DNA of 64,000 bases from Pollutimonas sp. M17 (GTDB lineage: Bacteria > Pseudomonadota > Gammaproteobacteria > Burkholderiales > Burkholderiaceae_B): assembly GCF_025836975.1 (NCBI RefSeq), contig NZ_CP107548.1, positions 1,116,001-1,180,000 on the forward strand. The letters run 5' to 3'. Position numbers and translations under genes: made by a program. Below, piece after piece: positions 1 to 64,000 of the stretch (position 1 is the stretch's first letter; the number at the start of each line of letters is the position of its first letter). Below the pieces are notes generated by a model. That model worked only from the letters and a program-made list of their open reading frames with translations, did no database searches and had not been told where the DNA came from.

Positions 1-43
1 GTTCCGCACGCCATTGGGCGTCGGTCTTTTCAATTTTGTCCAT
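1..43 (-). CDS. msrB: peptide-methionine (R)-S-oxide reductase MsrB, first 14 codons only
   Basis: Only the 5' end lies in the window; the gene runs off the left edge on the minus strand. The ATG is at 43 and the readable N-terminus is MDKIEKTDAQWRAE. This matches the usual opening of MsrB (a short acidic/lysine stretch followed by a D-x-x-W-R segment). MsrB reduces methionine-R-sulfoxide in proteins. The Zn-binding and catalytic Cys motifs lie outside the window, so the call rests on a short stretch. It is divergent from the liv operon that starts at 368. Confidence 0.6.
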   Translation of the reverse strand, partial: MDKIEKTDAQWRAE

Positions 44-367
44 ATCTGTACCTATAGAAAAACAGGCGGGCTTTACCTGCCATGTTAATCGACTTTGCGC
101 GGGGCAAGTGGTTCCCCTGGTCTTTTGAAATCTATTTTTTGACCTGTCTATGCAGGGAATCCCCTAAAAGACTTTGTATCCGTTTTTGTCGATAATTTCC
201 AATCACCCGTCATAATCGCTAGAACCTTAAACTATCGCAGCCAAAAACGACTGTTTTTTGCCGGTCAAAAGTGATACGTTTATTTGGATAACGGGCTGGT
301 TTTTGTATAACGTTAGATTCGCCACTTCCCGGGACGGCGAATGTCATGTCTACCATGGAGACAAGCA
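44..367. other. msrB/liv intergenic region
   Basis: These 324 bases have no convincing gene. They are visibly more AT-rich than their surroundings, as expected for a divergent promoter region. A possible sigma-70 promoter for the liv operon lies at 284-311 (listed separately). An in-frame upstream ATG at 341 could extend the first liv protein by nine residues, but that start has no ribosome-binding site as good as the one before 368. Confidence 0.6.
284..311 (+). promoter_or_regulatory. candidate promoter of the first liv operon
   Basis: TTGGAT (284-289) and TATAAC (306-311) are separated by 16 bases, close to the sigma-70 consensus, and lie 57 bases upstream of the ATG at 368. Assigned by motif only. 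Confidence 0.4.
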
Positions 368-1537
368 ATGAATATTAATCAGTCAATTCGACTTTCGGTG
401 CTGGCCGGCGCGATCGCCCTGTCCATGCCCTTGATGGCTTCGGCCCAGATCAAGGTCGGCATCACGGTCGCCAGCACCGGGCCTGCCGCTTCGCTGGGCA
501 TTCCCGAGCGCAATACCGTTGCCTTGCTGCCCACCGAGGTTGCCGGTCAGAAAATCGAATACATCGTTCTGGACGACGGCACCGACACCACGGTTGCCGT
601 CAAGAACATGCGCAAGCTGATTACCGACGACAATGTCGACGTTGTGGTCGGAACCTCGGTGACTCCCGGTTCGCTGGCCATGGTCGACGTGGCGGGCGAA
701 ACCAAGACGCCCATGATCAGCGTAGCCGCCAACGCCAAGATCGTCGAGCCCGTCGAAGGCGCCCGCCAATGGGTCTTCAAGACGCCCCAGAACGACCAGT
801 TGATGGCCGGCGCGCTGGCCGACGCCATGGAGAAGCAGGGCGTCAAGACCCTGGGCTTCATCGGCTACACCGATGCTTACGGCGAAGGCTGGCTCAACGT
901 GATGACCGAGGCCGCCAAAGCCAAAGGCATCAAGATGGTCGCGGTCGAGCGCTATGGCCGCACCGATACCAGCGTAACGGGCCAGACCCTGAAGCTGGTG
1001 GCCGCCAAGCCCGACGGCATCCTGGTGGCCGGTTCCGGCACGCCGGTGGCCCTGCCTCAACGCGAACTCAAAAGCCGCGGCTACAAGGGCATCATGTACC
1101 AGACCCACGGCGCCGCCAACAACGACGTATTGCGCGTCTGCGGCAAAGACTGCAACGACATGATCCTGCCTGCCGGTCCGCTGCTGGTGGCCGACCAGTT
1201 GCCCGACAGCAACCCGGTCAAGAAAAGCGCACTCGAGTACAAAACCAAGTACGAAGCCAAGTACGGCGAAGGCACCATCAATACGTTCGGCGGCCATATG
1301 TGGGATGCCGGCCTGCTGATTTCCACGGCCATTCCCCATGCCCTGAAAACGGGCGCCAAGCCGGGCACAGCCGAGTTCCGCAAGGCCATGCGCGACGCCA
1401 TCGAGCAGATCAAGGACCTGCCGGCTTCGCAAGGGGTGTTTTCCATGTCCGCCACGGATCACGCAGGCTTCGACAAGCGCGCACGCGTCATCGTCAAGGT
1501 GGTCGACGGCAAATGGACGTACCAGCCTGACCTGTAA
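368..1537 (+). CDS. Liv-type ABC transporter periplasmic substrate-binding protein (cluster 1)
   Basis: This 389-residue periplasmic-binding protein belongs to the branched-chain amino acid (type I fold) family. Residues 1-26 form a signal peptide (basic start, hydrophobic core, ASA before the likely cleavage site). The mature protein opens with IKVGITVASTGPAA, the typical first beta strand and ligand loop of Liv-type proteins. I chose ATG 368 because GGAG (357-360) sits seven bases ahead of it; ATG 341 is less well placed. It is the first gene of an operon with both permeases and both ATPases, so it should capture the substrate for that importer. The substrate cannot be read from sequence: the family also takes up amides, aromatic acids and other carboxylates. 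Confidence 0.85.
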   Translation: MNINQSIRLSVLAGAIALSMPLMASAQIKVGITVASTGPAASLGIPERNTVALLPTEVAGQKIEYIVLDDGTDTTVAVKNMRKLITDDNVDVVVGTSVTPGSLAMVDVAGETKTPMISVAANAKIVEPVEGARQWVFKTPQNDQLMAGALADAMEKQGVKTLGFIGYTDAYGEGWLNVMTEAAKAKGIKMVAVERYGRTDTSVTGQTLKLVAAKPDGILVAGSGTPVALPQRELKSRGYKGIMYQTHGAANNDVLRVCGKDCNDMILPAGPLLVADQLPDSNPVKKSALEYKTKYEAKYGEGTINTFGGHMWDAGLLISTAIPHALKTGAKPGTAEFRKAMRDAIEQIKDLPASQGVFSMSATDHAGFDKRARVIVKVVDGKWTYQPDL

Positions 1538-1655
1538 CACCGGAGCCGCATGCCGGCGCCACGCTTTCACGGCGCGGCCCGGGCATGCGCTTCACATCGA
1601 TTCGTTGTAGGGGCGCAAGGCGTTTCTTGCGCCCCGACTTCTTGGTTTTCCGGAA

Positions 1656-2693
1656 ATGGATACGACAATAGTACTCATACTGCTGCAGGATGGCGTCATG
1701 AACGGCGCCATTTATGCGCTGTTGGGCCTGGCGCTTGTGCTGGTGTTCGTGGTGACCCGCGTCATCTTCATACCGCAAGGCGAATTCGTCGCCTTTGGCG
1801 CACTGACGCTGGCCTTCATGGTGAATGGGCGCATCCCGGGAACCGTCAACCTGCTGCTCATCGTGGGCGCCTTGGTCTTCGCGGTCGAGCTCCTGGCCGC
1901 TCTGCGCAGCAGCAACTGGAACGGCATGGCCAAGACCTTCTCATGGTCTTTGCTGCTGCCGTTGGTGCTTTATCTGCTTGCCCCCTATATCGTCAGCAAG
2001 GACACCTCGCTGTGGATCAATGTCCTGTTTTCCATGGCCCTGGTCGTGCCGCTGGGACCCATGCTTTACCGCCTGGTGTACCAGCCGGTGGCCGAGGCCA
2101 GCGTGCTGGTGCTGCTCATCATTTCGGTGGCGGTGCATTTCGCGCTTACCGGGCTGGCCCTGGTCTTCTTCGGCGCCGAAGGCTGGCGCACGCCGCCCTT
2201 CATGGAAGGCGAAGTGCAAATGGGCGTGGTCAGCTGGTCGGCGCAAACCTTTTTCGTGCTGGGCACCTGCGCCTTGCTCATATTGGGCCTTTGGATATTC
2301 TTCGGCAAAACGCTGTATGGCCGCGCCTTGCGCGCCACGGCCGTCAACCGCCGCGGCGCGCGCCTGGTCGGCATCAGCACCAATATGTCGGGCAGCCTGA
2401 CCTTCACCCTGGCCGCCGCCATCGGCGCCTTGTCGGGCATGCTGATCGCGCCCGTGACCACCATTTATTACGACACCGGCTTTCTGATCGGCCTGAAGGG
2501 CTTTGTGGCCGCCATCTTCGGCGGGCTCATCAGCTACCCCGTGGCGGCCGGCGGAGCCATCTTCGTGGGCGTACTTGAAGCATTTTCGTCGTTCTGGGCC
2601 AGCGCCTACAAAGAGGTCATTGTGTTCACGCTGATCATCCCCGTGCTGCTTTGGCGTTCCTTCGGCGCGCATCATGCCGACGATGAGGAGTAA
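1656..2693 (+). CDS. Liv-type ABC transporter permease, LivH family (cluster 1)
   Basis: This 345-residue inner-membrane protein is very hydrophobic, with about eight to ten predicted membrane spans. The N-terminal segment ([17 protein letters not shown], then [10 protein letters not shown]) matches the LivH pattern in which the first span is followed by a G-E-F/H-hydrophobic motif. It carries an unusual polar insertion around residues 85-95 compared with a minimal LivH of about 290-300 residues. It would form one half of the transmembrane channel, paired with the permease half of the next gene. The stop codon lies four bases before the next start, so the two are probably translationally coupled. 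Confidence 0.85.
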
Positions 2694-2697
2694 GCAG

Positions 2698-4554
2698 ATG
2701 AATCGTTTATTGCTCGCCGTTGTCGTGCTGGCGCTGGCCGCGCTTCCCCTGATTCCGGCCACGCCCGAATTCTGGATTACGCATCTCAATTACATCGGGC
2801 TGGCAAGCCTGGTCGTGCTGGGGCTGGTCCTGCTGACCGGCATAGGCGGCCTGACGTCCTTCGGGCAGGCCGCGTTCGTCGGCATAGGGGCCTACACCAC
2901 CGCCTGGCTGACCACGGCCGTGGGCTGGTCGCCCTGGGTGGCGCTGCTGATCGGCCTCATGCTGACCTTCCTGGTCGCCTATGTGCTGGGCGCCATCACG
3001 CTGCGGCTGTCCGGCCATTACCTGCCGCTGGGCACCATAGCCTGGTGCCTGTCGCTGTATTACCTGTTCGGCAATCTTGAATTCCTGGGCCAGTATGACG
3101 GCATCGCCGGCATCGCGCCCATCGAATTCTTCGGTTTCTCGTTGGGCAAGGGCCGCCATATCTATTACCTGATCTGGGTCTTCGTCCTGCTGTCCATGCT
3201 GGCAACGCGCAACCTGCTGGATTCCCGCCCCGGCCGCGCCATACGCGCCCTGAAAAGCGGCGGCGGCATGGCCGAATCCTTCGGCATCGACATGGCCCGC
3301 TACAAAGTCATCATCTTTGTGTACGCGGCCTTGCTGGCCTGCGTTTCGGGATGGCTTTACGCGCACATGCAGCGCGCCGTCAGTCCCAGCCCTTTCGGCC
3401 TGAACTATGGCATCGAATATCTGTTCATGGCGGTGGTGGGCGGCGCGGGCAGCGTGTGGGGCGCCGTGCTGGGTTCGGGGCTGATCCTGACCCTGAAGGA
3501 CCAGCTGCAGAACGTCCTGCCCAAAATCCTCGACACCAGCTCCAACTTCGAGCTCATCGTATTCGGCGTCCTGATGATACTGGTGCTGCAATACGCGCGC
3601 GACGGCATCTGGCCCATCCTGTCCTCGTGGTGGCTGGCGCTGACCGGCAAGTCCGAACGCCGGCGCATTGCGCCTCCGCCCCAGGCCCCCGACCTGCTGC
3701 AGCGGCCCAGGCCCGCCAAAGGCTCGCTGGTGCTTGAGGTCGACTCGATACGCAAGGAGTTCGGCGGCCTGGTTGCCGTGAACGACATCAGCTTCTCGCT
3801 CAAGGCCGGCGAAATCATGGGCCTGATCGGCCCCAACGGCGCCGGCAAAAGCACCACCTTCAATCTCATCACCGGCGTGCTGCCCGCCACAAGGGGCAAG
3901 GTCCGCTTCCTGGGCGAAAGGCTGGATGTCCTGCCGTCGCGCGAAATCGCCCGCCTGGGTGTGGGGCGCACCTTCCAGCATGTGCAGCTGCTGCCCACCA
4001 TGACCGTGCTCGAGAACGTGGCCCTGGGCGCGCACCTGCGCAACAAGGTCGGCGTCCTGTCCGCCGCCCTGCGCACCGAACGGCGCGACGAGGCCGAGCT
4101 GCTGCACGAGGCCGCCAAGCAATTGCAGCGCGTCGGACTGGGCGATTACCTGTACGAACAGGCCGGCAACCTGGCCCTGGGCCAGCAGCGCATACTTGAA
4201 ATCGCGCGCGCCCTGGCCGCCGACCCCGTCCTGCTGCTGCTGGACGAGCCTGCGGCGGGCTTGCGCTACAAAGAAAAGCAGGAACTGGCCGGTGTCCTGG
4301 ATCAGCTCCGCCAGGAAGGCATGAGCATCCTGCTGGTCGAGCACGATATGGATTTTGTGATGAATCTTACCGATCACCTGGTCGTGATGGACTTCGGCAC
4401 CAAGCTGGCCGAAGGCCTGCCCGCCGACATCCAGCGCAACCCCGCCGTGCTGGAAGCCTACCTGGGCGGCATCGACGACGACTTCAATTTCGACGACCCG
4501 CCGGGCGCCGCCCACGGCGCTCCTGCGGCATCCGGAGCGGGAGGCATGGCATGA
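2698..4554 (+). CDS. fused LivM permease - LivG ATPase (cluster 1)
   Basis: A 618-residue fusion. Residues 1 to about 320 are a LivM-type permease (multiple spans, [17 protein letters not shown] motif). A proline-rich linker follows at about 320-342. From about residue 343 there is a complete ABC ATPase: Walker [10 protein letters not shown] near 378, signature LALGQQR near 492, Walker B LLLLLDEP with its Asp near 516, and the H-loop EHDMD. I chose ATG 2698 because GAGGAG (2685-2690) precedes it; the in-frame ATG at 2674 lies inside the upstream gene. The permease half would pair with the LivH-like protein, and the ATPase half with the separate LivF. The last ~25 residues are acidic then Ala/Gly-rich. 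Confidence 0.88.
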
Positions 4555-5330
4555 GCAGCGGCAACAAACCCAAGCACCCCATCCTGCAGGTCACCGACCT
4601 GTCCGCCCGCTACGGCAAGGTCAACGCGGTCGTCGGCGCCAACATCTCCGTCACCCGCGGCAGCATTGTCACCGTCATCGGCGGCAACGGGGCGGGCAAG
4701 TCCACCTTGCTCAATTCCATCATGGGATCCCTGCCCGCCACCGGCAACTGCTCCGGGTCCGTGCAGTACCTGGGCTCTGAAATCGGTTCGTGGCAGGTCG
4801 AACGCCGCGTGTCCGACGGCATCTCGCTGGTGCCCGAAAGGCGCGAACTGTTCGGCAGCATGTCCGTCGAAGACAATCTGCTGCTGGGCGGCTTCCGCCT
4901 GTACCGCGCCGGCAAGCACGGCTGGAAGGAAACCATCAACGAGGTCTACGACCTGTTCCCGCGATTGCGCGAACGCAAGGCGCAGCAGGCCGGTACCCTG
5001 TCGGGCGGCGAACGCCAGATGTTGGCCGTCGGCCGCGCACTGATGGCACAACCCCAGCTGCTGATGCTCGATGAGCCCAGCCTGGGCCTGGCTCCTCGCA
5101 TCGTCCGCGAAATCTTCCAGATCATCGCCCGCCTGCGCAGCACCGGCGTGGCCATACTGCTTGTCGAACAAAACGCCCGCGCCGCCTTGCAGGTGGCCGA
5201 TTACGGCTATGTGCTGGAAACGGGCGAAGTCGTCCTTGAAGGGAAGGCCAAGGAACTCAGCGGCAATCCGCGCGTTATTGAAAGCTATCTGGGTTTGGGG
5301 AACGCCAAGAAAGAAGCCGCTGGCGCTTGA
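4551..5330 (+). CDS. Liv-type ABC transporter ATP-binding protein, LivF family (cluster 1)
   Basis: A 259-residue cytoplasmic ATPase. Walker A is GGNGAGKST at residues 44-52, the signature is LSGGERQ, Walker B is [11 protein letters not shown], and the H-loop region is LLVEQN, which is characteristic of LivF rather than LivG. It overlaps the upstream fusion gene by ATGA, so translation is probably coupled. It is the last gene of the operon. No terminator hairpin with a U-tract is visible after it; the non-coding region with the two structured repeats follows. Confidence 0.88.
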
Positions 5331-5499
5331 CAGGGCATTTCCCTGAGCAACTCTGGAACGCCGGCCGGTTCCACTATGAATCCGCCGGCGCATTGCCATG
5401 CTAATTTTGGGTCAACACCCTTCGTTCTGCGTGTTGCTAGAGTCCAGGGCACATGCATTGCAAAGGTATGCGTCGGACTTGCATCACGCAGTTCAGCAA

Positions 5500-5720
5500 G
5501 GCACGGCTGGCAGGCCTGGGGCCGTGCTCCCATCGCTTCGGCCCCTGCGGGGCTACCCTTGTCCTTGCTTCGCGGCGGGAGCCGGGCGTGAACTCGCCGG
5601 ATATCAGCCGCCTGTGGGCTGATATCCGGCTCAGACAGCACGCCCTCTTACGCTCCCACCGCGAAGCAAGGCCTGCGGCTTGCTCAAAGGTCGCCCGGCC
5701 CCAGGCCCGCCAGCCGTGCC
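5500..5720 (-). repeat. structured repeat copy A (candidate RNA element)
   Basis: Copy A of a four-member family. On the plus strand the outer stem is 5500-5523 with 5697-5720. The second stem is 5563-5581 with 5653-5671, a 7-bp stem is 5584-5590 (GGGCGTG) with 5639-5645 (CACGCCC), and the apical hairpin is 5596-5609 with 5617-5630, loop GCCTGTG. A small hairpin (GCCCC-TGC-GGGGC) lies at 5541-5553. Conserved blocks shared with the other copies include GCTTGCTCAAAGGT, TCTTACG and CTCAGACA. The two stem mismatches (A-C and C-A on plus) become U-G and G-U on the minus strand, so the minus strand is given as the likely RNA strand. It is inverted relative to copy B. Confidence 0.8.
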
Positions 5721-5899
5721 AGCGCAAGGAATCAGAAAGCCCCCAAACGCTGCGGTGCCGCAAGCATGGGAGGGCACGCTTTAATCGGATTTGGTGGAAG
5801 CGCATGATTCAAGTCGCCGCGCCCATTCCTGCATATCATACTGATGCGAATAGGCTCCCCAACCTTCGCCATGGATGCTCGCGACTCATGGACCTTGAA

Positions 5900-6118
5900 G
5901 GCGTGGCGGGTAAGCCGGGGGCGGGCGACCTTTGAGCAAGCCGCGGCCATTGCTTCAAGGCGGGGGCGTAAGAGGGCGTGCTGTCTGAGTGAGTTTTCAG
6001 CCCACAGGCGGCTGAAAACTCACGAGTTCACGCCCGGCCTCCGCTTTGAAGCAATGGCAAGGGTAGCCCCGCAGGGGCCGCAGCGATGGGAGCACGGTCC
6101 CGGCTTACCCGCTACGCC
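5900..6118 (+). repeat. structured repeat copy B (candidate RNA element)
   Basis: Copy B, opposite orientation to A, C and D. The outer stem is 5900-5923 with 6095-6118, the second stem 5947-5965 with 6039-6057, the 7-bp stem 5974-5980 with 6029-6035, and the apical hairpin 5989-6002 with 6010-6023. The loop is the exact complement of the loop in copies A and C. The small hairpin is 6066-6078. Four stem mismatches (two in the outer stem, two in the second) are G-U on this strand. The distal half of the apical stem (GTGAGTTTT) is unrelated to copy A (GCCGGATAT) yet fully paired. The 3' flank reads as the complement of TTTCTTAAACGGCG, close to the flank of copy D. Confidence 0.8.
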
Positions 6119-6254
6119 GTTTAAGAAACCAGGAAGCCCAGCGCAAGAACCAGAGACAACCGACCTACGAGCCGCGCCGCTTAAGGAAAACTGGAACGTC
6201 AGCTTGAGAATAACAAGAGGCCAAAAAAAACCAATCCAGGAAGCATCCCGAACA

Positions 6255-6289
6255 GAAAAAAGGGCGCCCATTTAAAAACAGGCGCCCTT
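6255..6289 (-). terminator. intrinsic terminator of the second liv operon
   Basis: The arms at 6260-6268 and 6281-6289 (AAGGGCGCC and its complement) flank an 11-12 base A/T-rich loop. An A-run at 6255-6260 gives the U-tract on the minus strand. It lies just after the livM stop (6314), so it ends minus-strand transcription. Confidence 0.8.
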
Positions 6290-6313
6290 GATCATGGCTA
6301 ATGGAAACGCAGT

Positions 6314-7279
6314 TCAGGCCTTCTTGTACCGATGGACCAGTTCCCCGATAATCCCGCGCCGGAACGCCATCACGCAGATGATGAAGATCAGCCCGATCAC
6401 GATCGTCACCGACTCGCCCAGCACCTGGAACCATTGCACCCCCGTGGACTGGCTGAGGAAGCGCCCGAATTCGCCCACCTTGTTCTCCAGCATCACCACG
6501 ATGAACGCGCCCAGCACCGGCCCGGTGAACGTGCCCAGGCCGCCGATCAGCGTCATCAGGATCACCATCCCCGACATCTGCCAGGTCGCGTCCGACAAGG
6601 TCGCCGACACGAACACCAGCGCCTTGGTCGCGCCGGCCAGCCCGGCCAGCGCCGCCGAGATCACGAAGGCCAGCAGCTTGAAGTTGTCCACGTTGTAGCC
6701 CAGCGAGATCGTGCGCGGCTCGTTCTCGCGCAGCGCCTTGAGCACCTGCCCGAAGGGCGAATTGACCGTGCGCCAGCACACCGCGTAGCCGAACACGAAG
6801 ATCGCCATCACCACGTAGTACAGGTTGATGTCCTGCGACAGGTCCAGCCCCAGCAGCGTGCCGCGCGGGATGCCCTGCAGCCCGTCCTCGCCATGCGTGA
6901 ACGGCGCCTGCAAAAAGAAGAAGAACACCATCTGCGCCATGGCCAGCGTGATCATCGCAAAGTAGATGCCGCTGCGCCGGATGGCCAGCGCCCCCATGAC
7001 CAGGCCCATCAGCGCGGCCACCGCCGTGCCAAAGAGCAGCCCCAGCGCCGTGGACCAGCCCCACACCGCCATCGCGTGCCCGGCCGCGTACGCCGCCCCG
7101 CCCAGAAAGGCCGCATGCCCGAAGGACAGCAGCCCCGTGTAGCCCAGCAGCAGGTTGAACGCGCAGGCGAACAGCGCGTAGCACATGACCTTCATCACGA
7201 AGATCGGATAGGCGCCCAGCGCCGGCAGCAGCGCCAGCACGAGCACCGCCACAAGAGAGCCGATGACTTGACGGTTCAT
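6314..7279 (-). CDS. Liv-type ABC transporter permease, LivM family (cluster 2)
   Basis: A 321-residue hydrophobic membrane protein with LivM hallmarks: NLLLGYTGLLSFGHAAFLGG near the N-terminus, then repeated hydrophobic spans. It is about the usual length of LivM. The start at 7279 overlaps the upstream livH by ATGA; a longer frame running upstream is an accident of overlap with livH. It forms the importer channel together with LivH. It is the last gene of a five-gene operon ordered ATPase G, ATPase F, binding protein, LivH, LivM, with a strong terminator after it. Confidence 0.88.
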   Translation of the reverse strand: MNRQVIGSLVAVLVLALLPALGAYPIFVMKVMCYALFACAFNLLLGYTGLLSFGHAAFLGGAAYAAGHAMAVWGWSTALGLLFGTAVAALMGLVMGALAIRRSGIYFAMITLAMAQMVFFFFLQAPFTHGEDGLQGIPRGTLLGLDLSQDINLYYVVMAIFVFGYAVCWRTVNSPFGQVLKALRENEPRTISLGYNVDNFKLLAFVISAALAGLAGATKALVFVSATLSDATWQMSGMVILMTLIGGLGTFTGPVLGAFIVVMLENKVGEFGRFLSQSTGVQWFQVLGESVTIVIGLIFIICVMAFRRGIIGELVHRYKKA

Positions 7280-8163
7280 TTTTCCTTCCCAAACAGACCG
7301 GCCGGACGCAGCAGCAGCACGATGACCATAATGATGAAGACCACGGTGTTGGACGCCTCGGGCCAGAACACCTTGGTCAGCCCCTCGATCACCCCCAGGC
7401 CCAGGCCCGTGACGATCGAGCCCATGATCGAGCCCATGCCCCCGATCACCACCACCGCGAACACCACGATGATCAGGTTCGAGCCCATCAGCGGCGAGAC
7501 CTGCATGATGGGCGCGGCCAGCACCCCGGCAAAGCCGGCCAGCGCCACGCCGAACCCGTAGGTCAGGGTCACCACCAGCGGCACATTGACCCCGAAGGCC
7601 TCGACCAGCTTGGGGTTCTCGGTGCCCGCGCGCAGCAGCGCGCCCAGGCGGGTCTTCTCGATGACGAACCAGGTGGCCAGGCACACCAGGATGGAGGCCA
7701 CCACCACCCAGGCCCGGTAGATGGGCAGGTACATGAAGCCCAGGTTCACCCCGCCCTTCAGAAGCTCGGGCGTGGGGTAGGGCTGGCCCGAGACGCCGTA
7801 CAGGCTGCGAAACAGCCCCTCGATGAGCAGGGTCAGCCCGAAGGTGAGCAGCAGCCCGTACAAGTGATCCAGCTTGTACAGGTGGCGGATCAGCGCGCGC
7901 TCGGTCAGGATGCCGAAGGCGCCCACCACGATGGGGGCGATGATCAGCATCAGCCAGTAGTTCAGGCCCAGGTACTGCAGGCCCATCCAGGCGATGAAGG
8001 CGCCCAGCATGTACAGCGCGCCGTGCGCGAAGTTGATGATGTTCAGCAGTCCGAATATGACCGCCAGGCCCAGTGAAAGCACAGCATAAAACGAGCCGTT
8101 CACCAGGCCCAGCAGCAGTTGCCCGAGCAGCGCCTGGATGGGTATGCCGAAGAGTGCAGTCAT
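7276..8163 (-). CDS. Liv-type ABC transporter permease, LivH family (cluster 2)
   Basis: A 295-residue integral membrane protein, typical in length for LivH. It carries LSLGLAVIFGLLNIINFAHG, the strongly conserved LivH motif, near residues 30-50. About eight membrane spans are expected. It overlaps livM by four bases. Upstream, a hairpin-containing 91-base gap separates it from the binding-protein gene, an arrangement often seen where the binding protein must be made in excess over the membrane components. Confidence 0.9.
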   Translation of the reverse strand: MTALFGIPIQALLGQLLLGLVNGSFYAVLSLGLAVIFGLLNIINFAHGALYMLGAFIAWMGLQYLGLNYWLMLIIAPIVVGAFGILTERALIRHLYKLDHLYGLLLTFGLTLLIEGLFRSLYGVSGQPYPTPELLKGGVNLGFMYLPIYRAWVVVASILVCLATWFVIEKTRLGALLRAGTENPKLVEAFGVNVPLVVTLTYGFGVALAGFAGVLAAPIMQVSPLMGSNLIIVVFAVVVIGGMGSIMGSIVTGLGLGVIEGLTKVFWPEASNTVVFIIMVIVLLLRPAGLFGKEK

Positions 8164-8210
8164 AACGATAAGAGATCCGTGACGGGGCTAGGGACAGCCC
8201 CGGTTGAAAC

Positions 8211-8243
8211 AAGAGGCCCTCCGCTGTGGCGGAGGCGCCTCTT
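8211..8243 (-). promoter_or_regulatory. hairpin between binding-protein and permease genes
   Basis: A strong near-perfect hairpin: 8211-8224 pairs with 8229-8243 around loop TGTG, with one bulge. It lies 12 bases after the binding-protein stop and about 48 bases before the livH start. It has no U-tract, so it is more likely an mRNA-stabilising or attenuating structure than a full terminator. This position fits differential expression of the binding protein. Confidence 0.55.
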
Positions 8244-8254
8244 GAAAGTGCATT

Positions 8255-9466
8255 TTATTTTTTTATGAACTTGCAGGTGGATTCAGCCAACGATGCGTAG
8301 ACTTGATCGCCCGGCAGCTTCTTGACCACCTTGTAGTAATCCCAGGGACGCTTGGATTCGGAGGGTTTCTTGACTTCCATCAGGTACATGTCGTTCACGA
8401 CGCGGCCGTCTTCGCGCACCACGGCGTTATGTGCGAAGAAGTCGTTGACCTTGTTGGACTTCATCCATTTCATGACGGTGTCGGCATCGTCGGTGCCGGT
8501 TTCCTTGACGGCCTTCAGATAGTAGGATGCCGCGGAATAATCGCCCGCCTGCAGGAAGGACGGCATGCGGTTCATCTTCTTGAAGAAGCGTTCGCCCCAT
8601 TTGCGCGATTCCTCGTCCTGGTCCCAGTACCAGGCCGAAGTCAGGTTCATGCCCTGGGTGGCGTCCAGGCCCAGCGCGTGGATGTCGTTGATGAACACCA
8701 GCAGGCCGGCCAGCTTCATGGTCTCGGTGACGCCGAATTCCTTGGCGGATTTGACCGAGCTGATGAAGTCGCCGCCCGCATTGGCCAGGCCCAGGATCTT
8801 GGCGCCCGATGACTGGGCCTGCACAAGGAAGGATGAGAAGTCGGCCGTGCCCAGCGGAACCTTCACGTCGCCCACGACGGTGCCGCCGGCTTTCTTGACG
8901 ACTTCGCTGGTGTCGCGCTCGAGCGAATGGCCGAAGGCATAGTCGGCCGTCAGGAAGAACCAGGACTTGCCGCCTTCGTCCACGATGGCCGAACCCGTTC
9001 CGCGAGCCAGCGCGATGGTGTCGTAGGCATAGTGGATGGTGTAGGGAGAGCACTGCGAATTGGTCAGGTTGGACGAGCCCGGGCCGATGGCGATGAAGGG
9101 TTTTTTCTTTTCTTGCGCCACGGCCGCCATGGCCAGCGCCGTAGCCGAGTTGGTGCCGCCGAGAAGCATGTCGATCTTGTTTTCGTCGAACCAGGCGCGG
9201 GCGCGAGACGAGGCGATGTCGGCCTTGTTCTGGTGGTCGGCGATCATGAATTCGATCTTCTTGCCGTTGATCTGGCCGCCCGCGTCTTCGATGGCCATGC
9301 GTACGGCCTCGCCGCCGCCGGCGCCGTCGATGTCGGAATAGACGCTGGACATGTCGGTGATCATGCCGATGCGGATGACGTCGTCGGATATGCCTGCGGC
9401 CTGGCCCGGGATGGCAAAGCCTAGGCCCGCCAGAGCGAACGCGACCGATAGGGTACGCAATTTCAT
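8255..9466 (-). CDS. Liv-type ABC transporter periplasmic substrate-binding protein (cluster 2)
   Basis: A 403-residue periplasmic-binding protein with a signal peptide of about 24 residues (ending PGQAA). The mature start DDVIRIGMITDMSSVYSDI and the NKADIASSRARAWFDENK segment are typical of the family that annotation pipelines label branched-chain amino acid or aromatic/urea-type binding proteins. It is clearly paralogous to the orphan binding protein at 60536-61747: both share a GKSWFF-x-T/V-x-DYAFGHSL block and a VQAQSS/LQAQSS block. It lies within an operon with complete permease and ATPase genes. The substrate cannot be inferred. Confidence 0.87.
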   Translation of the reverse strand: MKLRTLSVAFALAGLGFAIPGQAAGISDDVIRIGMITDMSSVYSDIDGAGGGEAVRMAIEDAGGQINGKKIEFMIADHQNKADIASSRARAWFDENKIDMLLGGTNSATALAMAAVAQEKKKPFIAIGPGSSNLTNSQCSPYTIHYAYDTIALARGTGSAIVDEGGKSWFFLTADYAFGHSLERDTSEVVKKAGGTVVGDVKVPLGTADFSSFLVQAQSSGAKILGLANAGGDFISSVKSAKEFGVTETMKLAGLLVFINDIHALGLDATQGMNLTSAWYWDQDEESRKWGERFFKKMNRMPSFLQAGDYSAASYYLKAVKETGTDDADTVMKWMKSNKVNDFFAHNAVVREDGRVVNDMYLMEVKKPSESKRPWDYYKVVKKLPGDQVYASLAESTCKFIKK

Positions 9467-9522
9467 GAGGTGAGTCTCCTTGTTGTTGTACCGGTTATGC
9501 CGGCGGATAGAGGGGTATGAGG

Positions 9523-10236
9523 TTACACGCCCAGCAGCGTGTTCAGGGTGTCTTGCTTGGCGGCCAGCTCGGCCGCGGCGAACTGCTCGACGATCTGGCC
9601 ATGCTCCATCACGTAGAACCGATCGGCCAGCGGCGCGGCAAAGTGAAAGTTCTGCTCGACCATCACGATGGTGTAGCCCTTGGCCTTGAGCGCCGTGATC
9701 ATGCGGCCCAGCGCCTGTACGATCACCGGGGCCAGCCCCTCGGAGATCTCATCGAGCAGCAGCAGGTTCGCCCCGGTGCGCAGGATGCGCGCCACCGCCA
9801 GCATCTGCTGCTCGCCCCCCGACAGGCGCGTGCCCGGCGAGTGCCGGCGCTCGTGCAGGTTCGGAAACATGTCGTAGATCTCGGCCAGCGACATCCCCCC
9901 GCCCAGCGTCTCGCCCACCACCGGCGGCAGCAGCAGGTTCTCTTCGCAGGACAGCCCGGCAAAGATGCCCCGCTCCTCGGGGCAGTAGCCGATTCCCAGG
10001 TGCGCGATCCGGTACGTGGGCAGCCCGATCGACTCGGTCCCCTGGATTCGGATCGAGCCCTTGCGCGTGCCGGTCAGCCCCAGGATCGCGCGCAGCGTGG
10101 TCGTGCGCCCCGAGCCGTTGCGCCCGAGCAGCGTGACCACCTCGCCCTTGGCCACATTCAGGTTCACCCCGTGCAAGACGTGCGATTCGCCGTACCAGGC
10201 GTGCACATCGCTCAGTTCCAATGCGGTCGCGCTCAT
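9523..10236 (-). CDS. Liv-type ABC transporter ATP-binding protein, LivF family (cluster 2), with Arg in Walker A
   Basis: A 237-residue ATPase, normal LivF length. The signature LSGGEQQ and Walker B LLLLDEISEGL are intact, and the LLVEQN equivalent reads MVEQNFHF. Odd point: the Walker A motif reads GRNGSGRTT, with Arg (codon CGC) where the invariant ATP-binding Lys is expected. The other three ATPase domains in this window have Lys. Either this site tolerates Arg, or the subunit is hydrolytically weak and its partner LivG (normal Walker A) carries the activity. The start overlaps livG by four bases. Confidence 0.85.
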   Translation of the reverse strand: MSATALELSDVHAWYGESHVLHGVNLNVAKGEVVTLLGRNGSGRTTTLRAILGLTGTRKGSIRIQGTESIGLPTYRIAHLGIGYCPEERGIFAGLSCEENLLLPPVVGETLGGGMSLAEIYDMFPNLHERRHSPGTRLSGGEQQMLAVARILRTGANLLLLDEISEGLAPVIVQALGRMITALKAKGYTIVMVEQNFHFAAPLADRFYVMEHGQIVEQFAAAELAAKQDTLNTLLGV

Positions 10237-11006
10237 GCGTGGGCTCCTTCCAGTTCGCCGCTGGTCGTGCCCATGTAGGCCTGCATGACCTCGGCGTTGC
10301 GTGAGACGGCCTGGTAGTCGCCCTCGGCCAGAACCGCGCCGCGGGCCAGCACGGTGATCGTGTCGGCAATCTGCGAGACCACGTTCATGTTGTGCTCGAC
10401 CATCAGGATGGTGCGCCCGGCGCTGACCTTCTTGATCAGCGCCGTGACCCGGCTCACGTCCTCGTGGCCCATGCCTTGCGTGGGCTCATCGAGCAGCATC
10501 AGCTCGGGCTCCATGGCCAGCGTCGTGGCGATCTCCAGCGCCCGCTTGCGCCCGTAGGGCAGGTTCACCGTGAGTTCGCCCGCGAACTCGGCCAGGTCCA
10601 CCTGTTCGAGCAGCCCGTAGGCCGCCTGGTCCAGGTGCGCCAGCGCCGTGTCGCTGCGCCAGAAGTGGTAGGACTGGCCCGTGGCCCGCTGCAGCCCGAT
10701 GCGCACGTTCTCGAGCACCGTCAGTTGCGGGAACACCGCCGAGATCTGGAACGAGCGGATGATGCCGCGCCGCGCGATCTGCGCCGGCTTCTCGTGCGTG
10801 ATCTCGTGGCCCGAAAAGTGGATCGAGCCCGAGGTGGGCGTCAGGAACTTGGTCAGCAGGTTGAAGCACGTGGTCTTGCCCGCCCCGTTCGGCCCGATCA
10901 GCGCATGGATGCTGCCGCGCCGGACCTGCAGGTTCACGTCGCTCACCGCCACGAACCCGCGGAACTCTTTGAAGAGGTGTCTGGTTTCCAGGATGTAGTC
11001 GCTCAT
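10233..11006 (-). CDS. Liv-type ABC transporter ATP-binding protein, LivG family (cluster 2)
   Basis: A 257-residue ATPase with Walker A GPNGAGKTT, a VxLPYGRKRALEIA signature region (the LivG variant of LSxGQ), Walker B LMLLDEPTQGM and the H-loop VEHNMN. EHNM after the switch, rather than EQN, identifies LivG rather than LivF. I chose the ATG at 11006; a TTG at 11015 would add three residues, and neither start has a strong Shine-Dalgarno. It is the first gene of the operon, about 100 bases downstream of nth on the same strand. A perfect inverted repeat at 11030-11047 lies just upstream. Confidence 0.85.
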   Translation of the reverse strand: MSDYILETRHLFKEFRGFVAVSDVNLQVRRGSIHALIGPNGAGKTTCFNLLTKFLTPTSGSIHFSGHEITHEKPAQIARRGIIRSFQISAVFPQLTVLENVRIGLQRATGQSYHFWRSDTALAHLDQAAYGLLEQVDLAEFAGELTVNLPYGRKRALEIATTLAMEPELMLLDEPTQGMGHEDVSRVTALIKKVSAGRTILMVEHNMNVVSQIADTITVLARGAVLAEGDYQAVSRNAEVMQAYMGTTSGELEGAHA

Positions 11007-11029
11007 ACCCAGCAATGATGGTTTTGGTA

Positions 11030-11047
11030 TTGTTCAGGATTGAACAA
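11030..11047. promoter_or_regulatory. inverted repeat, candidate operator of liv cluster 2
   Basis: TTGTTCA-GGAT-TGAACAA is a perfect 7-bp inverted repeat with a 4-base spacer, 24 bases upstream of the livG ATG. There is no U-tract on either side, so a terminator is unlikely. The size and symmetry suit a dimeric repressor or activator site. The regulator is not identified. Confidence 0.45.
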
Positions 11048-11108
11048 AAGTATGAGAGCAAGCCTTTTAAAACACTATGCGGGTTTTACATAGGTGTCTG
11101 GAAAACCC

Positions 11109-11741
11109 CTAAACCGTCTTGTCCTTGTATTCGCACAGGTCCGCAATCCCGCAGCGCGGGCATTTCGGCTTGCGCGCCACGCATATATAGCGGCCGTGGA
11201 GTATCAGCCAATGATGCGCATCCAGCATGAATGTCTTCGGGATGACTTTTTCAAGCTTACGTTCGACTTCGAGCACGGTCTTTCCCGGTGCGATCCGCGT
11301 TCGGTTCGCGACCCGGAAAATATGCGTGTCGACGGCGATGGTGGCATGGCCGAATGCCGTGTTCAACACGACATTGGCGGTCTTGCGTCCCACACCCGGC
11401 AAGGCCTCCAGCGCCGCGCGATCATCGGGCACCTGGCCCTGATGCCGGTCGATCAGCATTTGGCAGGTCATGATGACGTTGCGCGCCTTGGTCTTGTACA
11501 GGCCTATGGTTTTTATGTAGTCGGCCAGCCTGGCCTCGCCCAGGGCCAGCAGGCCTTCGGGCGTGCCGTGTTCCGGAAAGAATTTGCGCGTGGCCAGGTT
11601 CACCGAACGGTCGGTGGCCTGCGCCGACAGGATGACGGCGATCAGCAACTGGAAGGTGCTGGCGTATTCCAGTTCCGTGGTGGGGCTGGGATTGGCGGCT
11701 TGCAGCCGCTGGAATATTTCGGTGCGTTTTGCGGCGTTCAT
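11109..11741 (-). CDS. nth: endonuclease III (DNA glycosylase/AP lyase)
   Basis: At 210 residues this is the standard length for Nth. It shows the helix-hairpin-helix [12 protein letters not shown] with the catalytic Lys. The catalytic Asp follows in AVDTHIFRV, and a C-terminal C-x6-C-x2-C-x5-C set binds the [4Fe-4S] cluster. It removes oxidised pyrimidines and cleaves at abasic sites. The start at 11741 overlaps the upstream rsxB-like gene by ATGA, the common rsxB-nth pairing in proteobacteria. Confidence 0.95.
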
Positions 11742-12367
11742 GATTGCTGGCGTCGCGCGCGTGCGCGGGCGAGAGCCTGGGCAATGGCTTGTTGGCGGAG
11801 GGCGGGATCGCTGCCGGCCTGCGTGGCGATGGGCGCCTTGTTGGCCAATGTCCGGGCGGCGAGCGCCGACGATTCGCTGTGCAGGCGGTCCAGCCGGTGC
11901 TGGCGCCGGCGGTGATGGCCGCGGGCCGCGTCGGCGCGCTCCGGTGTCCAGTCGGACTGGGCCGGGACCATGCTGATGCAGTCGACCGGGCAGGGCGCCA
12001 CGCACAGATCGCAGCCGGTGCAGCGGTCGGCAATGACAGTATGCATGAGCTTGTTCGCGCCCACGATGGCGTCGACGGGACAGGCCTGTATGCACAGCGT
12101 ACAGCCTATGCAGTGGGCTTCATCGACCACCGCCGCCATCAAGGGGCCGTGGCGGCCGCAGTCCTCGTCCAGCGGCAGCTCGGGCAAATCCAGCAGCCTT
12201 GCCAGTGCCTGTATGCCTTGCGATCCGCCGGGCGGGCAGCGGTTGATGGCCTCGTGATCCTCGGCGATGGCCTGAGCATAGGGACGGCAGCCTTCATAAC
12301 CGCATTTGGTGCATTGGGTCTGGGGCAGGACCGCATCGATGCGGTCGACGAGCGATGAAGAAGACAT
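11738..12367 (-). CDS. rsxB: RnfB/RsxB-type ferredoxin
   Basis: A 209-residue iron-sulfur protein. An N-terminal CTKCGYEGC motif near residue 20 plus a downstream Cys gives the RnfB/RsxB four-cysteine cluster. Two 4Fe-4S motifs follow ([12 protein letters not shown] and [12 protein letters not shown]). It lacks the N-terminal membrane span of E. coli RsxB, so it is probably a soluble family member; no rnfA/C/D/G/E genes are adjacent. It may pass electrons to the Fe-S protein Nth or have a separate redox role. Odd point: the ATG follows a terminator U-tract by three bases with no Shine-Dalgarno. Confidence 0.8.
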
Positions 12368-12369
12368 AG

Positions 12370-12394
12370 AAAAAAAAGGGGCTGCAAGAGCCCC
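12370..12394 (-). terminator. intrinsic terminator after the PHB depolymerase gene
   Basis: GGGGCT (12377-12382) pairs with AGCCCC (12388-12393). A run of seven A on plus (12370-12376) gives the U-tract on the minus strand. It lies between the depolymerase stop (12421) and the rsxB start (12367), and its U-tract runs almost into that start codon. Confidence 0.75.
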
Positions 12395-12420
12395 CGATTT
12401 CAGATCGCGAGCCGGCGCCC

Positions 12421-13644
12421 TTACGCGGCGTGGCGTATGAACTGGGCTATTTTAGGACAAATCGTTTCGCGCCAGCGCCGGCCCGAGAATATGCCGTAGT
12501 GGCCGCAGTTGGGCGCCATATAGTGCTGCTTGCGGTTCTTTGCGATGCCGGAACACAGATCGTGCGCCGCTTGCGTCTGTCCCTGGCCCGAGATGTCGTC
12601 GAGCTCGCCTTCGATGGTCAGCAGGGCAACGTTGCGGATGGCCGACGGATCGACTGTCTGGCCGTCGATTTTCCAGGTGCCGCGCGGCAGGCGGTGTTCC
12701 TGGAACACCGTCTTGATGGTGTCCAGGTAGAACTCCGCCGGCATGTCCAGCACGGCGTTGTACTCGTCATAGAAGCGCCGATGCGCTTCCGCGTCGTCGT
12801 TGTCGCCCTTGAGCAGGTCCATGTAGAAATCGTAGTGCGAACGCAGGTGGCGGTCGGGATTCATGGCCATGAAACCGGCATGCTGCAGGAAGCCGGGGTA
12901 GACCAGCCTGCCGGCGCCCGGGTAGCGCACGGGCACCCGATGGATCAGGTTCGATTCAAACCACGAGTAGGGCTTGGTCGTTGCCAGGCGATTGACCTGG
13001 GTGGGCGATTTGCGCGTGTCGATGGGGCCGCCCATCATGGTCATGCTGCGCGGCAGACAGGGCTCGCCGTTGGCGGCCATGAGCGAAATGGCCGCCAGCA
13101 CCGGCACGGTGGGCTGGCAGACGGAAATGACGTGGACGTCGGGCCCCAGGAAGCGGATGAACTCCTGGACGTAGCGTACGTAGTCATCCAGATGGAAGGG
13201 CCCTTCGCCGGCGGGCACCATGCGGGCATCCAGCCAATCGGTGACGTAGACTTCGTGGCTGGGCAGCAGGGCGCGGACGGTATCGCGCAGCAAGGTGGCA
13301 TGATGGCCCGAAAGAGGGGCAACCAGCAGGACGCGCGGATCATCCCGCTTTGCCTGGTTCAGGCGCTGGAAATGGATCAGTTGGCAGAAGGGTTTCTTCA
13401 GCACCGGCTGTTCCTCAATGGCCACCTGCTTGCCGTCGATGGCGGTGTGCGCAAGCATCCATTGGGGTTTTTCGTAATCCTTGCCGAGGCGGTGCACCAG
13501 TTCGTAGGTGGCGGCGATCTGCCGCGAAACGGGCGTGTAGGCGAAAGGGCTGTAAGGATGCGAAAAAAGCTGCGAGCCCGTATCGGTGAACGCCGCCAGG
13601 GGCGTCAGGAAAGACCGTTGAAGCTCGTGCAGGTCGTACAGCAT
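12421..13644 (-). CDS. phaZ: intracellular poly(3-hydroxybutyrate) depolymerase
   Basis: A 407-residue cytoplasmic alpha/beta hydrolase without a signal peptide. The nucleophile elbow reads VISVCQPTV, with Cys at residue 176 in place of the Ser of ordinary lipase boxes. This is the hallmark of the PhaZa1-type intracellular depolymerases that act on native PHB granules. The conserved N-terminus ([17 protein letters not shown]) and the C-terminal catalytic His region ([15 protein letters not shown]) also match. It mobilises stored PHB to hydroxybutyrate units. It stands alone here, not next to phaC/A/B, and has its own terminator. Confidence 0.9.
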
Positions 13645-13759
13645 GTATGTCAGCCCCTTGAAAAGGATGTTCTTGTTGGCGGAGCGTAAATCCGTAAGTA
13701 AATGTGCCCAACCACATAAGCTTAATCACAAATCAATGGGCTTGACCAGTTCTTTCCCC

Positions 13760-13787
13760 GCGGCGTCCGCCGGGCGGCGGACGCCGC
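13760..13787. other. strong GC-rich hairpin between fdxA and phaZ
   Basis: The 12-bp perfect inverted repeat GCGGCGTCCGCC pairs with its complement around a GGGC loop. It lies in the 271-base gap between the fdxA stop (13916) and the phaZ start (13644). No U-tract follows on either strand. It may slow or stabilise transcripts from fdxA. The rest of the gap shows no clear element. Confidence 0.4.
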
Positions 13788-13915
13788 CGCAGGAAGAAGG
13801 CCTGACGGTGGGGGCCGCGATATGTTGGGGTTTTGCAACAGGACGGGGCTTCGTGCCCGCCTCGTACCCGTGTGCGGTTTGCCTGGCTTGTGCAGTCGTC
13901 AGGCAAGCCGCGCCA

Positions 13916-14239
13916 TCAGCGTTCCAGATGCTGGAGCTTGTCGGGCAGCCCGTTCCAGTCGTCGGCGTCGGGCAGCGGTTTTTTGGATCGGTTGATCATG
14001 CCGAATTCAGGTGAGAGTTCGGCATTCAGGGCGATGAACTGGACCTGGTCCTGGGGAACGTCTTCCTCGGCGAAAATGGCATTGGCCGGGCACTCGGGCA
14101 CGCAAACCGCGCAATCAATGCATTCGTCCGGATCGATGACCAGGAAGTTCGCTCCCTCGCGGAAGCAATCCACCGGGCAGACATCGACACAATCGGTGAA
14201 TTTGCATTTAATACAGTTTTCGGTGACCACATGAGTCAT
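13916..14239 (-). CDS. fdxA: 7Fe ferredoxin FdxA
   Basis: A 107-residue acidic ferredoxin with N-terminal cysteines at 9, 12, 17, 21 and 25, then a [12 protein letters not shown] cluster motif. This is the arrangement that carries one [3Fe-4S] and one [4Fe-4S] cluster. The C-terminal tail of about 45 residues after the clusters is typical of the FdxA family (Azotobacter FdI-like). It is a small soluble electron carrier. It is monocistronic here, with GGAG-type spacing before the ATG at 14239. Confidence 0.93.
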
Positions 14240-14412
14240 TTGAAGGCTCCTACATCAGACGCCCAGATTTTAACCAATAAATAAAGGCAGGCCCGGATAG
14301 GCCTGCAAGCGACACTGGTTTTGGGCCGCCGCAGGGCCGCCGCCCGGTATATAGTGCCGTCATGGCGTCCGGCGCCTGTGCTATGGTAGATAAAACCCCT
14401 TTCCGACCCGCG

Positions 14413-15588
14413 ATGATAATCACTTCGTTACTCGATACCGATCTGTACAAGTTCAGCATGATGCAGGTGGTGCTGCATCACTTTCCCGCAGCCCAGGTGG
14501 AATACCGCTATAAATGCCGTACGCCCAACATCAACCTGGCCGCCTATCTGGACGAGATCCGCCAGGAAGTCCACGAGCTGTGCCAACTGCGGTTTACCGA
14601 CGAAGAGCTGGACTACCTGCGCAGCCTGCGCTTCATCAAAAGCGATTTCGTCGATTTCCTGGGCCTGTTCCACATGCCTGAAAAGTGCATCAAGGTGTCC
14701 AAGGGAGCGGCGCCGGGCGAGATCGACATCACCGTCAAGGGGCCATGGCTGCACACCATTCTGTTCGAGATACCGGTGCTGGCCATCGTCAACGAAGTGT
14801 ATTTCCGCAATGTGTGCAAGGAGCCCGGCTGGGAAGAGGGCAGGAAGCGCCTGCAGAAGAAAATGCTGCTGGTCACCGACGATCCCGACCTGGCGGACTT
14901 CCGGGTTGCCGAGTACGGCACGCGCCGGCGTTTCTCCAAGGTCTGGCACGAAGAGGTGCTGGTCACCATGAAAGCCCAGATGGGCGTGCACTTTGCGGGC
15001 ACCAGCAATGTCAAGCTGGCCATGAAGCACGGCGTGACGCCCTTGGGCACCATGGGACACGAATACCTGCAGGCCTGCCAGGCGCTGGGCCCGCGCCTGC
15101 GCGATTCGCAGGTCTATGCGCTAGAGGTCTGGGCCAAGGAGTATCGCGGCGACCTGGGCATCGCCCTGTCCGACGTCTACGGCATGGACGCCTTCCTGCG
15201 CGATTTCGACATGTACTTCTGCAAGCTGTTCGATGGCGCGCGCCACGACTCGGGCGATCCTTTCATATGGGGGGAGCGCCTGCTGGCCCATTATGCGGCC
15301 AACCGCAGCGACCCGCGCACCAAGACCCTGGTCTTTTCCGACGCGCTGACCATCCCGCGCGCGATCGAGCTGGCCAAGCGTTTTGCCGGACGCTGCAAGG
15401 TTTCCTTCGGCATAGGCACCAACCTGACCAATGACCTGGGCCACGAGCCCTTGCAGATCGTCATGAAGATGGTCCGCTGCAATGGGCAGCCGGTCGCCAA
15501 GGTATCCGATGCGCCCGAAAAGACCATGTGCGACGATCCGGCCTATCTGGCCTACCTGCGCCAGGTGTTCCAGCTGCCCCCGGCCTGA
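14413..15588 (+). CDS. pncB: nicotinate phosphoribosyltransferase
   Basis: A 391-residue enzyme of the NAD salvage pathway: nicotinate + PRPP + ATP to nicotinate mononucleotide. The N-terminus [18 protein letters not shown], the [11 protein letters not shown] segment with the phosphorylated His, and the GTNLTND loop near the C-terminus are diagnostic. I chose ATG 14413 because the protein then begins exactly at the conserved SLLDTDLYK block; an in-frame upstream ATG at 14380 would add about eleven unconserved residues. It is a single gene, divergent from fdxA. Confidence 0.95.
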
Positions 15589-15714
15589 TACTTGCTGATG
15601 CGCCCGATCGGGGCATCCCTCCACGCAAAGCACGCGCTCCCACGAGGATCACGCTGCTTTTCAGGCTTGAACCGTAATGTTTTGATGTGATTTTTCTTAT
15701 TTGGGAGCGCTTAA

Positions 15715-16068
15715 ATGAGTGAAGTGGAACGGGTAAACGTGGAAAAGCGTTTGTCGGATATGGCTATTTTCAATGGCGTGGCGTATCTGGCGGGGCAGGT
15801 TCCCGACGACAGCAAGCAGGACATCCAGGGGCAGACCGCCCAAGTGCTGGCGACCATAGACCGCCTGCTTGCCACGGCCGGTACCGACAAGTCGCGCATT
15901 CTGATGGCCCAGATATTCGTTGCCAACATGAAGGAATTCGATGGCATGAACAAGGCCTGGGACGCCTGGGTCGCGCCGGGCAATGCGCCGCCCCGGGCCA
16001 CAGTCGAAGCGCGGCTGGCCAACCCGGACTACAAGGTCGAGATCGTGGTGACCGCCGCGCTGCCTTAG
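15715..16068 (+). CDS. RidA/YjgF-family protein
   Basis: A 117-residue protein matching the family's usual size (about 115-130). It has the VAYLAGQVPDD start of the fold and the conserved Arg in the RATVEARLANP segment that binds the carboxylate of the imine/enamine intermediate. RidA proteins hydrolyse reactive 2-aminoacrylate-type enamines and protect PLP enzymes; other subgroups act in specific catabolic pathways. The arginine supports a catalytic RidA-like role. It stands alone, convergent with the flavodoxin-like gene that follows. Confidence 0.85.
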   Translation: MSEVERVNVEKRLSDMAIFNGVAYLAGQVPDDSKQDIQGQTAQVLATIDRLLATAGTDKSRILMAQIFVANMKEFDGMNKAWDAWVAPGNAPPRATVEARLANPDYKVEIVVTAALP

Positions 16069-16087
16069 GCGCGGCAGGCTTATGGCC

Positions 16088-16621
16088 TCATAGCAGCAGG
16101 GCGGCCAGCGTGCCCCCCAATGTTGCACAATCCTCCAGCCGGTCTTGGGGCACGATCTTGGGTGCCAGGATTTCCTGCGGCGTCTGTGCGCGGGTGTTCA
16201 CGATAAGCGTGGGCGCAATCTGACGAAGCCGCCAGCCCGTGCAGATCCTTTCCGCCTGGCGGGCCGCGGCGCTGCCGTCGGAGCCGGCCGCGATCATGAG
16301 CGCATAAGGCCGGCCATTCAGGCGGTCGAGCACGGAATAGTAATTGCGGTCGAAGAACTCCTTCATGGCCCCGCTGAGCGCCGCCAGGTTCTCGGGCGCG
16401 CAGAACAGGTAGCCGTCGGCGTCCAGCATGTCGGCGGCCTGCGTGTCGCAAGCCTCTTTCATTACGATATCGAGCGGGCCGTCCGCCCGCAGTTCGTCGG
16501 CCACGGATCGGGCTCCGCGGCTTGCCGCCTGAGCCATCTGCCTGGCCGCGCCGGTACGGGAATGCCATACCAGCAGCAGGGTTTTCTTCCTTGATGAATC
16601 GACCATGGTTTTATGCGCCAA
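16088..16621 (-). CDS. flavodoxin-like NAD(P)H-dependent oxidoreductase
   Basis: A 177-residue protein of the flavodoxin fold. Early strand LLLVWHSRTGAARQMA resembles the FMN-phosphate-binding loop (S-x-T-G-x-x). The mid-protein segment FCAPENLAALSGAMKEFFDR matches NADPH-dependent FMN reductase and flavodoxin_5 families. An in-frame ATG at 16606 (MVDSSRKK) is a possible alternative start. The physiological substrate cannot be inferred. It is divergent from relA with only 63 bases between the starts. Confidence 0.7.
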   Translation of the reverse strand: MAHKTMVDSSRKKTLLLVWHSRTGAARQMAQAASRGARSVADELRADGPLDIVMKEACDTQAADMLDADGYLFCAPENLAALSGAMKEFFDRNYYSVLDRLNGRPYALMIAAGSDGSAAARQAERICTGWRLRQIAPTLIVNTRAQTPQEILAPKIVPQDRLEDCATLGGTLAALLL

Positions 16622-16684
16622 CGCGTCCCGGACACGTTAGTATAGAGGCGCTGGAACTTACGACATTTTCGCCGCCGTCGCCTC

Positions 16685-18982
16685 ATGACCATCCCTACGA
16701 CAGATCAGCCGGATATCCATGCCCCGCCTTTCGATGAGGGCTGGCTGGCTCGCGCCGGCGAAGGCCTGGACGAGGCCGGCCGGCATCTGTTGACCCTGGC
16801 CGCCCAATGGGTGCGTGGGCCGCTGCTGGGGCTCGAGGCCACGACGGGCGAGCCGCTGGATGGGCATAGCGCGGCGGTGGCCTGCATACTGGCGGAACTG
16901 GGCACCGATGCCGAAACACGCGCCAGCGCCTTGCTGGCGGTCTTGCCGGGCGAGCATCCGGCAAGCGGCGCCGGAGCGCGGCAGGATCCGCTGCGCAAGG
17001 CATTCGGCACCGAGGTCGTATCGCTGGTGCAGGGTACGCGGGCGCTTCTGCGCCTGGGGCACCTGGCCGGCCAGGCCAGCGACAGCGCCGCCACGGGCAC
17101 GGATCAGAAGGAAATGCAGCGCAAGATGCTGCTCGCCATGGCCGCCGACCTGCGCATCGTCGTCATGCGCCTGGCCTCGCGCCTGCAGTCGCTGCGCTGG
17201 TACGCCAGCTCAAAAAACCCTTGCCCCGCCGGCTTCGCACGGGAAACCATGGAGCTGTATACGCCGCTGGCCAACCGCCTGGGCATATGGCAGATCAAAT
17301 GGGAGATGGAAGACCTGGCATTCCGGTTCCTGGAGCCCGATACCTACAAGGCCATCGCCCGCCGGCTCGAAGAGAAACGGGTCGAACGCGAAGCGTTCAT
17401 CGTGGCCGTCGTCGGACAGTTGCAGGATGCGCTGCGCGACGCCCGCATACCCGCCGAGGTCACCGGCCGGCCCAAGCATATATTCAGCATCTGGAACAAG
17501 ATGCGCATCAAGCAGCTGGAATTCAGCCAGTTGTTCGACCTGCGCGCCCTGCGCGTCATCGTGGACGACGAGCGCGCCTGCTATGCCGCCCTGGCCCTGG
17601 CGCATTCGCTGTGGACGCCCGTTTCGGACGAATTCGACGATTACATCTCGCGCCCCAAGCCCAATGGCTACCGGTCCTTGCATACCGTGGTGGCCGACGG
17701 CCAGGGCCGTACCTTCGAGATCCAGATACGCACACGGGACATGCATCAGTTCGCCGAATACGGCATGGCGGCGCATTGGCGCTACAAGGAAGCCGGACCC
17801 AGGGGCGGAGAGGTTGCGGCGGCGGGCGGCTATGACCAGAAAATAGCCTGGATGCGCCAACTGCTGGCCTGGGACAAGGACACAGGCGCGACCGCCGGCA
17901 AGGATGGTGACGGCGCTCCGCAAGACAGGGCCGCCGGCGGGGGCCGCGCGCCCGCACCCGCGGGCGAATCCGGCGAGCGCATCTACGTCATGACGCCGCA
18001 AGCCCGGGTCATCGAACTGCCGGCCGGCGCCACGCCCGTCGATTTCGCCTATTACCTGCACACCGACCTGGGCCATCGCTGCCGCGGGGCCCGCGTCGAC
18101 GGGCAGATGGTTCCGCTGCTGACTCGCCTGGCCACCGGACAGACGGTCGAGATCATCGCCGCCAAATCCGGCGGGCCGTCGCGCGACTGGCTCAATCCCC
18201 AATTGGGCTTCCTGGCCAGCCCCCGGTCGCGCGCCAAGGTGCGCGCCTGGTTCAATGCCATCGAATTGCAGCAAAGGATTTCCCAGGGCCAGGCCATGGT
18301 CGAGAAAGAGCTGCAACGGCTGGGCAAGACCGCCATCAATCTGGAGCAGATGGCGCAGCAATTGGATTTCGCCCGCGCCGACGACCTGTACGTGGCGGTC
18401 GCCAAGGAAGAATTCAGCCTGCGCCAGATCGATTATCTGCTGGGCGCGGGCAAGGGCAGGGCCGCCGAGACGCCCGATAAGGCCGACGCGGCGCCCGAGG
18501 CCAGGGTGTATGCCAGCGGCGTGGGCAGCGTGGCCAAGACCGGCAAAAGCGGGGTGCTGGTGGTCGGCGTCGATTCGCTGATGACCCAGCTGGCGCGGTG
18601 CTGCCGCCCGGCGCCGCCCGACGACATCATGGGCTTCGTCACGCGGGGCCGGGGCGTCTCCATCCACCGCCGCGACTGTCCGTCGTATGCCGCGCTGGCG
18701 GGCCGCCATCCCGAGCGGCTCATCGATGTGGACTGGGGCGATACGGGCGATGCGCTCTATCCCATCGACATCAGCATCCACGCCCAGGAACGCCCCAGCC
18801 TGCTGCGCGACCTGTCGGAGGTCTTCGCCAAGCTGCGCCTGAATGTGATCAGCGTCAATACGCATAGCCGCCGTTCGCTGGCCCACATGGTCTTTACGAT
18901 AGAGGTCAAGAGCGGCGAGCAGATAGGGCGCGCCCTGGCGGCCCTGAACGAGCTGGCCGGTGTAAGCGCGAGCCGGCACTGA
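16685..18982 (+). CDS. relA: GTP pyrophosphokinase RelA ((p)ppGpp synthetase I)
   Basis: A 765-residue long RSH protein. The N-terminal HD hydrolase region is degenerate: where SpoT/Rel have an HD plus an ED pair, this reads ALLAVLPGEHP (about 84-92). The synthetase domain is intact: RPKHIFSIWNKM, DLRALRVIV, EFDDY at 316-320 (the acidic E-x-D-D motif of RelA rather than R-x-K-D), KPNGYRSLHTVV and EIQIRT. A TGS domain begins near 430, a conserved-cysteine segment (LARCCRPAPP) follows, and an ACT domain occupies about 690-765. It should make (p)ppGpp from ATP and GTP/GDP on stalled ribosomes but not hydrolyse it. A SpoT-type hydrolase must exist elsewhere. Confidence 0.93.
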   Translation: MTIPTTDQPDIHAPPFDEGWLARAGEGLDEAGRHLLTLAAQWVRGPLLGLEATTGEPLDGHSAAVACILAELGTDAETRASALLAVLPGEHPASGAGARQDPLRKAFGTEVVSLVQGTRALLRLGHLAGQASDSAATGTDQKEMQRKMLLAMAADLRIVVMRLASRLQSLRWYASSKNPCPAGFARETMELYTPLANRLGIWQIKWEMEDLAFRFLEPDTYKAIARRLEEKRVEREAFIVAVVGQLQDALRDARIPAEVTGRPKHIFSIWNKMRIKQLEFSQLFDLRALRVIVDDERACYAALALAHSLWTPVSDEFDDYISRPKPNGYRSLHTVVADGQGRTFEIQIRTRDMHQFAEYGMAAHWRYKEAGPRGGEVAAAGGYDQKIAWMRQLLAWDKDTGATAGKDGDGAPQDRAAGGGRAPAPAGESGERIYVMTPQARVIELPAGATPVDFAYYLHTDLGHRCRGARVDGQMVPLLTRLATGQTVEIIAAKSGGPSRDWLNPQLGFLASPRSRAKVRAWFNAIELQQRISQGQAMVEKELQRLGKTAINLEQMAQQLDFARADDLYVAVAKEEFSLRQIDYLLGAGKGRAAETPDKADAAPEARVYASGVGSVAKTGKSGVLVVGVDSLMTQLARCCRPAPPDDIMGFVTRGRGVSIHRRDCPSYAALAGRHPERLIDVDWGDTGDALYPIDISIHAQERPSLLRDLSEVFAKLRLNVISVNTHSRRSLAHMVFTIEVKSGEQIGRALAALNELAGVSASRH

Positions 18983-19093
18983 GCCGTGTCGCTGCCGTGT
19001 CCCCGCCGCACTGCTAAAATGCAGGATTACCTGTTTATCGGCCCTGTGCAAGAGGGCTGCGGCAAGGACCTTGCCTAACCAGAGAGTAATGCC

Positions 19094-20293
19094 TTGAAAT
19101 CCTATACCCTGCCCGACCCCGATGGGCATTTCGGCCAGTATGGCGGTTCCTTCGTTGCCGAGACACTGGTCCATGCACTGGACGAGTTGCGGGCCGCTTA
19201 CGATAAATACCGCGACGATGCCGATTTTCTTGCCGAGTTCGCCTACGAGCTCAAGCATTTCGTGGGACGGCCCAGCCCGGTCTACCACGCGCGGCGCTGG
19301 TCCGAAAAGCTGGGGGGCGCGCAAATCTGGTTCAAGCGCGAAGACCTGAACCACACCGGCGCGCATAAGGTCAACAACTGCATAGGCCAGATACTGCTGG
19401 CGCGCCGCATGGGCAAGCCGCGCATCATTGCCGAGACCGGGGCCGGGCAGCACGGCGTGGCCACGGCCACCGTCGCCGCGCGCTACGGCCTGGAATGCGT
19501 GGTCTACATGGGCAGCGAGGATGTCCGCCGCCAGGCCTCGAACGTCTATCGCATGAAATTGCTGGGCGCCACGGTGGTGCCGGTCGATTCGGGCTCGCGC
19601 ACCCTCAAGGATGCGCTGAACGAGGCCATGCGCGACTGGGTCACCAATGTGGAGAACACCTTCTACATCATCGGCACCGTCGCCGGGCCGCATCCCTACC
19701 CCATGATGGTGCGCGACTTCCAGACTGTCATCGGCAAGGAATGCCTGGAACAGATGCCCGCCGACGCGGGCCGCCAGCCCGACTACATCGTGGCCTCGGT
19801 GGGCGGCGGGTCGAACGCCATGGGTATTTTCCACCCCTACATCGACAACGAAAGCGTGCAGTTGATCGGCGTGGAAGCCGCGGGCGATGGCCTGGAAACA
19901 GGCCGGCACGCGGCCTCGCTGAATGCCGGCATAGCCGGCGTCCTGCACGGCAACCGTACCTACGTCATGCAGGATGAACACGGCCAGGTCCAGGAAACCC
20001 ATTCCATCTCCGCCGGGCTGGACTACCCCGGCGTGGGACCCGAGCATGCCTGGCTGAAGGACTCCGGCCGGGCGCATTACGCGGTCATCGACGACAAGGA
20101 AGCCCTGGCGGCCTTTCATGATTGCTGCCGCACCGAGGGCATCATGCCTGCGCTGGAATCCTCGCACGCCATCGCACAGGCGGTCAAAATGGCGCCCACG
20201 CTGCCCAAGGACAAGATCATTCTGGTGAATTTGTCGGGGCGCGGCGACAAGGACATGCATACGGTTGCCGATTTCAGCGGCATCAGCCTGTAA
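19094..20293 (+). CDS. trpB: tryptophan synthase beta chain
   Basis: A 399-residue PLP enzyme that condenses indole and serine to tryptophan. HTGAHKVNN carries the PLP-binding Lys at about residue 92, and GGGSNA binds the PLP phosphate. The start is TTG at 19094 ([18 protein letters not shown]), the position where TrpB proteins begin. The nearby ATG at 19089 opens only ATG-CCT-TGA. It is followed by trpA after 18 bases, so alpha and beta subunits are co-expressed. trpF is not directly upstream in this window. Confidence 0.96.
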
Positions 20294-20311
20294 GACACTG
20301 GATTACACATA

Positions 20312-21160
20312 ATGAATGCTTCGAACGAACGGCTTGCCGCCACGTTTGCCAGGATGAACGGCCGCACCGCGCTCGTTCCCTACATCACCGCCGGCGATCC
20401 TTCGCGGGCCGCCACCCCCGAATTGATGCATGCGCTGGTCCAGGCCGGCGCCGACGTCATCGAGCTGGGCGTGCCTTTTTCCGATCCCATGGCCGACGGC
20501 CCGGTGATCCAGCGCGCGGCCGAGCGCGCCATAAGCCGGGGCGTGGGACTGCCGCAGGTGCTGGAGATCGTGGCCGAGTTCAGGCAGCGCGACCAGGCCA
20601 CACCGGTGGTGCTGATGGGGTATGCCAACCCCGTCGAACGCATGGGCCAGGCGGCGTTCGTCGAGCGGGCCGGCCAGGCCGGCGTCGACGGCGTGCTGGT
20701 GGTGGATTATCCTCCCGAGGAAATCGTCGATTTCGCGGCCCGCCTTGGCCAGGCGCGGATCGATCCCATCTTCCTGCTTGCCCCCACGTCGACCGAGGAG
20801 CGCATCAAGAAAGTCGCGCAGGTGGCGCGGGGCTACGTTTATTATGTATCGCTCAAGGGCGTCACGGGCGCGGGTCATATCGATACCGCGGATGTGGCCG
20901 AGCGCCTGGCCCGGATCCGGCGCCATGTATCGGTGCCCGTGGGCGTGGGCTTCGGCATCCGGGATGCCGACAGCGCAAAGCGCCTGGCGGGCTGCGCGGA
21001 CGCCGTGGTCATCGGCAGCAAGCTGATCGAGACCATGGAGGCGGCGGTGGAGCAGGCGCGTGGGCAGGGCATGGACGAGCCGGGTGCCGATGCCCTGGCC
21101 ATCGAAGCGGCCGCCCGCTGGCTGGGCGGCATCCGCCAAGCCTTGCCCGATGCGGGCTGA
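20312..21160 (+). CDS. trpA: tryptophan synthase alpha chain
   Basis: A 282-residue TIM-barrel protein that cleaves indole-3-glycerol phosphate to indole. It has the catalytic Glu in [15 protein letters not shown] and the Asp in the same signature ([10 protein letters not shown]), the loop [11 protein letters not shown], and the phosphate-binding GFGIRD and VIGSKL segments. Length is normal. It is the second gene of trpBA, with accD 91 bases downstream, the common betaproteobacterial order trpB-trpA-accD. Confidence 0.96.
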
Positions 21161-21251
21161 TTCATCGATCAACGGGCTGGGCGCCGCGATGCGCACGCCG
21201 ACGGAAAAAAGAACACTGCCCGGTTTCAAGCGGGCATTCAAGGAATAAGAC

Positions 21252-22127
21252 ATGAGCTGGTTCGAGAAAATTCTGCCTCCGCGCATCAATCGCAGCAACG
21301 ACGGCGCGCGGCGCGTCCCCGAGGGCATATGGGTCAAGTGTCCGGCCTGCGAGTCGGTGCTCTACAAGGAAGACCTGAAAGCCACGCTCAATGTCTGCCC
21401 AAAATGCAGCCATCACATGCGCATAGGCGCCCGGGAGCGCATCGAGGCGCTGCTCGATCCGGAAGGCCGCGTCGAAATCGGCCAGCATACGCGTCCCATG
21501 GACCCGCTGAAGTTCAAGGACAGCCGCAAGTATCCCGAGCGTGTCGCCGAGGCCACCAAGCAGACCGGCGAAAGCGAAGCCATGGTGGTCATGAGCGGCA
21601 GCATACAGGCCGTGCCGGTGGTGCTGGCCTGCTTCGAATTCGCATTCATGGGCGGTTCCATGGGATCGGTGGTGGGCGAACGCTTTGCGCGCGGCGCGCA
21701 GGAAGCCATCAAGAACCGGACGCCCTTCATTTCCGTTGCCGCGTCGGGCGGCGCGCGCATGCAGGAGAGCCTGTTGTCCCTGATGCAGATGGCCAAGACC
21801 AATGCCATGCTGACCCGTCTTTCGGCGGCGGGGCTGCCTTACATCAGCATACTCACCGACCCCACCATGGGCGGCGTCTCGGCCAGCTTCGCCTTCATGG
21901 GCGACGTAGTCATCGCCGAGCCCAAGGCGCTGATCGGCTTCGCCGGTCCGCGGGTCATCGAACAGACCGTGCGCGAAAAACTGCCCGAGGGCTTCCAGCG
22001 TTCTGAATTCCTGCTAGAGAAGGGCGCCATCGACATGGTGGTGGACCGCCGCGAGATGCGCGGCGAACTGGCCCACCTGCTGGCCTTGCTGACGCGCCAG
22101 CCCGCCGACGTGGTCGCCAAGGCTTGA
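21252..22127 (+). CDS. accD: acetyl-CoA carboxylase carboxyltransferase subunit beta
   Basis: A 291-residue subunit of the carboxyltransferase that makes malonyl-CoA, working with AccA. The N-terminal four-cysteine zinc ribbon (C-x2-C then C-x2-[15 protein letters not shown] followed by NVCPKCSHH) is intact. The crotonase-like core includes [10 protein letters not shown] and the SGGARMQE oxyanion region. It is downstream of trpBA. Its stop lies one base from the stop of the convergent autotransporter gene, so there is no room for a terminator between them. Confidence 0.95.
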
Positions 22128-22128
22128 T

Positions 22129-24558
22129 CTAGAACGCCCAGTTCAGGTTGAGCTTGCCGCTGTGCTCGGTGGCGCCGCGCCCGAATTCCCCCGCGTAGGA
22201 TAGGGACAGCAGGGCGCGGCGGCCCACTTGCAGTCCCAATCCCAGCCCCACCAGGGCCGCATCGCGCGCGATTGGCGTGCCGTTCACGGTAAAGCGGCTG
22301 CCTTCGCTGAAGGCCATGGTCGATTGCGGCTTGACGTCGCCCGCGGCATGGCGCCATGCCAGGCTGGCATCCACACGGGCCTGGGCGCGCCCCAGTTCAA
22401 GAGGAATATTCCCGCGTACGCCCAGCGTGGCGCTGCCCACGGTGTTGCGCGACCTGTCGCTGCGCAGGGCGGCCCAGCCGCCCGATTCGGAAAACGCCGG
22501 AGTGCGCAGCTGCGAACCCGTCAGATTGACGAAGGGTTCGACGGTGGCCGGCCCCCATGGGACGGCATAGCCCAGTTCGGCGAACAACTGCGCCGCGGTC
22601 GCCGCATAATCGGCCTGGAGCGTTTGCTGCCCGCTTTCCAGCGCGATCCGCCGGGTGCTGCGGACCCCATGCCGCGTATAGGCGGCGCCCAGCAGCAGAT
22701 TGATCTTGCCGTGCTCCACGGCCATGCTTTTGCCGGCGTAAAGCGCAATGCTGGCGCTGTCCACCCTGGCGCTGGAATTGCGTTCATCCACCTTGCTGCG
22801 GCTATGCATATAGCCCAGGGCGGCGCCCAGGCGCCAGCCGCCGGCGATGGGCGTATCGCCGCCGACGAATACGCCATGGCTGGTTGCGGTGGAAGATGCC
22901 GTTTCATCGCCGCCGCTCAGGCGCTGGCGGCTGGCCACCACATCGGCCCACAGGGGCAGGGCGGCCGATTGCGGCATGGCGGCGCGGGGGATGCTGGTTC
23001 CCGCCGAGGCCATGGGCGCGCCCGGCACCATGCCGGCATCGAGGTTGTTGCGCAGGTAGGCGAAGGGCAGCTTGCTGATGTACTGGCTGGTGTTGAACAG
23101 CATGGCCGGCGTGGCGGCATGGATCTCGCCGGAAAGCGCATTGAAGAAGCCGGGCGCCTGGCCCTTGCGCTGGAGCAGCGCCGCCTGATAGACCGGATTC
23201 TCCGCAGGTATGCTTTCTATGGCATTGGCCACATTGCGCTGGTTCCCGGTGTAGGCGGCATCGGCAAAGCGCGTGCTGTTGCGCTGGATGTCGAGGAAAA
23301 CTGTGTCGTGGCCGCTGGGGTCTTCATCGTAGTACAGCGAGGCGTCCAGGAAGGCGTAGGGGAAGTCGATGCCGTCGAAGCGACCGTTGATGCTGTCGGC
23401 CGCCCCCAGGATGGAGTAGCGTTGAGAAGCGGAGTGAGAGCCGGTGCCGGACAGGACGGGAACCACCGTTCCATCAAGGTAGGCGTCACCGACGACGAAT
23501 ACGGAAGCGGACGTTCCACTACTTGGGTCGACGTCGATTTTTAAGAAGGAACCGGGCTCGAACTCCAGTTTGCAGCATACGGTAAAGACGTCGATGGAGT
23601 TGTCGGGGGCCAGAGTGCCGCCTGATTTCACGAGCGTGGGAGGAACTTCGCCGATTCCACCCAGGGTGCCGCCGCTGTGGACGGTGAGTGAGCTCGAATC
23701 AAGATCGCCATTCACGATCAGGCTGCCGCCATAGACGTTGGTGGAGCCGTCGATAAAATGGGATTTATTGAGTACCGTGGTGCCTGCCCATTGATTCATG
23801 GCCTCCATGTTGAAAGTCATGTCTACATCTGTGTCGAACACATAATTGCTGCCGGTGTGATTGAAATTAATGGTGCCGCCCGGTGAACCGCCGAAGCCGC
23901 TTATGTCCGCCGCAGAGAGCTTCCCCGGGGCGACAGGCGCCGAACCCGGCGCGGCGCCTATGTTCAAGACGCCAAACTCGCCCATTTCGAATGTTCCCGT
24001 CGCGACGACCCGCGCGTTGTCCGCGATAGTCAGCGTGCCGAGGGCAGCGCTGCCCAGGATGGTGGTAGAGCTTACCGTCAATAGGGAATTCTGGCCGGTA
24101 ACCAGAACGTGGTTGCTGCCGGATGCGCCACCGACTATCAGAGAGTCAGTTTCGAAGGTGCCTCCATTCCTGATTATCAATGAGTTAACGCCGCTAGCGC
24201 CGCCCCCGCCGGGGTCGCCCAGTGCGGTCACGTATGCCTTCCATTTCGTACCCGATCCGCTTATCGTGACTGAGCTGTTCAGGCTGGTATCGGCCGCAAT
24301 ACTAAAAGCCAGGCCAGCGTCGGCGGAGCCGCTTTGCAGTAAAAGGCCGCCATTCTCTACAAGGACGGAATCGAAACTGCTGCCGGGCTCGACGACACAG
24401 GTGTCAGGACCGGTCTTGATGTAGGCGCCGTCTCTGGACGCGCAAGGCTCGGCCAACGCGCCGCCATGCAGCATGGCAGCGATCAGAATTACCAATGACC
24501 TGACTGCTAGCGCCGACCGTGCCAAGCCTGTTCCCACGCAAGTGTGCTTGACGACCAT
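22129..24558 (-). CDS. autotransporter (type V secretion) with beta-helix passenger
   Basis: An 809-residue protein. An N-terminal hydrophobic segment ending GGALA (about residue 36) is the likely signal peptide. Residues about 40-400 are a Gly/Ser/Thr-rich passenger with repeated short beta-strand units, as in pertactin-like beta helices. Residues about 400-530 link to the barrel (NPVYQAALLQRKGQAPGFFNALSGEIHAA is the typical pre-barrel autochaperone region). The last ~270 residues form the beta barrel, ending in Phe (NLNWAF). No serine-protease triad motif is visible, so this is probably an adhesin or surface protein. Two Cys pairs in the passenger are unusual. By eye, passenger DNA is less GC-rich than barrel DNA. 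Confidence 0.85.
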   Translation of the reverse strand: MVVKHTCVGTGLARSALAVRSLVILIAAMLHGGALAEPCASRDGAYIKTGPDTCVVEPGSSFDSVLVENGGLLLQSGSADAGLAFSIAADTSLNSSVTISGSGTKWKAYVTALGDPGGGGASGVNSLIIRNGGTFETDSLIVGGASGSNHVLVTGQNSLLTVSSTTILGSAALGTLTIADNARVVATGTFEMGEFGVLNIGAAPGSAPVAPGKLSAADISGFGGSPGGTINFNHTGSNYVFDTDVDMTFNMEAMNQWAGTTVLNKSHFIDGSTNVYGGSLIVNGDLDSSSLTVHSGGTLGGIGEVPPTLVKSGGTLAPDNSIDVFTVCCKLEFEPGSFLKIDVDPSSGTSASVFVVGDAYLDGTVVPVLSGTGSHSASQRYSILGAADSINGRFDGIDFPYAFLDASLYYDEDPSGHDTVFLDIQRNSTRFADAAYTGNQRNVANAIESIPAENPVYQAALLQRKGQAPGFFNALSGEIHAATPAMLFNTSQYISKLPFAYLRNNLDAGMVPGAPMASAGTSIPRAAMPQSAALPLWADVVASRQRLSGGDETASSTATSHGVFVGGDTPIAGGWRLGAALGYMHSRSKVDERNSSARVDSASIALYAGKSMAVEHGKINLLLGAAYTRHGVRSTRRIALESGQQTLQADYAATAAQLFAELGYAVPWGPATVEPFVNLTGSQLRTPAFSESGGWAALRSDRSRNTVGSATLGVRGNIPLELGRAQARVDASLAWRHAAGDVKPQSTMAFSEGSRFTVNGTPIARDAALVGLGLGLQVGRRALLSLSYAGEFGRGATEHSGKLNLNWAF

Positions 24559-24670
24559 CCGTGTTCCCCGAAAGCAAGACTATCTTATAAATATGTAAAT
24601 AAATATAACATTAGAATTATTTAGATACAATGAGGAAAAAGAGTACAAGGGCAAAAGAACAAGTGCAAAT
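24559..24670. other. AT-rich promoter region of the autotransporter gene
   Basis: This stretch is strikingly AT-rich for the window (about 24585-24640 is nearly all A/T). It lies upstream of the minus-strand autotransporter start and downstream of the rne terminator. It probably contains the promoter, and AT-richness of this kind is a common H-NS/silencer target; no single site can be assigned. Confidence 0.4.
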
Positions 24671-24704
24671 AAAAAGGCCCTGCCACATCATGCGGCGGGG
24701 CCTT
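24671..24704 (-). terminator. intrinsic terminator of rne
   Basis: AAGGCCCTGCC (24674-24684) pairs with GGCGGGGCCTT (24694-24704), one mismatch. The A-run at 24671-24675, preceded by AAAT, gives the minus-strand U-tract. It lies about 50 bases after the rne stop. Confidence 0.85.
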
Positions 24705-24754
24705 CGATTTGAACAGGTCAGGCCTGCGGATAAGCGCAGGCCATTCCCTTCGGC

Positions 24755-27700
24755 TTAGTGGGTTTCCACCTGTTGCAGCGGCTCGCTGGCGACGGTCGCC
24801 GCCGGCTTGCGGGCACGGCCGAGGCGGACCGGCGCGGCGCTGATTTCCGGAGCGGCGTGCCGGGTTTCGATCAGTTCCATGCCCGCATCGGCCAGCATGG
24901 TGCTCAACGGCGCCGCCGCAGTGCTTGCCTTGGAGCCGCTTTGGGCGGCGCCGTTGGCGAGAAGGGCCGGATCTTCGCTGGCTACGGTTTCCTCTTGCTG
25001 AGTCTGTCCGGAAACCGCCGTCGGCACAAGAGGCGCCTCGGTGGGTTGCTCGGCCGGGGAAGGCTCCGCGGCAGCGGCCACTTCTTCCACCAGGGCCGGC
25101 TCTTGCAGGGCCGGCGCGGCGTCAGCGGGTTGGCTGGATGCCGGCTGGGCGTCTTCGTCGGCCGTGGCCGGCGTTGCCGCTGCGACATCGGATGCCTGGC
25201 TGGCGCTTTCGGCATCATCGGCCGTCTCGGCGGCTTCCTGCGGCATGAGCTGGGCCTCGGCGACCGGCTCGGCCTGGGCGGGCGCTGCCTCGGCCTGTGC
25301 CGACGACTGGGGCGCCGCAGCCGCGGCTTCCAGCATGTCGCCCTGGCTTGTGGCGATGGCGGGCAGGACCTCGGGATTGAACGCGGGCGTTTCGTGCGAT
25401 ACGAAAGGCTGGTTTTCCTCGTTGTCGTCGCTGTCGTTCTCGCCGGCCGATGCGCTGGCGCTGTCGCTGCTGCCTTCGGAGCTGCGGCGGCCGCGGCGGC
25501 TGCGACGGCGGCGGCGCTTGCGTTCGGGGTCGAACTGATCGCCTTCGGCCGTGGTTTCGCTGGTCAGTTCGGTTTCGGTTACGGCATTCTCGGGCAGGGT
25601 TTGCTCGGCAAGCGCCTGCACGGTCTCGGCGGCGGCCGCAGCGGCTGCTGCCGGCAGGACGCTGCTGTCCTGCTCGATGCTTTCGACCTGGGCTTCATCG
25701 CGGCGGTTGCGGCCCCGTCCACGGCGGTTGCGGCCGCTGCGGCCGGTATTGCCGTTTTCACCGGACTCGGCTTGGGCCGAGCCATTGGCGGGGGGCGCGG
25801 CGGCCGGGCGCGATTGGCCAGCCTGGGCGCCGTCCTGGGAAGGCGACTGGCGGCGCGGTTTGGGCGCCGCCGTGGCCTGCGCTTCGTCGGAACGGCCTTC
25901 GGCGGTATCGTGGCGGCGGTCGCCCCGGCGATGGCGGTTGCGGTCGCCGTGGCCGCGTTCGCGGCGCTCGTTGTGGCGTCCGCCGCTCTTGCGGTGGCCC
26001 TGGGCGGGCTTGCCTGCGGTTTCAGCGGCGGGCTCGGCGGCTTTGGCCGCCGTACCGGCGCCCGTCAACCAGTTGATGAGCTTCCGGAACAGGCCGGTGC
26101 TTTCCGTGGCAGGACGAGCGGCGGGCGCGGGCGCCGGCGCGGAGATCGGGGCCGGTTGCGAGGGCGTGATGCCCTTGACCAGCGCTTCCGGACGCGTCTT
26201 GGCTTCCTGGGCCTTGTTGGGCGACCAGGTCACCGCGGCCTCGGGCTGGGTGACCAGTTCGAAGCTGGTCTTGATTTCTTCCAGGCGCGGATCATCGTGG
26301 CGCAGGCGCTCGATATGGTGATGCGGCGTTTCCAGGTTCTTGTTGGGGATGAGGATCAGATTGACCTTCAGGCGCGATTCGATCTTGGTGATGTCGGCAC
26401 GCTTTTCATTGAGCAGGAAGGTGGCCACGTCGACCGGCACTTGCGCATGCAGCGAGGCCGTGCCTTCTTTCATGGCTTCTTCCTGAAGCAGGCGCAGCAC
26501 GTGCAGGGCGCTGGATTCGGCATCGCGGACCACGCCGGTGCCGTTGCAGCGCGGGCAGGTGATGTGCGAGCCTTCGTTCAGGGCGGGGCGCAGGCGCTGG
26601 CGCGACAGCTCCATGAGGCCGAAACGCGAGATCTTGCCCATCTGTACGCGGGCCCGGTCGAAATGCAGGGCGTCGCGCAGGCGCTGTTCGACGGCGCGCT
26701 GGTTCTTGCCTTCTTCCATGTCGATGAAGTCGATCACGATCAGGCCGCCCAGGTCGCGCAGGCGCAATTGGCGGGCCACTTCATCGGCCGCTTCCAGGTT
26801 GGTGCGCATGGCGGTTTCTTCGATGTCGGAACCGCGCGTGGAGCGCGCCGAGTTCACGTCGATGGCCACCAGTGCTTCGGTGTGGTCGATGACGACCGAG
26901 CCACCGGAGGGCAGCTGCACCGTGCGCGAATAAGCCGTTTCGATCTGGTGTTCGATCTGGAAGCGTGAGAACAGCGGAATGTCGTCGCGGTACATCTTGA
27001 CGCGCTGGACGCTGTCGGGCATGACCACGCTCATGAAGGCGGTGGCCTGCTCGTGGATGTCGTCGGTATCGATGAGGATTTCACCGATTTCCGGGGAGTA
27101 GTAGTCGCGTATGGCGCGTATGACCAGGCTGGATTCCAGGTAGATCAGGATGGGCGCCGCGTTCTCGCGGGCGGCTCCGTCGATGGCGGTCCAGAGTTGC
27201 AGCAGATAGCACAGATCCCATTGCAGCTCTTCGACGCTGCGGCCGATGCCGGCCGTGCGCGCGATGATGCTCATGCCGGCCGGAACGTCCAGCTGATCCA
27301 TGGTTTCGCGCAGTTCCTGGCGGTCTTCGCCTTCGACACGGCGCGAAACGCCGCCGCCGCGCGGGTTGTTGGGCATCAGGACCAGATAGCGGCCAGCCAG
27401 CGAAATGAAGGTGGTCAGGGCCGCGCCCTTGTTGCCGCGCTCTTCCTTTTCGACCTGGATGATCAGCTCCTGGCCTTCGGCCAGGGCATCCTGGATGCGC
27501 GCCGTGCGTACATCGACGCCTTCCTTGAAGTAACTGCGGGCGACTTCCTTGAAAGGCAGGAAGCCGTGGCGGTCTTCGCCGTAGCTGACGAAGCAGGCTT
27601 CGAGGCCGGGTTCGATGCGGGTGATTACGCCTTTGTAGATATTGCCTTTGCGCTGTTCGCGGCCGGCAGTTTCAATGTCGAGGTCAATGAGTTTTTGACC

Positions 27701-27760
27701 GTCGACAATGGCAACGCGTAGTTCTTCTTGATGCGTTGCGTTGAACAACATCCGTTTCAT
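24755..27760 (-). CDS. rne: ribonuclease E
   Basis: A 1001-residue endoribonuclease, the scaffold of the RNA degradosome. The catalytic half (about 1-500) has the S1 domain (GNIYKGVITRIEPGLEACFVSYG), the RNase H-like and DNase I-like parts with the metal site in AIDVNSARSTRG, and the zinc-link CPRCNGTG. The C-terminal half is low-complexity: basic Arg/His-rich stretches, then acidic and Ala/Glu/Pro-rich repeats, as expected for the disordered scaffold arm. I chose ATG 27760 because GGAG lies nine bases upstream; ATG 27781 would add seven unconserved residues. Long 5' region, see the next entry. Confidence 0.94.
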   Translation of the reverse strand: MKRMLFNATHQEELRVAIVDGQKLIDLDIETAGREQRKGNIYKGVITRIEPGLEACFVSYGEDRHGFLPFKEVARSYFKEGVDVRTARIQDALAEGQELIIQVEKEERGNKGAALTTFISLAGRYLVLMPNNPRGGGVSRRVEGEDRQELRETMDQLDVPAGMSIIARTAGIGRSVEELQWDLCYLLQLWTAIDGAARENAAPILIYLESSLVIRAIRDYYSPEIGEILIDTDDIHEQATAFMSVVMPDSVQRVKMYRDDIPLFSRFQIEHQIETAYSRTVQLPSGGSVVIDHTEALVAIDVNSARSTRGSDIEETAMRTNLEAADEVARQLRLRDLGGLIVIDFIDMEEGKNQRAVEQRLRDALHFDRARVQMGKISRFGLMELSRQRLRPALNEGSHITCPRCNGTGVVRDAESSALHVLRLLQEEAMKEGTASLHAQVPVDVATFLLNEKRADITKIESRLKVNLILIPNKNLETPHHHIERLRHDDPRLEEIKTSFELVTQPEAAVTWSPNKAQEAKTRPEALVKGITPSQPAPISAPAPAPAARPATESTGLFRKLINWLTGAGTAAKAAEPAAETAGKPAQGHRKSGGRHNERRERGHGDRNRHRRGDRRHDTAEGRSDEAQATAAPKPRRQSPSQDGAQAGQSRPAAAPPANGSAQAESGENGNTGRSGRNRRGRGRNRRDEAQVESIEQDSSVLPAAAAAAAAETVQALAEQTLPENAVTETELTSETTAEGDQFDPERKRRRRRSRRGRRSSEGSSDSASASAGENDSDDNEENQPFVSHETPAFNPEVLPAIATSQGDMLEAAAAAPQSSAQAEAAPAQAEPVAEAQLMPQEAAETADDAESASQASDVAAATPATADEDAQPASSQPADAAPALQEPALVEEVAAAAEPSPAEQPTEAPLVPTAVSGQTQQEETVASEDPALLANGAAQSGSKASTAAAPLSTMLADAGMELIETRHAAPEISAAPVRLGRARKPAATVASEPLQQVETH

Positions 27761-27781
27761 GAGGTGATTCTCCGTAGTCAT

Positions 27782-28241
27782 GGCGCACCGTTTATCGGCG
27801 CACGACCGCGGGTCATTCGGTGTGAGGCGCTAAATCTGCATGGGGGGCGCGGCTGACGGCGTCAGGCGGTGCCCACCTTGTGTCGGGAAGGCACGGCGAA
27901 CCTGTAGGAACGCAGTTCAGTCAGCAGGGAGGTCAGGTTCACTATAGTGGTTGACAAAAGATTGCTGGGAACGGCAGACGCATTATTGAGTTAGCGGCTG
28001 GTGCATTAAACGATGACATACTTTGCAAAAGATTCAGCGTCGCACGCGATTGGCAATCGACAGGTAAATAGCGGGCTATTCGCCACACCACTATTTTCCG
28101 GATCGGGCTTGCCCCGGCGACCTAATGACCCAGAAGCTGAAACCCAGGCAGTACAATATGGCCTTTATTCGTCCAACGGAGACGCACCCTTGCATCTCTA
28201 CGTTCGGCGGTTTTTCAGCTTCTATAGGCTGACGCGATTAT
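27782..28241. other. divergent rne/rluC regulatory region
   Basis: About 460 bases without a convincing gene; a short frame from 28013 across the rluC start has no recognisable features. The region must hold the divergent promoters of rne and rluC. A CACTATAGTG palindrome at about 27942-27951 resembles a -10 element on both strands. RNase E genes in other proteobacteria have a long 5' leader that mediates feedback control, and the space here would allow one, but I cannot trace a conserved hairpin with confidence. Confidence 0.45.
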
Positions 28242-29210
28242 ATGCCGCTTTTCCCTATGCGCAAAACAGTTATTGCCAATAACCCTGCTCCCAGTGTGCG
28301 TTTTATCGAAATCGACGCCGAACACGCGGGCCAGCGCATCGACAATTTCCTGTTGCGTTTATGCAAGGGCGTGCCCAAGAGCCATTTGTACAAGGCCATA
28401 CGCAACGGCGAGGTGCGGGTCAACAAGGGGCGGATCGCCGCCGATTACCGCCTCGAGCAGGGCGATACGCTGCGGGTGCCGCCCCTGCGGCTGCCCCGGC
28501 CCGACGAGGCGCGCAAGGCGCCGCCCGCCGTATTTCCCGTCGTCTTCGAGGACGACGCCATGGTCGTCGTCAACAAGCCCGCCGGCCTGGCGGTGCATGG
28601 CGGCAGCGGGGTGTCTTTCGGCGTCATCGAGCAATTGCGCGCCGCGCACCCCGATGCGCCCCTCCTGGAACTGGCCCATAGGCTGGACCGTGAAACCTCC
28701 GGGCTGCTGATCGTCGCCAAGAAGCGCAAGGCCTTGCTGGGCCTGCACGACATGATGCGCGAAGGCGCCGGGCGCAAGCATTACCAGGCCCTGGTGGTGG
28801 GCGACTGGGTGAACGACAAGCAGCACCTGCGCCAGCCTTTGCTGAAATGGCTGACCGCCTCGGGCGAGCGGCGCGTAAAGGTGGACCCGTCCGGCAAGGC
28901 GGCGCACACCATCATCACCCTGCAAAAGCGCTATGGACGCTACAGCCTGCTGGGCGCCGAGCTGCGCACCGGCCGCACCCACCAGATCCGGGTGCATCTG
29001 GCCGCCAGCGGCCATCCCATCGTGGGCGACGAAAAATACGGGCCGGACGAGGTGCGCGCGCATTTCGCCCGTCTGGGCCTGAACCGCATGTTCCTGCATG
29101 CCTGCCGCCTGGAAATCCCACACCCCCTGACGGGGGAACCGCTGGTCCTGACGGCGGATCTGCCCCCGGCCTGCCTGAATATTCTTGATTACCTGGAGCA
29201 AAATTCGTGA
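28242..29210 (+). CDS. rluC: 23S rRNA pseudouridine synthase, RluC/RluD family
   Basis: A 322-residue protein. An S4 RNA-binding domain (RIDNFLLRLCKGVPKSHLYKAIRNG) is followed by the synthase domain with the catalytic Asp in AHRLDRETSG and the RTHQIRVHLA motif. It isomerises specific uridines in 23S rRNA; RluC modifies three sites near the peptidyl-transferase centre. Assignment to RluC rather than RluD rests on its place divergent from rne, as in E. coli and other proteobacteria. ATG 28242 and ATG 28257 are both possible starts. It overlaps the next gene by GTGA. Confidence 0.9.
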   Translation: MPLFPMRKTVIANNPAPSVRFIEIDAEHAGQRIDNFLLRLCKGVPKSHLYKAIRNGEVRVNKGRIAADYRLEQGDTLRVPPLRLPRPDEARKAPPAVFPVVFEDDAMVVVNKPAGLAVHGGSGVSFGVIEQLRAAHPDAPLLELAHRLDRETSGLLIVAKKRKALLGLHDMMREGAGRKHYQALVVGDWVNDKQHLRQPLLKWLTASGERRVKVDPSGKAAHTIITLQKRYGRYSLLGAELRTGRTHQIRVHLAASGHPIVGDEKYGPDEVRAHFARLGLNRMFLHACRLEIPHPLTGEPLVLTADLPPACLNILDYLEQNS

Positions 29211-29860
29211 AACGCTATTCGGCCGTGGTCTTCGACTGGGACGGCACCGTGATGGATTCGACGCATTCCATCGTGGCGGCCATACAGGGCGCCTGCGCCG
29301 ATCTCGGCTTGCCGGTGCCGCCGGCCCAAGAGGCGGCCTGGGTCATCGGCCTGTCGCTGGAAAGCGCCTTGTATCGCTGCGTCCCCACGCTCACGGCCGA
29401 CCAGATGCCCGATTTCGTCGACCGCTATCGCGTCCACTTTCTCAGACGCGATCCGGAGATCAAGCTTTTCGACGGCATCACCGACCTGCTCGCCACGCTG
29501 CAGTCCCGCCAGGTCCGCCTGGGCGTGGCCACCGGCAAAAGCAGGGTCGGCCTGGACAGGGTGCTGACAGCGAAGCAACTGCATGGGCATTTCCATGTAA
29601 CACGCTGCGCCGACGAGTCCTTCAGCAAGCCCCATCCGGCCATGCTGCTGGAAATCATGGAGATGCTGGACATCCCGGCGGAACAGATCCTGATGGTGGG
29701 GGACACCTCGCACGACATACAAATGGCGGCCGCGGCGGGCGTGGACAGCATGGCCGTCACCTACGGCGCGCACGATACGGCGACCCTGCTGCAGGCCGAG
29801 CCCACCGTCATGGTGTCCAGCGTGGGCGAAATGCAGTCCTGGCTGCTGGACCGCGTCTGA
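29207..29860 (+). CDS. HAD-family phosphatase, Gph-like
   Basis: A 217-residue haloacid dehalogenase-type hydrolase starting with GTG (29207). Motif I is VFDWDGTVMDS with the nucleophilic Asp, motif II TGKSR, motif III a Lys in SKPHPAML, and motif IV MVGDTSHDIQMA. The helical cap between motifs I and II is of phosphoglycolate-phosphatase size. Homologues next to rluC are common in this group. It dephosphorylates small phosphoesters such as 2-phosphoglycolate or nucleotides; the exact substrate is not readable. Confidence 0.85.
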   Translation: MKRYSAVVFDWDGTVMDSTHSIVAAIQGACADLGLPVPPAQEAAWVIGLSLESALYRCVPTLTADQMPDFVDRYRVHFLRRDPEIKLFDGITDLLATLQSRQVRLGVATGKSRVGLDRVLTAKQLHGHFHVTRCADESFSKPHPAMLLEIMEMLDIPAEQILMVGDTSHDIQMAAAAGVDSMAVTYGAHDTATLLQAEPTVMVSSVGEMQSWLLDRV

Positions 29861-29995
29861 CCGGCGCCATCCGGCCGGCCGTCCCCGGGACAATCGCCAT
29901 AAATCAGCGGTGCCGGGAAGAGGGGGGCCGTACAACCGGAACTTTTTGCCGCCTTGCCGCGTCATATCCGGAAACGCCTCCAGGAACGGATCGCC

Positions 29996-30958
29996 ATGCC
30001 CAAGAACGCAATTCCGCCCATCGCGGCTTCCGACATCACCCCCGAGCCCGTGTGGCTGTCGCGGCGCAACTGGCTGCGGCAGGCCGGCCTTGGCGCTCTC
30101 GCCCTGGGCAGCGGCGGCCTGCTTTCGTTGGATGCCGAAGCATCCCAGGCGGTGCAAAAGCTTTCGGCCGCGCCCAATCCCGAATACTGGCTCAGCGCCA
30201 AGCAGACTTCTGAAAAAGACGTCAGTTCGTACAATAATTTCTATGAGTTCGGCACCGGCAAGACCGATCCCCTGGACTATGCCGGCAAAATGCAGACGCG
30301 GCCCTGGACCGTCAGCATCGAGGGCGAAGTGGCCCGGCCGCGCACATTCGACATCGACGACCTGCTGAAGCTGGCCCCCATCGAAGAGCGCGTCTACCGC
30401 CTGCGCTGCGTCGAGGCCTGGTCCATGGTCATCCCCTGGAACGGCTATTCCCTGGCGACGCTGCTGCGGCAGGTCGAGCCCACCAGCAAGGCGAAATATG
30501 TGGAATTCATCTCGGCGGTGCAGCCGGCCAACATGCCCGGCCTTAATGACCGCATCATCGACTGGCCCTATACCGAGGGCCTGCGCATCGATGAAGCCAT
30601 GCATCCGCTGACCATGCTGGTGTTCGGCGTGTACGGCAAGATCCTGCCCAATCAGAACGGCGCGCCCATGCGGGTGGCCATCCCCTGGAAATACGGCTTC
30701 AAGTCGGGCAAGTCCATCGTCAAGATCCGGCTGGTCGAAAACATGCCCGTCACCAGCTGGGCCAAGATCGCGCCCAACGAATATGGCTTCTACGCCAACG
30801 TCAACCCCGACGTCCCGCATCCGCGCTGGAGCCAGGCAACGGAACGCCGCATCGGCGATGGCTTCTTCGCCCCGCGCGTGGAAACCCTGCCTTTCAACGG
30901 CTATGGCGAGCAGGTCGCGTCTTTGTACGCCGGCCTGGATCTTCGAAAAAACTATTAG
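29996..30958 (+). CDS. msrP: protein-methionine-sulfoxide reductase catalytic subunit MsrP
   Basis: A 320-residue periplasmic molybdoenzyme. A twin-arginine signal ([20 protein letters not shown]) shows folded export by Tat. The core is the sulfite-oxidase fold with the Mo-coordinating Cys in [10 protein letters not shown] and the [11 protein letters not shown] and [15 protein letters not shown] segments. It repairs oxidised methionines in envelope proteins using electrons from MsrQ. I chose ATG 29996 because the Tat motif then starts at the usual distance; a longer frame begins at 29954. msrQ follows after seven bases. Confidence 0.95.
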
Positions 30959-30965
30959 GGTGCCC

Positions 30966-31586
30966 ATGCTGAAAGACGGGCCGCGCTGGACGGCGAAGCA
31001 GGTCGGTAGGGCCAAGCCCCTGGTCTTCCTGCTGGCCCTGTACCCCCTTTTTCGCTGGGTGTGGCTGGGATTCAGCGGCGGGCTTGGGGCGAATCCGCCC
31101 GAATTCCTGATCCGGTCTTCCGGCATCTGGGCGCTGGTGGCGCTGGGGCTCACCCTGGCCATCACGCCCTTGCGCCGCATCGTCGACCAACCCGCCCTGG
31201 TGCGCCTGCGCCGCATGCTGGGCCTGTTCGCCTTCTTCTACACCTGCCTGCACCTGCTGGGCTGGGCTTTCTGGGAAAGGGGCTGGTCGCTGTCCTCGAT
31301 GTGGGACGACGTCGTGCAGCGTACATTCATCACGGTGGGCATGGTGGCCTTCCTTCCCATGCTGGCGCTGGCCTTGACTTCAACGCGCGGCTGGATTCAT
31401 CGCCTGGGCCGCAATTGGCAGCGACTGCATCGCAGCGTCTATGCGATTGCCGCCTTGTCGGTGTGGCATTTCTGGCTGGTCCGCGCGGGCAAGAACGACT
31501 TTTTCGAGCCCTATGTGTATGGTGCGTTGCTGGCCGTGCTGTTGCTGATACGCGTGGCCTTCTATGCCAGGCGGAGTCGTAGCTGA
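30966..31586 (+). CDS. msrQ: heme b membrane subunit MsrQ
   Basis: A 206-residue membrane protein, normal length, with five to six spans. Conserved His residues for heme lie in FYTCLHLLGWAF, QRLHRSVYAIAALSVWHFW. It takes electrons from the quinone/flavin pool and passes them to MsrP in the periplasm. The ATG at 30966 gives the expected N-terminus and the seven-base spacing from msrP. It is followed by 615 non-coding bases holding repeat copy C. Confidence 0.93.
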   Translation: MLKDGPRWTAKQVGRAKPLVFLLALYPLFRWVWLGFSGGLGANPPEFLIRSSGIWALVALGLTLAITPLRRIVDQPALVRLRRMLGLFAFFYTCLHLLGWAFWERGWSLSSMWDDVVQRTFITVGMVAFLPMLALALTSTRGWIHRLGRNWQRLHRSVYAIAALSVWHFWLVRAGKNDFFEPYVYGALLAVLLLIRVAFYARRSRS

Positions 31587-32202
31587 CCTCCTTCGGGCTC
31601 TTGCCGCGCCGTCAAGCTGAAGCCGGCACGCGGCGGCTAGCCTATTTTCGGTTCAGGTGTTTACAGGCTTTATGGCCTGTGAGTGTGTGGCCATGGTTGT
31701 GAGTGTGTGACGTCCGCTTGTTAAACCGGCGCAGCCGGTGGGCAGGGGCCGGGCTCCGATCGCTGCGCCCCTTCGGGGTCCCCTTGCAGCCGCTTTGCGC
31801 CGGGGGCCGGGCGCGAACTCGCCGGCAATCAGCCGCCTGTGGGCTGATTGCCGGCTCAAACATGCGCGCCCTCTTACGCCCCCGGCGCAAAGCAGCTGCG
31901 GCGGCTTGCTCAAACGTCACCCGTCCCCTGCCCACCGGCTGCGCCTTGGCAGCATGACTGGCGACGGACTACGGCGGGATGATGGACACTGGTGGGGCGC
32001 CGAACCGGCCACGAGGAGCAAGGCCGGCTCCCGCCACCCGGCACGCGTCAGAGAATACCCTGGACGAACCTTGCCCAGTTCCACAACCCTGCACGAACCT
32101 TGCCCGGCTCTACAAAATATCGCAGCAGCAGAACCAACAAGCACGTAAGCACCTGAACTGAAAATGCTCTAGCCAGGCCGTCGCGCCGCGGCCTCCGTTC
32201 CA
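31587..32202. other. non-coding region after msrQ
   Basis: A 616-base gap without a credible gene. It holds repeat copy C (31729-31945). Before it lie a weak hairpin (31663-31680, ACAGGC pairing with GCCTGT) and a GTGAGTGTGTG direct repeat at about 31679 and 31699. After it, ACGAACCTTGCCC occurs twice at about 32064 and 32092. Frames crossing the region are not conserved between repeat copies. Confidence 0.6.
31729..31945 (-). repeat. structured repeat copy C (candidate RNA element)
   Basis: Outer stem 31729-31752 with 31922-31945 (one mismatch). Second stem 31787-31806 with 31879-31898, one C-A mismatch on plus (G-U on minus). The 7-bp stem is 31809-31815 (GGGCGCG) with 31865-31871 (CGCGCCC); compared with copies A and B a T-A pair has become C-G, a compensatory change. 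The apical stem 31821-31834 with 31842-31855 has loop GCCTGTG, identical to A and B, but a different distal stem. The small hairpin in the left block reads CCCC-TTC-GGGG. It lies between msrQ and an amidase gene. If transcribed on minus it would follow the amidase gene. Confidence 0.8.
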
Positions 32203-33039
32203 TCAAGGCAATGCCTTCAGTATGGCCAGCGTCTCGGCGTCCGGATTGCCGTCGTAGAGCGCTGGACGGTAGTGCATCTGGAAGGCGGCGATCACGTTCC
32301 GGGTGGCCTTGTCCAGCGTCCCGCTGTAGGGGACGTCGTAGCCCGTGCGGCGCAATTCCTTCTGCACCCAGGCCACGTCGGGCAGGCCCTTCCATTGGAA
32401 TTCTTCCCGGTAGGCCCGCATCAGGGTTTCGTCGTACCAGCGCCCCAGGCCCTGCCGGGCCAGTTCCCGCCAGGGAAACAGCGGGCCCGGATCTATCTTG
32501 CGTTGCGGGGCAATGTCGCTGTGGCCGACGATATTGGGCGCCTTGATCTGGTGGCGGGCGACGATGTCTTTCAGCAGCAAGGCCAGGACGCGCATCTGCT
32601 CCGGCTTGTAGGGTTCCCACTCGTCGCCCTGCCTGCCCTGGTTGACGATCTCGATTCCGATGGAGCCGCTGTTCATGTCGGTGCGCCCATACCACTGGCT
32701 GACGCCCGCGTGCCAGGCGCGGCGGCTTTCGTCGACCAGTTGATAGACATGGGGCCGGGGCTCGTCGGTGATCAGGTAATGGCTGCTGACATTGCGCTGG
32801 GACAGTATCTTCAGCGATGCTTCATTGCCGGCCGAGGTGTAGTGCAGCACCACGAACTCCACCCGGCTGTTCTGGCTCTGCGCCTGTATGCTGCGATCGA
32901 TATCCAGCCGTCCGGGCCGGGTGGACGAACAGGCGGCCAGGGCAGCCAGCGCCAGGCAGGCCGCCAGTCGCGCCGCGTGCCGCAGCACCCGGCCGGCGCC
33001 CGCCGAGCGTCCGTGGCGGGCGAACATGGACGTGGTCAT
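32203..33039 (-). CDS. N-acetylmuramoyl-L-alanine amidase lipoprotein, AmiD-like
   Basis: A 278-residue outer-membrane-type lipoprotein. The signal peptide ends in the lipobox LAALAAC with the lipidated Cys at 37. The amidase_2 domain follows with zinc ligands in FVVLHYTS, the mid-domain His (RRAWHAG) and GHSDIAPQRKIDPG. A C-terminal peptidoglycan-binding domain occupies about 215-278. It cleaves the N-acetylmuramoyl-L-alanine bond and, like E. coli AmiD, probably acts in peptidoglycan recycling or turnover at the outer membrane. Closely spaced after the methyltransferase gene on the same strand. Confidence 0.88.
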   Translation of the reverse strand: MTTSMFARHGRSAGAGRVLRHAARLAACLALAALAACSSTRPGRLDIDRSIQAQSQNSRVEFVVLHYTSAGNEASLKILSQRNVSSHYLITDEPRPHVYQLVDESRRAWHAGVSQWYGRTDMNSGSIGIEIVNQGRQGDEWEPYKPEQMRVLALLLKDIVARHQIKAPNIVGHSDIAPQRKIDPGPLFPWRELARQGLGRWYDETLMRAYREEFQWKGLPDVAWVQKELRRTGYDVPYSGTLDKATRNVIAAFQMHYRPALYDGNPDAETLAILKALP

Positions 33040-33057
33040 TGGATGATCCTTCCGTAT

Positions 33058-33783
33058 TCAGTTCCGGCGCCCGGCCAGGAACAGGAAGATGGTGGGCTTG
33101 CGCGCCAGATCGGGCGCCGCCGCCTTCTTCCATTGGGCAATGCTGCACGTGCGTATCCATTCGTCGCCGGTCGTCAGCGAGCGGGCGACGCAAAGCCGTG
33201 TCGTATCGTTCAGCGCCTGTTTCAGGGTCTGGAACATGGCTTCGTTGCGATAAGGGGTTTCGATCAGGATCTGGGTCTGGTCCTGCTTGCGCGAAATGCT
33301 TTCCCAGGCCTTCAGTTGCCTGGCGCGTTCGGAGGGGTCCACGGGCGCATAGCCATGGAAGGCGAAGCGCTGGCCGTCCAGCCCGCTGGCCATCAGGCTG
33401 AGCAAGATGGACGACGGGCCCACCCAGGGCGCGACGCGTATGCCCATGGCATGGGCCAGGGCCACGACGCGGGCGCCGGGGTCGGCCACGGCGGGGCAGC
33501 CCGCTTCGGACACCAGGCCTATTTCGCCGCCTGCCAGCAAGGGCTGGAGCCAGGCCTTCATTTGCTGGGCATCCACTTTGCCGTCCAGTGTGTGGATGGT
33601 GATGTCCTGCAGCGGTCCGGCCGTGCCGACCAGCTTCAGGAAGGCGCGGGCCGTCTTGGCGTTCTCGGCGATATAGGTGGTCAGGCGTCCGGCAAGCTCC
33701 TGGACGGCCTGCGGAAGCCAGGCGGAGGGCGATGCCTCGCCCATGCCCACGGGTATCAAATGCAATGTTCCAACTGTTTTCAC
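33058..33783 (-). CDS. SAM-dependent methyltransferase, tetrapyrrole-methylase family (RsmI-like)
   Basis: A 241-residue protein starting at GTG 33783, with GGAG (33789-33792) five bases upstream. An ATG immediately before it is followed at once by TGA (ATGTGA), so it cannot be used. The fold opens with TLHLIPVGMGEASP and shows VSEAGCPAVADPG and a central GPSSILLSLMASGL, all matching the RsmI/CobA-type SAM-binding family. RsmI methylates C1402 of 16S rRNA on the ribose; this shorter, diverged paralogue group has unclear targets. It lies between maf and the amidase on the same strand. Confidence 0.75.
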   Translation of the reverse strand: MKTVGTLHLIPVGMGEASPSAWLPQAVQELAGRLTTYIAENAKTARAFLKLVGTAGPLQDITIHTLDGKVDAQQMKAWLQPLLAGGEIGLVSEAGCPAVADPGARVVALAHAMGIRVAPWVGPSSILLSLMASGLDGQRFAFHGYAPVDPSERARQLKAWESISRKQDQTQILIETPYRNEAMFQTLKQALNDTTRLCVARSLTTGDEWIRTCSIAQWKKAAAPDLARKPTIFLFLAGRRN

Positions 33784-33847
33784 ATGTACTCCGGATTCTC
33801 TTTGCCTTGCGGCATATGTGCCCCGCGCCGCCGCGCAGGCATGCCCG

Positions 33848-34426
33848 CTACGCCTGCGCCAGGGGGTCGATGCCGAATGCGCGCAGCATGCGGGCAAGGG
33901 CGATGAGCGGCAGGCCGATGATGGCGGTGGGATCGTCGCTGCGCATGCTGTCCATCAGGGCGATGCCCAGGCCTTCGGCCTTGGCGCTGCCGGCCGTGTC
34001 GTAGGGCTGCTCGCGGTGCAGATAGCGGGTGATCTCCTCGTCGGTCAGCGTGCGGAAACGGCAAAACGTAATGATATCGTCGGTCAGGTAGCGGCGTCCG
34101 TCGCTGACGCACAGGGCGCTGTGGAACTCCACCGTCCGGCCGCTGAGCTGCAAAAGCTGTTGCCGGGCGCGTTCGAACGAGCCTGGCTTGCCGATGGGCG
34201 AGCCGTCGACGGTCGCCACCTGGTCGGAGCCGATGACCACCGCCCCGGGCTGCGCCTGGACAACGGCCTGGGCCTTGGCCATGGACAGGCGCAGGGCCAG
34301 CTGCGCCGGGGTTTCGCCATGCATGGGGCTTTCGTCGATGTCGGGCGATATGGCCGTAAAGGGAACGCACAGGCGTTCAAGCATTTCCTTGCGATAGCGC
34401 GAGCTTGAGGCTAGGATGAGACGCAT
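33848..34426 (-). CDS. Maf-family nucleotide pyrophosphatase, YceF type
   Basis: A 192-residue protein. It starts MRLILASSSRYRKEML (the conserved S-S-x-R motif), with DIDESP, the IGSDQV active-site segment and the TAG-SAKAEGLG region. Maf proteins hydrolyse nucleoside triphosphates, including modified ones; the YceF group prefers m7GTP. Its position divergent from yceD-rpmF matches E. coli yceF and supports that subgroup. The next gene downstream on the same strand is the methyltransferase. Confidence 0.88.
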   Translation of the reverse strand: MRLILASSSRYRKEMLERLCVPFTAISPDIDESPMHGETPAQLALRLSMAKAQAVVQAQPGAVVIGSDQVATVDGSPIGKPGSFERARQQLLQLSGRTVEFHSALCVSDGRRYLTDDIITFCRFRTLTDEEITRYLHREQPYDTAGSAKAEGLGIALMDSMRSDDPTAIIGLPLIALARMLRAFGIDPLAQA

Positions 34427-34450
34427 AAGGGGTTTTTGGGTCGGTTTGGT

Positions 34451-34480
34451 TTGACTGTAAATGACTGAACACGTTATTAT
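34451..34480 (+). promoter_or_regulatory. candidate promoter of yceD-rpmF-fab cluster
   Basis: TTGACT (34451-34456), an 18-base spacer, and TATTAT (34475-34480) make a good sigma-70 match. The yceD GTG start is at 34621, leaving a leader of about 130 bases. It lies between divergent maf and yceD. Confidence 0.55.
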
Positions 34481-34620
34481 CTAATGTTTTCTTTGTGCAC
34501 GAAAGGCGCCTTGCATGGCCTTAACCTCGTAAGGGTGCGGCAGCGTGGCGCAGCAGTGTGCGGATGCAAGCGGGTGCTTGGCAAAGAAAGGCACCTGGCG
34601 GGACGAATCTGGGACGAATC

Positions 34621-35157
34621 GTGGAAAAGCAAGCTTCGGGCGGGTACGAGCCCTATATCGACACGTTCGAGCTTACACGTCTTGGCCAAGAGGTTTCCGG
34701 CCAGGCGCCTATTGCCCGGTTCGGGCGCCTTATCGGCGACTTGCCCGGGCAAGAGGACACCGTGGTGTCCTGGTCGTTGCGGGGCATGCAGGATGCGCGG
34801 GACCGGCATTTTTTGCAGGTTCACATAAAGGCGGCGCCCACGCTGGAATGCCAGCGCTGCCTGAAGCCTTTCCAGTGGCCGGTCGATTCCACCAATCGCC
34901 TGCAGGTGGTGAAGTCCCAGGCCGCCCTGGAGGCCGAGGACGTCCTGGACGCCGAATCCGACGATATCATTGAACGTATCGTTGGTTCCAGGCGCCTCGA
35001 TGTCCTGGAGCTGATCGAGGATGAGCTCATCCTGGGTCTGCCCTATGTGCCCATGCACGAAGTTTGTCCGACGCCGGAGCCTCTTTCCCAGGAGCCCGAC
35101 GCCGAAACAGCCAGGCCTTCGCCGTTCGCGGCTTTGAGCCAGCTTAAGAAAGATTGA
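34621..35157 (+). CDS. yceD: 23S rRNA accumulation protein YceD (DUF177)
   Basis: A 178-residue protein that starts with GTG (34621), reading [19 protein letters not shown] longer open frame from 34558 exists, but its first 21 residues are not conserved-looking and the family begins near this point. The Cys pair [10 protein letters not shown] and the acidic C-terminal half ([23 protein letters not shown]) are the DUF177 hallmarks. It is linked to 23S rRNA and ribosome assembly and nearly always precedes rpmF, as here. Confidence 0.88.
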
Positions 35158-35166
35158 TTTAACGCA

Positions 35167-35194
35167 TTTAACTTGCGGGACTATCGCTTACAAT
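35167..35194 (+). promoter_or_regulatory. possible internal promoter before rpmF
   Basis: TTTAAC (35167-35172), a 16-base spacer, and TACAAT (35189-35194) lie just ahead of rpmF. This would give L32 its own, stronger transcription. Motif-based only. Confidence 0.35.
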
Positions 35195-35218
35195 AGCGAC
35201 CCGTTTTCAGGAGTCATC

Positions 35219-35401
35219 ATGGCCGTTCAGCAAAACAAAAAGAGCCCGTCTAAACGCGGTATGCATCGTTCGCACGATTTCATTTCCGCGCCTCCCACGG
35301 CTGTAGAACCCACGACCGGTGAATTGCACCTGCGTCACCACATCAGCCCCAACGGCGTCTACCGCGGCCGCAAGGTACTCAAGTCCAAGAACGACGAGTA
35401 A
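35219..35401 (+). CDS. rpmF: 50S ribosomal protein bL32
   Basis: A 60-residue basic protein with the invariant start [20 protein letters not shown] and the conserved [15 protein letters not shown] tail. This version has no Cys, so no zinc ribbon. AGGAG lies seven bases before the ATG. It is located between yceD and plsX, the usual order in proteobacteria, linking ribosome and lipid synthesis genes. Confidence 0.98.
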
Positions 35402-35448
35402 GTCGGGCTTTTGCGATCTCGCTATAAACGCCATAGATTGCGCGCTTA

Positions 35449-36531
35449 ATGCCGACAACTGAGATTCGGATTGCCATCGATTGCATGGGCGGTGATGTCG
35501 GCTTGCCGGTTACCGTCCCCGCCGCCTGTCAATTCGCCAAGCAGAATGCCGACACGCGTTTCCTGCTTGCGGGCGACGCGGACGCGATCGAGGCCCGCCT
35601 GCGCTCCCTGGGCGACCTGGGGCGCGACTGGTACGAAATCCTGCCTGCCTCCGAGGTCGTCACCATGGACGACCCCGTCGAGGTCGCATTGCGGCGCAAG
35701 AAAGATTCATCGATGCGCGTTGCCGTGCAGGCCGTCAAGGACGGCCGCGCCGATGCCTGCATTTCCGCGGGCAACACCGGCGCCTGGATGGCGATTTCAC
35801 GCTACATCCTGAAAACGCTGGACGGCATCGACCGGCCCGCCATCGCCACGTCCATTCCGAACCAGAAGGGCGGGGCGACCACCATGCTGGACCTGGGCGC
35901 CAACGTCGATTGCTCGGCCGAGCATCTGCTGCAGTTCGCCATCATGGGGTCGGCGCTGGCCTCCGCGGTCGACCGCCGCCAGCAGCCCACCATCGGCCTG
36001 CTCAACATCGGCGAAGAAGTCATCAAGGGCAACGAGGTCGTCAAGCAGGCGGCCGAGCTTCTGCGCACCAGCGGCCTGAACTTCTACGGCAACGTCGAGG
36101 GCGACGACATCTGCAAAGGCACGGTCGACGTCATCGTCTGCGACGGCTTCGTCGGCAATGTGGTGCTCAAGTCCATCGAAGGGGTGGCGAAAATGGTCGC
36201 CACCATGATGCGGGCCGAATTCAAGCGCGATGCCTTGTCCATGGCGGCGGGAGTGCTGGCCACGCCGGTGCTGAACCGCCTGCGCGACCGGGTCGACAAC
36301 CGCCGCTACAATGGCGCGGCACTGCTGGGTTTGCGGGGCATCGTCATCAAAAGCCACGGCTCGGCCGACGCCTACGCCTTTGGCTATGCGCTGCAAAGGG
36401 CGCGTGAAGCGGTGCATAATGGTCTGCTTGATGGTACAACCAACGCCATCGATCATCTTCGCCAGAGTTTGCAGGCCGCAGCGGCGCAATCGGCGAAGCT
36501 CTCCAACGATTTATCTGATCCTGCGCGCTAG
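35449..36531 (+). CDS. plsX: phosphate acyltransferase PlsX
   Basis: A 360-residue enzyme that converts acyl-ACP to acyl-phosphate for phospholipid synthesis. It starts [11 protein letters not shown], with [25 protein letters not shown] and NVEGDDI all conserved. Length is normal to slightly long (a C-terminal Ala/Gln extension). It begins the fatty-acid cluster plsX-fabH-fabD-fabG-acpP-fabF; gaps of 47 and 20 bases separate it from rpmF and fabH. Confidence 0.97.
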
Positions 36532-36551
36532 CCGGGTATCTGGAAGCTACT

Positions 36552-37526
36552 ATGCCTTATGCCAAGATAATAGGGTCGGGCGGATACTTGCCTCCCCGTA
36601 TCGTGTCCAACGACGATCTTGCCGCCGACCTTGCCACGCGCCAGATCGAGACCTCCGATTCCTGGATCGTCGAGCGCACGGGCATACGGCAGCGCCATCT
36701 GGCCGACACCGGCACCACCACCAGCCAGCTGGCGGCGCGGGCGGCGCAGATCGCCCTGGACGATGCCGGCGTCGAAGCCGGCGAGATCGACCTGATCATC
36801 GTCGCCACCTCCACGCCCGATTTCGTCTTTCCCAGCACGGCTTGCCTGGTGCAGGCCAAGCTTGGCGCCAAGGGCGGGGCGGCGTTCGACGTGCAGGCGG
36901 TATGCAGCGGCTTCGTCTACGCTCTGGCCACCGCTGACGCCTTCATCCGCGCCGGGCGCGCGAAGACCGCGCTGGTCATCGGCGCCGAGGTGTTTTCCAG
37001 CATTCTCGACTGGAACGATCGCAGCACCTGCGTGCTGTTCGGCGACGGCGCCGGCGCCGTCGTCCTGAAGGCGTCCGACGAGCCCGGCATCATGGCCGCG
37101 CAATTGAATGCCGACGGCAGCCAGATGAAGATACTTTGCGCCGCGGGCAATGTGGCGCACGGCGAAGTGGTGGGCGATCCCTTCCTGCGCATGGACGGCC
37201 AGGCTGTATTCAAGCTGGCGGTCACCTCGCTCACCAAGTCGGCCATCGATGTCTGCGAGCAGGCCGAAGTAAAGCTGGAAGACATCGATTGGCTGGTGCC
37301 GCACCAGGCCAATGTGCGCATCATCAATTTCCTGGGCCGGCGCCTGGGTATCCCGGACGAGAAGGTCGTCGTCACGGTCGACCGGCATGCCAATACCTCC
37401 GCCGCCAGCGTGCCGCTGGCATTCGACGTGGCTCGCCGCGACGGCCGCATCAAGGCCGGGGACTCCGTCCTGATGCAGGGCGTCGGCGGCGGCTTCACAT
37501 GGGGTTCCGTGCTGGTGAAAATGTAA
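36552..37526 (+). CDS. fabH: beta-ketoacyl-ACP synthase III
   Basis: A 324-residue thiolase-fold enzyme that starts fatty-acid synthesis by condensing acetyl-CoA with malonyl-ACP. The catalytic Cys is in AVCSGFVYA, the His in VPHQANVRI and the Asn in [10 protein letters not shown]. Length and motifs are standard. fabD follows, with its ATG 67 bases after this stop. Confidence 0.97.
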
Positions 37527-37592
37527 ACACGCCACGGTTTGCGCCGCGCGCGGACCTTGCGGATTTGTTTCCCATCTACTTGTATCTGCTTT

Positions 37593-38525
37593 ATGAAAAT
37601 AGCTTTCGTCTTTCCCGGACAGGGATCGCAATCCATCGGCATGCTCGATGCCTGGGCGGGCAATGCCGCGGTCAATGAAGTGGTCGGCCGCGCATCGGCC
37701 GCGTTGGGGCAGGATCTGGCCGCGCTCGTTTCGGGCGGCCCCGCCGACGACCTGAATCTCACGACCAATACCCAGCCCGTCATGCTGACGGCGGGCGTGG
37801 CGGTCTACCGCGCCTGGCTCGATGCGGGCGGACGTCCGCCGGCGCTGGTCGCGGGCCATAGCCTGGGCGAGTACTCGGCCCTGGCGGCCGTCGGCGCGCT
37901 GTCGCTGGAGGATGCCGTGCGCCTGGTGCGCGTTCGCGCCGACGCCATGCAGGCCGCCGTGCCGGTCGGCGCGGGCGGCATGGCCGCCGTGCTGGGCCTG
38001 GACGACGATGTCGTCCGGGACGTATGCGCCAGGGCGGCGCAGGGCCAAGTCGTGGAAGCGGTCAATTTCAATGCCCCCGCGCAAGTCGTCATTGCCGGGC
38101 ACAAGGCGGCGGTCGAGCGCGCCTGCGAACTGGCCAAGGCCGAGGGCGCCAAGCGCGCCCTGGTGCTGCCGGTGTCCGCGCCCTTTCATTCCAGCCTGCT
38201 CAAGCCCGCCGCCCAGGTGCTGGAAGGCGCGCTGGCCGGCATCGAACTGGTCTCGCCGCAAGTGCCCCTGATCAACAACGTCGACGTCCAGGCGCCGTCG
38301 GAGCCGGCCGCCATCAAGGACGCGCTGGTGCGCCAGGCCTGGCACCCCGTGCGCTGGGTCGAAACGCTGCACGCCATGAAAGAGCAGGGCGTCACGCACG
38401 TGGTCGAATGCGGTCCGGGCAAAGTGCTGGCGGGCCTGACCAAACGCATAGACCGCGATCTGGTCGGGTTGGCCATTACCGATCCGGCATCCCTGCACGC
38501 TGCATTAGAGACTCTACAAGGATAA
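37593..38525 (+). CDS. fabD: malonyl-CoA:ACP transacylase
   Basis: A 310-residue enzyme that moves malonyl from CoA to ACP. It begins MKIAFVFPGQGSQ, the conserved N-terminus, which fixes the start at ATG 37593 although the frame is open from 37539. The active Ser is in GHSLGEYSAL, the Arg in VRVRADAMQ, and the His in PVSAPFHSSL. It is followed after five bases by fabG. Confidence 0.97.
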   Translation: MKIAFVFPGQGSQSIGMLDAWAGNAAVNEVVGRASAALGQDLAALVSGGPADDLNLTTNTQPVMLTAGVAVYRAWLDAGGRPPALVAGHSLGEYSALAAVGALSLEDAVRLVRVRADAMQAAVPVGAGGMAAVLGLDDDVVRDVCARAAQGQVVEAVNFNAPAQVVIAGHKAAVERACELAKAEGAKRALVLPVSAPFHSSLLKPAAQVLEGALAGIELVSPQVPLINNVDVQAPSEPAAIKDALVRQAWHPVRWVETLHAMKEQGVTHVVECGPGKVLAGLTKRIDRDLVGLAITDPASLHAALETLQG

Positions 38526-38530
38526 AGACA

Positions 38531-39274
38531 ATGCAAGACAAACCACTGGCGGGCAGGATTGCCCTGGTAACGGGCGCCACGCGCGGCATCGGCAAGGCCA
38601 TTGCGCTTGAACTGGCGGCGCAGGGCGCCACGGTGGTCGGCACGGCCACCTCCGAGTCCGGCGCGCAGGCGATCTCCGAAATGCTGGCCGCAAGCGGCGG
38701 GCGGGGCGTTGCGCTGGACGTGAACGACGCCCAGGCCTGCGACGACCTGGTGGCGGAACTGGGCAAGCAGGACGGCGGACCCCATATATTGGTCAACAAT
38801 GCCGGCATCACGCGCGACAACCTGGCCATGCGCATGAAGGACGAGGACTGGGATACGGTCATCGCCACCAATCTGTCCTCGGTGTTCCGCCTGTCGCGCG
38901 CCGTGACGCGCAACATGATGAAAGCCCGCTGGGGCCGCATCATCAATATCACGTCGGTGGTCGGCTCCAGCGGCAACCCGGGCCAGGCCAACTACGCCGC
39001 CGCGAAGGCCGGCGTGGCCGGCATGGCGAGGGCGCTGGCGCGCGAACTGGGCAGCCGCAACATCACGGTCAATTGCGTCGCGCCCGGCTTCATCGAAACC
39101 GACATGACGCGCGCGCTGAACGAATCGCAGACCGCCGCCATCCTCTCGCAGATACCGCTGGGCCGGCTGGGCGCGGCAGCCGAGATCGCGTCGGCCGTGG
39201 CCTTCCTGGCCGGGCCGCAGGCCGGCTACATCACCGGCACCACGCTGCACGTGAACGGTGGAATGTATATGTAA
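38531..39274 (+). CDS. fabG: 3-oxoacyl-ACP reductase
   Basis: A 247-residue short-chain dehydrogenase that reduces beta-ketoacyl-ACP with NADPH. The cofactor motif TGATRGIG, the NNAGITRD segment, the catalytic Ser (TSVVGSSGN) and the Y-x3-K (NYAAAKAG) are present. The start at ATG 38531 puts TGATRGIG at the usual position, within a frame that is open from 38024. It lies between fabD and acpP. Confidence 0.97.
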   Translation: MQDKPLAGRIALVTGATRGIGKAIALELAAQGATVVGTATSESGAQAISEMLAASGGRGVALDVNDAQACDDLVAELGKQDGGPHILVNNAGITRDNLAMRMKDEDWDTVIATNLSSVFRLSRAVTRNMMKARWGRIINITSVVGSSGNPGQANYAAAKAGVAGMARALARELGSRNITVNCVAPGFIETDMTRALNESQTAAILSQIPLGRLGAAAEIASAVAFLAGPQAGYITGTTLHVNGGMYM

Positions 39275-39422
39275 TAAGCGGACAGGCCCCTCTCGTAGGG
39301 TAAAATCTGTCCAATCCAGAGGTGTTCCGCACAGAGACTTGCGCCCATCAGGCAAAATGCGCTCATTGCCGGTAATGCCGTTTTTTTTGTCATAGCCAGC
39401 ACCATTCGCTATTTCGTTTGGC

Positions 39423-39428
39423 TATAAT
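39423..39428 (+). promoter_or_regulatory. -10 element of an acpP promoter
   Basis: A perfect TATAAT lies 31 bases before the acpP ATG. No good -35 is visible at 16-18 bases upstream (TAGCCA or CACCAT only). A separate acpP promoter is expected because ACP is made in large excess over the other Fab proteins. Confidence 0.5.
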
Positions 39429-39459
39429 TCGCGGGAATTTTCCCTACTTGGAGATCTGC

Positions 39460-39699
39460 ATGGAAAGCATCGAACAGCGCGTCAAGAAGATCGTCGCTGA
39501 ACAACTTGGCGTCAACGAAGCCGAGATCAAAAACGAATCTTCCTTCCTTGACGACCTCGGTGCCGATTCGCTCGATATGGTCGAGCTCGTGATGGCACTG
39601 GAAGATGAATTCGAAACCGAAATTCCGGACGAAGAGGCCGAAAAGATCACGACGGTTCAGCAAGCTGTTGACTACATCACATCGCACAGCAAGCAGTAA
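39460..39699 (+). CDS. acpP: acyl carrier protein
   Basis: A 79-residue very acidic protein with the phosphopantetheine Ser in the DSLDMVE motif (about residue 38). Normal length. GGAG precedes the ATG at 39460, and the frame extends upstream only without a site. It carries the growing acyl chains for all Fab enzymes. fabF follows after about 150 bases. Confidence 0.98.
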
Positions 39700-39852
39700 T
39701 TTCAATTTTTCGGGTGCGGGCCCGGCATCAAGCGCTCCCACCCCAAGGCGGTTTATAGGTATAGGCTCGCCGCCCTGCCAAATTCATTCCGGGGTTTGGC
39801 GTCGGGGCGCGTCTATTCGCTTTAAGCCGCTTTTTTATTTTAGGAGTCATCC

Positions 39853-41082
39853 GTGAAACGACGTGTCGTCATTACCGGCCTGGGTATTGTTTCGCCAGTC
39901 GGCAACGATATTGACAGCGCCTGGGACAATATCGTTAATGGACGCTCCGGCATCGGACGCATCACGCGGTTCGATCCATCGGCGTTCAATGCCCAGATAG
40001 CGGGTGAAGTCAAAGGCTTCGATGTCACGCAGTACATGTCGGCCAAGGAAGCCAAGCAAATGGATACCTTCATCCATTACGGCGTGGCGGCCGGCGTCCA
40101 GGCATGGCGCGACAGCGGCCTGGCGGCCACCGAGGAAAATGCGGATCGCATCGGCACCATCATCGGCTCCGGCATCGGCGGGTTGCCCCGCATCGAAGAA
40201 ACACAAGTCGAATACCTGGAACGCGGCCCCCGCCGCATTTCGCCGTTTTTCGTCCCGGCTTCCCTGATCAACCTGATCTCCGGCCAGCTGTCCATCATGC
40301 TCGGCCTGAAAGGGCCCAGCTATGCCGTGGTTTCGGCCTGCACGACGGGGCTGCACTCCATCGGCGACGCAGCCCGGCTTATCGAATACGGTGATGCCGA
40401 CGTCATGGTCGCCGGCGGCGCCGAGTCCACCGTGTCGCCCCTGGGCATAGGCGGCTTTGCCGCCATGCGCGCGCTGTCCACGCGCAACGACGATCCGGAA
40501 ACGGCTTCCCGCCCCTGGGATCGCGACCGCGATGGCTTCGTCCTGGGCGAGGGCGCCGGCGCCCTGGTGCTCGAAGAATACGAGCATGCCCGCAAGCGCG
40601 GCGCGCGCATCTACGGCGAATTCGCCGGCTATGGCATGAGCTCCGACGCCCATCACATTACCTCGCCCGACCGCGACGGCCCCCGGCGCGGCGTGATCAA
40701 CGCCCTGCGCAACGGCGGCGTCAATCCCGACGAGGTCGACTACGTGAATGCGCACGGCACTTCCACGCCCCTGGGCGACAAGAACGAATCCGAAGCGCTC
40801 AAGCTGGCCTTCGGCGACCACGCCAGGAAACTGGTCGTCAATTCCACCAAGTCCATGACCGGCCACCTTCTGGGCGCCGCCGGCGGGATCGAAGCGGTAT
40901 TCACGGCCCTTGCCGTCTATCACCAGATATCTCCGCCCACCATCAATATTTTCAATCAGGACCCTGAGTGCGATCTGGATTATTGCGCCAATGAAGCGCG
41001 CAAGATGAAGATCGACGTCGCCCTGTCGAATTCATTCGGCTTCGGCGGTACCAATGGGTCCATGATCGTGCGGAGGGTGTAG
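39853..41082 (+). CDS. fabF: beta-ketoacyl-ACP synthase II
   Basis: A 409-residue condensing enzyme. The catalytic Cys is in VSACTTGLHSIG, the two His in NAHGTSTPLGD and TGHLLGAAGG. It elongates acyl-ACP, including the unsaturated C16 to C18 step. AGGAG precedes the ATG. It is the last Fab gene in the cluster; the sigma-E genes start 14 bases later. Confidence 0.97.
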   Translation: MKRRVVITGLGIVSPVGNDIDSAWDNIVNGRSGIGRITRFDPSAFNAQIAGEVKGFDVTQYMSAKEAKQMDTFIHYGVAAGVQAWRDSGLAATEENADRIGTIIGSGIGGLPRIEETQVEYLERGPRRISPFFVPASLINLISGQLSIMLGLKGPSYAVVSACTTGLHSIGDAARLIEYGDADVMVAGGAESTVSPLGIGGFAAMRALSTRNDDPETASRPWDRDRDGFVLGEGAGALVLEEYEHARKRGARIYGEFAGYGMSSDAHHITSPDRDGPRRGVINALRNGGVNPDEVDYVNAHGTSTPLGDKNESEALKLAFGDHARKLVVNSTKSMTGHLLGAAGGIEAVFTALAVYHQISPPTINIFNQDPECDLDYCANEARKMKIDVALSNSFGFGGTNGSMIVRRV

Positions 41083-41095
41083 GCTGGGGCGGCCC

Positions 41096-41449
41096 ATGAC
41101 ACCCATCAGGCAATGGCCCATCCGGCATCGACTATGGCGGGTGGGCTTGTCGGGGGGCGTGTCAGGCGCCGGCTTGCCCGCCACCGATACGCTGTCGCTC
41201 GATAGCAGCGGCGCCTGGCAATTGGCGTCGCGCGGAGCGGGCCGGCCCCTGCGGCTTTGCCACGTCTGGCAGGCTTTCGCCTGGATCACCCTGCGTTTGC
41301 GCGACGGCGCGGCGCCGGCGGCCGCGCCGGTGCAGCTGACTGTCTGGAAATTCGGCCTGCCGCCGCAGGCCTGGCGCGAACTTTGCGTCTGTGTGGCCCG
41401 GCAGGCCGCCATGCCGGAACGCGGCGGCTCCAAAAAGGAAAACCCATGA
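41096..41449 (+). CDS. small uncharacterised protein between fabF and rpoE
   Basis: A 117-residue frame that starts 13 bases after fabF and overlaps rpoE by ATGA, so it is probably a real, translationally coupled gene. The N-terminus is basic (MTPIRQWPIRHRLWRV). The C-terminal half (VWQAFAWITLRLRD, then VWKFGLPPQAWRELCVCVARQ) resembles the tail of YgfX-type small proteins, but the expected two N-terminal membrane spans are missing. I do not assign a function. Codon use is like its neighbours. Confidence 0.55.
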   Translation: MTPIRQWPIRHRLWRVGLSGGVSGAGLPATDTLSLDSSGAWQLASRGAGRPLRLCHVWQAFAWITLRLRDGAAPAAAPVQLTVWKFGLPPQAWRELCVCVARQAAMPERGGSKKENP

Positions 41450-42045
41450 GCGAACGCGAGGTCGATGCCGAGCTGGTGGCTCGGGTGCAACGCGGAGACA
41501 AGCGCGCCTTCGATCTGCTGGTCCTGAAGTACCAGCGCAAGATCATGCGCCTGCTGTCCCGGATGATCCGCGATCCGGCCGAAATCGAGGACGTCGCCCA
41601 GGAAGCTTTCATCAAGGCCTATCGGGCCCTGCCCCAGTTCCGGGGCGAGAGCGCCTTCTACACCTGGCTCTACCGCATCGCCATCAATACCGCCCGCAAC
41701 TGGCAAGTGGCCAGCGGACGCCGTCCGAGCACGCTAAATGCAATTGAAACCGAAGACGGTGAAACTTTTAGCCAGATCGACAACCTAACAGACATCAGCA
41801 CCCCGGAATCGGCCCTGGCCAGCCGACAGATCGTCGAAACGGTCAATGCGGCCATCCAGGCCTTGCCGGAAGACTTACGCACCGCCATCGTATTGCGGGA
41901 AATTGAAGGTATGAGCTACGAAGACATCGCCCAGAGCATGGCCTGCCCCATAGGCACGGTCCGTTCACGGATTTTCCGCGCACGCGAGGCCATCGCGGCG
42001 CAATTGCGTCCGGTCCTGGGCAGCGATCCCGAGCGCCGCTGGTAA
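41446..42045 (+). CDS. rpoE: RNA polymerase sigma factor RpoE/AlgU
   Basis: A 199-residue ECF sigma factor, the envelope-stress sigma-E. Region 2 reads FDLLVLKYQRKIMRLLSRMI, with DVAQEAFIKAYRAL; region 4 reads LPEDLRTAIVLREIEGMSYEDIA then GTVRSRIFRARE. The start at ATG 41446 gives the usual MSEREVD-type opening; the frame is open from 41257. The next genes are rseA, rseB and mucD, the anti-sigma and protease control set, all in one operon. Confidence 0.96.
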   Translation: MSEREVDAELVARVQRGDKRAFDLLVLKYQRKIMRLLSRMIRDPAEIEDVAQEAFIKAYRALPQFRGESAFYTWLYRIAINTARNWQVASGRRPSTLNAIETEDGETFSQIDNLTDISTPESALASRQIVETVNAAIQALPEDLRTAIVLREIEGMSYEDIAQSMACPIGTVRSRIFRAREAIAAQLRPVLGSDPERRW

Positions 42046-42059
42046 GGAGCCCACATACA

Positions 42060-42563
42060 ATGCAAGCCGATCATCAAGCCAGGCACGACGCCGACCAGGA
42101 ACAGGCTTCCTGGGAAGCCTCCGTCTCCACATGGATAGACGGGGAAGGCGACATCCGCCCGGAAGAACTCGATACGCCGTATGGCCGGCAGGTCTGGGAT
42201 ACCTATCACCTTATCGGCGATGTCCTGCGCAACCAGGACCTGGCCATCAAGCCGTCCGACTTCTTCTACGCCCGGGTTTCCAAGGCCATCGATGCCGAGC
42301 CGCACATCGTGGCGCCGCGCATGATGCGCCGTCAGGGGCCCGTGCGCGTCGGCCTGTCCGGCCTGGCGGTCGCCGCGGCGGTGGCATCGGTGGTGTGGGT
42401 GGCCCTGCCTTATATATCGGGCCCCGGCTCGACGCAGCCGGCCGCCACGCAGGTGCTGGCCAGCGCCGGCGACGACGCGGGGCTGCGCGACTACCTGGAT
42501 GCGCACCGCGAGATCGCCGGCGTCAATCCGGTGCGCCAGGCTTCATTCGAGGTATCCCGCTGA
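42060..42563 (+). CDS. rseA: anti-sigma-E factor RseA/MucA
   Basis: A 167-residue single-span inner-membrane protein. The N-terminal cytoplasmic domain (about 1-90) binds sigma-E. One membrane helix (about 97-117, VGLSGLAVAAAVASVVWVAL) is followed by a short periplasmic tail. It is cleaved by DegS/RseP-type proteases under envelope stress to release RpoE. It is shorter in the periplasmic part than E. coli RseA and close to Pseudomonas MucA in layout. It overlaps rseB by one base (TGATG). Confidence 0.88.
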   Translation: MQADHQARHDADQEQASWEASVSTWIDGEGDIRPEELDTPYGRQVWDTYHLIGDVLRNQDLAIKPSDFFYARVSKAIDAEPHIVAPRMMRRQGPVRVGLSGLAVAAAVASVVWVALPYISGPGSTQPAATQVLASAGDDAGLRDYLDAHREIAGVNPVRQASFEVSR

Positions 42564-43618
42564 TGGCCATGGATTTCAGCGGCATCCCGGCCGCGCGGCT
42601 GCGGCGCCATGCCCGGCGTGCGCAGGCGGCGTGGGCCTGCCAGGCCATGCTGCTTGCGGCCGCTTGCGCGCTGGCCCAGCCGGCCTGGTCGGCCGAAGCG
42701 TCCAAGGCCGCGCCCGATCCGGTGCTGGCCACATTGCAAAAAATCCAGGACGCCGCGCGCAAGCTGGACTATTCCGGCGTATACACCTACCAGCAGGGCG
42801 GGGTCATGCTGTCCTCGCGCATCGTCCACCTGGTTGATGGCACAGGCGAGCGCGAACGCATCGAAATGCTCGATGGCGCGCCGCGCGAATTCCTGAGGCA
42901 CAATGAAACCACGCAATGCCTGGTGCCCGAAAAGAAGGTCGTCATCGTCGAACGCCGGCGCGGCGACCGCTTTCCGGCCCTGATCCTGGGCGAAGGCAAG
43001 GGTATCCCGGAAAACTATCACTACATGCAGCGCGCGGGCACTAGCCGCATCGCCGGGCGTGAATGCTCGGTCATCGAGCTCACGCCCAAAGACAGCCATC
43101 GCTATGGCTACCGCCTGTGCGCCGACATCGAGACCAGCCTGCTGCTCAAGGCCCAGACCTTGAGCCAGCATGGCGGCGTCATCGATCAAATATCCTTCAG
43201 CAGCCTGCAGATCGGCGACAAGGTGCCGTCGGGCCAGTTGGCATCCAGCTGGAATACCAAGGGCTGGCAGGTCTTTGAAACCGCCATGACCCCGGTCGAT
43301 CTGGCCAAGGGCGGCTGGCGGATACCGTTTCCACCCGGCTACCAGCCCGTCACGCAGGTCTCCCGGCCCATGAAGCGCGGCAAGCAGGTCAAGCAGCTGG
43401 TCATCACCGACGGCCTGGCGGCGATCTCGGTGTTCATCGAGCCCTATGACACGGACGGCGATACGGCGCTTGCCAACGGCGCGGTCAGCACCGGTGCGAT
43501 GAACATCTTCCGCACACGCATCGGCGACCACTGGCTGACGGCCCTGGGCGAGGTCCCCGCCGAAACCGTGCGCGATATCGCAGAACGCACCGAGTACGTA
43601 CCCCTGGCCGGGCGCTGA
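42563..43618 (+). CDS. rseB: sigma-E regulatory protein RseB/MucB
   Basis: A 351-residue periplasmic protein with an N-terminal signal (hydrophobic AMLLAAACALAQPAWSA, cleaved near residue 34). The LolA-like fold is seen in KLDYSGVYTYQQGG and the C-terminal domain in GGWRIPFPPGYQ. It binds the periplasmic part of RseA and shields it from proteolysis. The start at ATG 42563 is coupled to the rseA stop. Confidence 0.92.
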   Translation: MAMDFSGIPAARLRRHARRAQAAWACQAMLLAAACALAQPAWSAEASKAAPDPVLATLQKIQDAARKLDYSGVYTYQQGGVMLSSRIVHLVDGTGERERIEMLDGAPREFLRHNETTQCLVPEKKVVIVERRRGDRFPALILGEGKGIPENYHYMQRAGTSRIAGRECSVIELTPKDSHRYGYRLCADIETSLLLKAQTLSQHGGVIDQISFSSLQIGDKVPSGQLASSWNTKGWQVFETAMTPVDLAKGGWRIPFPPGYQPVTQVSRPMKRGKQVKQLVITDGLAAISVFIEPYDTDGDTALANGAVSTGAMNIFRTRIGDHWLTALGEVPAETVRDIAERTEYVPLAGR

Positions 43619-43647
43619 TCCCTTTCAATCATCAACCTAGGAGTTCC

Positions 43648-45141
43648 ATGATGCTTTCTGCTTATCTAGGAAATGGCAAGGTAAAACGCTTGATTGCCTG
43701 CGCGTCGGCCAGCTTGCTGGTCGCCTGCGCGGCCATCGGCGGAGTCGGCAACGCGCAGACCGCGTCCGCCCCCACATTGTCGGTACCCGATTTCACCCAG
43801 GTGGTCGCCAAGACCGAAGGATCGGTCGTCAATATCCGCACCACCGAAGCCGTGCCCATGCGCAACCCCGCCATGGGTCCGAACAGCAACGATCCCTACG
43901 AGATGTTCCGCTGGTTCTTCGGGCCCGATTTCATGCCTCCGGGCGCGCCCGGCCCGCGCCAGCGCAACACCCCGCCGGCGCCCGAACAGGAGCGCACGGT
44001 GCCCCGAGGCGTCGGTTCCGGCTTCATAATTTCCGAAGACGGCTACATCCTGACCAATAATCACGTGGTCGCCAAGTCCAACGGCATCTTCGTCACGCTG
44101 ACCTCGGGCAAGGAATACAAGGCCAAGATCATAGGCACCGATCCGCGCACCGACGTGGCGCTCATCAAGATCGACGCCGAAGGCCTGGTGCCGCTGCCCA
44201 TCGGCGACTCGACCAAGCTCAAGAAAGGGCAGTGGGTGCTGGCCATCGGCTCGCCTTTCGGGCTGGATTCCACGGTCACTTCGGGCATCGTCAGCGCCAT
44301 CAATCGCGATACCGGCGACTACCTGCCCTTCATCCAGACCGATGTGGCGGTCAATCCCGGCAACTCGGGCGGCCCGCTGATCGACCTGGCCGGCCAGGTC
44401 GTGGGGGTCAATTCGCAGATCATTTCTCAGAGCGGCGGCTTCATGGGCATTTCCCTGGCCATCCCCATCGATGAGGTCATGCGCGTCGTGGAGCAGCTCA
44501 AAGAGCACGGCAAGGTCACGCGCGGCCGCATCGGCGTGCAGATCGGCCCCGTTTCCGACGACGTTGCCAAAGCCATCGGCCTGGAAGGCGCCAAGGGCGC
44601 CATGGTCAGCAACGTCGAGCAGGGCGGTCCGGCGGCGCAAGCCGGCGTGCGCCCAGGTGACGTCATCGTCAAGTTCGAGGGCAAGGACATCAGCCACATG
44701 ACCGACCTGCCGCGCATCGTTGGCGCCACCAAGCCGGGCAAGCGGGTCGACATGGAAGTCTGGCGCAAGGGCAAGACGCACACCCTGCATGTCAAGGTCG
44801 GCGAGATGCCCGACGCCGACAGCGAAGGAGAAACCGCCAAGCCGGCCGAACCGAAGGCCGCGCCGGCCGACATCCTGGGGCTGAAGGTCACCGAAGTGGA
44901 TGATGCGGCGCGCGGCAAGCTCGACATCAAGGGCGGCGTACAGGTAGTGCAGGCCGATGGCCCCGCCGCCGCCGCCGGCCTGGCCGCGGGCGACGTCATC
45001 GTCACCATCAACGACGTCGACATCACCGGGCCCCAGCAGTACGCCAAAGTGGTGTCCGGGCTGGACAAGTCCCGTGCCGCCGCCTTGCTGGTGGTGCGCG
45101 GCGATCAATCTCAGTGGATAACCGTTACGCCCGGAAAATAA
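43648..45141 (+). CDS. mucD: periplasmic serine protease MucD (DegP/HtrA family)
   Basis: A 497-residue HtrA-type protease with the triad His139 (LTNNHVV), Asp169 (TDVALIKI) and Ser240 (GNSGGPL), then two PDZ domains (about 280-370 and 410-497). It degrades and refolds misfolded envelope proteins and sits at the end of the sigma-E operon as in Pseudomonas algU-mucABCD. Odd point: near residue 27 the signal reads SLLVAC, which could be a lipobox, so membrane anchoring cannot be ruled out; an Ala-x-Ala site lies further on. A strong terminator follows. Confidence 0.94.
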
Positions 45142-45174
45142 TCCTCAGAAACAGCTAAAATGGCGTAAAGCAAG

Positions 45175-45203
45175 AAGGGAGCGCCCTCTGGCGCTCCCTT
45201 TTT
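45175..45203 (+). terminator. intrinsic terminator of the sigma-E operon
   Basis: AAGGGAGCGCC (45175-45185) pairs perfectly with GGCGCTCCCTT (45190-45200) around loop CTCT, followed by a T5 tract. It lies 34 bases after the mucD stop. Confidence 0.92.
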
Positions 45204-45262
45204 CATGTTTTCCCCCAATTTACCCGCTCATTTCCTGTCAATGGGCTTCTTTTCGCAGGTTT

Positions 45263-47056
<1,794 letters not shown>

Positions 47057-47083
47057 CTTGAATAACAACAAGGTGTGCCGGGT

Positions 47084-47971
47084 ATGAGCTGGGATTTCGC
47101 CCTTATCTTATTTTTGCTGCTGGTCCTGACGGGCGTCGTCTGGTGTCTCGATTTCTTCTATTTGCGCGCCAGGCGCCGGGCCAATGGCGTCGCGGCCATG
47201 GCGGCCGCCGAACCGGCGGTTGCGGGCCTGACCGCGGCCGAGGCGCTGCGGGTGCGCCAGGAGGCCTACGACAATGCCAACCGGGCGCCGTGGTGGGTCG
47301 AGTACTGCGTCAGCTTCTTTCCCGTCATCCTGTTCGTGTTCGCCCTGCGCTCCTTCGTGGTCGAGCCCTTCCGCATTCCGTCGGGCTCCATGCTGCCCAC
47401 CTTGCAGAACGGCGACCTGATCCTGGTCAACAAATTCCAGTACGGCATACGCCTGCCCGTCATCGACAAGAAGATCATCGACATCGGCTCGCCGCGCCGG
47501 GGCGACGTCATGGTCTTCCGTTATCCGGTGGACCCGGACGTCGACTACATCAAGCGGGTGGTGGGCCTGCCGGGCGACGTCGTGCAATACCAGAACAAGG
47601 TGCTGACCATCAACGGCCAGCCGATCGCCCACGAGCGCGATGGCGATTACTTCGAGCCGGACCGCTCCGCCTATGTGGGGCGCTATGCCGAACAGCTGGG
47701 GCCGGTCAAGCACGACATCCTGCTGAACAAGCAGGCGGCGCAGGACTACATGGCCATTTCCGATTATCCCTTCCGCCAGAACTGCGAATACCTGGGCAAC
47801 GGCGTGCGCTGCACCGTGCCGCCGGGCCATTATTTCATGATGGGCGACAATCGCGACAACAGCCTGGACAGCCGCTATTGGGGCTTCGTGCCCGACGAAT
47901 ACATCGTCGGCCGGGCCTTCTTCATCTGGATGAACTTCAGCTCGCCCAGCCGCATAGGCGGGTTCCGCTAA
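47084..47971 (+). CDS. lepB: signal peptidase I
   Basis: A 295-residue inner-membrane protease. Two N-terminal membrane spans (about 2-22 and 74-94) flank a cytoplasmic segment. The catalytic Ser is in PSGSMLPTL and the Lys in [12 protein letters not shown], with the [14 protein letters not shown] box near the C-terminus. It removes signal peptides from exported proteins. I chose ATG 47084; a GTG at 47075 is in frame but lies too close to AAGG. The stop overlaps the rnc start by one base. Confidence 0.96.
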
Positions 47972-48729
47972 TGGCCGGCCTGGCTTCCTTGCAGGCGGCG
48001 CTGGGCCATCAGTTCAATGATGCGTCCCTGCTGGAACAAGCGCTGACGCATCGCAGCCATAGCGCGCATCACAACGAGCGCCTGGAATTCCTGGGCGACT
48101 CGGTCCTCAATTTCGTGGTGGCCGCCTTGCTGTTCAAGCGGTTCGCCAAGATCGACGAGGGCGATCTGTCGCGCCTGCGCGCCAACCTGGTCAAGCAGGC
48201 ATCGCTGGCCGACATCGCCACCCGGCTGTCCCTGTCGCAGTATCTGCGCCTGGGCGAAGGGGAGCTGAAAAGCGGCGGATTCCGCCGTCCGTCCATCCTG
48301 GCCGACGCGCTTGAAGCGCTGTTCGGCGCCGTCTTCCTGGACGGGGGCTTCGAGGCGGCCCAGAAAGTCATCGCCCAGCAGTACGAGCCGGTGCTGGTCA
48401 ACGTCGATCCCAAGACGCTGGGCAAGGATCCGAAAACGCTGCTGCAGGAACTCCTGCAGGCGCGCAAGCTGGATCTGCCCCTGTATACGGTCGTAGCCAC
48501 GCACGGCGCGGCGCACAACCAGATGTTCGAAGTCGAGTGCCAGATTCCCAAGCTCGACATCAAGGTGGCGGCGGCCGGCTCCAGCCGGCGCGCGGCCGAA
48601 CAGTCGGCGGCCGAGCAGGCGATTGCGGCCATAGGCGCGCTGGTTCCGGCCAAGGGCTCGCGCTCGGGCCGAGCCCGCAAGTCGACCCAGCTTTCACTGC
48701 CTGTCGCGGTCTCCCAGGAGAACAAATGA
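47971..48729 (+). CDS. rnc: ribonuclease III
   Basis: A 252-residue endoribonuclease for double-stranded RNA. The signature [11 protein letters not shown] and the [16 protein letters not shown] acidic motif form the catalytic part, and a dsRNA-binding domain (about 155-222) follows. A basic C-terminal tail of about 30 residues is longer than in E. coli. It processes rRNA and would also act on long hairpins such as the repeats in this window. It overlaps era by ATGA. Confidence 0.96.
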
Positions 48730-49613
48730 CAAACCCCTTCCGTTGCGGCTTTGTCGCCATCGTCGGCCGCCCCAATGTGGGCAAGTCCACCCTGGCCAAT
48801 GCGCTGATAGGCAGCAAGATATCCATTGTTTCGCGCAAGGCCCAGACCACGCGGCACCGCATACATGGCGTGCTGACGCGCGAGCACGAGCAATTCGTCT
48901 TCGTCGATACGCCTGGGTTCCAGACCCGCCATGGCGGAGCCATGAACCGCATGATGAATCGCGTGGTCACCCAGGCGCTGGCCGACGTCGACGTGGTGGT
49001 CCATGTGGTCGAGGCGGGCAAGTGGTCGGCGGGCGACGCGCAATTGCTGCCGCTGCTGCCGAAATCCGGCAACACCATATTGGTGGTGAACAAGGTCGAT
49101 GCCTTGAAAAGCAAGAACGACATGTTCGCCTACGTCAGCAAGATCATGGCGCAGTTTCCCTATTCGGCGGTGGTGCCGGTCAGCGCCCTGCGCGGCGTGC
49201 AGCTGGACAACCTGCTGGCCGAGATCAGCGCGCGCCTGCCCGAAGGCGAGCCCATGTTCGAGGAAGACACCCTGACCGACCGGCCCATGCGCTTTATCGT
49301 GGCCGAGCTCATACGCGAGAAGATATTCCGCCTGGTCGGCGACGAACTGCCTTATGGCTGCACGGTGGTCATCGAGCAATGGGAAGAAAACGATGAAGGC
49401 GCCCGGGTGGCGGCCTGCGTGGTGGTCGAGCGCGAAACGCACCGGCCCATCCTGCTGGGCGCGGGCGGCGCGCACATGAAGCGCATCGCGTCCGAGGCTC
49501 GCCAGGACATGGTCAAGCTGCTGGACAAGCCGGTGTTCCTGGACGTCTACATCAAGGTGCGCAAGGGCTGGTCCGACCGCGAGAGTGCCTTGCGCGAACT
49601 GGGATATGAGTAA
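48726..49613 (+). CDS. era: GTPase Era
   Basis: A 295-residue ribosome-assembly GTPase. G1 is [10 protein letters not shown]2 region [10 protein letters not shown]3 DTPGFQ, G4 NKVD. A C-terminal KH domain ([15 protein letters not shown]) binds 16S rRNA. The start at ATG 48726 overlaps rnc by ATGA; the recO start at 49606 overlaps its 3' end by eight bases. All three are translationally coupled. Confidence 0.97.
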
Positions 49614-50190
49614 GCGGGCGCAACGCGTTCAGGATGCCGCGGGTTATTTGCTGCATGCCGCCCCATGGCGGGAAACCTCGCTCATCGTCCAGGTGTTTAC
49701 ACGGGATCACGGCGTCGTGGCGCTGGTGGCCAAGGGGGCCAAGCGGCCGTATTCAGTCCTGCGCCCGGTGCTGTCCGCGTTCCAGCCCCTGGTCCTGTCC
49801 TGGAGCGGGGCGGGCGAAGTCAAGACCCTGACGCGGGCCGAGTCCGCGGGCATACGGCCGCTGAGCGGCCGTTCCTACATGTCGGCCTGGTACATGAACG
49901 AATTGTTGCTGCGCCTGCTGCCGCGCGAAGATCCCCACGACGTCCTGTACGATGCCTACGACGCGGCCCTGCGGCAGCTGGCCAGCCAGCAGCCCGCCGC
50001 CAGCGCCTTGAGGCGCTTCGAATGGGTGCTGCTGAACGAGACCGGCTACGGACTGGGCGACGATCCACCCGACTTCGACGATCCGCGGCAGGAGCCTGGG
50101 CTGCGCGCATCGCTGCGCGACCGCCTGAACGAATTGCTGGGCCGGCCCCTGCTGACCCGCAAGGTCTTGATGGAGCTGCAGCGATATTGA
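49606..50190 (+). CDS. recO: DNA repair protein RecO, short form
   Basis: A 194-residue protein with the OB-fold N-terminus (YLLHAAPWRETSLIVQVFTRDHG, KGAKRPYSVLRPVL) and the usual C-terminal end (LLTRKVLMELQRY). The family is normally about 240 residues. Here the segment between GYGLGDDPP and LRDRLNEL is missing about 45 residues, and the protein has no Cys at all, so the zinc-binding treble-clef part is absent. The reading frame is continuous, so this is a compact variant rather than a frameshift. It loads RecA together with RecR. It overlaps the next gene by the TTGA of TTG/TGA. Confidence 0.88.
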   Translation: MSKRAQRVQDAAGYLLHAAPWRETSLIVQVFTRDHGVVALVAKGAKRPYSVLRPVLSAFQPLVLSWSGAGEVKTLTRAESAGIRPLSGRSYMSAWYMNELLLRLLPREDPHDVLYDAYDAALRQLASQQPAASALRRFEWVLLNETGYGLGDDPPDFDDPRQEPGLRASLRDRLNELLGRPLLTRKVLMELQRY

Positions 50191-50768
50191 ACGTTTTGCC
50201 TGAAACCATCGTGCTGGATACCTGCGTCCTGATCTCCAATGTCTTGCGCCGGGCATTGCTGCACCTGGCCGCCCAAGGCTGTTTTGAATTGGCATGGAGC
50301 CCGGTCATTGGCGACGAATGGCGGCGCAATGCGGCGCGTCTGTGGGGTGTTTCCGCCGATGATGTTCAGGAACAATGGGATGCCTTGCAACTGGCCTTCC
50401 CGCTGGCGGACCAGGGCGATGTCACCGAATTCAAATCGGGCCTGAAGCGCAGCGACCCCAAGGACTGGCACGTGGTCGCGGCCGGCCGGGCGGTGTTGGC
50501 GCGGCGGCCGCAGGGCGGCGTCGCCATCGTTACACGCAACATCAGGGACTTCAATCGATCCGAACTGCGCGGCCTTGGGCTGGAGCTGCTGGACCCAGAT
50601 CAATTGCTGCTTTGCTGCTGGCAGGATCACCCCGGCATGATGTCGGACCTGCTTCGCAAGCTGCCCGATTATGCCCTGGCCCCGGGCCGGGATGCGGAGA
50701 CGGTAGAGGCCATACTCCGGCGCGAACGTCTTTTTAGGTTGAACAGGCTTTGTCTATGTCCAGCATGA
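50187..50768 (+). CDS. PIN-domain protein (VapC-like ribonuclease fold)
   Basis: A 193-residue protein that starts with TTG (50187) overlapping the recO stop; the first residues are MNVLPETIVLDTCVLISN. The four acidic residues expected of a PIN nuclease are visible: Asp11 (LDTCVL), Glu44 (GDEW), Asp93 (PKDWH) and Asp121 (TRNIRDF). No antitoxin-like small gene is adjacent, so it is not an obvious toxin-antitoxin pair. The C-terminal ~50 residues after the PIN fold are of unknown role. It overlaps the next gene by 13 bases. Confidence 0.8.
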   Translation: MNVLPETIVLDTCVLISNVLRRALLHLAAQGCFELAWSPVIGDEWRRNAARLWGVSADDVQEQWDALQLAFPLADQGDVTEFKSGLKRSDPKDWHVVAAGRAVLARRPQGGVAIVTRNIRDFNRSELRGLGLELLDPDQLLLCCWQDHPGMMSDLLRKLPDYALAPGRDAETVEAILRRERLFRLNRLCLCPA

Positions 50769-51649
50769 AGCGGGGCGTGGCCCTGTCGGTATTTTCGTCC
50801 TGCCTTTTCGCCGCCATTTATTACTACGCGACGATACTGCATCCGCTCAGCGGCGAGGAGATCTTCGCCTGGCGGGTGGTGCTGGCTTTGCCGGCTCTGG
50901 CGCTGCTGATTTCCCGCGCCCGGGGCTGGGAGGAAGTCAGGACCATCCATGGAAGATTGCGCAGCGAAGTACGCCTGGGCGCGCTGCTGCTGGTCAGCGC
51001 CGCGCTGATCGGCGTGCAACTGTGGCTGTTCGTTTGGGCGCCGCTGCATGGGAAGGCTTTGGACGTCTCCATGGGGTATTTCCTGTTGCCGCTGGTCATG
51101 GTGGTGGTGGGACGCGTTGCCTATAAGGAAAGACTCACCCGCATCCAGACTGTGGCGGTCCTGGTGGCGGCGTTGGGCGTCGCGCATGAATTGTTCCGGG
51201 TCAATTCGTTTTCGTGGGCGACGGCGCTGGTGATGTTCGGCTATCCGCCTTATTTCATGCTGCGCCGCGCCCTGAAAATAGGCCCGCTTAGCACCTTGTG
51301 GTTCGATATGCTACTGATCGCGCCGGCCGCCGTGTTCATCCTGTACAGCCAGGATATCAGCGTGCTGGTCCAGTTTACCCAGGCGCCCAGACTATTGGGG
51401 CTGGTGCCTGTGCTGGGCCTGATCAGTTCGGCTGCCCTGATACTCTATATGTCGGCCAGCCGCATGCTGCCACTGGGCCTGTTCGGGTTGCTGGGCTATG
51501 TGGAACCCGTCTTGCTGTTCTGGGTGGCCTACCTGTTCCTGGACGAGGGCATAGATCCGTCCGCCTGGCTGACCTATATACCGATCTGGTTCGCCGTTGC
51601 CTTGATGGCGGCGGAAGGTGCGCGCAAGTGGCAGCGGGAAGGCCGCTGA
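50756..51649 (+). CDS. EamA/RarD-family transporter
   Basis: A 297-residue membrane protein with about ten spans and two EamA-like halves. The segment SGEEIFAWRVVLALP and the YVEPVLLFWVAYLFLDE motif match the RarD (chloramphenicol-sensitive) group. These are putative drug/metabolite permeases; the substrate is unknown. ATG 50756 was chosen; a later ATG at 50765 is also possible. It overlaps the PIN gene, so expression is linked to recO-PIN. Confidence 0.8.
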   Translation: MSSMKRGVALSVFSSCLFAAIYYYATILHPLSGEEIFAWRVVLALPALALLISRARGWEEVRTIHGRLRSEVRLGALLLVSAALIGVQLWLFVWAPLHGKALDVSMGYFLLPLVMVVVGRVAYKERLTRIQTVAVLVAALGVAHELFRVNSFSWATALVMFGYPPYFMLRRALKIGPLSTLWFDMLLIAPAAVFILYSQDISVLVQFTQAPRLLGLVPVLGLISSAALILYMSASRMLPLGLFGLLGYVEPVLLFWVAYLFLDEGIDPSAWLTYIPIWFAVALMAAEGARKWQREGR

Positions 51650-51725
51650 CCCTTGCAACGACACGCTGTCTACCGCGAGAGAGGACGGGGACGGAAGCCG
51701 CTTCTACAAAAAGACCCCCGATGCA

Positions 51726-51765
51726 AAAAACCCGGACTTGGCGCCAAAGCCTGATCCGGGTTTTT
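51726..51765. terminator. bidirectional intrinsic terminator
   Basis: AAAAACCCGGA (51726-51736) is perfectly complementary to TCCGGGTTTTT (51755-51765). With A5 on one side and T5 on the other it works on both strands. It separates the convergent EamA and yccA genes. Confidence 0.92.
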
Positions 51766-51816
51766 GCTTGCTGCGATCTGCGTTTCGGGCGGCGGGGGCC
51801 GCCGAAAACACAAGGA

Positions 51817-52524
51817 TTATTCGCGGTCGCCGCCGAAGATGCCCAGCAGCATCAGCAGGTTGGCGAAAATGTTGTAGACGTCCAGGTAGATGGCCAGGGT
51901 GGCGGTGACGTAGTTGGTTTCGCCGCCATTGATGACGCGTTGCAGGTCGACCAGCAGCAAGGCCGAGAAGATGGCGATGGCCATGACCGAAATGGTCAGC
52001 ATGAGCGCGGGCAGCTGCAGGAAGATATTGGCCAGCGATGCGACGATGAGAATGACGACACCGATGAACAGGAATTTGTGCATGGTGGAAAAGTCGCGCT
52101 TGCTGGTCGTGGCCACGCTGGCCATGGCGCCGAACACCACGGCTGTGCCGCCGAAGGCCATCATGATGAGCTGCGACCCGTTGGCCAGCCCCATGACGTG
52201 GCCCAGCAGACGCGACAGCATGATGCCCATGAAGAAGGTGAAGGCCAGCAGCAGGGCGACGCCCACCGAGCTGTTCTTGTTGCGTTCGATCATGTACATA
52301 AGGCCGAATGCGCCCACCAGGAAGACGATGGCGCTGGTGCCGGGGCTGCTGCCCATGACCTGGTTGATGCCGGTATTCAGGCCGACCAGCGCGCCCAGCA
52401 CGGTGGGTATCAGCGAAAGGGCCAGCAGCCAATAAGTATTGCGCATGACGCGGTTGCGTACCGTCAGCGATGATGCGGAGGCGTAGCCGTTGGCGTCTGC
52501 GAGAGGTTGACGGAAGTCGCTCAT
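51817..52524 (-). CDS. yccA: Bax inhibitor-1 family protein YccA
   Basis: A 235-residue membrane protein with seven predicted spans and the BI-1 C-terminal pattern (TATLAIYLDVYNIFANLLMLLG with the conserved Asp). E. coli YccA interacts with and modulates the FtsH protease; a calcium-leak function is proposed for other family members. It is a single gene, with promoter in the 132-base gap before holC's stop. Confidence 0.92.
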   Translation of the reverse strand: MSDFRQPLADANGYASASSLTVRNRVMRNTYWLLALSLIPTVLGALVGLNTGINQVMGSSPGTSAIVFLVGAFGLMYMIERNKNSSVGVALLLAFTFFMGIMLSRLLGHVMGLANGSQLIMMAFGGTAVVFGAMASVATTSKRDFSTMHKFLFIGVVILIVASLANIFLQLPALMLTISVMAIAIFSALLLVDLQRVINGGETNYVTATLAIYLDVYNIFANLLMLLGIFGGDRE

Positions 52525-52656
52525 GTTCTATCCTTTGGTTCTTGAAGCAATTGGACAGGCCTGCGCGGCCCAGGTTCCATAATCGTAGTGCCAGAGTAAC
52601 TTACAAATACCTGAATATGCAAGCCAAACGGGCGCTTATGCGGGTTTCTTCCGACA

Positions 52657-53109
52657 TTATGCGCCTGTATCTTTTGGCGAGACGTCGTGCGCATGCAGGT
52701 CGTGGCCGGCTTGCTGGTATTCGCGCCAACGCTGGCGCGCGGCGTTTTTGTCGTCTTCGTGGCCCGAGACGATTTCCAGTATGCGCTCGAAGCGCTCCGC
52801 CCCCGGCGGACATTGCAGGTCCAGGTTGATCAGCCAGGGCGGCGGTCCGGGTTCACGATTGGGCGCGGGCACGGGCGAGGTGTCGGTGAGCAGCACCAGG
52901 GTCTGCGCGGCCAGGGGGTCGTCGGCCTGGACATGGGGCACGAAGGCCTCGGGATCGAAACCCCACAGAAGGCGATCGAAGCGGGCCAGTCTTTGCTTGT
53001 CCTGGGTATAGACCAGCAGGGGGCGGCCCGCCAGATAGTGCTTGCGCACCACTTCGCATGCCATGCGCAGGCGGTCTGTGGCACCGAATGCGAAATCCAC
53101 CCGGCTCAT
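52657..53109 (-). CDS. holC: DNA polymerase III subunit chi
   Basis: A 150-residue protein. It begins MSRVDFAFGATDRLRMACEVV, the usual HolC opening, fixing the start at 53109 although the frame is open to 53193 inside pepA's 3' end. The middle carries YTQDKQRLARFDRLLWGF and the C-terminal part FERILEIVS. Chi links the clamp loader to SSB. It lies 70 bases downstream of pepA, the common pepA-holC order. valS, often next, is not in this window. Confidence 0.9.
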   Translation of the reverse strand: MSRVDFAFGATDRLRMACEVVRKHYLAGRPLLVYTQDKQRLARFDRLLWGFDPEAFVPHVQADDPLAAQTLVLLTDTSPVPAPNREPGPPPWLINLDLQCPPGAERFERILEIVSGHEDDKNAARQRWREYQQAGHDLHAHDVSPKDTGA

Positions 53110-53179
53110 CGGGCGGCTTCGAGGCCCGCCTGGGCCGGCCCCGCCTGTGCTGCATGTTTCATGGCCTTGAGCACCGGAG

Positions 53180-54682
53180 TCAGGCCTGGCCAAGAAGATA
53201 TTGCACCAGCAGGGGGACAGGCCGTCCGGAAGCGCCCTTGTCCTTGCCGCTGCGCCATGCCGTGCCGGCGATGTCCAGGTGGGCCCACGGATAGGCAGCC
53301 GTAAACCGTGACAGGAAGCAGGCGGCGGTTACGGCGCCGGCCGGAGGGCCTCCGATATTGGCGATGTCGGCAAAGTTGGAGCGCAGCTGTTCCTGGTAGG
53401 CGTCGTTCAGCGGCATGCGCCAGGCGGTGTCGTTGGCCTCGCGGCCGGCCCGCAAGAGGCTGTCGGCCAGTGCGTCGTCCTTGCTGAACAGCCCGGTGTT
53501 GACGTGGCCCAGGGCGACGACGCAGGCGCCGGTCAGGGTGGCGATGTCGATGACAGCCGCCGGCTTGAAGCGCTCGGCGTAGGTCAGGGCGTCGCAAAGC
53601 ACCAGACGGCCCTCGGCATCGGTGTTGAGGATCTCGATGGTTTGCCCCGACATGCTCGTCACGACGTCGCCCGGCTTGTTGGCGCGGCCGCTGGGCAGGT
53701 TCTCGCAAGCGGGGATCAGGCCGATGACGTCGCGGTCCAGTTCCAGTTCGGCCACGGCACGCAAGGTGCCCAGCACGCTGGCGGCGCCGCACATGTCGTA
53801 CTTCATTTCATCCATGTTGGCGGCGGGCTTGAGCGAAATGCCGCCGGCGTCGAAGGTGATGCCCTTGCCGATCAGGACGATGGGGGCCTTGCGGTTCTTC
53901 GCGGATGCCTTGCCGCCGGCGGCGGCGTGCTTGAGGACGATGAAGGCGGGCGCTTCGTACGAACCGCGCGCCACGGACAGGAAGGAACCCATTTTCAGGG
54001 CTTCGATCTGCTTGCGATCCAGGACTTCGGCCTTCAGGCTCTTGAATTCCTTGGCAAGCTTTTTCGCGGTGCCGCCAAGATAGGTGGGCGTGCACACATT
54101 GGGAGGCAGGTCGCCCAGCAGGCGGGTCAGATTCATGCCGTTGGCAATGGCCCGGCCTTCACGCAGGCCGTTCTGCGCCTCGGTGGCCTGGGTGCGTGCG
54201 ATCCACACCGTGATCTTCCTGAGCTTGGGGGCGTCGTCCTGCTTCTTGCTCAGGGTGGCGCTGTAGCGGTAGGTGGCGCGCCCGGCGGCAACCGCGGCGG
54301 CCCGTGCGCGGGCTCGCAGGCTGGCGTCGGTGCATTCGATGGCGGCCAGGGCGGACACGCCTTCGGCCAGGTTCGCATTGACGCAGTAGTTGGCAAAGGC
54401 GAGTTCGCCGGCGGCGTGGGCGGCGGCGTTGTAGCTGTCTTGTTTGCCCAGGCCGATTAAAATGATGCGCGTGGCGGATACGCCGGGCAGCTTTCTTAAA
54501 ACCAGATGGGTGTTGGGCTTGCCCTTGAATTCGGTTTTCAGTGCTTCGCGCAGGGCGCCGTCGCTGGCGCGGTCGATCACGTCGGCGGCCGGGCTCAGCA
54601 TGCCGTCGGCGAAAACGCCTACAGCCAGGGCCGGCGTCTTGATTTGATGCAAGGAAGCAGTGGTCTGTGTGCTAAATTCCAT
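53180..54682 (-). CDS. pepA: leucyl aminopeptidase
   Basis: A 500-residue M17 metallopeptidase. Metal and active-site residues lie in GKGITFDAGGISLKP, the signature NTDAEGRLVL and the preceding KPGDVV/MSGQT region. It removes N-terminal residues, with preference for Leu, and in E. coli also acts as a DNA-binding accessory protein. It is transcribed divergently from lptF and followed by holC. Confidence 0.96.
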   Translation of the reverse strand: MEFSTQTTASLHQIKTPALAVGVFADGMLSPAADVIDRASDGALREALKTEFKGKPNTHLVLRKLPGVSATRIILIGLGKQDSYNAAAHAAGELAFANYCVNANLAEGVSALAAIECTDASLRARARAAAVAAGRATYRYSATLSKKQDDAPKLRKITVWIARTQATEAQNGLREGRAIANGMNLTRLLGDLPPNVCTPTYLGGTAKKLAKEFKSLKAEVLDRKQIEALKMGSFLSVARGSYEAPAFIVLKHAAAGGKASAKNRKAPIVLIGKGITFDAGGISLKPAANMDEMKYDMCGAASVLGTLRAVAELELDRDVIGLIPACENLPSGRANKPGDVVTSMSGQTIEILNTDAEGRLVLCDALTYAERFKPAAVIDIATLTGACVVALGHVNTGLFSKDDALADSLLRAGREANDTAWRMPLNDAYQEQLRSNFADIANIGGPPAGAVTAACFLSRFTAAYPWAHLDIAGTAWRSGKDKGASGRPVPLLVQYLLGQA

Positions 54683-54737
54683 TCGAGTTTCCCGAAAGTG
54701 TCCATAAGATGCTTACGATTATCCCGCATATTCTCTC

Positions 54738-55862
54738 ATGTCACTATTCAAGCGTTCCGTAGTATCTGAAATCTCCAGTCACGCGGGCGTCGTGTTCTCG
54801 ACCCTGCTGGTCGTCTGGCTGAGTGTCCTGCTGGTTCGCCTGCTGGGCGAGGCCGCCAACGGAACCATAGGCGCCGACGTTGTCTTCGGCCTGGCTACTT
54901 TTTCCAGCATCACCGCCTTGCCGGTGATCCTGGCCGTGTCTCTGTTCATCGCGGTGCTGACGACGGTCACGCGCAATTTCCGCGAGTCGGAAATGGTGGT
55001 GTGGTTTGCCAGCGGCCTGTCTCTGAAGGACTGGGTGGGTCCGGTGCTGCGCTGTGCGGTGCCGGTGGCGGTGGTGATCGCGATACTGACATTGATGGCT
55101 TCGCCTTGGGCCTACCGGCAGATCAGCGAGTACAGGCAGCGCTATGAGCAGCGATCCGATTTGTCCAAGGTGACGGCGGGGCAGTTCATCGAAACGGAAG
55201 ACGGCGCCAGGGTGTTTTTTGCCGAGGAGCCGAATCAGCCGGGCGAGGAGATGGGCAATGTGGTCGCCAGGGTAATCGATCCGGAATGGCTCAGCGTGAT
55301 CACGGCCGAAAGCGCGCGCATACAGAACGAGAAAAACGGGGATCGCTTCCTGGTGCTCAGCCAGGGGCATCGCTATGACTTGAAACCGGGGAAGCCGGAT
55401 TTCCGCATGATCGATTTCGAGCGCTATGGTTTCAGGCTGGAAAGCAAGGCCAGTGCGAGTTCCATCGACGCGGTCCGGCAGATGGCGGAAAGCGAAATGA
55501 AGGCACGCCCGACGGCGCAGCTTTTCATGGACGATAACAATGACGCGCGTTCGCAGATCATGTGGCGGATGGCTTTGCCTCTGGCGGCGCTGAACCTGGC
55601 TCTGCTGGCGATTCCCTTGGGGGCGGTGAACCCGCGGCTGGGGCGGTCTGGGGATTTCCTGATCGCGGGGCTGGTCGGCCTGCTGTATATGAACCTGATC
55701 AATCTGTCGCGAGGCTGGATAGGGAAGGGGCAGCTGAGTTTCGGCGTGGGGGTCTGGCTGATTCATGCGCTGTTTACGGCGCTGATGATGTATATGATGT
55801 GGCGGAAGTTAAGGGTGAAGGCGCCTAAGGAGCCTAAGGGGCGACCTGCTGCGGCAACTTGA
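54738..55862 (+). CDS. lptF: LPS export ABC transporter permease LptF
   Basis: A 374-residue inner-membrane protein with six spans (three near each end) and a periplasmic beta-jellyroll domain (about 130-265). It starts MSLFKRSVVSEISSHAG, typical of LptF. It extracts LPS from the inner membrane together with LptG and LptB. Odd point: lptG, normally the very next gene, is absent; after the stop come 130 non-coding bases and repeat copy D. The last ~10 residues are Lys/Pro/Ala-rich. Confidence 0.94.
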   Translation: MSLFKRSVVSEISSHAGVVFSTLLVVWLSVLLVRLLGEAANGTIGADVVFGLATFSSITALPVILAVSLFIAVLTTVTRNFRESEMVVWFASGLSLKDWVGPVLRCAVPVAVVIAILTLMASPWAYRQISEYRQRYEQRSDLSKVTAGQFIETEDGARVFFAEEPNQPGEEMGNVVARVIDPEWLSVITAESARIQNEKNGDRFLVLSQGHRYDLKPGKPDFRMIDFERYGFRLESKASASSIDAVRQMAESEMKARPTAQLFMDDNNDARSQIMWRMALPLAALNLALLAIPLGAVNPRLGRSGDFLIAGLVGLLYMNLINLSRGWIGKGQLSFGVGVWLIHALFTALMMYMMWRKLRVKAPKEPKGRPAAAT

Positions 55863-56268
55863 GTCGATCAACTCTGATTTTGCCGTCGTCGATTTCTGTT
55901 GCTGTGTAGGCACATGTCATTTTGTGCCGAGCTATTTTTTCGTTTTTGGAGTGCTGCTGTTTATAGGCAGTCGTCAGTTAGCTTTCTTAACCGGCGAGGC
56001 GGGCAGGCAGAGGCTGGGCTCCCATCGCTGCGGCCCTTCGGGCTTCCCTTGTCCCGGCTTTCCAGCGGGGGACGTGCGCGAACTCACAAATGGTCAGTCC
56101 CCCGGACTGACCATTTGCTCAGACAGCGCGCACTCTTACGCCCCCGCTTCCAAGCCAGGCCGGCGGCTTGCTCAAAGGTCCCCCAGCCTCTGCCTGCCCG
56201 CCACGCCTTGAAATTCATCGGCTTTAAGCTAAAGTGGCTTGTTAATCAGGATCGAGGAAGGATTGGGT
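55863..56268. other. non-coding region between lptF and the GGDEF gene
   Basis: A 406-base gap. It holds repeat copy D (55993-56207). Bases 55863-55992 are more AT-rich and show no gene or clear signal. Bases 56208-56268 should contain the promoter and the ribosome-binding site (GAGGAAGG) of the GGDEF gene. lptG would be expected here in related genomes but no remnant is recognisable. Confidence 0.55.
55993..56207 (-). repeat. structured repeat copy D (candidate RNA element)
   Basis: The most diverged copy. The outer stem begins at 55993 and ends at 56207 with one mismatch. The second stem (about 56052-56070 with 56135-56160) has an internal loop. The 7-bp stem is 56074-56080 (GTGCGCG) with 56127-56133 (CGCGCAC), again fully paired but different from both A/B and C. 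The apical stem is 56087-56100 with 56104-56117 and has loop CCC instead of GCCTGTG. The small hairpin reads GCCC-TTC-GGGC. Conserved blocks GCTTGCTCAAAGGTC, TCTTACG and CTCAGACA are kept. Confidence 0.78.
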
Positions 56269-57216
56269 ATGTCCGATGTCAGCAAGCTTTTTGATGACAG
56301 CGCAGTGTACAGAACCTTGCTGGAATCGACCAAGGCGATTCCTTGGAAGATCGATTGGGCCACGATGAAATTCGCCTATATCGGCCCTCAGATTGAGGCG
56401 TTGCTGGGCTGGAGCCGTGAGAGCTGGGTGAGCGTGGAGGACTGGGCCATGCGCATGCATCCCGAGGACCGTGAATATGTGGTGAATTTCTGCGTCGCCC
56501 AATCCCAAGCCGGCATAGACCATGAGGCGGACTACCGAGCGCTGACCAAGGACAACGGCTATGTATGGATTCGCGACGTTGTGCACGTGGTGCGCAATGA
56601 CAGAGGCGAGGCCGAAGCGCTGATCGGCTTCATGTTTGACATCACCGAGCGCAAGAAGACCGAGCAGGAGTTGCTGAGCTTGCAAAAAGAATTGGAGGCC
56701 CTGTCCTTCAAGGATGGTTTGACGAACATTGCCAACCGGCGTCGCTTTGATAGCAGTTTCGAATTGGAGTGGGAGCGTGCGCGCAGCGAACGCCAGCCAT
56801 TGTCTATGTTGTTGTTCGACGTCGATTTTTTCAAGCAGTACAACGATTTGTATGGCCACGCTCAGGGTGACCAGTGCTTGGTGGATATCGCCCAGACGCT
56901 GAGTTTGGCACTAGATGGCCCTCGCGATCTTGTTGCGCGCTACGGCGGGGAAGAGTTTGTCGTGCTGCTGCCTGAAGCCGATGCCGAGGTGGCCCGGAAA
57001 GTCGCTGAACGCTGCCAGCGATTGCTCCAGATGAAGTCTATCGTGCATGCACTGTCGCCGCATGGCAGGCGCGTTACTGTCAGCATAGGTGCGGGCACAG
57101 TGGTGCCAGATGAGCAGGCCGAGCCTGCTGCCTTCATCAAAGCCGTAGATCAGCAGCTATATGCGGCCAAGAACAACGGGCGGCACCGCATTGAGCATGT
57201 GCAGTTGAAGGCCTAA
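56269..57216 (+). CDS. PAS-GGDEF diguanylate cyclase
   Basis: A 315-residue soluble protein. A PAS domain covers about 15-125 (IPWKIDWATMKFAYIG, LGWSRESW, then a PAC tail GFMFDITERKKTE). A short coiled linker follows, then the GGDEF domain (about 150-315) with DGLTNIANRR and the active-site motif RYGGEEF. No inhibitory RxxD pair is obvious before GGEEF. It should make cyclic di-GMP from two GTP in response to whatever the PAS domain senses. ATG 56269 has GAGGAAGG upstream. It stands alone next to repeat copy D. Confidence 0.9.
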   Translation: MSDVSKLFDDSAVYRTLLESTKAIPWKIDWATMKFAYIGPQIEALLGWSRESWVSVEDWAMRMHPEDREYVVNFCVAQSQAGIDHEADYRALTKDNGYVWIRDVVHVVRNDRGEAEALIGFMFDITERKKTEQELLSLQKELEALSFKDGLTNIANRRRFDSSFELEWERARSERQPLSMLLFDVDFFKQYNDLYGHAQGDQCLVDIAQTLSLALDGPRDLVARYGGEEFVVLLPEADAEVARKVAERCQRLLQMKSIVHALSPHGRRVTVSIGAGTVVPDEQAEPAAFIKAVDQQLYAAKNNGRHRIEHVQLKA

Positions 57217-57226
57217 GCGTACTAGT

Positions 57227-57688
57227 TCACAGTTGAGACCCTTGCGGGCAGAGACTCATTAGCACTGCACCGGCAAGAAGCAAACCCGCTGCCGCCGTCC
57301 TCTGAAAGCTGAAGGGTTGTACCGCCATCTCAAACCAGCCAAGGCGATCCAATGCCATAGCGGCGGTCACCTGACCTGCCATGACTAACGCAATCATGTT
57401 GGCAGCGCCTATACGCGGAGCGACGGCAGTGGTTGCAGACAGCACGACAGCCCCGCACAGCCCTCCGGTCCAGGCCCACCAAGGCAGACCGGTCATTTGC
57501 GATGGTCTTGGCCATGTTCTGCCGGACGCGAGTGCGGCGCATGCGAGTATGGCCGCCACCAGCAATGCAGAGAGAGCTGCCGCCCAGAGGGGGCCTCCTA
57601 TTGCGCGTCCTAAACGAGCATTGACGAGCGCCTGCAAGGGAAGCATTGCTCCGGCAGTCACAGCAAGAAGAAAGAAGAACCAAGACAT
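57227..57688 (-). CDS. YdcZ/DUF606-family DMT transporter subunit
   Basis: A 153-residue, five-span membrane protein. The opening MSWFFFLLAVTAGAMLPLQALVNARLGR and the GGLCGAVVLSATTAVAPRIG segment match the DUF606 group of the drug/metabolite transporter superfamily. These half-size proteins dimerise or act in pairs; only one copy is here. It lies two bases downstream of the epoxide-hydrolase-like gene, so it is in the TetR-controlled operon. It may export the enzyme's substrate or product, which is inference. Confidence 0.8.
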   Translation of the reverse strand: MSWFFFLLAVTAGAMLPLQALVNARLGRAIGGPLWAAALSALLVAAILACAALASGRTWPRPSQMTGLPWWAWTGGLCGAVVLSATTAVAPRIGAANMIALVMAGQVTAAMALDRLGWFEMAVQPFSFQRTAAAGLLLAGAVLMSLCPQGSQL

Positions 57689-57690
57689 CG

Positions 57691-58635
57691 CTATTTCCTT
57701 GGCTGCTTGCCGAAAAAATCCACCAGCAGTTCAGATACATGATTCGAAGCCTCTTCTGGAAGGAAGTGTCCGGCGTTCAAGATTACGTCGCCCTGCACAT
57801 CGTCCGCCAAAGACTGCAATGCATCCACGATACGATCCCCGACTCCTCGCTCTGCTCCAACAGCCAGCACTGGAATGTCGAGCCGCTTCTCAGCGCGAAG
57901 GCGGTTTGCGAGAACCCCTGCGGGTGAAAGCGCCGACTGGTAGTAGCCGGTCACCGCTCGCAATGCCCCGGGAGCCGCTAGCTGACGCGCATAGATCGCG
58001 ATATCTTCGGCTGTAATTGTCCAGGGTTGAAGCGCTTTCGCGCGAAACAGCCAGGTTAGAAAAACCTCTTCGCGCCCAGCTATTAGCAGCCGAGGAAGCT
58101 CATCGAGTTGGTTGAAAGAAAAATGCCAACTGCGCAGGTTTGCCTCCTCGGCGGGCAGATCACTGCGCGCTGCTGAAAGTCCTGGTATTAGAGCGTCGAA
58201 CATTGCGACGCGACGAATGTCGGAGCGCCAGTCAGCGGCCCATGCATAGGCGATCCAGCTGCCTACGTCGTGTCCCACGACATCGATTGGCCCGTTCTCG
58301 AACAGCCCGATCTTCGCTGCAAAATGGTGCAGTTCGGTGGAGACTGTGGCCATATCGTAACTACCCGCTGGCGCGTCGCTTTCCCCCATCCCCCGAGGAT
58401 CGACTGCAATGACCCTATAACCGGCATCAGCCAATTGCGGCATCACGTAGCGCCATGCATACCAGCTCTGTGGCCAGCCCGGAATCAGCAGAACGGGAGG
58501 GCCTTCGCCTCCCTCCACGTAATGAAGGTTAACGTCACCAACCCTAACGCTCGCATGGCGAAATCGTTGCCAGAAATCCGTACGCATCATGAAATCCGCA
58601 CCGACATGCTCGGGTTGTTTTGAATGAATACTCAT
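57691..58635 (-). CDS. alpha/beta hydrolase, epoxide-hydrolase type
   Basis: A 314-residue alpha/beta hydrolase. The nucleophile elbow reads VVGHDVGSW, giving an Asp nucleophile as in epoxide hydrolases and haloalkane/fluoroacetate dehalogenases rather than Ser esterases. The oxyanion segment is PGWPQSWYAW (HGWP-like) and the C-terminal catalytic His is in NAGHFLPEE. Cap-domain residues (RSWHFSFNQLDELPRLL) resemble soluble epoxide hydrolases. A repressor site lies 16 bases upstream of the ATG. The physiological substrate is unknown. Confidence 0.83.
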   Translation of the reverse strand: MSIHSKQPEHVGADFMMRTDFWQRFRHASVRVGDVNLHYVEGGEGPPVLLIPGWPQSWYAWRYVMPQLADAGYRVIAVDPRGMGESDAPAGSYDMATVSTELHHFAAKIGLFENGPIDVVGHDVGSWIAYAWAADWRSDIRRVAMFDALIPGLSAARSDLPAEEANLRSWHFSFNQLDELPRLLIAGREEVFLTWLFRAKALQPWTITAEDIAIYARQLAAPGALRAVTGYYQSALSPAGVLANRLRAEKRLDIPVLAVGAERGVGDRIVDALQSLADDVQGDVILNAGHFLPEEASNHVSELLVDFFGKQPRK

Positions 58636-58650
58636 AACTGCTCCCTAAAA

Positions 58651-58669
58651 TGGAATTGATCGTTTCCTA
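58651..58669 (-). promoter_or_regulatory. candidate TetR operator before the hydrolase gene
   Basis: On the minus strand this reads TAGGAAACGATCAATTCCA. It matches the site before the TetR gene at 16 of the first 18 positions aligned. It lies 16-34 bases upstream of the hydrolase start, where a bound repressor would block transcription. Confidence 0.65.
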
Positions 58670-58683
58670 ATTAATGAAATTTT

Positions 58684-59292
58684 TTAGAGCAAGCGCATTA
58701 ACTCGGCAACCATTCCCAGCATAGTGCTGGTGTCTGATCCTGTTTTCCCGAGTATCCGCATACCTTGTTGAAGTGCCAGGAGGAGCTTCGCCATGCTGGC
58801 GGCATTGACCTCCGTACGAATGGAACCGTCCATCTGACCTTCTTCAAGGAGGCGCAGGAGCTGCTCTTCTTGCCTAGTCTGCTGTGCAGCGATCAAATCG
58901 GAAATTTCTTTGTCGGCCAGAGATAGTTCGACGGCACTCTCAATAACCAAGCATCCAGTGCGGCCAGCGACTTCACTACTCAGTAGTGCATACTGAGTGA
59001 GTAAAACCTCGATTTTTTTCTTGCCGGAAAGCTCGCTTGCCAAGCAAGCAGCAATCGCCTCGCTGCGCTGTGTCATGTAGCGGTCAAGCGCTGCCAGAAA
59101 GAGCCCCCGCTTATCTCCCCATGCTTTGTAGATGCTGCCGGACGTCAAGCCCAGGCATGCATTCAGGTCCGAGATAGAGGTGCCGTGGTACCCATACTCG
59201 CTAAAGCGAGTGATTGCTTTGTCCAGGGCTGCATTCGTATCGAACTCGCGAGGCCGGCCAGGGCCGACAGGAATTTCCGTTTTTTGATTCAT
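58684..59292 (-). CDS. TetR-family transcriptional repressor
   Basis: A 202-residue regulator. The N-terminal helix-turn-helix reads ALDKAITRFSEYGYHGTSISDL, then GLTSGSIYKAWGDKRGLF, as in TetR proteins that control detoxification genes (AcuR/NemR-like). The remaining helical domain should bind a small ligand. I chose ATG 59292; the frame is open to 59316. A matched operator pair (59303-59322 and 58651-58669) suggests it represses itself and the downstream hydrolase-ydcZ operon. Confidence 0.88.
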   Translation of the reverse strand: MNQKTEIPVGPGRPREFDTNAALDKAITRFSEYGYHGTSISDLNACLGLTSGSIYKAWGDKRGLFLAALDRYMTQRSEAIAACLASELSGKKKIEVLLTQYALLSSEVAGRTGCLVIESAVELSLADKEISDLIAAQQTRQEEQLLRLLEEGQMDGSIRTEVNAASMAKLLLALQQGMRILGKTGSDTSTMLGMVAELMRLL

Positions 59293-59302
59293 GAGATTAT
59301 TA

Positions 59303-59322
59303 TAGGAAACAATCATTTCCTA
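59303..59322. promoter_or_regulatory. candidate TetR operator before the tetR gene
   Basis: TAGGAAACAATCATTTCCTA is an inverted repeat with 7-bp perfect arms (TAGGAAA/TTTCCTA) and a 6-base centre. It lies 11 bases upstream of the tetR ATG and is shared with the site before the hydrolase gene. This is a typical autorepressor arrangement. Confidence 0.7.
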
Positions 59323-59380
59323 ATCAAGCGGGAGCAAATAACTAAGCATCCTTCTGCCGAACCAGCCACGAGCACTGAAT

Positions 59381-60301
59381 TCAGGGCAGGTATTGCAAGC
59401 TGTTCGCTTCGCCGCGCAGCAACGGAGTATTCAACTGCACCGACTTTTTCAGGAAATCCCACAGCGCCATCACTCGATTGGAATGGCGCAGGTCTTCGTG
59501 GCAGTGCATCCAGAAACTGCGGGTTACGACGATTTCATCCTCAAGCACGGCTTGCAGGCGCGGGTCCTGGGCGGCCATGAAGCAGGGCAGGATGGTCAGC
59601 GACTGGCCTTGCAGGGCGGCGTGGTATTGGGCGATGACGCTGGTGCTTTTGAAGATGACTCGGTCGGTGGCCACGATGTCGTCCAGGTAGCGCAGCCGGT
59701 CGCTGAACAGCAGCTCTTCCACATAGCCGATGAAGCTGTGCTTGTCCAGGTCCGACAGGCTGCGTATGGGCGCGGAGCGGGCCAGGTAGTCGGTGCTGCC
59801 GTATAGCTTCAGCGAGTAGTCCAGCAGCTTGGTGCAAAGGTAGGGGCCGCGTTGGGGGCGCTCCAGGGAGATGGCGATGTCGGCTTCGCGCTTGGACAGG
59901 CTGATGAAACGCGGGACGGGCATGATGTCCAGGGTGATGGCCGGATAGCGCCGCTGGAAGTCCACCATCAGGGGCGTCAGCACATAATTGCCGAAACCCT
60001 CGGTGGAGCCGACGCGCAAGTGGCCGGACAAGGTCTGGGATTGCCCCAGGATGTCTTCGCGGGCATTGATCAGCGTGCCTTCCATCTGCTCGGCATAGGT
60101 GAAGAAGCGCAGGCCGTCTTCGGTCAGGGTGAAGCCCGTGGCTTTCGACTTGTCGAACAGCAGGGTGCCAAGCTCGCGTTCCAGGGCATGGATGCGGCGC
60201 GAGACGGTGCTGTGCTGGACGCCCAGGCGCAGGGCGGCCGCGCTGACGCGCTGGGTGCGCGCCACCTCAAGGAAATACCGCAGGCCATCCCAGTCGAGCA
60301 T
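59381..60301 (-). CDS. LysR-family transcriptional regulator
   Basis: A 306-residue LysR protein. The winged helix-turn-helix is at the N-terminus (FLEVARTQRVSAAALRLGV, STVSRRIHALERELG), followed by the periplasmic-binding-like effector domain. I chose ATG 60301, which puts the HTH at its usual position; the frame is open to 60370. It is divergent from the orphan binding-protein gene at 60536, with a 234-base shared region, so it is the likely regulator of that gene and mmsA. Confidence 0.9.
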   Translation of the reverse strand: MLDWDGLRYFLEVARTQRVSAAALRLGVQHSTVSRRIHALERELGTLLFDKSKATGFTLTEDGLRFFTYAEQMEGTLINAREDILGQSQTLSGHLRVGSTEGFGNYVLTPLMVDFQRRYPAITLDIMPVPRFISLSKREADIAISLERPQRGPYLCTKLLDYSLKLYGSTDYLARSAPIRSLSDLDKHSFIGYVEELLFSDRLRYLDDIVATDRVIFKSTSVIAQYHAALQGQSLTILPCFMAAQDPRLQAVLEDEIVVTRSFWMHCHEDLRHSNRVMALWDFLKKSVQLNTPLLRGEANSLQYLP

Positions 60302-60535
60302 AGGGTTTTGTTGTGCATTTTTTAGCAATGAATGTGCAAATATTGTCGTGGAAATAAGTTTTTTACACAACTACACTGCAAAAGTGGATGGGAGCGCGGG
60401 CGTTGGAAATGTTCCGCCGGCCTTGCCGCTGCCGACCGCGCTTCGGTGTGCTGTTGGCTCGAGTTCGCACTCATAGCCGGGTTGCTCAGGCGGCACACTC
60501 CATGCACTAAAACTATAAAGACCGGAGACTAACCA

Positions 60536-61747
60536 ATGAAGAAATTCACGCTTACCCTGGTGGCCAGCCTATGCATGGGCATGGCCGCCGGCGCCGCCGC
60601 CAAGGCGCCTCCTGTAAAGATCGGCATTTTGACCGACATGTCGGGTACCTATGCCTCCATGGGCGGACCCGGTTCGGTGGCGGCGGCCAAGCTCGCCATT
60701 GCGGACTGCCTGGCCGCTGAATGCAAGGGCATGGACATCCAGCTGGTGTCGGCCGACAACCAGAACAAGGCCGATGTGGGCGCCGCCAAGGCGCGCGAGT
60801 GGTTCGACCGCGATGGCGTCAGCGCCATCGCCGACCTGACGAACTCCGCCGTGGCGCTGGCGGTGCAGGGCATCGCCAAGGAAAAGAACAAGGTCGTGAT
60901 GTTTTCGGGGCCCGCCACGACGGACCTGACCAACAAGAGCTGCTCGCCGGTGGGCTTCCACTGGATGTTCGACGTCTATTCCCAGTCCATCGGCGGCGTG
61001 CGGGCCATGGTCAACAAGGGCGGCAAGTCGTGGTTCTTCATTACCGTCGACTACGCCTTCGGCCATTCCCTGCAGAAGGGTTCCGAAGACATGGTCAAGC
61101 AATTGGGTGGGACGGTGGTGGGCTCGGTGCTGCATCCCTTGAACGTTCCCGATTTCGCTTCCTACCTGCTGCAGGCGCAAAGCTCCAAGGCGCAGGTGGT
61201 GGCGCTGGCCAATGGCGGGGCCGATGTGGTGAACGCCATCAAGCAGGCGCGCGAATTCGGCATCGTGGCGGGCGGCCAGCGGCTGGCTTCGCTGCTGATT
61301 TTCCTGTCCGACCTGCGCGCGCTGGGGCTGGAGAACGCGCAGGGCCTGACCTATGTCGACGGCTTCTATTGGGACTTCGACGACGGCACGCGCGCCTGGT
61401 CCGATCGCTTCGCCAAGGCATTCAATGGCCTGAAGCCGACCATGACGCAGGCCGGGGTGTACTCCAGCGTGCTGCATTACCTGAAGGCCGTCGCGGCAAC
61501 GCAGTCCACCGACGGCCAGGTGGTGGCCGACAAGATGCGCGAGATCCCCATCAAGGATCCCATTATGCATAACGCTTCCATCCGCCCCGATGGCCGCGTG
61601 ATACACGATATGTATCTGTACGAGGTCAAGACCCCGGCCGAATCCAAGGGCGAGTGGGACTTGTCCAAGCTGGTGGCGACCATACCGGCGGCCGAGGCAT
61701 TCCAGCCCTTGTCCGAATCGACTTGCCCGCTGGTCAAGAAAGGCTGA
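60536..61747 (+). CDS. orphan Liv-type periplasmic substrate-binding protein
   Basis: A 403-residue periplasmic-binding protein with a signal peptide (about 22 residues, ending GAAA). It is the same length as, and clearly homologous to, the binding protein at 8255-9466 (shared NKADVGAAKAREWF/NKADIASSRARAWF, GKSWFF, DYAFGHSL and QAQSS blocks). No permease or ATPase gene is adjacent. It may feed the cluster 2 importer, or act in sensing. A LysR gene is divergent, and mmsA follows after a terminator. GGAG lies eight bases before the ATG. Confidence 0.85.
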   Translation: MKKFTLTLVASLCMGMAAGAAAKAPPVKIGILTDMSGTYASMGGPGSVAAAKLAIADCLAAECKGMDIQLVSADNQNKADVGAAKAREWFDRDGVSAIADLTNSAVALAVQGIAKEKNKVVMFSGPATTDLTNKSCSPVGFHWMFDVYSQSIGGVRAMVNKGGKSWFFITVDYAFGHSLQKGSEDMVKQLGGTVVGSVLHPLNVPDFASYLLQAQSSKAQVVALANGGADVVNAIKQAREFGIVAGGQRLASLLIFLSDLRALGLENAQGLTYVDGFYWDFDDGTRAWSDRFAKAFNGLKPTMTQAGVYSSVLHYLKAVAATQSTDGQVVADKMREIPIKDPIMHNASIRPDGRVIHDMYLYEVKTPAESKGEWDLSKLVATIPAAEAFQPLSESTCPLVKKG

Positions 61748-61821
61748 ACATGGCCCCGGGACCGCAACTTGCGCGTGCTTGCTGGCGGCGCGGGTGGGTC
61801 CCGGACCGGGAATGAAGAATC

Positions 61822-61852
61822 CCGGGCGGATGTGCCCGGCTTGTTTTATTTG
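61822..61852 (+). terminator. intrinsic terminator after the orphan binding-protein gene
   Basis: CCGGGC (61822-61827) pairs with GCCCGG (61834-61839) around a six-base loop, followed by CTTGTTTTATTT. It would end most transcripts before mmsA, keeping the binding protein in excess. Confidence 0.75.
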
Positions 61853-61886
61853 CAATACGCATCATGAATGCGCCAAGGAGACCTGA

Positions 61887-63380
61887 ATGAGTGCCGTACC
61901 CCGTATCCCGCTGCTGATCGGCGGCGAACTTGTGCAATCCAAGACCACCGAGTGGCGGGATGTCATCAATCCCGCCACGCAGGAAGTGGTTGCGCAGGTG
62001 CCTTTTGCCACCAAAGAGGAACTGGATCTGGCGGTAGCCAATTCCAAGGAGGCTTTCCGCAAGTGGCGCAGCACCAGCCAGGCCACGCGCACCCGCGTCA
62101 TGCTGAACCTGCAGAAGCTGGTGCGCGACAATACCGCCGCCCTGGCGAAATCGATTTCGCTGGAACACGGCAAGACCCTGCCCGACGCCGAGGGTGAAGT
62201 GGGGCGCGGCCTGGAGGTGATCGAGCACGCCTGCGCCATGGCGTCCCTGCAGCTGGGCGAATATGCCGAGAACGCCGCCACGGGCATCGATGTCTATACC
62301 CTGATACAGCCCCTGGGCGTATGCGCCGGCATCACGGCCTTCAATTTCCCCATCATGCTGCCATGTTTCATGTTTCCCATGGCCATCTCGGCGGGCAATA
62401 CCTTCATTCTGAAGCCCTCCGAACAGGATCCCAGTTCTTCGCTGATGCTGGCCCAGCTTGCGCTGGAAGCCGGCTTGCCGCCGGGCGTCCTGAATGTGGT
62501 GCATGGCGGCCCCGATATCGCCAATGGCCTGTGCGACCACCCCGACGTCAAGGCGATCTCATTCATCGGGTCGACGCATGTGGGCACGGCTATCTACCGC
62601 CGCGCTTCGGAGGCCGGCAAGCGCTGCCAGGCCATGATGGGCGCCAAGAACCACTGCGTCATCCTGCCGGACGCCGATCGCGAAGTGGCCCTGAACCAGC
62701 TGGTCGGCGCGGCATTCGGCGCCGCCGGCCAGCGCTGCATGGCCACCTCGGTGGCTGTCCTGGTGGGCGAGGCCCGCGACTGGCTGCCCGATTTCATCGA
62801 GCGTGCCAAGAAGCTCAAGGTCAGCATAGGCTCCGATCGCGACGCCGACCTGGGGCCCCTGGTGTCGCCCAATGCCAAGAAGCGGGTCGAAGGCCTGATC
62901 CAGCAGGGTGTGGATGAAGGCGCGGAACTGGTGCTGGACGGCCGCAAGCTGAACGTACAGGGTTACGAAAAGGGCAATTTCGTCGGGCCCACCGTGTTCA
63001 AGGGCGTCAAGGCCGACATGGCCATCTACCGCGAGGAGATCTTCGGTCCCGTGCTGTGCGTGGTGGGCGTCGATACCCTGGAGGAAGCGGTGGAGTTCAT
63101 CAATGCCAATCCCAACGGCAACGGCGTGGCGGTCTTCACCCAGGACGGTGGCGCGGCGCGTTACTTCCAGAGCAACATCGACGTGGGGCAGATCGGCATC
63201 AACATTCCCATTCCCGTGCCCGTCGCCTGGTTCAGCTTCACCGGATCGCGGGCGTCCAAGCTGGGCGACCTGGGGCCCAACGGCAAGCAGGCCGTGCATT
63301 TCTGGACGCAGACCAAGACGGTCACCGCGCGCTGGTCCGCTCATGCATCGGGGGTCAACACCACCATTTCCATGAAGTAA
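61887..63380 (+). CDS. mmsA: CoA-acylating methylmalonate-semialdehyde dehydrogenase
   Basis: A 497-residue aldehyde dehydrogenase. The catalytic Cys lies in GAAGQRCMA. The segment MMGAKNHCVILPDAD is typical of the MmsA (CoA-dependent) group, in which the usual general-base Glu motif is replaced. ITAFNFPIMLPCFMFPMAI is also characteristic. It converts methylmalonate semialdehyde to propionyl-CoA (valine degradation) and malonate semialdehyde to acetyl-CoA (beta-alanine, myo-inositol). AAGGAG precedes the ATG. mmsB and other valine genes are not here; its neighbour is a Liv-type binding protein. Confidence 0.92.
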   Translation: MSAVPRIPLLIGGELVQSKTTEWRDVINPATQEVVAQVPFATKEELDLAVANSKEAFRKWRSTSQATRTRVMLNLQKLVRDNTAALAKSISLEHGKTLPDAEGEVGRGLEVIEHACAMASLQLGEYAENAATGIDVYTLIQPLGVCAGITAFNFPIMLPCFMFPMAISAGNTFILKPSEQDPSSSLMLAQLALEAGLPPGVLNVVHGGPDIANGLCDHPDVKAISFIGSTHVGTAIYRRASEAGKRCQAMMGAKNHCVILPDADREVALNQLVGAAFGAAGQRCMATSVAVLVGEARDWLPDFIERAKKLKVSIGSDRDADLGPLVSPNAKKRVEGLIQQGVDEGAELVLDGRKLNVQGYEKGNFVGPTVFKGVKADMAIYREEIFGPVLCVVGVDTLEEAVEFINANPNGNGVAVFTQDGGAARYFQSNIDVGQIGINIPIPVPVAWFSFTGSRASKLGDLGPNGKQAVHFWTQTKTVTARWSAHASGVNTTISMK

Positions 63381-63421
63381 GCTTATAACTAGAAAGAATA
63401 TATTTTAATTTCTTTATTACA

Positions 63422-63427
63422 TATAAT
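63422..63427 (+). promoter_or_regulatory. -10 element of the cysB-like gene
   Basis: A perfect TATAAT in an AT-rich stretch. A start site about seven bases downstream would fall inside the terminator hairpin, giving a leader of roughly 15-20 bases. No good -35 is visible. Confidence 0.5.
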
Positions 63428-63452
63428 AGCCCTTCCTATAGGGCTATTTTTT
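63426..63452 (+). terminator. intrinsic terminator of mmsA abutting the next start codon
   Basis: ATAGCCCT (63426-63433) pairs perfectly with AGGGCTAT (63440-63447) around loop TCCTAT, then a T6 tract (63447-63452). The ATG of the next gene is the very next base (63453). Confidence 0.85.
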
Positions 63453-64000
63453 ATGAATCTCCAGCAATTCCGCTTTGTCCGCGAAACGATACGGCGCAAT
63501 TTCAATCTGACCGACGCGGCTCGCACGCTTTACACCTCGCAGCCGGGCGTGTCCAAGGCCATCATCGAGTTCGAGGATGAGCTGGGGGTCAAGATCTTCG
63601 AGCGGCACGGCAAGCGCATAAAGGGGCTGACCAAGCCGGGACACGTCGTGGCTCAGGTCATCGACCGCATCATGCGCGAAGTCGACAATCTGAAGAAGGT
63701 CAGCGATGAATTCGCCCGGCGCGACGAAGGCGGGCTGACCATCGCCTGCACGCACGCCCAGGCCCGCTACATATTGCCCAAGGTCATACCGGCCTTCCGT
63801 GAACGCTTTCCCAAGGTCCGGGTTTCGCTGGCCGAGGGGAACCCGCCGCATCTGGCGAAAATGGTCCTGCATGAGCAGGCCGACGTGGCCATAGCGACCG
63901 AAACCCTGGCGCTGACGCCGGGTTTGGCCGCCATGCCGGTGTATTCCTGGGAGCACACCATTGTCGTGCGGCCCGACCACCCTTTGGCGGAGCTGACCTC
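63453..64000 (+). CDS. cysB: CysB-type LysR regulator (5' part; cut by window edge)
   Basis: The first 182 residues are visible. They start MNLQQFRFVRETIRRNFNL, then TSQPGVSKAIIEFEDELGV, which is the CysB/Cbl winged helix. The effector domain begins GLTIACTHAQARYILPKVI. CysB controls sulfur assimilation and needs N-acetylserine; the CysB/Cbl split cannot be settled from this part. The start is well fixed by conservation, yet the bases before it are a terminator U-tract with no Shine-Dalgarno. Confidence 0.88.
   Translation, partial: MNLQQFRFVRETIRRNFNLTDAARTLYTSQPGVSKAIIEFEDELGVKIFERHGKRIKGLTKPGHVVAQVIDRIMREVDNLKKVSDEFARRDEGGLTIACTHAQARYILPKVIPAFRERFPKVRVSLAEGNPPHLAKMVLHEQADVAIATETLALTPGLAAMPVYSWEHTIVVRPDHPLAELT

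What the first reader, a model, noticed from the sequence alone, without database searches (positions are those of the whole stretch)
5500..6118. Four-copy intergenic structured element with variable stems and fixed loops
Copies at 5500-5720, 5900-6118, 31729-31945 and 55993-56207 share the same architecture: outer stem, second stem, a 7-bp stem and an apical hairpin. They also share short identical blocks (GCTTGCTCAAAGGT, TCTTACG, CTCAGACA, AACTC). The long stems differ in sequence between copies but remain paired. Ordinary MITEs or REP repeats keep the stem sequence instead. All copies are in gaps between transcription units. I do not recognise a described family.
Basis: partly seen in the sequence, partly recalled or inferred. 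Interest (0 to 1): 0.88.

Follow-up and report, generated by a model that had tools for sequence, protein, structure and literature searches.

The report
Multicopy folded element at gene ends
A family of about 225-base sequences, repeated some two dozen times in several of the genomes examined and lying between genes in Burkholderiales bacteria, keeps one elaborate three-armed fold while its letters change, and we found no earlier description of it.

Summary
All four copies match one covariance model over its full length (187-202 bits). The own genome holds at least 26 copies. The family occurs in 77 of 268 genomes of the same taxonomic family (26 of 43 genera) and in 10 other families of the order; a phylum sample gave 2 of 398, both of that order. 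Covariation is overwhelming: 72 of 76 pairs show two-sided changes over 73 copies, 96.4% of cells paired against 35-44% when slid. No Rfam family matches.

The folded strand is the opposite one: G-T 178, A-C 34 in stems. Copies often form outward-facing, unlike pairs. In Alcaligenes they sit at gene 3' ends, mostly past terminator-like sites; there they keep their sites, change 6% where flanks change 15-21%, and mend pairs in place. Some here, window copy 3 included, lie in MITE-like units.

I read them as resident elements acting as a folded single strand, probably RNA. The boundary role is inference; no promoter was found. Y1 transposase does not track them.

The parts
5499..5719 (-). copy 1 of the element (folded strand is -)
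   Evidence: R2 187.6 bits, model 1-219; fold z -12.4 on the other strand
5900..6120 (+). copy 2 (folded strand is +); forms an outward-facing pair with copy 1, spacer about 180 nt
   Evidence: R2 202.2 bits, model 1-219; pair in L070
31726..31945 (-). copy 3 (folded strand is -), inside a TIR-bounded unit
   Evidence: R2 192.1 bits
55991..56207 (-). copy 4 (folded strand is -)
   Evidence: R2 195.4 bits
5927..5941 (+). conserved 5' junction strand GACCTTTGAGCAAGC in copy 2
   Evidence: pattern hit 5928-5941 on the other strand; sequence
5981..5989 (+). conserved inner loop CTGTCTGAG (5' side) in copy 2
   Evidence: sequence; conserved columns
6023..6029 (+). conserved inner loop CGAGTTC (3' side) in copy 2; the apical stem lies between 5990 and 6022
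   Evidence: sequence; conserved columns
6120..6130 (+). 3' tail TTTAAGAAACC after the outer stem of copy 2
   Evidence: sequence; tail polarity in other copies
31637..31659 (+). CTAG plus left terminal inverted repeat of the MITE-like unit around copy 3
   Evidence: sequence
31995..32062 (+). remnant of the partner module B next to copy 3
   Evidence: blastn match of L006 to the B modules; CGGCCACGAGGAGCAA at 32006-32021
32150..32172 (-). right terminal inverted repeat plus CTAG of the unit around copy 3
4551..5330 (+). flanking gene, ABC transporter ATPase, ends toward copies 1 and 2
   Evidence: Pfam ABC_tran 1.4e-25
6314..8212 (-). flanking ORF, branched-chain amino acid permease (BPD_transp_2), ends toward copies 1 and 2; its start is not settled (7276-8163 matches the same family in another frame)
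   Evidence: terminator-like hairpin plus T-run at about 6255-6300 read by eye
30783..31586 (+). flanking gene of copy 3, ferric-reductase-like
   Evidence: Pfam PF01794 9.1e-16
32203..33039 (-). flanking gene of copy 3, Amidase_2
   Evidence: Pfam 2.8e-34
54738..55862 (+). flanking gene of copy 4, LptF/LptG
   Evidence: Pfam 3.2e-56
56239..57216 (+). flanking gene of copy 4, PAS-GGDEF (start may be the ATG at about 56269)
   Evidence: Pfam 3.6e-49

Best explanation
A Burkholderiales family of resident, multicopy intergenic elements, each about 225 nt, that work as a folded single strand, most likely as RNA. Shown: a long outer stem leads into a three-way junction with a small hairpin and a long arm of three stems separated by two conserved inner loops; the fold has one sense strand; copies are often outward-facing pairs of unlike members; in Alcaligenes they sit at gene 3' ends, mostly past the genes' own terminator-like sites, and are kept and mended at the same sites. 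Inferred: read-through transcripts from either of two converging genes enter the pair, and each then carries exactly one sense copy, the far one; this folds as it is made and, through the fixed loops and the 3' tail, engages a host factor that ends or trims the transcript, so that the pair acts as a two-way transcription boundary. The factor, the transcripts and the boundary effect are not shown.
For: Covariation: (73 copies: 72 of 76 pairs changed on both sides, covariation score 0.869; shuffled 0.182, slid 0.084-0.110). Strand polarity: stems hold G-T 178 against A-C 34, with 57 copies having more G-T, 3 more A-C and 13 equal; the sense fold is the more stable in 74 of 75 Alcaligenes, 26 of 26 own and 67 of 68 other copies. 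In-place constraint: 36 comparisons of copies at matching sites, element divergence 6.2% against 15.4% and 21.2% in the 80 nt on either side; two-sided repair 131 against 45 to G-T, 28 to A-C and 29 to other mismatches. Siting in three Alcaligenes genomes: 39 of 55 loci with both genes called are convergent, 0 divergent; the gene on the 3' side ends toward the element for 65 of 71 copies; a terminator-like site precedes the element in 59 of 94 gaps against 110 of 470 shuffles. Pairs: 16 of 16 outward and 15 of 16 convergent, against 24 of 39 singles convergent (p = 0.02).
Against: No expression data were available. No sigma-70-like promoter enrichment upstream (deduplicated test p = 0.78), and no clear excess of terminator-like sites on the element's own strand (28 of 94 against 110 of 470 shuffles). 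Singles between tandem genes are not sense-biased, as the boundary idea would predict: Alcaligenes 5 sense, 10 antisense; own 3 and 2; others 5 and 1. In the own genome, where my simple gene caller erred at least once, siting was mixed: 9 convergent, 7 divergent, 5 tandem, 1 not callable, and the gene on the 3' side faced the element for 13 copies and not for 11 (25 and 9 in other relatives). The three Alcaligenes genomes share loci, so the counts are not independent. Two-sided repair can also arise from hairpin-templated DNA repair without selection on RNA. The G-T excess within Alcaligenes orthologs is mild (64 against 36). The 3' tail motif has no polarity in Alcaligenes.
Confidence: 0.42

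Rival explanations
1. A non-autonomous mobile element, REPIN- or MITE-like but very large, recognised as folded single-stranded DNA by an unidentified recombinase; structure is kept because it is needed for movement, and gene 3' ends are simply harmless landing sites.
For: Many copies per genome, patchy across genera (26 of 43); pairs recur as units at different places in one genome (L095 and L103); a subset in the own genome lies in units with terminal inverted repeats and CTAG at both ends; inverted-pair architecture as in REPINs/BIMEs. In G100 the element of locus L256 is absent together with neighbouring DNA; gain or loss cannot be told.
Against: Y1_Tnp (PF01797) occurs in 3 of 17 element-bearing genomes and 2 of 14 genomes without a hit. 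In Alcaligenes the elements stay put across species: 21 of 24 G097 loci match, by at least one flank, an element-bearing locus in G098 or G100. They diverge about three times less than their flanks, not expected of spent copies. No clean empty target site was found (two loci examined).
Confidence: 0.3
2. Ordinary long inverted repeats whose arms are kept matched by hairpin-templated DNA repair (quasipalindrome correction), without function of the folded strand.
For: Two-sided changes outnumber one-sided intermediates even at short distance (131 against 45+28+29), as arm-to-arm copying would give; a hairpin-internal deletion (L333) and short tandem repeats occur at or beside copies.
Against: It does not explain the strand bias (178 against 34), conserved unpaired motifs across many genera or slow divergence of those loops in place (11 of 330 positions).
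Confidence: 0.13
3. Genes for stand-alone trans-acting small RNAs made outward from the spacer toward the facing gene ends.
For: Sense strand points outward in all 16 Alcaligenes pairs; conserved loops; 3' tail motif with strong polarity outside Alcaligenes (83 downstream, 6 upstream in 97 copies).
Against: No promoter signal and little terminator signal on the sense strand; spacer length differs between pairs at matching sites (81 nt in L241, 520 nt in L275).
Confidence: 0.1

Closest known systems
REP / BIME / REPIN repeats (PMC2817692, PMC3116915: search listing only)
   Same: Multicopy, intergenic, palindromic, often inverted pairs (listing); association with gene ends and with IS110-type insertions (partly recalled).
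   Different: About 225 nt with a three-way junction, fixed inner loops and covarying stems; no link to Y1/RAYT transposase; strand-specific wobble.
ERIC, RU-1/RU-2, Correia/NEMIS and similar MITE-like repeats (recalled; PMC2759123 in a search listing)
   Same: 100-200 nt class, foldable, intergenic, partly MITE-like; a subset here carries terminal inverted repeats.
   Different: Those families keep stem sequence (recalled); here stems are rewritten while paired, and I recognised TIRs only for a subset.
Beta-proteobacterial repeat element BRE (Hot et al. 2011, PMC3110155; passages read)
   Same: Intergenic repeat of high GC in Bordetella and Comamonadaceae, up to 29 per genome; one locus gives detected small RNAs.
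   Different: About 90 bp, often in direct tandem; no inverted pairs reported in the passages read. No sequence in those passages, so kinship was not tested.
IS110 / IS1111 bridge RNA or seekRNA (PMC11208160, PMC11187229: search listing only)
   Same: Structured RNA of 150-250 nt linked to IS110 (size recalled).
   Different: Not encoded beside a recombinase in the window; in G098 an IS110 is inserted into the element; loops are fixed here, not guide-like.

Membership tests
Any Rfam 15 family | covariance-model match | tested here: not met
   Window: 0 matches at gathering score. 16 loci at E up to 1: 5 matches, of which tmRNA beside one copy is real and the rest are below their gathering scores.
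REPIN / REP | mobilised by a Y1 (RAYT) transposase in the genome | tested here: not met
   3 of 17 element-bearing genomes have Y1_Tnp.
REPIN / REP | inverted pairs | tested here: met
   18 outward pairs and 1 same-direction pair among 80 sources; 16 of 16 pairs outward among 60 Alcaligenes loci.
REPIN / REP | short (20-40 nt, recalled) simple hairpin unit | tested here: not met
   Unit is about 225 nt with a three-way junction.
MITE | terminal inverted repeats with target-site duplication | tested here: inconclusive
   CTAG at both ends of the own-genome units at 1147642 and 2166380, but no empty site was seen; no TIR recognised for the others by eye.
MITE | copies share stem sequence | tested here: not met
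   72 of 76 pairs changed on both sides.
BRE | sequence kinship to the ~90-bp BRE | not testable with these tools
Stand-alone bacterial sRNA gene | own promoter | tested here: not met
   No enrichment over shuffles for sigma-70; other sigma types not tested.
Stand-alone bacterial sRNA gene | transcript | not testable with these tools
   No RNA-seq held.
IS110 bridge RNA | encoded within an IS110 next to its recombinase | tested here: not met
   The window copies' flanking genes are transporter, reductase, amidase, LptF/G and GGDEF genes; in the G098 loci read, IS110 splits the element.

The most novel reading that the evidence does not exclude
An order-wide two-way RNA boundary system: outward-facing heterotypic pairs of a conserved three-way-junction RNA, placed past the terminators of converging genes, so that read-through from either side makes exactly one sense copy, which recruits a dedicated factor to end or trim the transcript.
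Probability: 0.22. Interest if true: 0.92.

Novelty: new variant of a known kind. Interest (0 to 1): 0.76.

Why it matters
A structured element with covariation this strong, two dozen or more copies in several genomes and a range over at least 11 families of one order should have a host partner, and none is known to me. It offers a natural test of whether bacterial interspersed repeats are parasites or working parts: here single sites can be followed across species, are constrained in place, and mend their pairs. It would also add a large family to RNA databases and explain blank regions between converging genes in Alcaligenaceae and relatives.

Tried and rejected
Rfam membership: rejected. 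Plasmid- or phage-borne element: no blastn match with copy 1, the only copy tried. HUH/RAYT mobilisation: not supported. Own sigma-70 promoter: a first look at Alcaligenes -10-like sites seemed clustered, but after removing near-duplicates (110 of 127 kept) the permutation p was 0.78; dropped. mRNA 3'-UTR element in the ordinary sense: weakened, because a terminator-like site precedes the element in 59 of 94 gaps. Empty sites: two candidate loci were searched; one (L253) is a hairpin-internal deletion in G100, the other (L256) is whole in G096 and G101, a half copy in G098, and absent with neighbouring DNA in G100, so no clean empty site was found. Names: of 17 stretches found by pattern in named genomes, 12 hold strong matches (Alcaligenes, Pusillimonas, Pollutimonas, Candidimonas, an Alcaligenaceae bacterium), one Peribacteria MAG a weak one (38.6 bits, not followed up), and 4 none, both Vogesella records among them, so those are pattern chance.

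Searches for a published description: in an open-licence PMC library only; passages read in PMC2267715, PMC12306157, PMC3110155 and PMC8632094. Nothing matched, but most subscription papers are not held.

Rows dropped: 14 opposite-strand shadow hits and 15; L183 and L186 gave empty slices and were not folded. For some searches the Alcaligenes figures use only regions fetched (all 24 G097 regions, 16 of 18 G098 regions, two near-identical repeats left out, 20 of 23 G100 regions). The 36 comparisons are a chosen part of the matches: L235, L242, L243, L250 and L252 against the other genomes and most direct G098-G100 matches were left out, and L240/L247 match several loci, so their pairing is less certain. 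Per-genome counts are capped by the 5-8 candidates scored, and absence there is weak evidence.

Full report
Observation. The four sequences at 5499-5719, 5900-6120, 31726-31945 and 55991-56207 align at 82% mean column identity and each matches a family model over its full length. Copies 1 and 4 fold at -163.3 and -138.7 kcal/mol, z = -12.4 and -10.6 against dinucleotide shuffles. The window is position 1116001-1180000 of a 3.85-Mb single-contig genome. I did not establish the species name. Named records with strong matches are Alcaligenes, Pusillimonas, Pollutimonas, Candidimonas and an Alcaligenaceae bacterium: 12 of 17 stretches found by pattern. G100 has the length of Alcaligenes sp. SORT26, and G019 has contig lengths of Alcaligenaceae bacterium CAII-52; on that ground I call genus g2 Alcaligenes.

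Copy number and range. A model of the 13 copies found first (R1) finds 23 sites in the own genome, 14 of them above 190 bits; 3 more appear as partners in fetched loci, so at least 26. Model R2 from 73 copies of nine genomes finds the family in 77 of 268 genomes and 26 of 43 genera of the same taxonomic family, 68 of the 77 with two or more hits although at most 8 were scored; in 23 of 300 genomes of the order, 20 of them in ten other families; and in 2 of 398 genomes of the phylum, both in the order. Five Alcaligenes genomes carry 22-29 hits each. A Peribacteria MAG gave one weak match (38.6 bits) that I did not follow.

Anatomy, read on the folded strand. A long outer stem; a junction strand often like TTTGAGCA.GCC; a long arm with two inner stems, an asymmetric bulge usually ending in AAG, then an inner loop CTGTYYGAGC facing GCGAGTT below the apical stem; then a small hairpin beginning GGGNANCC; then GCGA in many copies and the closing outer stem. 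In members from other families the outer stem is often not matched by the model (many matches cover about model positions 30-188). Outside Alcaligenes a tail with YAAGAA follows directly in 38 of 97 copies, and that motif occurs 83 times within 240 nt downstream and 6 times upstream; in Alcaligenes there is no such polarity (19 and 24 in 76 copies).

Covariation. Own genome: 97.6% of cells paired, 38 of 76 pairs with changes on both sides; the count of further pair types does not exceed shuffles. Family: 96.4% paired, 72 of 76 pairs with changes on both sides, covariation score 0.869 against 0.182 in shuffles and 0.084-0.110 when partners are slid. That second alignment was fitted to the model; the first was made by MAFFT on sequence alone.

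Strand. On the opposite strand these A-C mismatches are G-U wobbles. In the 73-copy alignment, leaving junction pairs out, stems hold 178 G-T, 34 A-C and 139 other. The sense fold is the more stable in 167 of 169 copies of three sets; part of this comes from shared loops, so these are not 169 independent facts. The Alcaligenes orthologs show a milder bias, 64 against 36.

Pairs. Among 80 fetched sources 18 hold an outward-facing pair and one a same-direction pair; spacers of the outward pairs are 52-318 nt. Six of the named loci also hold outward pairs at close spacing (L194, L197, L198, L200, L204, L205). Members of a pair often score very differently and look like different subfamilies. In the own genome a second module, B, lies near 9 of the 13 first copies, one of these a remnant; of ten sources tried, R2 recognises one B at E = 0.0004, facing outward, two more only weakly (E = 0.35 and 0.76) and none in the other seven, so B is probably, not certainly, a distant member.

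Siting. In three Alcaligenes genomes 39 of 55 loci with both genes called are convergent, 16 tandem, 0 divergent (5 more not callable); 65 of 71 copies face a gene end on their 3' side. Pairs are convergent in 15 of 16 loci, singles in 24 of 39. In other relatives: 18 convergent, 8 tandem, 2 divergent, 30 not callable; in the own genome 9, 5, 7 and 1. The gene caller was a simple codon model and mis-called at least one own-genome locus (the ORF at 29189-31216 has no Pfam match while 30783-31586 is ferric-reductase-like). A terminator-like site precedes the element in 59 of 94 facing gaps, against 110 of 470 shuffles and 28 of 94 on the other strand.

In-place evolution. Of 24 G097 loci, 21 match an element-bearing locus in G098 or G100 by at least one flank. 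In 36 chosen comparisons, 131 pairs changed on both sides and stayed Watson-Crick, against 45 to G-T, 28 to A-C and 29 to other mismatches; 26 went from G-T to Watson-Crick. The element differs at 505 of 8093 positions (6.2%), the 80 nt before it at 15.4% and after it at 21.2%; inner-loop positions, recognised in 22 of the 36, at 11 of 330. This is constraint at the site, unlike a decaying transposon copy. The comparisons overlap, because three genomes were used.

Links with mobile DNA. In the own genome some units are bounded by inverted repeats (GCATTTTCGGTTCAGGTG); two, among them window 31637-32172, have CTAG at both ends; this resembles a MITE of IS5 type (target preference recalled). In G098 four loci hold split or half copies beside near-identical DNA that encodes a 342-aa IS110-family recombinase (ORF listed for L324 and L326; Transposase_20 3e-27, DEDD_Tnp_IS110 8e-17 for L324); the edges were read in L324, where the insert lies in the apical hairpin, and L325 has the same break by BLAST. 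IS insertion into REP repeats is known (PMC1525189, title and abstract start in a listing). Y1 transposases do not track the element.

Interpretation. The data show a folded single strand of fixed polarity kept at many sites. RNA is the simpler reading, but no transcript is shown and no promoter was found. The outward pairs, gene-end siting and position past terminator-like sites suggest a two-way boundary for read-through; the lack of sense bias in tandem singles speaks against a strict form of this. A giant REPIN-like mobile element remains the main rival.

Novelty. No Rfam family and no paper found describes it. The nearest published repeat of this bacterial group that I met, BRE, is about 90 bp and often tandem (PMC3110155, passages); kinship was not testable. 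I file it as a new variant of bacterial interspersed structured repeats.

Noticed in passing
L324 (515-617, 2008-2100), L325, L326, L327 (G098): An IS110-family element (342-aa recombinase) splits the structured element in its apical part at two loci (edges read in L324), with half copies beside near-identical IS110 DNA at two more, so the element is a landing site for it.
   Followed up: partly
window 31637-32172; L021, L022, L035 units; L336 and L337: Units with inverted ends GCATTTTCGGTTCAGGTG and, at both ends of two units read, CTAG next to them; L336 carries two B-like modules instead of A and B, and L337 begins alike.
   Followed up: partly
L235 against L267 and L290: One Alcaligenes species has a single copy where two others have an outward pair; the spacer and one member are missing.
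   Followed up: no
L102, L005, L009, L118, L127, L015 flanks: Short tandem repeats (about 18-22 or 38-42 nt), different in sequence at each locus, lie beside these copies; YAAGAA motifs recur most often at about 38-41 nt.
   Followed up: partly
L105 1792-2156: A copy lies directly beside the tmRNA gene.
   Followed up: no
most of L177-L191 (not L179; L183 and L186 not read): In other families of the order the core is followed by a further hairpin (of the form TTACTTTTCTTGGCGA..CAAGAAAAGT) that looks shared between genomes.
   Followed up: no
L107 1501-1796: A copy in G020 with about 77 nt inserted beside the apical stem.
   Followed up: no
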